A stretch of DNA of 38,325 nucleotides, from positions 1 to 38,325 of the forward strand of contig CANLEQ010000028.1 in NCBI GenBank assembly GCA_947489705.1, in the 5' to 3' direction. Every line of letters starts with the position of its first letter. Positions within the stretch are counted from its first letter, which is position 1. Below, in pieces: positions 1 through 38,325 of this stretch. A program made the translations under genes and the position numbers. The notes under the pieces were generated by a model. That model was not told the origin of the DNA. It ran no database searches and saw only the letters and a list, made by a program, of their open reading frames with translations. The DNA is from an uncultured Paracoccaceae bacterium. Lineage in GTDB: Bacteria > Pseudomonadota > Alphaproteobacteria > Rhodobacterales > Rhodobacteraceae.

Positions 1-250
1 TAGGGATATCACAAACACCCCGCAAGCAGATTCGTCACAAAAACACCGAAAAACATCCAACACCCTGAAACCCGTACGTTTTTCGGACACCCCGCAACCT
101 CGACGCACATGTTTCCAGCCAAGATCCGAAAGATCCCACGGGAATCGCTCTCCCCACATGGCAAACGGATCAGTTCGACGGAACGCGGCGTTGGTACAGC
201 ATCGCCCGTAACCTACCTGACGGTGCAGCCTGTAAACCAAAGGATTCCAG

Positions 251-1618
251 ATGTTCGACAGCGTGAACCCCGCTACCGGCGAGCCCATCGCCACCCATCC
301 CGAGCTCACCGACGACGAACTCGACTCCCGGATCGCCAAAGCCCATGCCACCTTCCGGACTTGGCGCGAGACCAGCTACGAGGAACGGACCGCGCTGCTC
401 CACCGTATCGCGGATGCCTACGAGGAAAATGTCGACGACCTTGCCCTTACCGTCACGCGCGAAATGGGCAAGCCGCTCTCCGCGGCGAAGGGCGAGATCG
501 CCAAATCCGCAAGCGCGTTCCGCCATTATGCCCTGCACGGGCCCTCGATGCTCGAGCCCAAGGAGTACGATCTCGGGGACGGCAAGCGTGCCGTCGCACG
601 CTACCTGCCGCAGGGCGTAATCCTTGCCGTCATGCCCTGGAACTTTCCCCATTGGCAGGTCGTGCGGTTCATCGCGCCGGCGATCATGGCCGGCAATGTG
701 GGCCTGCTGAAACATGCCTCGATCTGTCAGGGCGTGGCGCAGGATATCGAACGGATCATTCTCGAAGCCGGTGCGCCCGAGGGGCTCTTCCAGAATCTCG
801 CCATCAAGTCCGACCGGGTCGAGCGCGTGATCGCGGATGACCGGATCGTCGCCGCGACCCTCACCGGCAGCGAGGGGGCGGGCAAGGCCGTCGCCGCGGC
901 CGCGGGCAAGTACCTCAAGAAGGTCGTTCTGGAACTCGGCGGCTCGGACCCCTTCATCGTCATGCCGTCGGCCGACATGGAGGATGCGGTGAAGCAGGCT
1001 GTCACCGCCCGCATCCAGAATGCGGGACAATCGTGCATCTGCGGCAAGCGACTGATCCTTCACGAATCGATTCACGACGACTTCCTGGCCCGCTATGCCG
1101 AGGCGATGAAGGCGGTGAAGGTCGGCGATCCGATGGACGAGGCGAACGATATCGGCCCGCTCTCGAGCTTCGAGCAGCGCGACACCGTCCTGAAGCAACT
1201 CGAAGAGGCCAAAAAGCAGGGCGCGACCCTGATGTTCGGCGGCGAAGTGCCCGAGGGCGACGGCGCCTACATGACGCCCGGCATCCTCACCGGGGTCGAT
1301 CCGAAGTCGGACCTGATGTCGGAAGAGATCTTCGGGCCGGTCATGATGGTCTTCAAGGCCGCCGATATCGACGAGGCGATCGAGATCGCCAACGATATTC
1401 CCTTCGGCCTCGGCTCGTCCGCCTGGACGACCGATGCCGGCGAGAAGGAACGTTTCGTCCGCGATATCGAGGCGGGCATGACCGCGATCAACCAGATTAC
1501 CGCCTCGTCTCCCGAAGCCCCGTTCGGCGGGGTCAAGCGGTCCGGTCACGGCCGGGAACTTGGGCCCTACGGGCTCCACGAGTTCATGAACCTCAAGACC
1601 GTGTTCCTGAACGACTGA
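251..1618 (+). CDS. NAD(P)-dependent aldehyde dehydrogenase, Sad/YneI-like succinate-semialdehyde dehydrogenase
   Basis: This 455-aa protein belongs to the aldehyde dehydrogenase superfamily and probably oxidises succinate semialdehyde to succinate in the cytoplasm. The PWNFP motif lies at residues 129-133 with the oxyanion-hole Asn131. The general base is Glu228 in LELGG and the catalytic Cys262 sits in GQSCICGKR. The C-terminal stretch GGVKRSGHGRELGPYGLHEF (about 425-445) is typical of the short Sad/YneI subgroup rather than the longer GabD. The ATG is preceded by AAAGGATTCCAG, a good ribosome binding site. It is convergent with ureG and separated from it by a hairpin. The family is clear; the exact aldehyde is inferred, and other semialdehydes (for example malonate semialdehyde made from beta-alanine by the neighbouring pathway) are possible. 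Confidence 0.9.
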   Translation: MFDSVNPATGEPIATHPELTDDELDSRIAKAHATFRTWRETSYEERTALLHRIADAYEENVDDLALTVTREMGKPLSAAKGEIAKSASAFRHYALHGPSMLEPKEYDLGDGKRAVARYLPQGVILAVMPWNFPHWQVVRFIAPAIMAGNVGLLKHASICQGVAQDIERIILEAGAPEGLFQNLAIKSDRVERVIADDRIVAATLTGSEGAGKAVAAAAGKYLKKVVLELGGSDPFIVMPSADMEDAVKQAVTARIQNAGQSCICGKRLILHESIHDDFLARYAEAMKAVKVGDPMDEANDIGPLSSFEQRDTVLKQLEEAKKQGATLMFGGEVPEGDGAYMTPGILTGVDPKSDLMSEEIFGPVMMVFKAADIDEAIEIANDIPFGLGSSAWTTDAGEKERFVRDIEAGMTAINQITASSPEAPFGGVKRSGHGRELGPYGLHEFMNLKTVFLND

Positions 1619-1626
1619 TCGCGGCG

Positions 1627-1650
1627 GACAGGCGGCCTGGGTCGCCTGTC
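1627..1650. terminator. Bidirectional hairpin between the aldehyde dehydrogenase gene and ureG
   Basis: GACAGGCG (1627-1634) pairs perfectly with CGCCTGTC (1643-1650) around an 8-base loop, exactly in the 31-bp gap between two convergent genes. There is no strong U-tract on either side, so this is a probable rather than certain intrinsic terminator. Confidence 0.5.
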
Positions 1651-2270
1651 TAGACGCCCTCGCGGATCGCCAACCCGCCCAAAGCGGCCAGTATGGCGAT
1701 CACCTCGTCCACCCCCTGCCCCGATTTCAGCGATGCGAACACGGTGGGCCCCGCGCCGCGCATCCTGGCCGCATCCCGCGCCATCACGTCGAGCGACGCG
1801 CCCACATGGGGGGCGAGGTCGATCTTGTTGACGACCAGCAGGTCCGAGCGGGTGATCGCCGGGCCTCCCTTGCGCGGAATCTCCTCTCCCGCGGCCACGT
1901 CGATCACGTAGATCGTCACATCGGCGAGTTCCGGGCTGAACGTCGCCGAAAGGTTGTCGCCACCCGATTCTATGAGGACCACGTCGAGATCCGGATGCCG
2001 CCGTCGCATCTCGGCGATGGCGGCCAGGTTGATCGAGGCATCCTCGCGGATCGCGGTGTGGGGGCATCCCCCCGTTTCCACCCCCATGATCCGGTCGCCC
2101 GGCAGGATCTGCATGCGCATCAACGCCTCGGCATCCTCCTGCGTGTAGATATCGTTGGTGATGACCCCGAGCGAGAGCGCGGGGTGCAGGGCCCGTGCGA
2201 GCGCCGCGGTCAGGGTGGTCTTGCCCGCGCCGACGGGGCCGCCGATGCCGATGCGAAGGGGGCCGTTCAT
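1650..2270 (-). CDS. ureG: Urease accessory GTPase UreG
   Basis: UreG (206 aa) is the GTPase that drives nickel delivery into apo-urease together with UreD, UreF and UreE. The start [11 protein letters not shown] puts the Walker A motif [10 protein letters not shown] at about residues 10-19. The ESGGDNL motif in the middle and the [10 protein letters not shown] guanine-recognition segment are both present, and the length matches the family. The ATG overlaps the ureF stop in an ATGA, so the two are translationally coupled. It is the last gene of the urease cluster on this strand and ends at a hairpin shared with the convergent aldehyde dehydrogenase. Confidence 0.97.
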
Positions 2271-2905
2271 GATCGAAAGATCCTCGGTTGAAGGGTCTCG
2301 TGCCGCATGGATGCGATATCGGCGGCGAAACCGGCCGTCGCCAGATCGTCGATGCCGGCGGTCCGGGTTTCCTGCGCGACCGAATGGCAGGCCTCGTGCA
2401 GATCGGCGAGGATCGCCTGCGCGCGCGTCTGACCGAGCGGCATCAGGCGCTGCGCGGCCGAGACGAGATTGCCCGCCGTGGCAAGCAGCGTGTGCAGCAC
2501 CGCGAGGTCGACCGACACGCCCAGCACGCGGCACGCATGCCCCAAGGCCACCGGGTAGCAGGCCGCGGGATCGGGCACCCCCCACGCCTCCGCCGCCGTC
2601 GCGCCGAAGCTCGTTCCCATGGTCACGGTCTCGAAAAGGCGTTCGGATGCCGGGGCCAATGCCCGTGCGATCCCGTCGAGTTCCTCGAGGGCGCCATCCT
2701 CGCATCCCGCGGCGCATCGGATCAGGATCGCATCGGTGCGCCCTGCGCCGTGAACGAGCAGGTCACGAAGCCAGTCGGCAAGATCCTCCGGGCCCGACAC
2801 GACGCCATCCGCGATCGCCTGTTCGAGCCCCTGGGAATAGGCGAACGCGCCGACCGGGAAGGACGGCGAGAACCACTGCGCCAGGATCAGCAGGTCCCTA
2901 TCCAT
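2267..2905 (-). CDS. ureF: Urease accessory protein UreF
   Basis: UreF (212 aa) forms a complex with UreD and UreG on the urease apoenzyme and acts as a gating or activating factor for UreG. The opening [20 protein letters not shown] contains the family hallmark (S-P-S-F-P-x-G-A-F-x-Y-S-x-G-L-E) at about residues 12-28, and the rest is the expected all-helical protein. The ATG at 2905 is preferred because it starts directly before this motif. A start at 2929 would add eight residues and lie inside ureE. It overlaps the ureE end by 8 bases and the ureG start by 4. Confidence 0.95.
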
Positions 2906-3350
2906 GGCTGTGGCCCATCGTGCGGCCATGGCCGTAGGCGCCGCCCTCGGGACGGAAGGGCCCCATGAACGGAGCGAGCTCGGCGCCCAGCCCCATCAGC
3001 ATTTTCTCGAGAACGCGGTCGCGCTGGATCACGAGGCGGTCGCGGGCGATCTCGCAGGGCGTGTGGCGATTGCCGATATGCCATGCCAGCCGTGCCAGAT
3101 CCGTACCCGTGATCGCGACGAGCGGCTCGTCGGCCGCGACGACCTCGACCGACCGACCGTCGTCGAGGATCAGGTGATCGCCATGATCGAGCGACGTGAC
3201 CTGTTCGAAGTCGACCAGGAAGGACAATCCGCCCTGCCCGGTCAGACGCTTGCGACGCAGGAGCCGCGCCGCGTAATCGAGCCGGATACGATCGGCGGGG
3301 ATCGTCCCGCCACCTTTCCGGATCTCGGTGGCCACGCATGACGCGCTCAT
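2898..3350 (-). CDS. ureE: Urease accessory nickel metallochaperone UreE
   Basis: UreE (150 aa) is the dimeric nickel carrier of urease maturation. An N-terminal peptide-binding domain is followed by the metal-binding domain, in which the GNRHTP segment (about residues 93-98) carries the conserved interfacial histidine. The C-terminus is a short histidine-bearing tail ([10 protein letters not shown]), much shorter than the poly-His tail of the Klebsiella protein, suggesting a modest nickel-storage role. The gene lies 22 bases downstream of a DUF1127 gene and its end overlaps ureF, fixing it in the accessory-gene operon. Confidence 0.95.
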   Translation of the reverse strand: MSASCVATEIRKGGGTIPADRIRLDYAARLLRRKRLTGQGGLSFLVDFEQVTSLDHGDHLILDDGRSVEVVAADEPLVAITGTDLARLAWHIGNRHTPCEIARDRLVIQRDRVLEKMLMGLGAELAPFMGPFRPEGGAYGHGRTMGHSHG

Positions 3351-3372
3351 CGCGCGCCCCCGGGCCTAAGCC

Positions 3373-3612
3373 CTATGCGTAGTAGACGTCGGCAAAGACG
3401 TGGCGCACGATTTCCGAACGCTTGAGGCCGCGGGCCGCGAGCTGCTCGTCGCTCATCGCGTTCAGGGCCTGGAGGCGGCGATAGCGGCTGGAATTCTCGC
3501 CCATGGCGATCAGGCCGTGGCCGATTGCCGTGAAGAAGGCGCCGACTTGCTGTCCGAAGCTGCGGCGGTCGCCGTGCGCTGCGTGGTCGGTGTGGAAGGT
3601 TGCGTCTGCCAT
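3373..3612 (-). CDS. Small DUF1127-domain protein inside the urease cluster
   Basis: The product is a 79-aa basic protein whose last ~40 residues (RRLQALNAMSDEQLAARGLK onward) form the arginine-rich DUF1127 (YjiS-like) helix pair. Alphaproteobacterial DUF1127 proteins have been linked to RNA binding and to stress or nutrient responses; no enzymatic role is known. The N-terminal half, with the HTDHAAHGDRRSFGQQ segment, is less conserved. The ATG at 3612 has AAAGGAAA nine bases upstream, so it is preferred over a start at 3717 that would add an unrelated 35-aa leader. It lies between ureC (150-bp gap, probably with its own promoter) and ureE (22-bp gap), and its function there is unknown. Confidence 0.85.
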   Translation of the reverse strand: MADATFHTDHAAHGDRRSFGQQVGAFFTAIGHGLIAMGENSSRYRRLQALNAMSDEQLAARGLKRSEIVRHVFADVYYA

Positions 3613-3762
3613 TGGATCGGTTTCCTTTGGTTCGTGTGGTTTCCTCTTGCACACGAAGGTAGGGAATGCCGCGTTGCAGCAAAACCGCCAATGCCGAATA
3701 GCCGTCTTGCGCGTCACGCAACCCGGACAGCTGTGTTGACCTAATATTAAGGAATGGCTGCA
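3613..3762 (-). promoter_or_regulatory. ureC / DUF1127 intergenic region
   Basis: This 150-bp gap interrupts an otherwise tight operon. It holds a short inverted repeat TTGCG-CGTCA-CGCAA (3707-3721) and an AT-rich patch near 3737-3755, so it may hold a separate promoter or processing site for the DUF1127 gene and ureEFG. No clear -35/-10 pair can be defended. Confidence 0.3.
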
Positions 3763-5472
3763 TCAAAACAGGAAATACCGTTGTGCCATGGGCAGAATCT
3801 CGGCCGGCTGGCATGTGAGCAGCTCTCCGTCGGCCCGTACCTCGTAGGTCTCGGGATCGACCTGCATGACCGGCAGCGCGTCGTTGAGCTTCATGTCCCG
3901 CTTGCCGATCCCGCGCGTCCGCCGCACCGCAGCGGTGCGTTTCGCAAGGCCGAGCGTGCCTGCGATGCCGGCCGCCTCGGCCGCCTCGCTGACGAAAAGG
4001 ACCGCCGAGGCTTCGACCGCGCGCCCCATCGCGCCGAACATGGGGCGGGAATAGACGGGCTGCGGGGTCGGGATCGACGCGTTCGGATCGCCCATCTGCG
4101 CGCAGGCGATGGTGCCCCCGAGCAACACCATTTCCGGCTTCACCCCGAAGAAGGCGGGCGACCACAGGACCAGATCCGCGCGCTTGCCCACCTCGATCGA
4201 GCCGATCTCGTGGCTCATCCCATGCGCGATGGCGGGATTGATCGTGTATTTGGCGATGTAGCGGCGCACCCGGGCATTGTCGTTCTCGCCACGTTCCTCG
4301 GACAGGCGCCCGCGCTGCTTGCGCATCTTGTCGGCCGTCTGCCAGGTGCGGATGATGACCTCGCCCGCCCGCCCCATGGCCTGGGAATCGCTCGCGATGA
4401 TCGAGAAGGCGCCCAGATCGTGCAGGATATCCTCTGCGGCGATGGTCTCGCGACGGATGCGGCTCTCGGCGAAGGCGATATCCTCGGGCACGCGCTTGTC
4501 GAGATGGTGACAGACCATGAGCATGTCGAGATGCTCTTCGATCGTGTTGGCCGTGAAGGGCCGCGTCGGGTTTGTCGACGAGGGCAGGACGTTCTCGTCG
4601 CCGCAGATCTTGATGATGTCCGGCGCATGCCCGCCCCCCGCCCCTTCGGTATGGAAGGCGTGGATCGTGCGGCCCGCGATCGCGTCGACCGTCGTCTCGA
4701 CGAAACCCGATTCGTTGAGCGTGTCGGTATGAATCATTACCTGCACGTCCATCTCGTCGGCGACGCTCAGGCAGCAATCGATCGCGGCGGGCGTCGTGCC
4801 CCAGTCCTCGTGCAGCTTGAGCGCGCAGGCCCCGGCCTCCACCATCTCGATCAGCGGGCCGGGCTGGCTCGCATTGCCCTTGCCGGCAAGGCCGATATTC
4901 ATCGGCACGCCGTCAAGGGCCTGCAACATGCGCCCGATATGCCACGCACCCGGCGTGCAGGTGGTCGCGAGAGTGCCATGGGCCGGACCGGTGCCGCCGC
5001 CCAGCATCGTGGTGATGCCGGAATGGAGCGCATCCTCGATGAGCTGCGGACAGATGAAATGGATATGGCTGTCGAACCCGCCGGCCGTCAGGATCCGCCC
5101 CTCCCCCGCGATGATCTCGGTTCCCGGGCCCACGATGATGTCGACGCCTGGCTGCACATCCGGGTTTCCGGCCTTGCCGATCGCGGCGATCCTCCCGTCA
5201 CGCAGACCGACATCGGCCTTGTAGATGCCGGAATGATCGACGATCAGCGCGTTGGTTATGACGGTATCCATCGCGCCGTCCGCGCGCGTCGTCTGCGACT
5301 GGCCCATACCGTCGCGGATGACCTTGCCGCCGCCGAACTTCACTTCCTCGCCATAGACGGTCAGGTCGCGCTCGACCTCGATCAGCAGGTCGGTATCGGC
5401 GAGACGGACGCGATCGCCCGTGGTCGGGCCGTACATCGCGGCGTAATCGGCGCGGGCAATCTTGGTGGACAT
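3763..5472 (-). CDS. ureC: Urease alpha (catalytic) subunit UreC
   Basis: UreC (569 aa) hydrolyses urea to ammonia and carbamate at a dinuclear nickel centre. All active-site residues are visible with the usual spacing: His136 and His138 (DSHIHF), the carbamylated Lys219 ([10 protein letters not shown]), His248, His274 (HAFHTEG), the flap Cys321-His322 (VCHHLD) and Asp362. The start [20 protein letters not shown] at 5472 is the conventional N-terminus; a longer reading from 5565 adds 31 residues with no family counterpart. The SD is weak, which fits a gene that follows other cistrons. It is separated from ureB by a gene for a 102-aa protein. Confidence 0.98.
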
Positions 5473-5568
5473 GGGCAATCTCGGATCCTTGACGATTGCC
5501 TCACTCTTCCCAAGCCCGCCGACGGGAGCAAGGCCCGGGGCCCCGCTCGCGTCGTCATTGCCCAAAAT

Positions 5569-5877
5569 TCAGGCGATCATCTTGGGCCCGCGCTTGCCCA
5601 GCCGCAGCGCGTTCGACCGCGTCTCGCGGCCGATCGGGGCGAGCCAGGCGGAATAGACCTGATCGGGCCGCTGCCCGCGCATCGCCGCATTCCACGCCGC
5701 GAGGTTCGCGGCCATCAGGGCCGGACCCTTTTCCGATACCATGCGCGAGTTTTCCGACGGGGTGACGGACCAGATCCCCGCCATGCCGAAGATGCGATAG
5801 GCGATGACCGCCTGCGCCTCCGCGGCCATCTGAAGGCCCGCCATGCTGGCACGGAGGATTTCGAAGGGGACGGTCAT
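5569..5877 (-). CDS. Conserved 102-aa protein of unknown function between ureB and ureC
   Basis: The product is small and rich in Ala, Met and Arg, beginning MTVPFEILRASMAGLQMAAE. It has an amphipathic helical N-terminal half, a central SENSRMVSEKGPAL motif and a basic end (ETRSNALRLGKRGPK). Proteins of this shape are common in Rhodobacterales, where some carry the misleading label 'antifreeze protein'. The phasin-like helical make-up may be superficial. The ATG has AAAGGAAA nine bases upstream, so it is a real gene. It sits between ureB (127-bp gap) and ureC (96-bp gap). No function can be assigned. Confidence 0.75.
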   Translation of the reverse strand: MTVPFEILRASMAGLQMAAEAQAVIAYRIFGMAGIWSVTPSENSRMVSEKGPALMAANLAAWNAAMRGQRPDQVYSAWLAPIGRETRSNALRLGKRGPKMIA

Positions 5878-6004
5878 GGCGATTTCCTTTCAGGAATGCT
5901 GCAGCTGCGAAACATGGCCCACGGCATATTGTTCCGCGTTTTCTCCAGCTCCAGATAGGCGTTTTGCCGCGCTGCAGCAAGCGCGGGCACCGCGCGCTCC
6001 CTCG

Positions 6005-6310
6005 CTAGAGCGGCCCCATGACCTCGCCCCTAAAGCCGAAGACCTTGCGATCGCCCGCATATTCCACCAACCGCACCTCGCGACGCTGGCCCGGCTCGAA
6101 CCGTACCGCGGTGCCCGACGCGATGTCGAGCCGCCGCCCCCGCGCCGCCGCGCGATCGAAATCGAGCGCGGTATTGGCCTCGGCGAAATGGTAGTGGCTT
6201 CCGACCTGAACCGGCCGGTCGCCGGTATTGGCCACCATCAGCGTGATCGCCTCGCGGCCCTCGTTCAGGGTCAGATCGCCATCGCGGGTCAGAATCTCTC
6301 CGGGGATCAT
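6005..6310 (-). CDS. ureB: Urease beta subunit UreB
   Basis: UreB (101 aa) is the small structural beta subunit of the (UreABC)3 urease trimer. The beginning [20 protein letters not shown] and the [17 protein letters not shown] segment (about residues 31-47) are diagnostic, as is the end [10 protein letters not shown]. The gene begins 11 bases after ureA. In this cluster it is not followed directly by ureC, because a 102-aa unknown gene lies between them. Confidence 0.97.
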
Positions 6311-6321
6311 GGCAGGCTCCT

Positions 6322-6624
6322 CTAGCGGATGGGGTTGTGGACGGTCACGAGCTTGGTGCCGTCGGGGAACGTCGCCTCGACCTGAACGTCGGGGATCATC
6401 TCGGGCACGCCTTCCATGCAGTCTTCGCGGCGCACGATCCGCGCGCCTTCCTGCATCATGTCGGCCACGCTGCGACCGTCGCGCGCGCCTTCGACGACGG
6501 CATCCGTGATCAGCGCGATCGCCTCGGGATGGTTGAGCTTCACGCCGCGCTCCAACCGGTTGCGGGCGACGATTGCGGCCATCGCGAGCAGAAGCTTGTC
6601 CTTCTCGCGGGGGGAAAGTTGCAT
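6322..6624 (-). CDS. ureA: Urease gamma subunit UreA
   Basis: UreA (100 aa) is the smallest urease structural subunit. [20 protein letters not shown] at the N-terminus, [20 protein letters not shown] in the middle and the end [15 protein letters not shown] match the family closely and the length is exact. It starts 3 bases after ureD ends, with a GGTTCTGACCC context, so it is read on the same transcript. Confidence 0.97.
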
Positions 6625-6627
6625 GGG

Positions 6628-7461
6628 TCAGAACCTCCAGACAGGGGGAAGCGGCGCGCCCGAAAGGCGCTCCAGAACGGGAATGAGGATGGCGCGCAGC
6701 GCGAAGCCATCCTCGGCCAGCGCCCGGATGACGAGCAGGCCGGGCTGCGGCATCGAGGCGCCGGCGCTTTGAGGCAGCATCGCCCGGATCGGGGCCAGAT
6801 ACCCCTCGACCTGCGGGGCGGCGAGCACGACGAACGCCATCGCTCCCGCGCCGCCGCCGATGCCCGGTCGCTGCATTATCGCGGCGAGATCCCCCGCCAT
6901 GTCGCAGCCGTCGCGGAAAAGCTCGCGGCCGTCGCGGCGCAGGCGGATGCGGTCGCTGAACGCGCCGCTGCGCAGGATCTCGCCCCGCGCATGGCGGCCG
7001 AAGACCAGAGGCTCCACCAGCAGCACGCGAGCGGTGGGCGCCATCTCGACAGTCAAGCGGCGGCGCAGGCGCGCGCCGTCGAAGAGGATCGTCTCCTGCG
7101 GCAGCCAGTGCAGGGCGCCGCCCGCCCCGACCTCGAGCCGCGTGTCGAGCCGCCCGGGAGAGGCCGCCGCCGCGCGATAGATCCGCTCCGCCGCCTGCGT
7201 CGTCATGACGAGCGAGGCGCCCGGGCCCACCCGGGCATCGATGGCGAAGCGGTCGCCGCCCGCGATCCCGCCCCCGGTATTGACGCAGACCGCCGTGACC
7301 CACGGGCCGCGCGCCGTCGGGAAAAGCGCCTTGAGCGCGCCCGCCTGGCGCAGGTCGTCGAGCCCCGTCGCGCCGTCGCGCGCGGTGACGGACAGGTGCA
7401 GCTCGCCGATGGATCGGGGCTGCGTGTCGCGGGGAAAGTCTATCGGGCGCAGGTCGGTCAT
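6628..7461 (-). CDS. ureD: Urease accessory protein UreD
   Basis: UreD (277 aa) is the scaffold that binds UreABC and recruits UreF and UreG during nickel insertion. Typical blocks are [20 protein letters not shown] (about residues 64-83), [10 protein letters not shown], the [11 protein letters not shown] segment and the [12 protein letters not shown] motif. It is the first gene of the urease operon and begins 122 bases after the ABC binding-protein gene on the same strand. No urea transporter is seen beside it, so the enzyme may mainly handle internally produced urea. Confidence 0.93.
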
Positions 7462-7533
7462 CTCGGGGCCATCCTATCCACCGGAACGGATTTGCCCAGA
7501 GCGGCGCGGCCGCCCGGCCGCCGAAATCCCGCG

Positions 7534-7554
7534 ATCGCCCGAAATCTGGGCGAT
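7534..7554. terminator. Hairpin between ABC binding-protein gene and ureD
   Basis: ATCGCCC (7534-7540) and GGGCGAT (7548-7554) form a perfect 7-bp stem with a 7-base loop in the 122-bp gap. Further GGCGGCCG-type repeats flank it (7504-7523 and 7563-7571). It probably ends or attenuates the upstream transport operon before ureD. There is no U-tract. Confidence 0.4.
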
Positions 7555-7583
7555 GCGGTTATCGGCCGCCGGGCTCTCGGGGA

Positions 7584-8570
7584 TCAGTTCAGCGCTTCGT
7601 CCGTCACCTCGTGGGTCCAGGCGCCTTCGGGCTCCTCCGAGATCACCGGATCGGACCCGCCGGCCAGAAGCGTGTCGACCGTGCGGCGGTAATCCTCCTC
7701 CGACAGCGCCCCGTCCGAGCCCGCGGTCAGCTTGGCGATCTCTTCCATCATGCGGATCTGGTGGGATTCGGTCTGCGCCCCGGTCGCGTCGTTATCCAGC
7801 ACGATCATCGCGGCCTCCTCGGGGTTCTCCTCGGCCCATTTCCAGCCCTTCATCGATGCGCGCACGAACCGTACCATCCTGTCGACGAAGGCGGGATCCT
7901 CGAGATTCTCCTCCAGCACGTAGAGGCCGTCTTCCAGCGTGGCGACCCCCTGATCCTCGTACTTGAAAGTCACGAGTTCGTCTTCCGCAACGCCCGCGTC
8001 GAGGATCTGGCCGTATTCGTTGTAGGTCATGACCGAGATGCAATCGGCCTGACGCTGCAGCAGCGGATCGACGTTGAACCCCTGCTTCAGCACCGTGATG
8101 CCGTCATCCGAGCCGTCGGTCGGAATGCCCTCCTGGCTCATCCAAGACAGGAACGGGTATTCGTTGCCGAAGAACCAGACGCCGATGGTCCGGCCCCGGA
8201 AATCCTCGGGCCCCTCGATGCCGGTATCGGCCCTGCAGGTCAGCATGAGCCCCGAATCCTTGAAGGGCTGCGCGATGTTGACGAGGGGAAGGCCCTTTTC
8301 GCGCGCCGAGAGCGCCGAGGGCATCCAGTCGACCATCACGTCGGCCCCGCCGCCTGCAAGCACCTGCGGCGGCGCGATGTCAGGCCCGCCGGGCAGGATC
8401 GTGACGTTCAGATCCTCTTCGTCGTAGAAGCCCTGCTCCTGCGCCACATAATAGCCCGCGAACTGCGCCTGCGTGACCCATTTGAGCTGCAGCGTGACGT
8501 CGTCCTGCGCCCAGGCGCCGGCGGCCCCGAGGCCCAGCGCCGCAGCGGCCGCGATCAGCGTATGTTTCAT
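7584..8570 (-). CDS. ABC transporter substrate-binding protein, NMT1/ThiY family (probable pyrimidine or pyrimidine-like substrate)
   Basis: This 328-aa periplasmic protein has a signal peptide (MKHTLIAAAAALGLGAAGAW, cleavage near residue 21). The mature chain starts QDDVTLQLKWVTQAQFAGYY, characteristic of NMT1/THI5-like binding proteins that take pyrimidine-type ligands. The GQ-free loop APPQVLAGGGADVMVDWM and the C-terminal family blocks are intact. AAGGAGAGACGAG precedes the ATG, an excellent SD. Its place behind the pyrimidine catabolic genes, next to a RutR-type regulator, supports uptake of uracil, thymine or a dihydropyrimidine. A thiamine-precursor ligand is the main alternative. Confidence 0.85.
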   Translation of the reverse strand: MKHTLIAAAAALGLGAAGAWAQDDVTLQLKWVTQAQFAGYYVAQEQGFYDEEDLNVTILPGGPDIAPPQVLAGGGADVMVDWMPSALSAREKGLPLVNIAQPFKDSGLMLTCRADTGIEGPEDFRGRTIGVWFFGNEYPFLSWMSQEGIPTDGSDDGITVLKQGFNVDPLLQRQADCISVMTYNEYGQILDAGVAEDELVTFKYEDQGVATLEDGLYVLEENLEDPAFVDRMVRFVRASMKGWKWAEENPEEAAMIVLDNDATGAQTESHQIRMMEEIAKLTAGSDGALSEEDYRRTVDTLLAGGSDPVISEEPEGAWTHEVTDEALN

Positions 8571-8635
8571 CTCGTCTCTCCTTGTTGCACGCCCGGGATC
8601 TCTGGCCCGGTGCGATCTCGATACTGTAGGGCGCC

Positions 8636-9481
8636 TCACCGGCGCCGCGCGGCGTGCCAGAACGTCGCGCGCCCTTCGATCAGGGCGATGATGCCGTAAA
8701 ACGCGCTTCCCGCAAGCGCCGCGACGACGATCTCGGCCCAGACCATGTCGAGCGCGAGTTGACCGACCGACGTCGAGATCCGGAACCCCATCCCCAGCGT
8801 CGGAGAGCCGAAGAATTCCGCGACGATCGCCCCGACGAGGGCCAGCGTCGTCGAGATCTTCAGGCCGTTGAAGATGAACGGCAAGGCTGCCGGCAGGCGC
8901 AGCTTCCAGAGCGTCTGGAGATAGCTCGCCCCGTAGGTCCGCATCAGGTCGCGCTGCATCGCCTGCGTGTCCGCAAGGCCCGCGACCGTGTTCACCAGGA
9001 TGGGAAAGAACACCATCACCACGACCACCGCGGCCTTGGATTGCCAGTCGAAGCCGAACCACATCACCAGAATGGGCGCGGTTCCGACGATGGGCAGCGC
9101 CGCCATGAAATTGCCGACGGGCAGCAATCCCCGCCTGAGGAACGCATACCTGTCCGCCAGAATGGCGAAGGCGAAGGCCGCGACCGCACCGATGGCATAG
9201 CCCGACAGCGCCCCCTTCACGAAAGTCTGCACGAGGTCCGCGCGGAGGATCTCCCCTTGCGTCGCGAAGGCCACGGCGATGGCCGAGGGCGGCGGCAGGA
9301 TCACGCCGGGCACGTCGAGCCCCCGCACGATCAGCTCCCACATGACGATCAGCGTCGCGCCGAAGATCGCCGGAACCGCGATCCGCACGCGCCGCGTGGC
9401 CGCATGGCGCCCCCGCGCGAGCCACGCGTTGAGCGTCCACCCCGCAGCCCAGACGATCAGCGCGAGCACCACCAGGATCAT
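8636..9481 (-). CDS. ABC transporter permease, second component
   Basis: This 281-aa inner-membrane protein of the SsuC/ThiX-type permease family has about six hydrophobic segments. The EAA loop is recognisable at about residues 178-200 (MRTYGASYLQTLWKLRLPAA). It begins with two N-terminal membrane segments followed by the PPPSAI motif common in this family. The ATG overlaps the stop of the first permease gene in ATGA. Binding-protein and permease genes are separated by 65 bp. It pairs with the adjacent, more divergent permease to form a heterodimeric channel. Confidence 0.9.
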   Translation of the reverse strand: MILVVLALIVWAAGWTLNAWLARGRHAATRRVRIAVPAIFGATLIVMWELIVRGLDVPGVILPPPSAIAVAFATQGEILRADLVQTFVKGALSGYAIGAVAAFAFAILADRYAFLRRGLLPVGNFMAALPIVGTAPILVMWFGFDWQSKAAVVVVMVFFPILVNTVAGLADTQAMQRDLMRTYGASYLQTLWKLRLPAALPFIFNGLKISTTLALVGAIVAEFFGSPTLGMGFRISTSVGQLALDMVWAEIVVAALAGSAFYGIIALIEGRATFWHAARRR

Positions 9482-10476
9482 CGGCTCAGCCCCATGCGCG
9501 AGAGTGACAGGCGCTCGATCAGCGAAATGAGCGCGACGAGCATCGCCGCCAGGATCGCCGCGGCGAAGAGCGCGGACCAGATCTGCACCGTCTGTCCGTA
9601 ATAGCTGCCGGCCAGAAGGCGCGCCCCGAGCCCGCTGACGGCACCCGTGGGAAGCTCGCCCACGATCGCGCCCACCAGCGAGGCCGCCACCCCGATCTTG
9701 AGCGAGGCGAAGAGATAGGGCAGCGATGCGGGTACGCGCAGCTTGCGCAATGTCTGCTCCTCGCTCGCGCCATAGGTCCTGAGCAGGTCGAGCTGCATCG
9801 CGTCGGGACTCCTCAGGCCCGTCACCATGCCCACGACGACCGGAAAGAACGACAGATACGCGCTGATCACGGCCTTGGGCACGATCCCCTGCACCCCGAT
9901 GGAATAGAGCACCACGATGATCATCGGCGCGATGGCGATGATCGGCACGGTCTGGCTGACGATGGCCCAGGGCATGACGCTCATGTCCATGACGCGGCTG
10001 TGGACGATCCCCACCGCCAGCAGGATGCCGAGCGCGGTCCCGATGGCGAAGCCCAGAAGCGTCGCCGACAGCGTCACCCAGCCGTGATAGATCAGGCTGC
10101 GCGGCGACGTGATCTTCTGTCCCACCGTCGACCCCCAGAGTTCGGCCGCCACCTGGTGAGGCGCGGGAAGCCGCGGACGGTCCTGCGCGAAGGCGCCCGT
10201 CACGGCAGGCCCGGGATTGCGCAGCCCGAGCACGATGCCCCCCAGATCGCGCCGGTCCGCCGCGGTTTCGGGGCTCACGATCGCGCCGGCACGTTCGGCC
10301 TCCAGCACGGATTGCTGGGCGTTCATCGGAATGCAGGCGAGATACCAGAGCGCCAGGATCGCCGCGATCACCGTCGCGACCGGGAAGAGCGTGCCCGCCG
10401 AATTCCTCAGCCAAAATGCGGCCCGCCCGGATCGCCCGATCCCCGCCTGCGGTGCCGAGAGCGGCGTCTCGCTCAC
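9478..10476 (-). CDS. ABC transporter permease, first component with extended periplasmic loop
   Basis: This 332-aa permease carries the EAA loop LRTYGASEEQTLRKLRVPAS at about residues 223-242. After the first membrane segment (about 30-48) comes a hydrophilic stretch of roughly 65 residues (about 50-115) before the next, longer than in the partner permease. The two permeases are related but distinct, as in heteromeric NMT1-type importers. It starts 22 bases after the ATPase gene and its end overlaps the second permease by 4 bases. Confidence 0.9.
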   Translation of the reverse strand: MSETPLSAPQAGIGRSGRAAFWLRNSAGTLFPVATVIAAILALWYLACIPMNAQQSVLEAERAGAIVSPETAADRRDLGGIVLGLRNPGPAVTGAFAQDRPRLPAPHQVAAELWGSTVGQKITSPRSLIYHGWVTLSATLLGFAIGTALGILLAVGIVHSRVMDMSVMPWAIVSQTVPIIAIAPMIIVVLYSIGVQGIVPKAVISAYLSFFPVVVGMVTGLRSPDAMQLDLLRTYGASEEQTLRKLRVPASLPYLFASLKIGVAASLVGAIVGELPTGAVSGLGARLLAGSYYGQTVQIWSALFAAAILAAMLVALISLIERLSLSRMGLSR

Positions 10477-10498
10477 CTCGATGCCTCCCCCTGCTGCC

Positions 10499-11278
10499 TC
10501 ATGCCGCCGCCATCCCCGCGCGCAACCCCTCGCGGACCCGGTGCGCGATCTCGATGAATTCGGGCGTATCGCGGATGTCGAGCGGTCGCTCGCGCGGCAG
10601 CGGGCTCTCGATCACGTCGCTGATCCGTCCCGGCCGCGGGCTCATCACCACGATCTTGGTCGAGAGATACACCGCCTCCGGGATCGAATGGGTGACGAAC
10701 AGCATTGTCTTGCCGGTCCGCGCCCAAAGTGCGAGCAATTCCTCGTTGAGCCGGTCGCGGACGATCTCGTCGAGCGCGCCGAAGGGCTCGTCCATCAGCA
10801 AGAGCTCCGCATCAAAGCTCAGCGCCCGCGCGATGGAGGCGCGCTGCTGCATACCCCCTGAAAGCTGCCACGGGAATTTCTTCTCGAACCCCTCGAGATC
10901 GACGAGCGCCAGCGTCTCGCGCACGCGGCGCGCCTTTTCCTCCTCCGAAAGCCTCATGATCTCGAGCGGAAGGCGGACGTTGCCGCCGATCGTCCGCCAC
11001 GGATAGAGCCCCGCCGCCTGGAACACGTAGCCATAGGCCCGCGCGCGCCGCGCGGCATCCGCACTCATCCCGTTGACCGCGAGCGTGCCCCCCGTGGGCT
11101 GCTCCAACCCCGCGACGCAGCGCAGGAACGTCGTCTTCCCGCAGCCCGACGGCCCGATGAAGCTCACGAACTCGCCCTTCTCGACGTCGAGCGAGACATC
11201 CTTCAGCGCCTGCACGGGCCCGTCATTCGTCTCGAACGTGAGGTCGAGCCCACGAGCCGAAACGATCATCTCCGACAT
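10499..11278 (-). CDS. ABC transporter ATP-binding protein (nitrate/sulfonate/taurine/thiamine-precursor type)
   Basis: The 259-aa ATPase powers the adjacent importer. Walker A is GPSGCGKT (42-49), the Q-loop follows in YVFQAAGLYPWRT (about 84-96), the signature is LSGGMQQR (139-146), Walker B is LLLMDEP (159-165) and the switch histidine lies in FVTHSIPEA. It is the first cistron of the transport group, 158 bases downstream of hydA. That gap contains a long inverted repeat. The subgroup fits importers for nitrate, sulfonates and pyrimidine precursors, so the ligand must be judged from the neighbours. Confidence 0.93.
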   Translation of the reverse strand: MSEMIVSARGLDLTFETNDGPVQALKDVSLDVEKGEFVSFIGPSGCGKTTFLRCVAGLEQPTGGTLAVNGMSADAARRARAYGYVFQAAGLYPWRTIGGNVRLPLEIMRLSEEEKARRVRETLALVDLEGFEKKFPWQLSGGMQQRASIARALSFDAELLLMDEPFGALDEIVRDRLNEELLALWARTGKTMLFVTHSIPEAVYLSTKIVVMSPRPGRISDVIESPLPRERPLDIRDTPEFIEIAHRVREGLRAGMAAA

Positions 11279-11308
11279 GAGATCGTCTTTCCCGTCTCCG
11301 CCTCGACA

Positions 11309-11405
11309 AGATCACGAAGGGCGAGAATACCTCCCGCCGCACTCTCGATCTCGGCTCTCAGACGTTGATCGTGCCCGGGCAGAAACGTTCCGCCCTTCGT
11401 GGTCT
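11309..11405. repeat. Long inverted repeat in the hydA-ABC transporter intergenic gap
   Basis: AGATCACGAAGGGCG (11309-11323) and CGCCCTTCGTGGTCT (11391-11405) are complementary over 15 bases with one mismatch that would be a G-U wobble in RNA. The arms are separated by 67 bases. Both lie between hydA (ends 11437) and the ATPase gene (starts 11278), so the whole gap could fold into one long hairpin in the transcript. Confidence 0.6.
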
Positions 11406-11436
11406 CTCCGCAGCGGCAGGCGCAGAGCGGCATCGC

Positions 11437-12891
11437 TCAGACCCCGCTCGCCGGGATTCCCGTCCGCTCGACGGGCCGGGGTGCGCTGATCGCCTTCCAC
11501 GACGACAGCGCCTCGCTGACAGGCCCTTTCGGCGGGCGCTTGACGAACTGGCCGTGGCCTTCCTGCGAGCGCATCTCGCCATCGTGGACCGCGACATGTC
11601 CGCGGGTGATCGTGAAGCGCGGCAGGCCCTTGACGTGCTGACCCTCGAAGACGTTGTAGTCGATCGCCGATTGCTGGCTCGACGCCGTGATCGTCTTCTC
11701 CTTCGCGGGGTCCCAGACGACGATGTCGGCGTCCGACCCCACCAGAATCGCCCCCTTGCGGGGATAGCAATTGAGGATCTTGGCGATATTGGTCGAGGTC
11801 ACGGCGACGAACTCGTTCGGCGTGAGCCGCCCGGTCGCCACGCCATGCGTCCAGAGCATCGGCATCCGATCCTCGAGCCCGCCGGTCCCGTTCGGGATCT
11901 TGGTGAAATCGCCGAGGCCCGTGCGCTTCTGCTCGGTGCTGAAGGCGCAGTGATCCGTCGCCACGACCGACAGCGATCCGGCCTGGAGCCCGGCCCAGAG
12001 GCTTTCCTGGTGCTTCTTGTTGCGGAAGGGCGGCGACATCACGCGGCGCGCCGCATGGTCCCAGTCGGCGTTGAAATACTCGCTCTCGTCGAGGGTCAGA
12101 TGCTGGATCAGCGGCTCGCCCCAGACGCGCTTGCCCTGCTGGCGCGCGCGGCGGATGGCCTCGTGGCTCTCCTCGCAGGAGGTATGCACGACATAGAGCG
12201 GCACGCCCGCCATGTCGGCGATCATGATGGCGCGGTTGGTGGCCTCGCCCTCGACCTGCGGCGGCCGCGAATAGGCGTGGCCCTCGGGCCCGGTATTGCC
12301 CTCGGCCAGCAGCCGCGCCGACAGATCCGCCACCACGTCGCCGTTCTCGGCATGGACGAGCGCGATGCCCCCGAGCTCGGCCAGCCGCTGGAACGAGGCA
12401 TACATCTCGTCGTCCTGCACCATCAGCGCGCCCTTGTAGGCCATGAAATGCTTGAACGTGTTGATGCCGCGGTCGCGCACGACCGTCTCCATCTCGTCGA
12501 AGACCTGCTCGCCCCACCACGTCACCGCCATGTGGAAGCTGTAGTCGCAATGCGCGCGGGTCGACTTGTTGTCCCACATCTTGAGCGCGTCGAGCAGCCC
12601 CTGCCCCGGCGCGGGCAGCGCGAAATCGACGACCATGGTCGTGCCGCCCGCCAGCGCCGCGCGCGTTCCGCTGTCGAAATCATCCGTGGAATAGGTGCCC
12701 ATGAACGGCATCTCGAGATGCGTATGCGGATCGATCCCGCCCGGCATGACGAAGCACCCCTCGGCGTCGAGCACCTCGTCGCCTTTCAGATCCGGCCCGA
12801 TCTCGACGATCTTCCCCCCGTCGATCAGCACGTCGGCCGCGTAGCTCAGGTCGTGGGTGACCACGATGCCGTTCTTGATGACTTTGGTCAT
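11437..12891 (-). CDS. hydA: Dihydropyrimidinase / D-hydantoinase
   Basis: This 484-aa cytoplasmic zinc amidohydrolase opens dihydrouracil or dihydrothymine to the N-carbamyl beta-amino acid, step two of reductive pyrimidine breakdown. The metal ligands are His56 and His58 (DPHTHLEM), carbamylated Lys153 (HFMAYKG), His180 (VHAENGD), His236 (VVHTS) and Asp313 (ATDHCAF). The C-terminal extension is normal for dihydropyrimidinases. It follows the ureidopropionase-like gene by 58 bases and precedes the transporter genes. An allantoinase role is less likely given preT/preA and the RutR-type regulator nearby. Confidence 0.95.
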   Translation of the reverse strand: MTKVIKNGIVVTHDLSYAADVLIDGGKIVEIGPDLKGDEVLDAEGCFVMPGGIDPHTHLEMPFMGTYSTDDFDSGTRAALAGGTTMVVDFALPAPGQGLLDALKMWDNKSTRAHCDYSFHMAVTWWGEQVFDEMETVVRDRGINTFKHFMAYKGALMVQDDEMYASFQRLAELGGIALVHAENGDVVADLSARLLAEGNTGPEGHAYSRPPQVEGEATNRAIMIADMAGVPLYVVHTSCEESHEAIRRARQQGKRVWGEPLIQHLTLDESEYFNADWDHAARRVMSPPFRNKKHQESLWAGLQAGSLSVVATDHCAFSTEQKRTGLGDFTKIPNGTGGLEDRMPMLWTHGVATGRLTPNEFVAVTSTNIAKILNCYPRKGAILVGSDADIVVWDPAKEKTITASSQQSAIDYNVFEGQHVKGLPRFTITRGHVAVHDGEMRSQEGHGQFVKRPPKGPVSEALSSWKAISAPRPVERTGIPASGV

Positions 12892-12949
12892 TCGTTCCTC
12901 CGGAAGCAGGTCTTTCTGTCGGCGAAGGGGCGGATCGCGGGATCGCGCC

Positions 12950-14209
12950 TCACCCCTCGATCCCCGCCGTTTCGATCACGGCATGCAGCAGGACGTCGGT
13001 GCCGGCCGTGGCCCAGTCCTTGCTGATTTCCTCGGCCTCGTTGTGGCTGAGGCCATCGACGCAGGGGCACATCACCATGGCCGAGGGCGCCACGCGGTTG
13101 ATCCAGCACGCGTCGTGCCCGGCGCCCGAGACGATGTCCATGTGGCTGTAGCCCAGACGCTCCGCCGCGTCGCGCAGCGCGCCGACGCAGCCCTCGTCGA
13201 AGGTCACCGGATCGAAATGTCCCGCCTCCTCGATCTCGATCCCGAGGCCGAGCTCGGCGGCGATCTCGGGCGCGGCCGTCTCGAACGCGGCCTTCATCCC
13301 GTCGAGCTTCGCCAGATCGGGAGAGCGGAAATCGACCGTGAACACCACCTTGCCGGGGATGACGTTGCGCGAATTGGGATAGACGTCGATATGGCCGGCC
13401 GCGCCCACCGCGTCGGGCTGGTTGGACATGGCGATCTCGTGCACCTTTTCGAGCATCCGTGCCATGCCGAGCCCCGCATTGCGGCGCATCGGCATCGGCG
13501 TCGATCCGGTATGCGAATCCTTGCCCGTCAGCGTCACCTGCAACCACCAGAGCCCCTGGCCGTGCGTGACGATGCCGACCTGTTTCTCCTGCGCTTCCAG
13601 GATCGGACCCTGCTCGATATGGAGCTCGAAATAGGCGTGCATCTTGCGCGCGCCCACCTCTTCCTCGCCCTTCCAGCCGATCCGCTCGATCTCGTCGCCG
13701 AACCGCGCGCCCCTGGCATCCGTGCGGTCCTCGGCCCAGGCCTGATCGTGGATGCCGGCGAAGACGCCCGAGGCCAGCATGGCGGGCGCGAACCGCGTCC
13801 CCTCCTCGTTGGTCCAGTTGACGACCACGATCGGATGCTTCGTGCGGATGTCGAGATCGTTCATCGTGCGCACGACCTCGAGCCCCCCGAGCACGCCGAG
13901 CACCCCGTCGTACTTGCCGCCCGTCGGCTGGGTGTCGAGATGGCTTCCGACATAGACCGGAAGGGCCTCGGGATCGGTCCCCTCGCGGCGCGCGAACATG
14001 TTGCCGAGCTGGTCGACGCCCATCGTGCAGCCGGCCGCCTCGCACCAGGTCTGGAACAGCGCGCGCCCCTCGCCATCGGCATCGGTCAGTGTCTGGCGAT
14101 TGTTGCCGCCCGCGACGCCGGGGCCGATCTTCGCCATCTCCATCAGGCTGTCCCACAACCTGTCCCCGTCGATCCGCATGTTCTCGGCGGGGGCGACTTT
14201 CACTGGCAT
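12950..14209 (-). CDS. Zn-dependent M20-family hydrolase, beta-ureidopropionase / N-carbamoyl-amino-acid amidohydrolase type
   Basis: The 419-aa enzyme probably performs step three, cleaving N-carbamyl-beta-alanine to beta-alanine, ammonia and CO2. The bimetal site is seen as His90 (GSHLDTQPTGG), Asp101 (KYDGVLG), Glu135-Glu136 (WTNEEGTRF), His197 (ELHIEQGP) and the SGAGHDACW block near residue 372. The ATG has AGGAGCCCGCC upstream and lies 55 bases from the RutR-type palindrome, so it is the first gene of a probable ureidopropionase-hydA-ABC operon. Allantoate amidohydrolases are close relatives and remain an alternative. The name pydC would fit. Confidence 0.9.
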   Translation of the reverse strand: MPVKVAPAENMRIDGDRLWDSLMEMAKIGPGVAGGNNRQTLTDADGEGRALFQTWCEAAGCTMGVDQLGNMFARREGTDPEALPVYVGSHLDTQPTGGKYDGVLGVLGGLEVVRTMNDLDIRTKHPIVVVNWTNEEGTRFAPAMLASGVFAGIHDQAWAEDRTDARGARFGDEIERIGWKGEEEVGARKMHAYFELHIEQGPILEAQEKQVGIVTHGQGLWWLQVTLTGKDSHTGSTPMPMRRNAGLGMARMLEKVHEIAMSNQPDAVGAAGHIDVYPNSRNVIPGKVVFTVDFRSPDLAKLDGMKAAFETAAPEIAAELGLGIEIEEAGHFDPVTFDEGCVGALRDAAERLGYSHMDIVSGAGHDACWINRVAPSAMVMCPCVDGLSHNEAEEISKDWATAGTDVLLHAVIETAGIEG

Positions 14210-14230
14210 GGCGGGCTCCTGACAATTCTG

Positions 14231-14243
14231 CGACCGAAGGTCG
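14231..14243. promoter_or_regulatory. Possible secondary half-site repeat near the RutR operator
   Basis: CGACC-GAA-GGTCG is a short inverted repeat containing the same GACC/GGTC halves as the main operator 20 bases away, on the side of the ureidopropionase gene. It may be a weaker second site; chance is a real possibility at this size. Confidence 0.25.
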
Positions 14244-14263
14244 TTTGGGGGGTCGGTTGGCTA

Positions 14264-14281
14264 TTTGACCGATCGGTCAAA
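14264..14281. promoter_or_regulatory. RutR-type operator (perfect 18-bp palindrome)
   Basis: TTTGACCGATCGGTCAAA reads the same on both strands. The E. coli RutR operator has the form TTGACC-N4-GGTCAA, which this matches exactly in the half-sites. It lies between the divergent ureidopropionase gene (start 14209) and the rutR-like gene (start 14394). It also contains a TTGACC -35-like element for the + strand, with CTAACA 17 bases further on (14288-14293), so repressor binding would block that promoter. Confidence 0.8.
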
Positions 14282-14393
14282 ACGAGGCTAACAGAGGGTC
14301 CGGACCAGTCAAGGATGGCGATGACGATGCGGGCGGATGCACAACAATCGAGCGGATTTCCTACGCGCGGCTTTTTGATTGGTCGCGGCGCGC

Positions 14394-15014
14394 ATGGCTG
14401 AAACGCGGATCCAGTCGCTCAATCGGGCGGCAATCCTCGAGGCGGGGCTCGAGGTCTTCTCTCGGCGCGGTTTCCGCGGTGCCACCCTCGACCAGATCGC
14501 GAGCGCGGCGCAGCTTTCCAAGCCCAACATGCTCTATTACTTCCCCTCCAAGGAAGCGATCCACCGCGAGCTTCTGCTGGGGCTGATGGATGCCTGGCTC
14601 GACCCGATGCGGCGGATCGATCCCGAGGGCCCCGCGCTCGACGAGATGCTGGGATATGTGCGGCGCAAGATGGCCCTCACCCGCCATTATCCCCGTGAAA
14701 GCCGGCTCTTCGCCAACGAGGTCCTGCAGGGCGCGCGCCATATCGACGACACGCTGGGCGGTGAGCTCAAGGAACTGGTGGACCGGACCGCCGCGCAGAT
14801 GACCGAGTGGATCCGCGCGGGCCAGCTGGCGCCGGTCGATCCGCATCATACGATCATCTCGATCTGGGCGCTGACGCAGCATTACGCGGATTTCGACGTG
14901 CAGGTGCGCGCCGTGCTGGGCGAGGACGACCCGCTGGCACGGGCCGAACGCCATGTCGATCAGGTCTTCCGCAGGTTGCTGACCCCGCCGGACGCGCGGT
15001 CCGCCGGGGCCTGA
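14394..15014 (+). CDS. rutR: TetR-family regulator, RutR-like (pyrimidine-responsive)
   Basis: The 206-aa protein has an N-terminal TetR helix-turn-helix (about residues 31-52, ATLDQIASAAQLSKPNMLYY) and a YcdC/RutR-type ligand domain. The block around residues 147-170 (ISIWALTQHYADFDVQVRAV) closely parallels E. coli RutR, which binds uracil or thymine and then releases DNA. The ATG at 14394 is favoured over an in-frame TTG at 14379 because it gives a normal TetR N-terminus. It is divergent from the pyrimidine genes across a RutR-type operator, so it probably represses them, and itself, until a pyrimidine is present. Confidence 0.9.
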   Translation: MAETRIQSLNRAAILEAGLEVFSRRGFRGATLDQIASAAQLSKPNMLYYFPSKEAIHRELLLGLMDAWLDPMRRIDPEGPALDEMLGYVRRKMALTRHYPRESRLFANEVLQGARHIDDTLGGELKELVDRTAAQMTEWIRAGQLAPVDPHHTIISIWALTQHYADFDVQVRAVLGEDDPLARAERHVDQVFRRLLTPPDARSAGA

Positions 15015-15027
15015 TCCGGTCAGGCCC
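15007..15027. terminator. Hairpin at the rutR/preA convergent junction
   Basis: GGGCCTGA (15007-15014, including the rutR stop codon) pairs with TCAGGCCC (15020-15027) around a 5-base loop. Its location in the 20-bp gap between convergent genes makes it a candidate bidirectional terminator. The following bases are not U-rich. Confidence 0.5.
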
Positions 15028-15034
15028 GGCGCCG

Positions 15035-16339
15035 TTATTCCGCCGCGACCGCGCCCGGGTTGTTCGGGTGCGTGGTCCAGTTCGCCGGTTCCTTCTGCAC
15101 CGTGAGGCCGGTGCGCGGATCGACGCTGCCCGCTTGCAGCTCCTCCATGGTGATGCAGTCCTCGACCGGGCAGACATCGACGCAGAGGTTGCAGGCCACG
15201 CATTCGTCGTCCTTCACCGTGAAGGTGCGGTCCGGCGACATCGCGATCGCCTGATGCGAGGTATCCTCGCAGGCGGCGAAGCACCGGCCGCACTTGATGC
15301 ACGCCTCCTGGTCGATCCGCGCCTTCGTGACGTAGTTGAGGTTGAGATACTGCCAGTCGGTGACGTTCGGAACCGCGCGGCCGACGACCTCCGAGACGCG
15401 GGAATACCCCTTCTCGTCCATCCACGCCGACAGACCCGCCTGCATCTCCTCGACGATGCGGAACCCGTAGGTCATGGCCGCCGTGCAGACCTGCACGTTG
15501 CCCGCGCCGAGGCTCATGAACTCGGCCGCGTCGCGCCAGGTCGTGATCCCGCCGATCCCCGAGATGGGCAGGCCGGCGGTCTCGGGATCGCGGGCGATCT
15601 CGGCCACCATGTTCATCGCGATGGGCTTGACCGCCGGCCCGCAATAGCCGCCATGCGTGCCCTTTCCGTCGATCGTCGGCTCGGGCGACATCGTGTCGAG
15701 ATTGACGGACGTGATCGAGTTGATCGTGTTGATGAGGCTGACCGCATCCGCGCCGCCGTTCTTCGCGGCCAGCGCGGGCTTGCGGATGTCGGTGATGTTG
15801 GGCGTCAGCTTCACGATCACGGGCCGGTCGTAATACTGCTTGCACCACCGGGTCACCATCTCGATATATTCGGGCACCTGTCCCACGGCCGATCCCATGC
15901 CGCGCTCGGCCATGCCGTGCGGGCAGCCGAAATTGAGCTCGATCCCGTCGGCGCCGGTCTCCATCACGCGCGGCAGGATCGCCTTCCACGCCTCCTCCTC
16001 GCAGGGCACCATGATCGACGCGATCAGCGCGCGGTCGGGCCAGTCGGCCTTCACCCGCGCCATCTCCTCGAGATTGACCTCGAGCGGCCGGTCGGTGATC
16101 AGCTCGATATTGTTGATCCCGAGCACCCGCCGGTCGGCCCCGTGGATCACGCCGTAGCGCGGGCCGTTCACATTCACGACCGGCGGCCCCTCGGCGCCGA
16201 GCGTCTTCCACACCACGCCGCCCCATCCCGCCTCGAAGGCGCGGCGTACGTTGTACTCCTTGTCCGTCGGCGGCGCCGAGGCGAGCCAGAACGGGTTGGG
16301 CGACGTGATGCCCAGGAAATCGGTCGTCAGATCAGCCAT
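15035..16339 (-). CDS. preA: NAD-dependent dihydropyrimidine dehydrogenase, subunit PreA
   Basis: PreA (434 aa) is the FMN and iron-sulfur subunit that reduces uracil or thymine to the 5,6-dihydro base. The FMN barrel (about 1-310) includes ASAPPTDKE, the ELNFGCPHGM block and SGIGGITTWRDAAEFMSLGA. The catalytic loop has a cysteine in the CPHGMAERGMG segment. A C-terminal ferredoxin domain has two cysteine clusters, C347-x2-C-x2-C-x3-C and C380-x2-C-x2-C-x3-C, binding two [4Fe-4S] centres. The SD is GAGGAGG. It is separated from its partner preT by an Fpg/Nei-type gene, which is unusual because the two are normally adjacent. Confidence 0.97.
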   Translation of the reverse strand: MADLTTDFLGITSPNPFWLASAPPTDKEYNVRRAFEAGWGGVVWKTLGAEGPPVVNVNGPRYGVIHGADRRVLGINNIELITDRPLEVNLEEMARVKADWPDRALIASIMVPCEEEAWKAILPRVMETGADGIELNFGCPHGMAERGMGSAVGQVPEYIEMVTRWCKQYYDRPVIVKLTPNITDIRKPALAAKNGGADAVSLINTINSITSVNLDTMSPEPTIDGKGTHGGYCGPAVKPIAMNMVAEIARDPETAGLPISGIGGITTWRDAAEFMSLGAGNVQVCTAAMTYGFRIVEEMQAGLSAWMDEKGYSRVSEVVGRAVPNVTDWQYLNLNYVTKARIDQEACIKCGRCFAACEDTSHQAIAMSPDRTFTVKDDECVACNLCVDVCPVEDCITMEELQAGSVDPRTGLTVQKEPANWTTHPNNPGAVAAE

Positions 16340-16436
16340 CGTCTAGCCTCCTCGTTCGAGATGCCGGGCCATGCGGTCCGGAGGGGGTCTGTCGGGCCCC
16401 GGTCGAACCCCGGCAGCCCGTGCGGGCGCAGGGCCC

Positions 16437-17219
16437 TCAATGCTGGTGGTCGGGGCAATGATACGCCGATCGCCCGCCAACCTTCTTCATCCTGATCGTC
16501 CCGCCGCAGCGGGGGCAGTCCGTCCCGTCCTCGCGGTTGTGGATCAGCCAGTCGCCCGGCAGCGCGTCGTACTGCGCATCCGTGTCGAGCACACCCCCGA
16601 GCACGTCGCGCATCGCCCCGTGCAGATCCCCGAGCCGGTTGCCACCCAGATCCGTGCCTTTCGCATCGGGTGCTATGCCGGTGCGATAGAGGGTCTCGTC
16701 GGACCAGAGATTGCCGACGCCCGCCATCTTCTTCTGGTCGATCAGCGCCGATTTCACCGCGCCGCGGCTGCTGCCGATCGTATCGGCGAAGGCGTCGCCC
16801 CCGATCTCCATCGCGTCGGGCCCGAGGCCCTGCTGCACCACGAACGCGTCCACGTCGTCGATCGCCCGGACCCAGCCGAACTTGCGCGGACAGCGATAGC
16901 TCAGCCGCCGCTCGCCCTCGAACACGAATGTCAGCCGGGTATGATCGGGCACCGTGTCGTCGCCGTCATGCACCCTGAGCGACCCGCTCATCCCCAGATG
17001 CACCGCGATCCACGGACCCGAGCGCGATCCGGCGAAGATGTATTTTCCGTGCCTCCGCGTCATCGTGAACCGGCCGCCCGCGAAGCCCTGCCGCGCCTTC
17101 GCCGAGGGCAGTTCCACATGCTCGACATCCCGGCCGAGCCGCACGTCCTCGATCGTCCGGTTGAGCGCGCCGTCCTCCACGCGCCGCCGGTTCGCCTCGG
17201 CTTCGGGCAGCTCAGGCAC
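16437..17219 (-). CDS. Fpg/Nei-family DNA glycosylase inserted between preT and preA
   Basis: This 260-aa protein is a bifunctional DNA glycosylase/AP lyase of the Fpg/Nei (H2TH) family. The start is GTG at 17219: read as Met it gives M-P-E-L-P-E, placing the nucleophilic proline at residue 2, which the mechanism requires. Upstream ATG starts would bury that proline. Glu3, Lys59 (RRHGKY), the PRKFGW arginine, the H2TH block GVGNLWSDETLYRTGI and a C-terminal zinc finger are present. The finger is C-x2-C-x16-C-x2-H, with His replacing the usual fourth Cys. It overlaps preT by 8 bases. Whether it prefers purine (Fpg) or pyrimidine (Nei) lesions cannot be told by eye. Confidence 0.9.
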   Translation of the reverse strand: MPELPEAEANRRRVEDGALNRTIEDVRLGRDVEHVELPSAKARQGFAGGRFTMTRRHGKYIFAGSRSGPWIAVHLGMSGSLRVHDGDDTVPDHTRLTFVFEGERRLSYRCPRKFGWVRAIDDVDAFVVQQGLGPDAMEIGGDAFADTIGSSRGAVKSALIDQKKMAGVGNLWSDETLYRTGIAPDAKGTDLGGNRLGDLHGAMRDVLGGVLDTDAQYDALPGDWLIHNREDGTDCPRCGGTIRMKKVGGRSAYHCPDHQH

Positions 17220-18582
17220 GCGCATCCTCGCCGATGACGGCGCCCGCCGGCTCGGACGCGACCGCCATGAGGCGCGCATGGATATCCTCGGCCGCATCGC
17301 GCCCCTCGGCCACCGCCACCACGGTCAGATCGTCGCCCGGCGTACAATCGCCACCCGCCCAGACGCCGTCGAGCGACGTACGCCCGGCCCCTGACACGCA
17401 GATCTTGCGACCGTCGAGCTCGAGCCCCTGAAACGTCAGGACCTGTCCGATCGCCTTGAAGACCTGATCGGCCGGCAGGCGCAGCGTCTCGCCCGTCCCC
17501 CTGAGGCCGGTCCCGTCATCGGCGGTATATTCGAGCTCGATCTCTGCCGCGGCGCCGTTGCCGTGCACCGCGACGGGCTGCGCGTTGAAGATGATGCGCA
17601 CGCCCTTCGATGTCGCAAGGTTCTGCTCGTATTCCGACGCGCCCATCCGGTCCTTGCCGCGGCGATAGGCGATGGTCACGTTCTCCGCCCCGAGCAATTT
17701 CGACTGCACCGCGACGTCGACGGCCGTCATGCCCCCGCCGATCACCACCACGTTGCGCCCGACGGGCAGCTTCGTCAGGTCGTCGGCCTGCCGCAACGCC
17801 GCGATGAAGCCCACCGCGTCCATCACGCCCTCGCGCCCGGCGCCCTCGGCGTCGAGGTCGTTCACCCCGCCGAGGCCGACGCCCAGAAAGACGGCGTCGT
17901 ATTCGGACCGCAGCTCTTCGAGCGTCAGGTTCACGCCCAGCGCCGCTCCCGGCCGCCGCTCGATCCCGCCGATCTGGCAGAGCCATTCGACCTCGCGCGC
18001 GGCGAAATCGCCGGTCGACTTGTAGGCGGCGATGCCGAACTCGTTCAGCCCGCCAAGCTTGTCCTTGGCGTCGTAAAGCACGACGTCGTGTCCCCGTATG
18101 GCGAGCCTGTGCGCGCAGGCAAGGCCCGCGGGCCCGGCGCCGACGACGGCCACGCGCTTTCCGGTGGAGGCGTCGCGGCGGAACGGATGGCCCTGGCGCG
18201 CCATCAGGCTGTCGGTGGCGTGACGCTGCAGGCGGCCGATCTCGACCGGCTTGCCTTCGGCGGCCTCGCGCACGCAGGCCCCCTCGCATAGATCCTCGGT
18301 CGGACAGACCCGCGCGCACATGCCGCCCAGGATATTCTGGTCCATGATCGTCTTGCCCGCCGCTTCCGGCTGGCCGGTCGCGATCTGCCGGATGAAGAGC
18401 GGGATGTCGATCGCGGTAGGGCATGCGGTGACGCAGGGCGCGTCGTAGCAGAAATAGCAGCGATCGGCCGCGACCGAGGCTTCGTGCGGGTCGAGCGGCT
18501 GATGCAGATCGGCGAAGTTCGCGGCGACCTCGTCCTGGCTCAGACGGCCAGCGACGATACCGGGGGTCAGGGGATCGGCCAT
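17212..18582 (-). CDS. preT: NAD-dependent dihydropyrimidine dehydrogenase, subunit PreT
   Basis: PreT (456 aa) is the FAD/NAD subunit that passes electrons from NADH to PreA, resembling the small subunit of glutamate synthase. The N-terminal iron-sulfur region has Cys42, 45, 50 and 54 and Cys89, 93, 99 and 103. The FAD site GAGPAG is at 148-153 and the NAD site GGGMTA at 282-287. The ATG has TTGGAGCTGTC in front. It is the first gene of preT-glycosylase-preA, divergent from the COQ8-like gene across a 186-bp gap with an AT-rich inverted repeat. The final bases overlap the glycosylase start by 8. Confidence 0.96.
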   Translation of the reverse strand: MADPLTPGIVAGRLSQDEVAANFADLHQPLDPHEASVAADRCYFCYDAPCVTACPTAIDIPLFIRQIATGQPEAAGKTIMDQNILGGMCARVCPTEDLCEGACVREAAEGKPVEIGRLQRHATDSLMARQGHPFRRDASTGKRVAVVGAGPAGLACAHRLAIRGHDVVLYDAKDKLGGLNEFGIAAYKSTGDFAAREVEWLCQIGGIERRPGAALGVNLTLEELRSEYDAVFLGVGLGGVNDLDAEGAGREGVMDAVGFIAALRQADDLTKLPVGRNVVVIGGGMTAVDVAVQSKLLGAENVTIAYRRGKDRMGASEYEQNLATSKGVRIIFNAQPVAVHGNGAAAEIELEYTADDGTGLRGTGETLRLPADQVFKAIGQVLTFQGLELDGRKICVSGAGRTSLDGVWAGGDCTPGDDLTVVAVAEGRDAAEDIHARLMAVASEPAGAVIGEDARA

Positions 18583-18621
18583 GACAGCTCCAAGCTTGTG
18601 TTTGACGATGAGCTTTGCACG

Positions 18622-18650
18622 AAAATTTTTTTTATCAAACGGTAAATTTT
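18622..18650. promoter_or_regulatory. AT-rich inverted repeat upstream of preT
   Basis: A 29-bp stretch nearly free of G and C stands out in this GC-rich window. The core is TTTATC-AAAC-GGTAAA (18631-18646, 5 of 6 pairs), flanked by AAAATTT (18622-18628) and its complement AAATTTT (18644-18650). It lies 40-68 bases upstream of the preT start in the divergent promoter region. It does not match the RutR operator, so either a different regulator or the promoter itself is implied. Function is inferred. Confidence 0.45.
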
Positions 18651-18768
18651 AGGCGGTCTGCGAATCCCCCGAACGGGCCGCTGCGACGGCCCCCTGCGGC
18701 ATCGCGGCCCGTGGACGGCCAGGCACACGGGCTTAGATGGCCACCTGCCACAACCGGGATCGCCCAGC

Positions 18769-20085
18769 ATGCCAGACGACGACGGAGACTACGGAAAGCC
18801 CGTGCCGAGCGCGCGGCTCGCCCGCCTTCTGGGCGTGGGGCGGATCACCGGAGGAATGGCCGGCCGCGCGCTTGCCGGCGGCGCGGCGGGGCTCGCCACT
18901 GGCCGGCGGGCGGGAATGGCCGAGCTGCTGATGACGCCCGCCAATGCGCGCGCCATCACCGACGAGCTCTCGCGCATGCGCGGTGCCGCGATGAAGGTCG
19001 GGCAGCTCGTCTCGATGGAGACGGGCGACCTGCTTCCGCCCGAGCTTGCCGCGATCTTCGCCCGCCTGCAGGCCAGCGCCGATCCGATGCCGCCGCGCCA
19101 GCTTCGCGAGGTCCTGACGCGGGAATGGGGCCCCGACTGGCAGCGGCGCTTCTCGCGGTTCGACGTGCGCCCGATCGCCTCGGCCTCGATCGGGCAGGTG
19201 CACCGCGCGATCGCCCGCGACGGGCGTGATCTCGCAATCAAGGTGCAGTATCCCGGCGTGCGCGACAGCATCGACAGCGATCTGCGCAACATCGGCGGGG
19301 TGCTGCGCCTTCCGGGGCTGATGCCGCGCGGCCTCGACCTCGCGCCCCTGCTCGAGGATGCGCGTCGGCAGCTACACCAGGAGGCCGACTACTTGCGCGA
19401 AGGCGCGCAGCTCGCCGCCTATGCGAACGTCCTCGGCGACGACCCGGATTTCGCCGTGCCGCGCCTGCACCCGGATCTCTCGACCCGCGACATCCTCGCA
19501 ATGGATCATCTCGACAGCGTCCCGCTCGGCGCGCTCGCCGACGGCCCGCAGGAGATCCGCGACGAGGTCGCAGCAAAGCTGATCGACCTCGTCCTGCGGG
19601 AACTCTTCGTCCTGGGACTGATGCAAACCGACCCCAATTTCGGCAATTACCGCCGGATGGCCGACGGGCGCATCGCTCTTCTCGATTTCGGCGCGACGCA
19701 GACGATTTCGGAAAACCTCGCGGGCCGCTTTCACGCGCTGATGGTCGCGGGGCTCGAGGGCGACCGGGAGGCCGCGCGCGCGGCGGCGATGGACGTCGGG
19801 CTTTTTGACACGGAGGTGGCGCCTCCGCACCGCGAGACGATCCTCGACATGTTCGGGATGGCGATGGAGCCCCTCTCCACGCCCGGCATCTTCGATTTCG
19901 GGGAGAGCGACCTCGTCGCGCGGCTCAATCGCAAGGGAGCGGACATCGGCGTTTCGCGTGATTTCGCGCACGTGCCGCCGACCGAAACACTCTTCGTGCA
20001 GCGCAAGGTGGCGGGAACCTACCTGATTGCCGCGCGGCTCAGGGCGCGGGTCGACCTTGGCGCGATCGTCGCGCGCTATCGGTGA
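18769..20085 (+). CDS. UbiB/ABC1-family atypical kinase, COQ8/ADCK3-like
   Basis: The 438-aa protein is a UbiB-family kinase-like ATPase of the type that supports ubiquinone biosynthesis. The KxGQ motif is at Lys76-Gln79 (MKVGQLVSME), the A-rich loop is ASASIGQVH (137-145), the lysine of LAIKVQYPGV is Lys158, ExD is Glu205-Asp207, the catalytic loop is MQTDPNFGNY (285-294) and the metal site is LLDFGAT (304-310). The MQTDPN...NF loop and the pattern around LLDFGAT match mitochondrial COQ8/ADCK3 better than bacterial UbiB (which has ADPHPGN). It lacks UbiB's C-terminal membrane helices. It is divergent from preT, and its substrate is unknown. Confidence 0.9.
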   Translation: MPDDDGDYGKPVPSARLARLLGVGRITGGMAGRALAGGAAGLATGRRAGMAELLMTPANARAITDELSRMRGAAMKVGQLVSMETGDLLPPELAAIFARLQASADPMPPRQLREVLTREWGPDWQRRFSRFDVRPIASASIGQVHRAIARDGRDLAIKVQYPGVRDSIDSDLRNIGGVLRLPGLMPRGLDLAPLLEDARRQLHQEADYLREGAQLAAYANVLGDDPDFAVPRLHPDLSTRDILAMDHLDSVPLGALADGPQEIRDEVAAKLIDLVLRELFVLGLMQTDPNFGNYRRMADGRIALLDFGATQTISENLAGRFHALMVAGLEGDREAARAAAMDVGLFDTEVAPPHRETILDMFGMAMEPLSTPGIFDFGESDLVARLNRKGADIGVSRDFAHVPPTETLFVQRKVAGTYLIAARLRARVDLGAIVARYR

Positions 20086-20106
20086 GGCGCGCGCCGGATG
20101 GCGGAA

Positions 20107-20128
20107 CGGCCCGGATCGCTCCGGGCCG
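20107..20128. terminator. Strong bidirectional hairpin between COQ8-like gene and molybdenum hydroxylase operon
   Basis: CGGCCCGGA (20107-20115) and TCCGGGCCG (20120-20128) form a perfect 9-bp stem with the tetraloop TCGC, placed in the 51-bp gap between two convergent genes. The stem is very stable; no clear U-tract follows. Confidence 0.6.
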
Positions 20129-20136
20129 CCGCGGGA

Positions 20137-22317
20137 TCAATCGAGATGCGGAAAGATCTTGTCGGGCGTCGCGGGGTAGTCGTAGACCCTGACGCCGCAG
20201 GCATTGTAGATCGCGTTCGTGATCGCAGCACCCGCGCCCGACAGCCCCAGCTCGCCAATGCCCTTGATCTGCATCGGGTTCGACTGGTCGTCGCGCTCGT
20301 CAACGAAATGCACGTCGAGATCGGGCACGTCGAGATTGACCGGAATGTGGTACTCCGCCAGATCGTTGTTGACGATGTGACCGGTCCGGCGATCGTGCTG
20401 GATCTCTTCGGTGAGCGCCGTGCCGATGCCCCAGATCTGGCCGCCCCAGACCTGGCTCCGCGCGGTCTGTGCGTTGAGGATCCGGCCGGCCGCCATGGCG
20501 GCCAGCATGCGCCGCACGCGCACCTCGCCCGTCACCTTGTTGACCGCGACCTCGGCGAAATGCGCGCCGAAGCCCGCCTGCTCGAAATCGTTCGAGGTCG
20601 ATCCCGGCTCGATATGGCCCTCTTCGGTGATCGGGCCGTCCATCAGCTCGGCCAGCGGCCGGCGGTTGTTGGCCCCCGTCGCCACGCCGTCCTGCAGTCG
20701 CAGCTCCTCGGGCGAACACCCCAGACGCTCGGCCAGCTTCGTGCGGATGCCCTTGGCCCCGAGGAAGACCGACGAGCCGGCCGACGCCGCGCCCCAGGAT
20801 CCGCCGGACCCCGACGCCTCGGGAAGATCGGTATCGCCGAGCTCGACCGTGACCTTGCTCGGGTCGATCCCGAGCATCTCGGCGGCAATCTGGCCCAGGA
20901 TCGAATAGGTGCCGGTGCCGATATCGGTCATGTCGGTCTGCACCAGGGCGGTGCCGTCGGGATTGAGCGTGACGTTGGCGCGGCTTTCCATGAGGATGTT
21001 GCTGCGCGCGGCCGAGGCGACGCCCATGCCGAGATACCACTCGCCCTCGAGCCGCTCCTTCGGGCCCTTGCGACCGCTCCAGCCGAACATCTCGGCGCCT
21101 TCCTGGAGGCATTGCGCGAGCGCGTTCGACGAATAGGGCAGCCCGCTCTCGGGCGACTTTTCGGGAATGTTGCGCACGCGAAACTCGATCGGGTCGATGC
21201 CGGCGGCCTCGGCCAGCTCGTCCATCGCGTTCTCGAGCCCGAGCTGTCCCACCGCCTCGCCCGGCGCGCGGACGGCACCCGATGCCGACCGGTTGAGCCG
21301 CGCGATATGCTGGCCGTAGCGACGGTTCTCCCCGCCGTAGAGGAAATGCGTCGCCACATCGACCGGCTCGGCCATCGATTCGCCCGGCAGGTTGGTCTGC
21401 CAGTTCTCGTGGCCGATGGCGGTCAGCTTGCCGTCCGCATCGCAGGCGAGACGCATGCGCTGCCTGGTCTCGGTCCTGAGGGTGATCATCTCGAAGACGT
21501 TGTTGCGGTGCAGCACGACGCGCACGGGACGCCCGAGCTTCTTGGAGGCGACCGCCGCGGCCACGCATTCGGGCGAGATCCCCAGCTTCGAGCCGAACCC
21601 GCCGCCGATATAGGGCGAGAGGATCCGCACGTTCGAGACGTCGATCCCGAGCGAATCCGCAAGCTCGTTCTTGTTGAAGCCCAGCATCTGGAGCGATCCG
21701 CGCAGGATCACCCTGTCGCCCTCCCAGTCGGCGACCGCCGCATGTGGCTCCATCGCCGAGGAATTGTGCGGCTTCGTGGTGTAGAGGCTGTCGATGCTGA
21801 ACGCGGCCTCGCTCATCGCCTTGTCGAGATCGCCCATATCGACCGGATCGTCGTCGTCCTCGAACTCGGTGCTGTCGTCCATCACCGTCTTCGCCCCGTC
21901 GGCGGGCGTGTATTTTACAGCCAGCGACTGCGCGATGTCGCGGGCCTGCTCCAACGTCTCGGCCACGGCGACGGCGATCGGCTGGCCGAGGTAATGCACC
22001 TCGCCTTCGGGCTGGACCGGGTTGGTCCCCATCGTGCCCTGGGCGGAATTACGCACCATCCGGTCTGTGTAGATGCCCACGAATCCGGGCATGTCCTTGA
22101 CCGAGGATTCGTCGATCTCGCACGTGCCCTTGGTGATCGCCGCGCGCACCATCACGCCCTCGGCCATGTTCGGAAGGCTCCATTCGGCGGCATAGGTGGC
22201 CGTGCCCGACACCTTGAGCGGCCCTTCGGGGCGGGTCATGGGCTTGTGGATTGCGCCCTGGCCCGTCTCGTCCAGCATGCGCGGCTGGACCTTGTCCATT
22301 TTGAGATGTTCGGTCAT
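20137..22317 (-). CDS. Molybdopterin-binding large subunit of xanthine dehydrogenase family (PaoC-like)
   Basis: The 726-aa subunit holds the molybdenum cofactor of an aldehyde or heterocycle hydroxylase. Recognisable blocks are the N-terminal RPEGPLKVSGTATYAAEW (29-46), the MoCo segments YIGGGFGSKLG and GAVRAPGEA, SGSGGSWGAASAGSS, and the C-terminal catalytic Glu689 in KGIGELGL. The length (726) fits PaoC/YagR rather than the larger XdhB (about 780). It is overlapped one base with the FAD gene. Aromatic aldehydes or a purine/pyrimidine-type heterocycle are possible substrates; the sequence alone does not decide. Confidence 0.9.
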   Translation of the reverse strand: MTEHLKMDKVQPRMLDETGQGAIHKPMTRPEGPLKVSGTATYAAEWSLPNMAEGVMVRAAITKGTCEIDESSVKDMPGFVGIYTDRMVRNSAQGTMGTNPVQPEGEVHYLGQPIAVAVAETLEQARDIAQSLAVKYTPADGAKTVMDDSTEFEDDDDPVDMGDLDKAMSEAAFSIDSLYTTKPHNSSAMEPHAAVADWEGDRVILRGSLQMLGFNKNELADSLGIDVSNVRILSPYIGGGFGSKLGISPECVAAAVASKKLGRPVRVVLHRNNVFEMITLRTETRQRMRLACDADGKLTAIGHENWQTNLPGESMAEPVDVATHFLYGGENRRYGQHIARLNRSASGAVRAPGEAVGQLGLENAMDELAEAAGIDPIEFRVRNIPEKSPESGLPYSSNALAQCLQEGAEMFGWSGRKGPKERLEGEWYLGMGVASAARSNILMESRANVTLNPDGTALVQTDMTDIGTGTYSILGQIAAEMLGIDPSKVTVELGDTDLPEASGSGGSWGAASAGSSVFLGAKGIRTKLAERLGCSPEELRLQDGVATGANNRRPLAELMDGPITEEGHIEPGSTSNDFEQAGFGAHFAEVAVNKVTGEVRVRRMLAAMAAGRILNAQTARSQVWGGQIWGIGTALTEEIQHDRRTGHIVNNDLAEYHIPVNLDVPDLDVHFVDERDDQSNPMQIKGIGELGLSGAGAAITNAIYNACGVRVYDYPATPDKIFPHLD

Positions 22318-23285
22318 CAGGAAACTCCCGTCAATTCGCTCAGCACGGCCTTCATCGTCCGGCGGGCGAGCGGTATCTTGAAATCGTTGTCGCCATGCCC
22401 CTTGGCATCGGCCACAAGCACGTCCGCGGCCTTGTCGAAGAGCGCCTCCGATGGCGCCTCGCCGATCAGGACCTCCTCGACGCCGCTGTCGCGCCAGGGG
22501 CGCGGTGCCAGACCGCCGAAGGCCAGTGCGGCATCGGTGATCTTGCCGCCCTCGGTGTTCACGATCGCCGCGACCGAGACCAGCGCGAACGCATAGGACG
22601 ATCGGTCGCGCACCTTGCGGTAGCTTTGCCGCCCGGCGGGGGCCGCGGGCAGGTGCACGGCGGTGATCAGGTCGCCTTGCTGGAGCACGGTCTCGACCTC
22701 GGGATTGTCGCCGGGCAGGACGTAGAACTCGTCCATCGTCAGCAATTCCGTTCCCTTCGTGGCCGATTCGACCTCGATCCGCGCGTCTAGGGCACGCATC
22801 GCGACGGCCATGTCCGACGGATGCGTGGCGATGCACTTGTCGGAGGCGCCCAGGATTGCGAGGATGCGGTTCGCCCCCTCCATCGCCTGACAGCCCGAAC
22901 CGGGCGCGCGCTTGTTGCAGGGCTGGGTCGTGTCGTAGAAATACGGGCACCGCGTCCGCTGCAACAGGTTGCCGCCGGTCGTGGCCTTGTTGCGCAGCTG
23001 CCCCGTCGCGCCGGCCAGGAGCGCACGGCTCAGCACGGAATAATCGCGCCGCACGGTCTCATGCGCGGCCAGTTCGGAATTCGTCACCAGCGAGCCGATC
23101 CGCAGCGAATTCTCGGATTGCTCGATCTCGGTCATCTCGAGCCGCGTGACGTCGACAAGGGTCGCGGGCGTCTCGATCTGGTGCTTCATCAGGTCGAGCA
23201 GGTTGGTGCCGCCGGCAATGATGCGGCCGCCCGCCTGCTGGACCGCGGCGGGGTCGGTGGCGCGGATGTAGTCGAAAGGTTTCAT
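22317..23285 (-). CDS. FAD-binding subunit of xanthine dehydrogenase family, PaoB-like with extra [4Fe-4S] motif
   Basis: This 322-aa subunit binds FAD via [11 protein letters not shown] (about 24-34) and [18 protein letters not shown] (101-118). Four cysteines (113, 123, 132, 151) surround [10 protein letters not shown], a signature of PaoB/YagS-type subunits that carry a [4Fe-4S] cluster in addition to FAD. Ordinary XDH FAD domains lack it. The C-terminal CO-dehydrogenase flavoprotein domain is complete. It overlaps the small-subunit gene by 4 bases and the large-subunit gene by 1, so all three are co-translated. Confidence 0.92.
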
Positions 23286-23812
23286 TCTGCTGCCTTCGTG
23301 TTTTTCAGGCCCTCTTCGGGGGCGGCGTCCTCAATCGCGGCGCAGATGCCGGGATAGGCGGAACAACGGCACAGATTGCCGCTCATCCGCTCGCGGATCT
23401 CGGTCCGGCTGAAGTCGGGAATTGCGGTCAGGTCGTCGGACACGTTCGACGGCCAGCCGAGGTCGAACTCGGACATCATGCCCTTGGCGCTGACGATCTG
23501 GCCCGGCGTGCAATAGCCGCACTGATAGCCGTCGTGCTGGACGAAAGCACGTTGCAGCGGCGACAATGCGCCGGGCTGGCCGAGCCCTTCGATGGTGGTG
23601 ATCTCGTCGTCCTCGTGCATCACGGCGAGCGCGAGGCACGCATTGATGCGCCGGTCGTTAACCAGCACGGTACAGGCGCCGCACTGGCCGTGATCGCAGC
23701 CCTTCTTGGAGCCTGTCAGATCAAGGTGATTGCGCAGCGCGTCGAGCAGCGTGGTGCGCGGGTCGATGTCGAGCTCGCGTCCTTCGCCGTTCACGTTCAG
23801 GGTAACTTTCAT
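23282..23812 (-). CDS. 2Fe-2S subunit of xanthine dehydrogenase family (PaoA-like)
   Basis: The 176-aa subunit carries two [2Fe-2S] clusters: a plant-type domain (Cys39, 44, 47, 59; [15 protein letters not shown]) and the helical domain (Cys98, 101, 148, 150; QCGYCTPGQ and [10 protein letters not shown]). [10 protein letters not shown] at 23812 matches the usual start; an upstream ATG at 23839 would add nine unconserved residues. No Tat or Sec signal peptide is seen, unlike E. coli PaoA, so the enzyme is probably cytoplasmic. It is the first gene of the three-gene operon. Confidence 0.93.
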
Positions 23813-23884
23813 GACGATCCCTTCGTCTTCGATATCCAAGTCATAATCGGCCGGAGCGGCGACGGTTCCTGCCGCCCCCGAGGC

Positions 23885-23916
23885 GCATCCGCGCGGGGAT
23901 GCTTGTCATCGCAAGC
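23885..23916. terminator. Double hairpin between smc and the molybdenum hydroxylase operon
   Basis: GCATCC (23885-23890) pairs with GGATGC (23897-23902), and overlapping it GCTTG (23901-23905) pairs with CAAGC (23912-23916). The 117-bp gap lies immediately after smc, which reads in the same direction as the hydroxylase genes. It may terminate smc transcription or sit in the hydroxylase leader. Moderate support only. Confidence 0.35.
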
Positions 23917-23929
23917 TAGTGCGGTCGCG

Positions 23930-26900
23930 TCAGGCGACCATCGCCTCGGCCTTTTTTAGGTCGACACTGACGAGTTGCGACACGCCCTGCTCGCCCATCG
24001 TCACCCCGAAGAGGCGGTCCATCCGCGCCATCGTCACCGCGTGGTGCGTGATGATCAGGAACCGCGTATTGGTCTGCCGGCACATCTCGTCGAGCATGTC
24101 GCAGAACCGCGTCACGTTGGCGTCGTCGAGCGGTGCGTCGACCTCGTCGAGCACGCAGATCGGCGCGGGATTGGCCAGGAACACCGCGAAGATCAGCGCC
24201 ATGGCGGTCAGCGTCTGCTCGCCGCCGCTCAGCAGGCTGAGGGTGCTGAGCCGCTTGCCCGGCGGGCAGCACAGGATCTCGAGCCCCGCATCGAGCGGGT
24301 CGTCGGATTCGACCAGTTCCAGCCGCGCCTCGCCGCCGCCGAAGAGATGCGCGAAGAGCATCCCGAAATTGGCGTTGACCTGCTCGAACGCGGCCAGCAG
24401 GCGCTCGCGGCCCTCGCGGTTGAGGCCCGCGATGCCGCGCCGGAGCTCGCCGATGGCCCCTTCCAGATCCGCCTTCTCGGTGACGAGCTGACCATGCTCG
24501 GCCTCGACCTCGCGTGCATCCTCCTCGGCGCGCAGGTTCACCGCGCCGAGCGCGTCGCGCTGGCGGCGCAGGCGAGAGAGCTCGGCCTCGATCTCGTCCG
24601 AAGGCGGCATGGTCGCGGGGTCCGCACCCAGCGATCCGAGCAGTTCCTCGGGCGAGACGTCGAGCGCCTCGTCGATGCGTTCGGCGGCCGCGGCGACGGC
24701 ATCGCGCGCCGCGTCTGCCTGCGCCCCGGCCCCGGCGCGCGCCTCGCGGGCCTGACCCGCGGCGCGCTCGGCCTCGCGCTCGGCCTGCGCTGCCTCCCGC
24801 GCTGTAGCCTCCCCCGCGGCAAGGGCGTCAGAAGACCGGCGGCGGCGCCGCTCGGCCTCCTCGAGCCCCCGATCGAGCGTTTCGCGCCGGATCTCCAGAT
24901 CCGCGGGAATATCCCGCGCGGCGGCGAGCTCTTCTTCCGTCGCGGCGCGGCGGCGGCTCAACTCCGCCAGCCTCGTATCGGCATTGCCGAGCCGCGAGCG
25001 CCAGTTGGCGAGTTCCTTGTCCACCGCGGCGATGCGCCGCGCCCGTGCCGTGCCGTCACGCTGCAGCTCGTCATGGGCGGAGCGTTTTGCCAGCATCGTC
25101 ATTCGCGCGGCCGCGACCGCCACCTTGAGGTCCTCCACCTGCGCGCGTGCGGCCGAAAGATCGTCCAGGGCACCGCGTTGTGCCTCGGCCTCGGCGACGG
25201 CGCGGCGCGCGGCGATCGCCTCTTCCTCGTGCCGCGTCACGGCGAGACGGGCGGATTCGAGCTTGCCCTCGGCGATGGTGCGATCGGCCTCGGCCCGGCT
25301 GAGCTCGCGGCCGAGCTCCGCGACGCGCGCATCGGCGCTCCGGCGGGCATCGCGCGCCGTGGCCTCGGCCTGGGCAAGCTCCGAAAGCCGCGCCTTCAGC
25401 GCCGCGTGGCCCGCTCGCGCCTCCCCGGCCCGCGCCTCGAGGCCCGCGAGATCGGCGCGGAGGCCTTCCAGCCGGTTGATCTGCCGAAGCCGCAACGCCG
25501 CGGCCGAGGGGGCATCGGCGGCCTCGGCCGCGAACCCGTCCCAGCGCCAGAGATCGCCCTCGCGGCTCACCAGACGCTGGCCGGGCCGCAGATCGGCTTG
25601 CAGCGCCGCCCCCTGCGCGGCGTCGACCACCCCGACCTGCGCCAGCCTGCGAGCCAGCACGGCGGGCATCTCAACTTGGTCGGCGAGCGCCATGACCCCG
25701 TCCGGCAGCGCCTGCGGATCGGCGTAATCCGGCAGGGCGTGCCAGCCCGAACCCGCATCGACCATCGGCGCGCGCAGGTCGTCGGCCAGTGCCGCGCCCA
25801 GCGCCGCCTCGAATCCCGGCGCGACCGTCAGGGCGTCCATCACCTGGCGCCGCTCGCCGCCGTCCCGCGCGACGAGTTTCTCCAGCGCGGAGACTTCCGC
25901 ACGGATCGCGCCCAGCTCGCCCTCGAGTTCCGAATGCCGTGCGCGCGCCTCGGCCTCGCCGGTCTGGATTTCGGCGCGCGCCTCCTCGGCGGCGAGAAGC
26001 GCCGCTTCGGCCTCGCGCGCGGCATCATGCGCCGCCCCCCGGGCGCCGTCCGTCGTCTGCCGGGCGGCCTCCGCCCGGTCGAGCGCGCCTTGCGCCTCGT
26101 CGACCGCGGCGCGGGCCTTGTCGGCCGCAACCTCCGCCCGGTCGCGATTGGTGCGCCCGTCGGCCACCAGGCGCTCGGCCGATTGGTGCCGGGCGGCGAG
26201 GCGCGCCACCTCTTCGGTCATCCCACTCAGATCGCCCTCGCGCTCGGCCAGGACCGCACCGGCGGCCTCGGCCTCCCGCGCGGCGGCCGCGAGCGCCGCC
26301 TCGAACCCCTCGCCCGCCTTCGCCAGATCCGCCGCCTCGGCCTCGAGCCGCGCGATGGTCTCGGCGGCATCGGCGTTGAGCGTCTCTTCCCGGCCGGCAT
26401 CGCGCGCGAGCTGGTCGAGCCGCCCCGAAAGGGTCTCGATCGTCTTGTCGGCGCGGGCCGCCTCCTCGTCGAGCGTTCCCCGCTCGACCTGAAGACGCTG
26501 GACCAGCGCCGCGGCGATCGCATCCTCCTCGCGCAGCGGCGGCAGAGCGCCTTCCGCCGCCTCCCGTGCGCGCCCCGCCTCGAGCGCCGCACGCTCGGTC
26601 GCGGCGGCCCGCGAGACGCAGGTCGCGAGATGCGCCCCGGCGTTTGCGCGCGCCTCGTCGGCCTCGCGCCAGCGGCGATAGAGCAGCAGCCCCTCGGCCT
26701 CGCGCAGCCTCGCACCGATCTCGCGGTAGCGCGCCGCTTGGCGTGCCTGGCGCGCGAGCTGGGACAGTTGCGCGGCGAGTCCTTCGACCACGTCGTCGAC
26801 GCGGACGAGGTTGGCCTCGGCGCCCTTGAGCTTGAGTTCCGCCTCGTGGCGCCGCTGGTAGAGGCCGGAAATGCCCGCCGCCTCCTCGAGGATGCGGCGC

Positions 26901-27385
26901 CGCGCCTTGGGCTTGGCGTTGATCAGCTCGGAGATCTGGCCCTGGCGGACCAGCGCGGGCGAATGCGATCCGGTCGAGGCATCGGCGAAGAGCATCTGCA
27001 CGTCGCGGGCCCGCACGTCGCGCCCGCCGACCTTGAAGGCAGACCCCGCATCGCGGGTGATCCGGCGCAGGATCTCGAGCTGATCGACATCGTTGAAGGC
27101 GGCAGGTGCCAGACGCTCGGAATTGTCGATCTGGAGCGACACCTCGGCGAAATTGCGCGCGGGCCGGGTCGAGGCCCCGGCGAAGATCACGTCCTCCATG
27201 CCGCCGCCGCGCATCGCGGTCGGACGGTTCTCCCCCATCACCCAGCGCAACGCCTCGAGCAGGTTCGACTTGCCGCAGCCATTGGGCCCGACCACACCCG
27301 TCAGGCCGTCGTGGATGACCAGGTCGGTCGGGTCCACGAAGGATTTGAAGCCGTTGAGCCTGAGCCGCGTGAATCGCATGGACAC
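23930..27385 (-). CDS. smc: Chromosome segregation ATPase SMC
   Basis: SMC (1151 aa) is the condensin-like ATPase loaded at parS by ParB to organise the chromosome, with ScpA and ScpB partners. Walker A is GPNGCGKSN (33-41), the C-terminal signature is LSGGEQTLT (about 1052-1060) and Walker B is ICVLDEVDAPLDDANV (about 1076-1091). Between these are two long coiled coils rich in Ala, Glu and Arg around a hinge at roughly 490-600. The ATG begins MSMRFTRLRLNGFKSFVDPT as is typical. Just upstream lies a 20-bp palindrome of parS-like pattern. Confidence 0.97.
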   Translation of the reverse strand: MSMRFTRLRLNGFKSFVDPTDLVIHDGLTGVVGPNGCGKSNLLEALRWVMGENRPTAMRGGGMEDVIFAGASTRPARNFAEVSLQIDNSERLAPAAFNDVDQLEILRRITRDAGSAFKVGGRDVRARDVQMLFADASTGSHSPALVRQGQISELINAKPKARRRILEEAAGISGLYQRRHEAELKLKGAEANLVRVDDVVEGLAAQLSQLARQARQAARYREIGARLREAEGLLLYRRWREADEARANAGAHLATCVSRAAATERAALEAGRAREAAEGALPPLREEDAIAAALVQRLQVERGTLDEEAARADKTIETLSGRLDQLARDAGREETLNADAAETIARLEAEAADLAKAGEGFEAALAAAAREAEAAGAVLAEREGDLSGMTEEVARLAARHQSAERLVADGRTNRDRAEVAADKARAAVDEAQGALDRAEAARQTTDGARGAAHDAAREAEAALLAAEEARAEIQTGEAEARARHSELEGELGAIRAEVSALEKLVARDGGERRQVMDALTVAPGFEAALGAALADDLRAPMVDAGSGWHALPDYADPQALPDGVMALADQVEMPAVLARRLAQVGVVDAAQGAALQADLRPGQRLVSREGDLWRWDGFAAEAADAPSAAALRLRQINRLEGLRADLAGLEARAGEARAGHAALKARLSELAQAEATARDARRSADARVAELGRELSRAEADRTIAEGKLESARLAVTRHEEEAIAARRAVAEAEAQRGALDDLSAARAQVEDLKVAVAAARMTMLAKRSAHDELQRDGTARARRIAAVDKELANWRSRLGNADTRLAELSRRRAATEEELAAARDIPADLEIRRETLDRGLEEAERRRRRSSDALAAGEATAREAAQAEREAERAAGQAREARAGAGAQADAARDAVAAAAERIDEALDVSPEELLGSLGADPATMPPSDEIEAELSRLRRQRDALGAVNLRAEEDAREVEAEHGQLVTEKADLEGAIGELRRGIAGLNREGRERLLAAFEQVNANFGMLFAHLFGGGEARLELVESDDPLDAGLEILCCPPGKRLSTLSLLSGGEQTLTAMALIFAVFLANPAPICVLDEVDAPLDDANVTRFCDMLDEMCRQTNTRFLIITHHAVTMARMDRLFGVTMGEQGVSQLVSVDLKKAEAMVA

Positions 27386-27405
27386 TCCGTTTTCGCCTGG
27401 CCCGA

Positions 27406-27425
27406 ATGTTTCGCGCGCGAAACAT
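27406..27425. promoter_or_regulatory. 20-bp perfect palindrome upstream of smc, parS-like half-sites
   Basis: ATGTTTCGCGCGCGAAACAT is a perfect palindrome. Its halves TGTTTC and GAAACA are the conserved half-sites of the parS site TGTTTCACGTGAAACA, but the centre is GCGCGC rather than ACGT, two bases longer. It sits 21 bases upstream of the smc start. It may be an operator of an unknown regulator or a variant ParB site. Confidence 0.55.
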
Positions 27426-27468
27426 CCGTGTCAACCGCCGACGCCCACATGGAGAGCGCACAAGCGCC

Positions 27469-27477
27469 TTATCCACA
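27469..27477 (+). promoter_or_regulatory. DnaA-box-like 9-mer
   Basis: TTATCCACA matches the consensus DnaA box TTATNCACA exactly. A single 9-mer can occur by chance, so its significance rests on its position 44 bases from the palindrome at smc. Confidence 0.3.
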
Positions 27478-27488
27478 ATATATCGCGG

Positions 27489-27510
27489 GCTCGCCGAGAT
27501 ATGGGCGAGC
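27489..27510. repeat. Inverted repeat near the smc/hupE divergent region
   Basis: GCTCGCC (27489-27495) is complementary to GGCGAGC (27504-27510) with an 8-base loop. It may be part of promoter architecture; no assigned role. Confidence 0.4.
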
Positions 27511-27565
27511 TTGAGTTCCTTGTCGCTTTGTCCGCGGCTCCGCAACCCGGGCCCCGCGATCCCGC

Positions 27566-27594
27566 TTGACGTTCCGGCCGCCCCCTGCGCAAGA
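27566..27594 (+). promoter_or_regulatory. Putative promoter of the cobalamin riboswitch/hupE transcript
   Basis: TTGACG (27566-27571) is a good -35 element. A weak -10-like GCAAGA/CAAGAC lies about 17 bases on, so transcription would start near 27600, just where the riboswitch helix begins. The -10 is poor. Confidence 0.4.
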
Positions 27595-27602
27595 CTGGTC
27601 CC

Positions 27603-27809
27603 TGCATGGTGTCCCGATCACAAGCGGCCAAGCCGCGTCAGGGACTGAAATGGGAATACGGGACCGGGGGATCCAATCAGGACCCCGTCAGTCCGTAGCC
27701 GCCCCCGCGACTGTATGCGGCGAGCCTGCGCCAGGAATGCCACTGGGACCGAGAGCCCCGGGAAGGTTGGTGCAAGCAGCGACCCGCAAGCCAGGAGACC
27801 AGCCATGCA
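27603..27809 (+). ncRNA. Cobalamin (B12) riboswitch
   Basis: The aptamer closes by P1, TGCATGG (27603-27609) with CCATGCA (27803-27809). Conserved blocks follow in order: GGGAATACGGGACC (27653 onward), GCCGCCCCCGCGACTGTATGCGG (27698-27720 region), the B12 box GCCACTGGGACC (27739-27750), CCCCGGGAAGG and AGCCAGGAGACC (27789-27800). It lies upstream of hupE, cobW and cobN. When adenosylcobalamin binds, expression of the downstream genes is expected to fall. Confidence 0.95.
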
Positions 27810-27930
27810 CCGGACCGACGGTCCGGCGAGACGCAACGGACGGGGTGTTCCGGGGATCGGGCCTGACGCGCGACGCGCGGGATGCCCTTTGACCAGACCC
27901 TCCTTTCAAAGAATCGAAGACCGAAAGGGG
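27810..27930 (+). promoter_or_regulatory. Leader hairpins downstream of the riboswitch, possible expression platform at the hupE RBS
   Basis: CCGGACC-GAC-GGTCCGG (27810-27826) folds directly after the aptamer. Closer to hupE, CTCCTTTC (27900-27907) pairs over 8 bases (one wobble) with GAAAGGGG (27923-27930), which is the hupE Shine-Dalgarno, seven bases before the ATG. A competing helix CTTTGA (27887-27892) with TCAAAG (27906-27911) shares bases with it. The geometry suggests a translational switch; it is inferred. Confidence 0.5.
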
Positions 27931-27937
27931 ACAAGAC

Positions 27938-28579
27938 ATGAGATTACCGACAATCGCGACCGCGGCGACGCTGCTCGCCACACCGGCACTGGCCCATCAC
28001 CCGCTGGGCGGGGCGGAGATGACCACGTTCGGACAGGGCCTGTTCTCGGGCCTGGCGCATCCGGTGCTGGGCTTCGACCACCTGTTCTTCGTGGCCGTCA
28101 TGGGCGTCGCCGCCGCCTTTACCGGCCGCGCGCTGACCGCGCCGCTGGCCTATATCGCGGCGATGATCGCGGGCGTGGTGATCGCGACGTTCGGGCCCGC
28201 CCTGCCGCTGGCCGAGGCGGTGATCGCCGTGTCGCTGCTGGCGCTGGGATATGTGGTGCTGTCGGGCCGCGCGCTGTCGGCGGCGGCGGCGATGGCGCTT
28301 TTCGCGGGCTTCGGGCTCTTTCACGGATCTGCATTCGGCGGCGCGATGGCGTCGGCCGAGGCAGGCGCGACCGGTGCGGTGCTGGCGGGCTACCTGCTGG
28401 GCCTTGCCGCGGTGCAATATGCCATCGCGGTCGCCGCGGGCCTGCTCGCGCGGCGCAGCGCCACCGGTGCCGCGGATCTGCAACCGCGCCTCGCGGGCGC
28501 GGTGGTCGCGGGCGTCGGGCTCTTCCTGACGCTGGAGACGCTGGAAGCGGGTGTCTTCACGGCCCTCGGGCTCGGCTGA
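27938..28579 (+). CDS. hupE: HupE/UreJ-family permease, probable cobalt (or nickel) transporter
   Basis: This 213-aa inner-membrane protein has an N-terminal signal (residues 1-19) and about six further hydrophobic segments. The hallmark HPVLGFDH (H-P-x-x-G-x-D-H, 41-48) is the metal-binding motif of HupE. A UreJ role with urease nickel was considered. Being the first gene under a cobalamin riboswitch and next to cobW/cobN, cobalt uptake for B12 synthesis is the better reading. The SD GGGG at 27927-27930 is probably sequestered by the leader fold. Confidence 0.92.
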   Translation: MRLPTIATAATLLATPALAHHPLGGAEMTTFGQGLFSGLAHPVLGFDHLFFVAVMGVAAAFTGRALTAPLAYIAAMIAGVVIATFGPALPLAEAVIAVSLLALGYVVLSGRALSAAAAMALFAGFGLFHGSAFGGAMASAEAGATGAVLAGYLLGLAAVQYAIAVAAGLLARRSATGAADLQPRLAGAVVAGVGLFLTLETLEAGVFTALGLG

Positions 28580-28592
28580 ACCGCCTCCCTGT

Positions 28593-28619
28593 CCGCGCGC
28601 GGCGATCGACCGCGCGCGG
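28593..28619. repeat. 10-bp perfect hairpin between hupE and cobW
   Basis: CCGCGCGCGG (28593-28602) is repeated at 28610-28619 and is self-complementary, giving a 10-bp all-GC stem with the 7-base loop CGATCGA in the 64-bp gap. It may attenuate or protect the transcript between the two cistrons. Confidence 0.6.
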
Positions 28620-28643
28620 CCCCTCATCCGAAGGTCTGAACAC

Positions 28644-29699
28644 ATGCCCGCGAAAATTCCCGCAACGATCGTCACCGGGTTCCTTGGATCCGGCAAGACG
28701 ACGCTGATCCGTCACCTTCTCGCCAATGCCGAAGGTCGCCGGATCGCACTTATCATCAACGAATTCGGCGATCTCGGCGTCGACGGCGACATTCTCAAGG
28801 GGTGCGGCGACGAAACCTGCACCGACGACGACGTGATGGAGCTGTCGAACGGCTGCATCTGCTGCACCGTGGCCGAAGATTTCGTGCCGACGCTGGAAAA
28901 GCTGCTGTCGCGCGAGCCGAAGCCCGACCATATCGTGATCGAGACGAGCGGCCTTGCCCTGCCGCAGCCGCTGGTCCAGGCCTTCAACTGGCCGGAAATC
29001 TCGACGCGTGTCACCGTCGACGGCGTCGTGACGCTGGTCGACGGCAAGGCGGTGGCCGAGGGTCGGTTCGCCCATGACGTGGCGGCGGTGGACGCGCAAC
29101 GGGCGCAGGACGAGAATCTCGACCACGAGACGCCGCTGTCGGAACTTTTCGAGGATCAGATCGCCTGCGCGGACATGATCGTGGTGAACAAGACGGACCT
29201 GCTCTCGCCACTCGAAGCCAAGGGGCTTTCCGATCGGCTGCGCACCGAGGCGCGGACCGGCGTACAGGTCGTGGCAACGTCGATGGGCGTGCTGCCGGCT
29301 TCCGTGCTTCTGGGCCAGTCGGCGGCGGCGGAAGCGGACATGGCGGCGCGGAATGCACCGCATCACCACCACCACGACGACGATGGCGAGGACCATCCTC
29401 ACGACCATGACCACGACGAATTCGAGAGCTTTACCGTCACGCGGCCCGAAATCACGGATCCCGCGGCCTTCGCCGAAACGGTTACGCGCGCGATCCGCGA
29501 CCACGATATTCTGCGGCTCAAGGGGTTCGCGAGCGTGGCGGGCAAGCCGATGCGCCTGACGATCCAGGCGGTAGGCCCGCGGGTCGAGACGTATTACGAC
29601 CGCCCCGTGGGCGATGCCCCGCGCGAGACGCGGCTGGTCGTCATCGGGCAGGCGGGGCTCGACAGCGCCGCGATCACCGAGGCGCTGTCGGCGGGATGA
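28644..29699 (+). CDS. cobW: CobW-family GTPase metallochaperone
   Basis: CobW (351 aa) is a G3E-family GTPase thought to deliver cobalt for cobalamin synthesis. The P-loop is GFLGSGKTT (12-20). The metal motif is CxCC (Cys71, 73, 74 in NGCICCTV). The ETSGLALP switch region and NKTDLL guanine motif follow. A histidine/aspartate-rich stretch (about 240-258, HHHHHDDDGEDHPHDHDHDE) and the C-terminal CobW_C domain complete it. It follows hupE by 64 bp in the riboswitch transcript and its stop lies 2 bases from the end of a small convergent gene. Confidence 0.97.
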   Translation: MPAKIPATIVTGFLGSGKTTLIRHLLANAEGRRIALIINEFGDLGVDGDILKGCGDETCTDDDVMELSNGCICCTVAEDFVPTLEKLLSREPKPDHIVIETSGLALPQPLVQAFNWPEISTRVTVDGVVTLVDGKAVAEGRFAHDVAAVDAQRAQDENLDHETPLSELFEDQIACADMIVVNKTDLLSPLEAKGLSDRLRTEARTGVQVVATSMGVLPASVLLGQSAAAEADMAARNAPHHHHHDDDGEDHPHDHDHDEFESFTVTRPEITDPAAFAETVTRAIRDHDILRLKGFASVAGKPMRLTIQAVGPRVETYYDRPVGDAPRETRLVVIGQAGLDSAAITEALSAG

Positions 29700-29701
29700 T
29701 C

Positions 29702-29887
29702 TCAGCCGTCGCCCTTGCCGGCGCCGTCGGTTTCCTTCCGGTGGCCTTCCGGGCCGCGGATCGGCTTTTCGACCATCTCGTCGGTGGCGAAATCGTCCTC
29801 GCCCTTCGACGGCTTGTCGAGGGGGTTCGTTTCCTGATCGGGTTTCCTGTCGGCCGCGATGGGGCCTTTGGGTGTGTTGTCGCTCAT
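29702..29887 (-). CDS. Small hydrophilic 61-aa protein of unknown function
   Basis: The product begins MSDNTPKGPIAADRKPDQET and is rich in Lys, Asp, Glu, Gly and Pro, with no hydrophobic core, so it is probably disordered. A strong SD (AAAGGAGC) precedes the ATG at 29887, which argues for a real gene. It lies between cobW and cobN on the opposite strand, ending 2 bases after cobW. Nothing in it suggests a function. Confidence 0.6.
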   Translation of the reverse strand: MSDNTPKGPIAADRKPDQETNPLDKPSKGEDDFATDEMVEKPIRGPEGHRKETDGAGKGDG

Positions 29888-30018
29888 GGAGATGCTCCTT
29901 TGTCTCGCAGCCCAATCGCGCGGACCCATGCTTCGTTCCGCGGGGTGGTGATCGGCCGCACCCCGCGCGCGAGGCACCTTCCGGCCCCCGCCGCCGCCAT
30001 CTGAGCCGGAGACCGCCC

Positions 30019-33000
30019 GTGCATCTTCTCGCCGCGACCCCCGGAACGATCGACGACGGCACCGAGCCCGTCGATCCCGGACAGAGTCCCGCCGACCTGC
30101 TGATCCTGTCGGCGGCCGATACCGAGCTTGCCGCCCTCTCGATGGCGCGCGCCGAGATGGCGGACGCGCCGGGCCTGAGGCTCACGAACCTTACCTATCT
30201 GCGCCACCCGATGTCGGTCGACCTGCATCTCGCGAATTGCGCGTCGAAGTGCCGGATGGTGATCGCGCGGGTGCTGGGCGGTGTGGGCTACTGGCGCTAC
30301 GGCGTGGCGCAATTCTCGGCAGCGCTTCACAAGGCGGGGGTGCCGCTGGTCCTGTTGCCGGGCGACGACCGGCCGGACCCGGAATTGCAGGCATTGTCGA
30401 CGGTGGCGGATGCGGATTACGACGCGCTCTGGCAGGCTTTCGTCGAGGGCGGGACCGACAATGCGGCCACGATCCTCGCCCATGCGAAGGCGATGCTCGA
30501 CGAGGCGCCGCGCCCGCCCGCCGCGCGGCCGTTGCTGCGCGCGGGGCTCTATTGGCCGGGGGCGCGGGATCCGTCGCTGGAGACGCTGCGGGCGGCCTGG
30601 ACCCGCGACGCGCCGGTGGTGCCGCTGATCTTCTACCGCGCGCTGGTGCAGGGCGCGGGGCTGCAGCCGATCAACCGGCTCGTGAAGGCGCTGTTGCGGG
30701 CGGGGTTGAACCCGATGCCGGTCTTCGTGGCCTCGCTCAAGGACCCGGTCTCGACCGCGACGCTGGAGCACCTCTTTCGCGCGGCGGAGCCTTCGGTGAT
30801 CCTCAACACGACGAGTTTCGCGGTCGGCTCGCCGCAGTCGGGCGACGGGGCCGACAATCCGCTCGCCGCCTCCTGGGCCAACGCGGCGCCGGTCTTCCAG
30901 GTGGTCCTGTCATCGTCCACCGAAGAGGCGTGGGACGAGGGCACGAGCGGCCTTTCGGCGCGGGACATCGCGATGAACGTGGCCTTGCCGGAGGTCGACG
31001 GCCGCATCCTGTCGCGCGCGATCAGCTTCAAGGACACGGCGTTCTTCGACGAGGCGACCGAGTGCAACATCGTGACCTATCGCCCGCAGGGCGACCGCAT
31101 CGGCTTCGTGGCCGCGCTCGCCGCGAACTGGGCGCGGCTGCTCCGGACGGAGGCGGCCGAGCGCAAGGTCGCGCTGATCCTCGCCAACTATCCCAACAAG
31201 GACGGGCGGCTCGCCAACGGGGTGGGCCTCGACACGCCGGCGGCGACGGTGGGCACGCTCGAGGCGCTGGCGCAGGCGGGCTACGACGTCGCGGATATCC
31301 CCGCGGATGCCGATGCGCTGATGTCCGCGATCCTCGCGGGGCCCACGAACTGGCTGACCGACCGGGCGGAACGGGCGGGCGGCGAGGTGCTGCCGCTCGA
31401 GACCTACCGGCAGCATTACGACGCCCTGCCCTGGGCGCTGCGCCACCGGATCGAGGAGCGGTGGGGCACGCCCGAGGACGATCCCTTCGCGGGCGCGGAC
31501 GGCATCCGCCTGTCGATCCTGCGCTTCGGCAACGCCGTCGTCGGCGTGCAGCCGGCACGCGGCTACAACGTCGATCCGACCGAAACCTATCACGCGCCGG
31601 ACCTCGTGCCGCCGCACAATTACCTCGCCTTCTATATCTGGCTGCGTCATGTCCACGGCGCGCAGGCGCTCGTGCATATGGGCAAGCACGGCAACCTGGA
31701 ATGGCTGCCCGGCAAGGCGCTGGCGCTGTCGGCGGAATGCCTCCCCGAGGCGGTGCTGGGCCCCCTGCCCCATATCTATCCGTTCATCGTCAACGATCCC
31801 GGCGAGGGCACGCAGGCCAAGCGGCGCGCCCAGGCGGTGATCGTGGACCACCTGACGCCGCCTCTGACCCGTGCCGAGACCTACGGGCCGCTGCGCGATC
31901 TCGAGGCGCTGGTGGACGAGTATTACGAGGCCGCGGGCGTCGATCCGCGCCGCATCAGGCATCTCAGGGGCGAGATCCTGTCGCTCGCCGCGGCCACGGG
32001 GCTCGACCGCGATGTCGGGATGGGCGGCGCGGATGACGAGGGCGATCTCGCCAAGCTCGACGCGTATCTTTGCGAGCTGAAGGAGGCGCAGATCCGCGAC
32101 GGGCTGCATGTCTTCGGCGCCTCACCCGAGGGGCACCTCGCGCGCGACCTTGCCATAGCACTCGTCCGGGTGCCACGCGGCGACGGAACGGGCGGCGACG
32201 CGTCGCTGATCCGGGCGATGGCGCAGGATCTGGGGCTCGGGTTCGACCCGCTCGATTGCGAGATGGCGGCACCCTGGACCGGACCGCGTCCCGGGATCCT
32301 CGCCGATCGCGGCACGTGGCGCAGCACCGGCGATACGGTCGAACGGCTCGAGCATCTCGCGCAGCGTCTGTGGGACGGCGGGCGGGGCGATGCGGCAACG
32401 CCGCGAGCGCCGTCCCCCGGACCCGCCACCGACGCGGTGCTGCGCGCGCTCGTCACCCGTATCGCGCCCGCGATCGCGGCCTGCGGGCCGGCCGAGATGC
32501 GGGGCCTGCTCGACGGCCTTTCGGGCCGTGCGGTGGCGCCGGGCCCCTCGGGCGCGCCGACGCGCGGGCGGCTCGACACGCTGCCCACGGGGCGCAACTT
32601 CTACTCCGTCGACAGCCGCGCGGTGCCCACGCCCACCGCCTGGGCGCTCGGCTGGAAATCGGCGAACCTGCTGATCGACCGGCACCTGCAGGATCAGGGC
32701 GACTGGCCGCGCGCCATGCTGATCACCGCATGGGGCACCGCCAACATGCGCACCGGCGGCGACGACATCGCTCAGGCGCTGGCCCTCATGGGCGCGAAGC
32801 CGCGCTGGGACGCCGCGAACCGCCGCGTGACGGGGTTCGAGATCCTGCCCCTGGCCACGCTCGGGCGGCCCCGGGTGGACGTGACGCTGCGCATCTCGGG
32901 CTTCTTCCGCGACGCGTTTCCGCAACTCACCGCGCTGGTCGACAGCGCGGCGCGGGCGATCCAGGCGCGCGACGAACCCGCCGACATGAACCCCGCCGCG

Positions 33001-33717
33001 GCGCGCGCCCGCGCGGGCGAGGATGCGGCGCGGGTCTTCGGCGCCAAGCCGGGAGCCTATGGCGCGGGGCTTCAGGCGCTGATCGACGAGCGGATCTGGA
33101 ACGACAAGGCGGACCTTGCCGAAGCCTATCTCGGCTGGGGCGGCTATGCCTATGGCGCGGGCACCGAGGGGCGCGCCGCGCGCGCCGCCTTCGAGGCGCG
33201 GCTGAGCCAGACCGACGCCATCGTGCAGAACCAGGACAACCGCGAGCACGACCTGCTGGACAGCGACGATTACTACCAGTTCGAAGGCGGGGCCTCGGCG
33301 GCCGTCGAGACCCTTCAGGGCGCGGCGCGGCCGATCTATCACAACGACCATTCCCGCCCCGAGCGCCCGGTGATCCGCACGCTCGAGGACGAGATCGGAC
33401 GGGTCGTCCGGTCACGCGTGGTCAATCCCAAATGGATCGACGGGGTGAAGCGCCACGGCTACAAGGGGGCGTTCGAGATCGCCGCCACGGTCGATTACAT
33501 GTTCGCCTTCGCGGCCACCACGGGCGCGGTCAGGTCGCATCACTTCGACCTCGTCCACGCGGCCTTCGTGGAGGATGACGAGACGCGCCAGTTCATCGCC
33601 GATCACAACGCCCCCGCCCTGCGCGAGATCGCCGCGCGCCTGCTGGAGGCGCAGGAGCTTGGCCTTTGGCAGCCGCGCTCGAACTCGGCCCGCGCGATGC
33701 TGGAGGCGGTCGCGTGA
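30019..33717 (+). CDS. cobN: Aerobic cobaltochelatase subunit CobN
   Basis: CobN (1232 aa) inserts cobalt into hydrogenobyrinic acid a,c-diamide with CobS and CobT. The start is GTG at 30019 (preceded by GGAGA); read as Met it gives MHLLAATPGTIDDG, the standard CobN N-terminus, and there is no ATG before it in frame. Conserved blocks include VHMGKHGNLEWLPGKALALS, FIVNDPGEGTQAKRRAQAVI, TGRNFYSVDSRAVPTPTAW, AWGTANMRTGGDDIAQALAL and the DNREHDLLDSDDYYQFEGG end region. The length is typical. Its last bases overlap lrgA by 4 (GTGA). Confidence 0.98.
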   Translation: MHLLAATPGTIDDGTEPVDPGQSPADLLILSAADTELAALSMARAEMADAPGLRLTNLTYLRHPMSVDLHLANCASKCRMVIARVLGGVGYWRYGVAQFSAALHKAGVPLVLLPGDDRPDPELQALSTVADADYDALWQAFVEGGTDNAATILAHAKAMLDEAPRPPAARPLLRAGLYWPGARDPSLETLRAAWTRDAPVVPLIFYRALVQGAGLQPINRLVKALLRAGLNPMPVFVASLKDPVSTATLEHLFRAAEPSVILNTTSFAVGSPQSGDGADNPLAASWANAAPVFQVVLSSSTEEAWDEGTSGLSARDIAMNVALPEVDGRILSRAISFKDTAFFDEATECNIVTYRPQGDRIGFVAALAANWARLLRTEAAERKVALILANYPNKDGRLANGVGLDTPAATVGTLEALAQAGYDVADIPADADALMSAILAGPTNWLTDRAERAGGEVLPLETYRQHYDALPWALRHRIEERWGTPEDDPFAGADGIRLSILRFGNAVVGVQPARGYNVDPTETYHAPDLVPPHNYLAFYIWLRHVHGAQALVHMGKHGNLEWLPGKALALSAECLPEAVLGPLPHIYPFIVNDPGEGTQAKRRAQAVIVDHLTPPLTRAETYGPLRDLEALVDEYYEAAGVDPRRIRHLRGEILSLAAATGLDRDVGMGGADDEGDLAKLDAYLCELKEAQIRDGLHVFGASPEGHLARDLAIALVRVPRGDGTGGDASLIRAMAQDLGLGFDPLDCEMAAPWTGPRPGILADRGTWRSTGDTVERLEHLAQRLWDGGRGDAATPRAPSPGPATDAVLRALVTRIAPAIAACGPAEMRGLLDGLSGRAVAPGPSGAPTRGRLDTLPTGRNFYSVDSRAVPTPTAWALGWKSANLLIDRHLQDQGDWPRAMLITAWGTANMRTGGDDIAQALALMGAKPRWDAANRRVTGFEILPLATLGRPRVDVTLRISGFFRDAFPQLTALVDSAARAIQARDEPADMNPAAARARAGEDAARVFGAKPGAYGAGLQALIDERIWNDKADLAEAYLGWGGYAYGAGTEGRAARAAFEARLSQTDAIVQNQDNREHDLLDSDDYYQFEGGASAAVETLQGAARPIYHNDHSRPERPVIRTLEDEIGRVVRSRVVNPKWIDGVKRHGYKGAFEIAATVDYMFAFAATTGAVRSHHFDLVHAAFVEDDETRQFIADHNAPALREIAARLLEAQELGLWQPRSNSARAMLEAVA

Positions 33718-34070
33718 TCGGTCCGATCGTGGTTCTGCTGCTGCTGCAACTCGCCGGCGAGGTCACCGCGCGGGCGCTCGGCCTGCCGCTGCCCGGGCCG
33801 GTGCTCGGGCTCGTGTTCCTGGTGATCGCGATGGCGCTGCGCCCGGCGACGGAAGAGTTCCTGCGTCCGGTGACGCGCACGCTGCTGGGGCATCTGTCGC
33901 TGCTCTTCGTGCCCGCGGGGGTGGGGGTGGTCGGCCATCTCGACACGCTGCGCGAGAGCGGGCTTGCCATCATCGCGATCATCTTCGTCTCCACCGCGCT
34001 GGCCCTGCTCGCCGGGGCCTGGACCTTCGCGGCGCTCGCGCGCGCCTCGGCCGAGGAGGAAGGGTCGTGA
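33714..34070 (+). CDS. CidA/LrgA-family membrane protein overlapped to cobN
   Basis: The 118-aa protein has about four transmembrane helices and the family motif PLPGPVLGLVFLVIAMAL (about 25-42). The GTG at 33714 overlaps the cobN stop (GTGA). Upstream ATGs lie inside cobN with no SD. LrgA/CidA proteins are holin-like partners of LrgB; relatives have been linked to transport of pyruvate, acetate or glycolate. Here it is translationally coupled to cobN and lrgB. A role tied to cobalamin synthesis is only inferred. Confidence 0.85.
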   Translation: MIGPIVVLLLLQLAGEVTARALGLPLPGPVLGLVFLVIAMALRPATEEFLRPVTRTLLGHLSLLFVPAGVGVVGHLDTLRESGLAIIAIIFVSTALALLAGAWTFAALARASAEEEGS

Positions 34071-34774
34071 TCGAGATCTGGTCCTATCTGCGGCAGGGAG
34101 AGCTTCTGTGGCTGACCGCGACGCTGATCGCCTATCTCTGCGGCGATCGTCTCTTCGCGCTTTCGGGGCGCAATCCGCTGGTGAACCCGGTGGCGATCGC
34201 CATCCTGTTGCTGGGCGCGACCCTGATCCTCAGCGGCACCAGCTACGAGACCTATTTCGAGGGCGCGCAATTCGTCCACTTCATGCTGGGCCCCGCGACC
34301 GTCGCGCTGGCCGTGCCGCTCTGGAGCAACCGCGCGCGCGTGCGCCGCGTCCTGCTGCCGATGGGGGCGGCGCTTCTGGTGGGCTCGTCCGTGGCGATGG
34401 GATCGGCGCTCGCCATGGGGATGGCGCTGGGGCTCGACCGGACGGAGCTGGTGTCTCTGGCGGCGAAATCGGCGACGGCGCCGGTGGCCATCGGCATCAC
34501 CGAGGAGCTGGGCGGCGCGCCCACGCTGACCGCGGTGCTGGTGATCCTGACGGGCATCGTCGGCGCGGTCGTTGTGACGCCCCTGCTCACCTTCGCGCGG
34601 ATGACCGACTGGCGCGCGCGCGGTTTCGCCGTGGGCGTCGCCGCTCACGGGATCGGCACGGCCCGTGCGTTCCAGGTCAACGAGACCGCGGGCACGTTCT
34701 CGGGCATCGGCATGGGCGTCAACGCGGTGCTGACCGCGATCCTCGCGCCGATCGTCGTGCGCCTGTTCCTCTAG
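34067..34774 (+). CDS. LrgB/CidB-family membrane protein
   Basis: LrgB-type protein of 235 aa with six to seven hydrophobic segments. Diagnostic blocks are SGTSYETYFEGAQFVHFMLG (about 61-80), SLAAKSATAPVAIGI (about 130-144) and AAHGIGTARAFQVNETAGTF (about 190-209). The GTG start at 34067 overlaps the lrgA stop by 4 bases, so cobN-lrgA-lrgB forms a tight chain. The family includes the plastid glycolate/glycerate transporter PLGG1, so small-acid transport is plausible. It ends overlapping a convergent lipoprotein gene by 4 bases. Confidence 0.9.
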   Translation: MIEIWSYLRQGELLWLTATLIAYLCGDRLFALSGRNPLVNPVAIAILLLGATLILSGTSYETYFEGAQFVHFMLGPATVALAVPLWSNRARVRRVLLPMGAALLVGSSVAMGSALAMGMALGLDRTELVSLAAKSATAPVAIGITEELGGAPTLTAVLVILTGIVGAVVVTPLLTFARMTDWRARGFAVGVAAHGIGTARAFQVNETAGTFSGIGMGVNAVLTAILAPIVVRLFL

Positions 34775-35106
34775 CCGGGCAGGACCACGAAGACCGTATC
34801 GAGCGGCAGCGGCGTTCCCCCCTGCCCCGGACAATCGAGCGTGGCGCGCTGGATCGCCTCGTCCCCGTCGATCTGCAGGACGGTGCATCCCGAGGCGCGG
34901 CCGATCGCGACACGGGCCGTGGCCAGCACCTTCTCGCGCGGCATCGGCACCCCGGGACCGATCCGCAGGCTTTCGGCCCGCTCGCCCCGCAGGCGGACGT
35001 GAAAGACCGTGCCATCGACCGCCACGCGCAAGGCGGGGCGGTCGTGGAACCAGAGGCTCGGGCTGTCGCACGCGGCGAGCAGCAGGATGAGGGAAAGCCA
35101 TCGCAT
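34771..35106 (-). CDS. Small lipoprotein of unknown function
   Basis: The 111-aa product starts MRWLSLILLLAACDSPSLWF, with the lipobox LLAAC (Cys13), so it is a predicted lipoprotein. The mature part carries two further cysteines (in ASGCTVLQ and TLDCPGQG) that could form a disulfide. Nothing identifies the family. The start at 35106 is chosen because it puts the signal sequence at the N-terminus. It lies convergent to lrgB and divergent from cobO, inside the cobalamin region. Confidence 0.75.
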   Translation of the reverse strand: MRWLSLILLLAACDSPSLWFHDRPALRVAVDGTVFHVRLRGERAESLRIGPGVPMPREKVLATARVAIGRASGCTVLQIDGDEAIQRATLDCPGQGGTPLPLDTVFVVLPG

Positions 35107-35204
35107 GGGCGCGATCCTATCGCCGGTGTGGTTAACGCCCGATGAAGCGGCTTGCGCCCGCAACCGCCGCGCGGCACCTTGGCCGCGATGCAGGAGGATG
35201 CCCC

Positions 35205-35813
35205 ATGTCCGAAGACGACGACCGCCACGCGGCCAAGATGGCCAAGAAGAAGGCCGCCCGCGACAAGATCATGTCGACCAAGACCGACGAGAAGGGTCTG
35301 GTCATGGTGCATACCGGCAAGGGCAAGGGCAAGAGTTCGGCCGCGTTCGGAATGATCTTCCGCTGCATCGCGCACGAAATGCCCTGCGCCGTGGTGCAGT
35401 TCATCAAGGGCGGCATGTCGACCGGCGAGCGGGATCTGATCCTCGCGAAGTTCGGCGATATCTGCGCCTTTCACACGATGGGCGAAGGCTTCACCTGGGA
35501 GACGCAGGACCGCTCGCGCGACACCGAGATGGCGCAGGCGGCCTGGGCCAAGGCGCGCGAACTGATCCTCGATCCGGGCAACCGCATGGTCCTGCTCGAC
35601 GAGATCAACATCGCGCTGCGCTACGAGTATATCGACGTGGCCGAGGTGGTGACGTTCCTCGCGACCGAGAAACCGCCGATGACGCATGTGGTCCTCACGG
35701 GCCGCAACGCGCATCCCGACCTGATCGAGATCGCCGATCTGGTGACCGAGATGGAGCTCGTCAAGCACCCGTTCCGGTCGGGCATCAAGGCGCAGATCGG
35801 CGTCGAGTTCTAG
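35205..35813 (+). CDS. cobO: Cob(I)yrinic acid a,c-diamide adenosyltransferase CobO
   Basis: CobO (202 aa) adenosylates cob(I)yrinic acid a,c-diamide (CobA/CobO type). The P-loop HTGKGKGKSSAAFG is at 37-50 and the family segments VVQFIKGG, GFTWET, LLDEINIALRY and THVVLTGRNAHP are in order. The ATG at 35205 has CAGGAGGATGCC upstream and is preferred to 35142, whose reading adds 21 residues. It follows cobN-lrgAB by 430 bp with a lipoprotein gene on the other strand between, so it probably has its own promoter. Its end overlaps the convergent hemolysin III-family gene by 4 bases. Confidence 0.97.
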   Translation: MSEDDDRHAAKMAKKKAARDKIMSTKTDEKGLVMVHTGKGKGKSSAAFGMIFRCIAHEMPCAVVQFIKGGMSTGERDLILAKFGDICAFHTMGEGFTWETQDRSRDTEMAQAAWAKARELILDPGNRMVLLDEINIALRYEYIDVAEVVTFLATEKPPMTHVVLTGRNAHPDLIEIADLVTEMELVKHPFRSGIKAQIGVEF

Positions 35814-36514
35814 AACGGCGCCGCATGTATCGCGGGGGTGATGAGGTCGATCACCTCCGGTTCGAACTCGCGCAGCACTTCGAGCAGGATGGCGCAGTAG
35901 ATAAGGCCGGTCGCCACCAGCACGAAGGCGTGCCAGATCGTGGTGTGGTAGGGCAGAGCCTCCCACAGAAAGAACGCGACGCCGATCGTGTAGAGCGACC
36001 CGCCGAGCGCGATCAGCCACATCGCACCGGGGCTGAGCGAGGCGAAGACCTCGCTGCCGGCCCAGACGCCGACCCAGCCCATCCCGAGATAGAGCGCGAG
36101 GCCCAGCCAGCGCAGCCGGTCGGGCACGAGCATCTTGAGCGACGTGCCCCCCAGGGCGGCCCCCCAGAGCCCGGCGAGGAACGGGATCCCCGCCCCGCCG
36201 GTCAGCGCGACCAGCGGCGTGAAGCTGCCCGCGATCTTGAGATAGATCGCCGAATGGTCGAGCCGTTTGAGAACCTTGGTCCAGCGATGCTGCCCGGAGA
36301 TGTTGTAGAGCGCGGACGCGCCCAGCATCGACAGCAGCGTCGCGCCATAGACGCTGATCGCCGTGACGGTCGTCCAGTCGCCGTGGCGCCAGACCGCGAT
36401 CACGATCAGCGCCGGCACTGCCAGCAGCGCCAGCGAGAGGCCGACATAATGCACCGCCGCGTCGGTGCGTGATTCGAGGCGATAGCGTGCGTGATATGTG
36501 CGGATGCGTGACAT
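35810..36514 (-). CDS. Hemolysin III / YqfA-type membrane protein (PAQR-like)
   Basis: The 234-aa integral membrane protein has seven hydrophobic segments and belongs to the hemolysin III (COG1272, PAQR-like) family. The histidines of LDHSAIYLKIAGSFTP and WHAFVLVA (near positions 90 and 205) are conserved in the family and probably bind a metal. The start MSRIRTYHARY at 36514 is preferred; MIGAMSRIR at 36526 is an alternative four residues longer. The name hemolysin is historical. It lies beside cobO by convergence only. Confidence 0.85.
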   Translation of the reverse strand: MSRIRTYHARYRLESRTDAAVHYVGLSLALLAVPALIVIAVWRHGDWTTVTAISVYGATLLSMLGASALYNISGQHRWTKVLKRLDHSAIYLKIAGSFTPLVALTGGAGIPFLAGLWGAALGGTSLKMLVPDRLRWLGLALYLGMGWVGVWAGSEVFASLSPGAMWLIALGGSLYTIGVAFFLWEALPYHTTIWHAFVLVATGLIYCAILLEVLREFEPEVIDLITPAIHAAPF

Positions 36515-36580
36515 GGCCCCGATCATACACGCTCTCGCGGCCGGATGATAAGCGACGATCTCGTGACGGAGCGCCCGCCG

Positions 36581-37012
36581 TCAGCTCTCCCCGCGTTTCA
36601 GGGCGTCGCGGATCTCGAGCAGCACGTCGAGCTCGGACGGGCCCGTCTTCACCTCGGGCGCCACGTCGTCCGGCCGTTCGGCCGCCGCCTTGATCCGGTT
36701 GACCGCCTTGACCAGCAGGAAGACCACGAACGCGATGATGAAGAAGTTGATGATCGCCATGACGAACCGGCCGACCGCGAAGACCGGCACCCCGGCCTCG
36801 ATCGCCGCCTCGCGCGACGAGAAATCGCCCTCCCCGAGGGTGTAGTACCAGCCCGAGAAATCGATCCCGCCGGTGAAGATCGCGATGACCGGGTTGATGA
36901 TGTCGCCCACCAGCGAGTTGACGATGGCGGTGAAGGCCGCGCCGATGATGATGCCCACCGCCAGATCGATGACACTGCCCTTGGCAATGAAATCCTTGAA
37001 CTCGTTTATCAT
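36581..37012 (-). CDS. mscL: Large-conductance mechanosensitive channel MscL
   Basis: MscL (143 aa) opens under membrane tension to release solutes. The N-terminus [20 protein letters not shown] and TM1 (about 14-40), a periplasmic loop ([20 protein letters not shown] onward) and TM2 (about 85-108, [20 protein letters not shown]) match the family, with a C-terminal helical bundle end. The ATG at 37012 is the classical start; a longer reading to 37081 adds a basic leader with no family match. The length is close to E. coli MscL (136 aa). Confidence 0.96.
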
Positions 37013-37231
37013 GATCGCCCCCTGTCTCCGATCCCGCGCTCGAGAGGCAGAAAATCGCTTTCGCCGCCTTTGACAAGGCATTTCCGGGGCGGTCGGTGTC
37101 GCGGCGCGACGCCCTGTTGCGCGAATGGCGTAAGGGGGCCCGGGAGGCGAGCAGGACCCTTGCCGCGTCCTGGCCGCGGGTTGGGTCTGAGTCGGCCATT
37201 CGGCGTTTCTCGCGACGGCGCCGCGGGGATC
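37013..37231. other. Non-coding region between mscL and truncated amidohydrolase
   Basis: 219 bp with no supported gene. It must contain the mscL promoter on the minus strand, but no clear -35/-10 pair can be defended. Confidence 0.5.
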
Positions 37232-38249
37232 CTACCAATCCTTGTAGAAATCCTCGATCACGGGAAGGGCGGCATCGGCGAGCCTGCGTCGCGCCGCATC
37301 GCCCTCAGGTTCGGGAGTTCCGAGCGTTCGGGAAATGAGCCCGTGGATATCGCGCCGATCCACCGCCGTGAAACGGCCCTGGTGATAGACGATCCGCCCC
37401 GCGATCATCACCGTCTCGACGGAGGCGGCGGTCGCACGGCGGAGCAAAACCTCGGGAAGGGAGCGCGCCGGGTCCTGCCAGGCTCCGGTGACCGCATCCC
37501 AGTCGAGCAGAACCACATCCGCCTCGCGCCCCGGAGCGAGATGCCCGATCCGACCCGCGAAGGGCGTCGTCGCCGCACCGTGCGCGGTCGCCATGCGGAA
37601 TATGTCGGCGGCCGTCGGGGCCGGGCTTCGATGGCCCGCCGGGCGGTGGAGTGTCAGCGCCAGCCGCATTTCCTGCAGCATGTCGCGCTCGTCGTTGAGG
37701 CCCGCCTCGTCGATCCCGAGGGCACAGGGAATGCCGGCCGCAAGCACGGCGTTGAGGTCCAGCGTGCCGCTCTTCAACCGCAGGTTCGACGAGCAATTGT
37801 GGCACAGGCAGGCACCCCGCTCTGCCAGGAGCGCGATGTCGTCCGGCGTCATCCAGGTCCCGTGCCCGATCGTCATGCGGGGGCTCAGCAGGCCGAGCCG
37901 GTCGATATATTCCATCGCCGACCCGCCGGTCCGGCGGCGGGCATATTCTTTCTGATAGGGCGTTTCGAGCAGATGCATGTGCATGGGCGCGCCCGTCGCC
38001 TCCGACAGCGCGGCCGCCTGTTCGAGCGCCGCATCCGAAAGCCAGTGGAGATTGGCCGGCGCGATCTGGATGGCCACACGCGGATCGGCGGCCCAGGCCG
38101 CGCGAAGCGCGTGGAAGACCCCGATCTGATCCCGAAGCGGGAACGCGAAGCTTTCCAGATAGGCCGCCATCGGCGCGCGGGCCGCGGCGGGCAGCATCGC
38201 CACGAAGTCCTCGTCGGCGGCATAGATCATCCGGTTCTGGTCGCGCAGC
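37232..38249 (-). pseudogene. Amidohydrolase (cytosine/guanine-type deaminase family), 5' end truncated by an insertion sequence
   Basis: The remaining ~338 codons encode the C-terminal three quarters of a metal-dependent deaminase-type amidohydrolase (SsnA/TrzA/8-oxoguanine deaminase superfamily). Conserved pieces are HMHLLETPYQKEYA, GHGTWMTPDDIALL, CHNCSSNLRLKSGTLD and GIDEAGLNDERDMLQEM; the metal-binding GxVNxHxH start of such enzymes is missing. The frame runs without a natural start (PLRDQNRMIYAADED) up to the boundary at about 38250, where an IS5-type end begins. An ATG at 38230 could give a 332-aa protein, but without the first metal ligands it would be inactive. Substrate unknown. Confidence 0.75.
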
Positions 38250-38325
38250 GGCGTTGTTGCACAAGTCTGACGACGGAGGATTCACTTTGCGAATCCACGC
38301 CGTTAGACGCGCCGCATGAGCAAGC
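38250..38325 (+). mobile_element. Left end of an IS5-family insertion sequence (window ends inside it)
   Basis: GGCGTTGTTGCACAAGTC at 38250-38267 resembles the terminal repeat of alphaproteobacterial IS5-family elements. A stem-loop GGATTC...GAATCC (38278-38296) follows. The element has interrupted the amidohydrolase gene. Only this end is visible, so the target duplication and the other boundary cannot be judged. Confidence 0.7.
38316..38325 (+). CDS. Transposase of IS5-family element, first codons only
   Basis: ATGAGCAAGC gives Met-Ser-Lys, the usual start of transposases in this IS group, 66 bases in from the element end. The gene runs off the window edge, so only the start is supported. 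Confidence 0.5.

What the first reader, a model, noticed from the sequence alone, without database searches (positions are those of the whole stretch)
16437..18582. Fpg/Nei-type DNA glycosylase gene between the two subunits of dihydropyrimidine dehydrogenase
preT and preA encode partner subunits and are normally adjacent. Here an Fpg/Nei-family glycosylase gene lies between them and overlaps preT by 8 bases. Nei-type glycosylases excise 5,6-dihydrothymine and other ring-saturated pyrimidines from DNA, the very bases PreTA makes as free molecules. A link between repair of reduced or oxidised bases and base salvage is an attractive hypothesis. A random insertion of a repair paralog that kept operon spacing is the dull alternative.
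Basis: partly seen in the sequence, partly recalled or inferred. Interest (0 to 1): 0.78.

Follow-up and report, generated by a model that had tools for sequence, protein, structure and literature searches.

The report
Loop-less Fpg glycosylase inside pyrimidine operon
A DNA-repair gene of an unusual, plant-like type really does sit between the two genes of a pyrimidine-degrading enzyme in many marine bacteria, but that gap holds many unrelated genes in other species and the repair gene also lives in bacteria where the enzyme was not found, so a dedicated link between the two is unproven and not favoured.

Summary
Confirmed. preT (18582-17212), a 260-aa Fpg/Nei-family gene (17219-16437, GTG start, 8-nt overlap) and preA (16339-15035) are collinear. 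The arrangement is not strain-specific: 35 distinct intact orthologues lie between preT and preA, in 12 named Rhodobacterales genera. The protein is not MutM: the genome has a canonical MutM elsewhere, the window protein misses the curated Fpg and Nei cut-offs, and it lacks the 8-oxoG capping loop (about 30 vs 40 residues). Catalytic residues are kept; the best sequence match is Arabidopsis Fpg. It is probably an active glycosylase/AP lyase for Fapy, hydantoin and AP lesions rather than 8-oxoG (inferred).

The proposed tie to dihydropyrimidines is weakened by three controls. In a family sample, 33 of 119 measurable preT-preA pairs hold more than 300 bp of inserted DNA: a methyltransferase in 11, this gene in 3. 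None of 24 Erythrobacteraceae-type genomes tested that carry the orthologue shows PreA. Glycosylase sequences reject the window's genus as one clade, while the preT tree contains it (weakly), so slot contents seem laterally exchanged. Best reading: a loop-less Fpg riding as co-expressed cargo in a variable slot of the pre operon. A functional link is possible but not favoured.

The parts
17212..18582 (-). preT, oxidoreductase subunit of dihydropyrimidine dehydrogenase
   Evidence: Fer4_20 + Pyr_redox_2; 456 aa; no PreT-specific NCBIfam model was among the 25 shown of 64, so the name rests on domains and linkage to preA
16437..17219 (-). loop-less Fpg/Nei-family glycosylase, GTG start, 260 aa
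   Evidence: AlphaFold2 pLDDT 96.1, pTM 0.91; top fold matches Arabidopsis Fpg, MutM close behind
17212..17219 (-). 8-nt overlap of preT stop and glycosylase start
   Evidence: same -8 overlap in 16 of 35 slot orthologues, -1 in 7
15035..16339 (-). preA, catalytic subunit of dihydropyrimidine dehydrogenase
   Evidence: NF006183 727.5 bits vs cut-off 335
18630..18647 (-). conserved operator/promoter-like element TTTTACCNNTTGATAAAA upstream of preT
   Evidence: 1 mismatch; mean 0.01 expected by chance at up to 3 mismatches; at most 2 mismatches in 43 of 46 preT upstream regions (some genomes present twice); only exact match of the 16-nt core in the genome
14379..15014 (+). RutR-like TetR regulator on the other strand
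   Evidence: PF08362; RutR model 200 bits, below its 368 cut-off
12950..14209 (-). M20 hydantoinase/carbamoylase-family amidase (beta-ureidopropionase step inferred)
   Evidence: TIGR01879 395.9 vs 204; NF006769 697.3 vs 452
11437..12891 (-). dihydropyrimidinase
   Evidence: TIGR02033 592 vs 393.25

Best explanation
The gene encodes an active, zinc-finger-bearing Fpg paralogue without the 8-oxoG capping loop. It most likely uses the family's N-terminal proline to excise Fapy and hydantoin-type lesions and to cleave AP sites by beta,delta-elimination (inferred from residues, fold and what is reported for loop-less plant Fpg). It sits in the gap between preT and preA, which in Rhodobacterales is a recurrently occupied cargo slot: genes placed there are probably expressed from the conserved pre promoter (inferred), and slot contents appear to be swapped between lineages, plausibly by homologous recombination in the conserved preT and preA flanks (inferred). 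Its repair role does not require PreTA.
For: Catalytic P1, E2, K56, N168, R258 and void-fillers M73, R108 kept in 73 of 73 distinct orthologues; F110 position F in 31, L in 42; capping-loop segment 29-31 aa in 73 of 73 vs 40 aa in 20 of 20 MutM. Best PDB profile match Arabidopsis Fpg, E 5.2e-45. Second, canonical MutM in the genome; 26 of 28 orthologue-bearing genomes searched have exactly two PF01149 hits. Purifying selection: dN 0.149, dS 0.712 against the nearest relative. Slot: 33 of 119 pairs exceed 300 bp, 30 of them without this gene intact. No PreA in 24 of 24 Erythrobacteraceae-type carriers searched, against 7 hits among the 10 other handles of that call. Same-genus clade rejected by glycosylase data, p-AU 0.00015, contained in the preT tree. 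Conserved element upstream of preT with or without the gene.
Against: The slot bias is strong: 35 of 40 distinct Rhodobacterales orthologues, and 8 of 9 orthologues in the 394-genome sample (one frame-broken), more than neutral cargo need show. Substrates are inferred only. For the lateral-exchange test, preT support is weak (52), preA does not reject the clade (p-AU 0.107), and I chose the group after seeing the tree, so the p-value is optimistic. Arabidopsis Fpg is on a long branch and its fold lead over MutM is small. Completeness of the 24 genomes without PreA was not told. Recombination breakpoints were not mapped.
Confidence: 0.6

Rival explanations
1. Dedicated coupling: PreTA makes dihydrouracil/dihydrothymine; these or their products damage DNA or enter it, and the co-expressed glycosylase/AP lyase removes the lesions.
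For: Conserved position in 12 named genera, mostly with overlapping or close starts; slot bias 35 of 40 and 8 of 9. A review states that dihydropyrimidines made by DPD cause DNA-protein crosslinks and replication stress in human cells (PMC7463900, passages). E. coli endonuclease VIII, of the same superfamily, is assayed on DHU substrates (PMC5448014, passages).
Against: 24 of 24 tested Erythrobacteraceae-type carriers and one Rhodobacterales carrier (G002, seen again as L059) show no PreA. 82 of 119 preT-preA pairs are within 150 bp, without room for it, and 10 of 394 family genomes, the window's included, have a match at E 1e-35. Other occupants have no evident repair role. Protein is not Nei-like.
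Confidence: 0.16
2. Co-regulation for a shared condition: the operon is on when cells scavenge nucleobases or suffer flavin/Fe-S derived oxidative stress, and a repair enzyme for oxidised bases is useful then, without acting on PreTA products.
For: Single conserved element upstream of preT; overlap with preT. No promoter-like site was found inside the operon, but that sigma-70 scan found none upstream of preT either, so it says little.
Against: Same variety of unrelated occupants and same independence from PreTA as above; no expression data.
Confidence: 0.15
3. Ordinary MutM relocated by chance, with no change of function.
For: Fpg void-filling and catalytic residues kept. Plant loop-less Fpg was first reported to excise 8-oxoG and to complement an E. 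coli fpg reporter (PMC10573277, passages).
Against: Separate clade from MutM (100/98 for the 16 sampled orthologues, 100/99 for the loop-less side); Fpg models score 155 and 151 bits vs cut-offs 212 and 203; capping loop short in 73 of 73; true MutM present.
Confidence: 0.04

Closest known systems
Arabidopsis Fpg / MMH-1 (plant and fungal Fpg; PDB 3twk, 3twl, 3twm)
   Same: Best profile match and top fold match; capping loop missing at the same place; [LF]PxxW[LI]xHxRE-type linker; proline/glutamate/lysine/arginine set
   Different: Plant/fungal clade has a zincless finger (PMC3188539, passages); the window protein keeps three Cys and one His; about 28% identity; long branch in the tree
Bacterial Fpg/MutM (own-genome copy; E. 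coli 1k82)
   Same: Fold, catalytic residues, M73/R108/F110 void-fillers
   Different: 32% identity to own MutM; no 8-oxoG capping loop; His as fourth zinc ligand; below curated Fpg cut-offs
Endonuclease VIII (Nei)
   Different: 43 bits vs cut-off 252; carries the Fpg-type M and R instead of Nei's void-filling tripeptide
PreTA dihydropyrimidine dehydrogenase operon
   Same: PreT, PreA, dihydropyrimidinase, M20 amidase and RutR-like regulator in one neighbourhood
   Different: Foreign gene between the two subunit genes

Membership tests
Bacterial Fpg/MutM (8-oxoG type) | Score over curated equivalog cut-off (PRK01103, TIGR00577) | tested here: not met
   155.4 vs 212 and 151.3 vs 203.3 bits; own MutM 351.8 and 276.4
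Bacterial Fpg/MutM (8-oxoG type) | Catalytic P1, E2, K56, R258 | tested here: met
   kept in 73 of 73 distinct orthologues incl. the window's
Bacterial Fpg/MutM (8-oxoG type) | Long alphaF-beta9/10 capping loop over 8-oxoG | tested here: not met
   29-31 aa segment in 73 of 73 vs 40 aa in 20 of 20 MutM
Bacterial Fpg/MutM (8-oxoG type) | Four-cysteine zinc finger | tested here: not met
   window CPRC...CPDH (C3H); text pattern gave C3H in 66 of 73, C4 in 1, no match in 6; the same pattern missed 17 of 20 MutM, whose spacing can be wider, so it is only a rough count
Endonuclease VIII (Nei) | Curated cut-off and Nei void-filling triad | tested here: not met
   43 bits vs 252; M73 and R108 of Fpg present instead
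Plant/fungal-type loop-less Fpg | Missing capping loop and grouping with Arabidopsis Fpg apart from MutM | tested here: inconclusive
   loop absent and joined at 100/99, but with a single plant row on a long branch and the tool's warning
Plant/fungal-type loop-less Fpg | Zincless finger | tested here: not met
   three Cys and one His positions kept
Plant/fungal-type loop-less Fpg | Fapy/Gh/Sp/AP activity with little 8-oxoG activity | not testable with these tools
   needs enzyme assay
PreTA dihydropyrimidine dehydrogenase | PreA equivalog match | tested here: met
   NF006183 727.5 vs 335 bits
Actinobacterial Fpg2 (BaFpg2) | Grouping with that clade | not tested
   no actinobacterial Fpg2 row was placed in the trees

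The most novel reading that the evidence does not exclude
The glycosylase is a specialised guard against DNA damage caused by dihydropyrimidines or their breakdown products, built into the same transcript as the enzyme that makes them, and later reused for other lesions after transfer to bacteria without PreTA.
Probability: 0.12. Interest if true: 0.8.

Novelty: new variant of a known kind. Interest (0 to 1): 0.46.

Why it matters
It points to a bacterial clade of Fpg enzymes that lack the 8-oxoG loop but keep the zinc-finger ligands; I found no description of it in the held papers. It is a natural comparison for why plant and fungal Fpg are poor on 8-oxoG. It also shows that the gap between two subunit genes of one enzyme can serve as an exchangeable gene slot, a caution against reading function from conserved neighbours. 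If the guard hypothesis were true, it would give a bacterial model for dihydropyrimidine genotoxicity, which the review seen here discusses for human cells.

Tried and rejected
Rejected: strain-unique arrangement. Rejected: ordinary MutM. Rejected: Nei. Plasmid carriage: no match at E 1e-30 in 72,556 plasmid records. Led nowhere: family models and fold search for the companion 'DUF170' protein; promoter/terminator scan; a clustering step gave mixed clusters because of spurious frames and was replaced by searches with reference proteins. The junction values first computed for L040 and L090 were artefacts and were recomputed. Class- and phylum-wide profile searches (7 of 385 and 4 of 349 genomes at E 1e-40, the window's own counted in each) gave a few distant relatives, some with the loop. 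Papers: the original plant Fpg papers and Basbous 2020 are not held. No held paper has Rhodobacteraceae + DNA glycosylase + dihydropyrimidine dehydrogenase + operon, or Roseobacter + dihydropyrimidine dehydrogenase + uracil + gene cluster. One search (at least 3 of preT, preA, dihydropyrimidine dehydrogenase, glycosylase) showed 12 of 187 papers, none on this arrangement by title.

Full report
Observation. On the minus strand the window reads preT (18582-17212), a 260-residue Fpg/Nei-family gene (17219-16437) and preA (16339-15035). Pfam finds the Fapy N-terminal domain, H2TH and zinc finger above cut-off. Downstream lie a RutR-like regulator (other strand), an M20 amidase and a dihydropyrimidinase, so this is a reductive pyrimidine-degradation locus.

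It is not MutM. The genome has one other Fpg-family gene, on contig C1 (the H2TH search finds the same two). It passes the curated Fpg cut-offs and lies beside a ubiE-family frame on the other strand. The window protein scores 155 and 151 bits against Fpg cut-offs of 212 and 203, and 43 against 252 for Nei. Among 28 orthologue-bearing genomes searched, 26 have exactly two PF01149 hits; one metagenome bin has one, and Litoreibacter has three because its copy is frame-broken into two pieces.

What loop-less Fpg does. A review reports that the plant enzyme has excellent activity on Fapy bases, guanidinohydantoin and spiroiminodihydantoin and only minor activity on 8-oxoG, attributed to the short loop; it also notes an earlier report of 8-oxoG excision and complementation of an E. 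coli fpg reporter (PMC10573277, passages). A second paper adds abasic sites (PMC6264785, passages). The same range is inferred, not shown, for the window protein. A family study counted two Fpg/Nei clades in proteobacteria and said the loop's role was unknown outside one bacterial Fpg clade (PMC3188539, passages).

Conservation of the arrangement. A scan of one genome for each of 84,980 species, limited to two peptide patterns and so a lower bound, gave 70 loci, 69 of them orthologues at 51-66% identity. Of 40 distinct intact Rhodobacterales sequences in the tree, 35 lie between preT and preA and 5 elsewhere. Named genera in the slot are Palleronia, Wenxinia, Loktanella, Marivita, Jannaschia, Roseivivax, Roseovarius, Sulfitobacter, Roseobacter (uncultured), Histidinibacterium, Kandeliimicrobium and Pseudoroseicyclus; Litoreibacter has the frame-broken copy there. 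The start overlaps the preT stop by 8 nt in 16 of 35 and by 1 nt in 7; 7 lie within 31 nt after it and 5 have another gene between. The gene is rare: 10 of 394 family genomes, the window's included, have a match at E 1e-35. Nine of the ten are close orthologues; 8 of these 9 are in the slot (one frame-broken) and one is elsewhere; the tenth is a distant relative outside the slot.

Controls against a dedicated link. First, in 248 family genomes preA and preT were each found in 206; 119 pairs could be measured from the printed rows: 82 within 150 bp, 4 at 150-300 bp, 33 above 300 bp. The 33 hold this glycosylase in 3 (one frame-broken), a methyltransferase in 11 (three with further genes), a glycosyltransferase in 3, a VTT-domain protein in 3, an unnamed family of about 170 residues in 4 (one of them next to a glycosylase remnant), a GFA protein alone in 1, a glyoxalase-fold protein alone in 1 and unassigned short frames in 7. 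Second, 33 orthologues form one Erythrobacteraceae-type clade (support 88, not starred) among the Rhodobacterales ones; by my rough gene of these 33 loci have a zapA and/or 5-formyltetrahydrofolate cyclo-ligase gene upstream. Twenty-four of the 33 genomes were searched for PreA: none has it at E 1e-30, while 7 of the 10 other handles in the same call do (three of those ten are repeats of genomes listed under another handle). Third, the glycosylase data reject a single clade for six slot sequences of the window's genus, which by identical proteins includes Palleronia species (p-AU 0.00015); the preT tree contains that clade (weak support 52) and preA does not reject it (p 0.107). I chose that group after seeing the first tree, so the p-value is optimistic. 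Slot contents have probably moved between lineages under conserved flanks.

Expression. Upstream of preT lies a strongly conserved element, TTTTACCNNTTGATAAAA, with at most two mismatches in 43 of 46 upstream regions (some genomes counted twice), with and without the glycosylase; two Jannaschia loci lack it. In the window's genome its 16-nt core has one exact match, here. The inserted gene probably shares this promoter (inferred); a simple promoter scan found nothing anywhere in the operon, including here, and is uninformative.

Selection. Window versus its nearest relative gives dN 0.149, dS 0.712 for the glycosylase, against 0.064/0.488 for preT and 0.025/0.408 for preA: it is constrained, so probably functional, but less than its neighbours.

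Verdict. The enzyme is an uncommon loop-less Fpg. The specific idea of repair coupled to base reduction is not excluded: the slot bias is real, and dihydropyrimidines are reported as genotoxic in human cells (PMC7463900, passages). The distribution and the slot control nevertheless favour co-expressed cargo.

Noticed in passing
L040, L051, L078, L084, L088, L156, L160, L170, L171 (preT-preA gap): A protein family of about 170-180 residues without Pfam or NCBIfam match shares the preT-preA gap, in five intact loci together with the glycosylase; predicted all-helical, no PDB fold match at E 0.001. Not found in the window's genome, a search without positive control.
   Followed up: partly
window 18630-18647 (-): Conserved inverted-repeat-like element upstream of preT across Rhodobacterales; exact core found once in the genome. 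The regulator that binds it is unknown; the RutR-like TetR nearby is a candidate.
   Followed up: partly
L151-L155, L157-L159, L163, L164, L166: A class I SAM methyltransferase of about 280 residues is the commonest occupant of enlarged preT-preA gaps (11 of 33).
   Followed up: no
L102 (Litoreibacter roseus) and L160 (G103): Apparently decaying copies of the glycosylase in the slot: one frame-broken near residue 29 (assembly error not excluded), one reduced to a C-terminal remnant.
   Followed up: no
window 3763-5565 (-): Urease alpha subunit gene in the same region as the pyrimidine-degradation genes.
   Followed up: no
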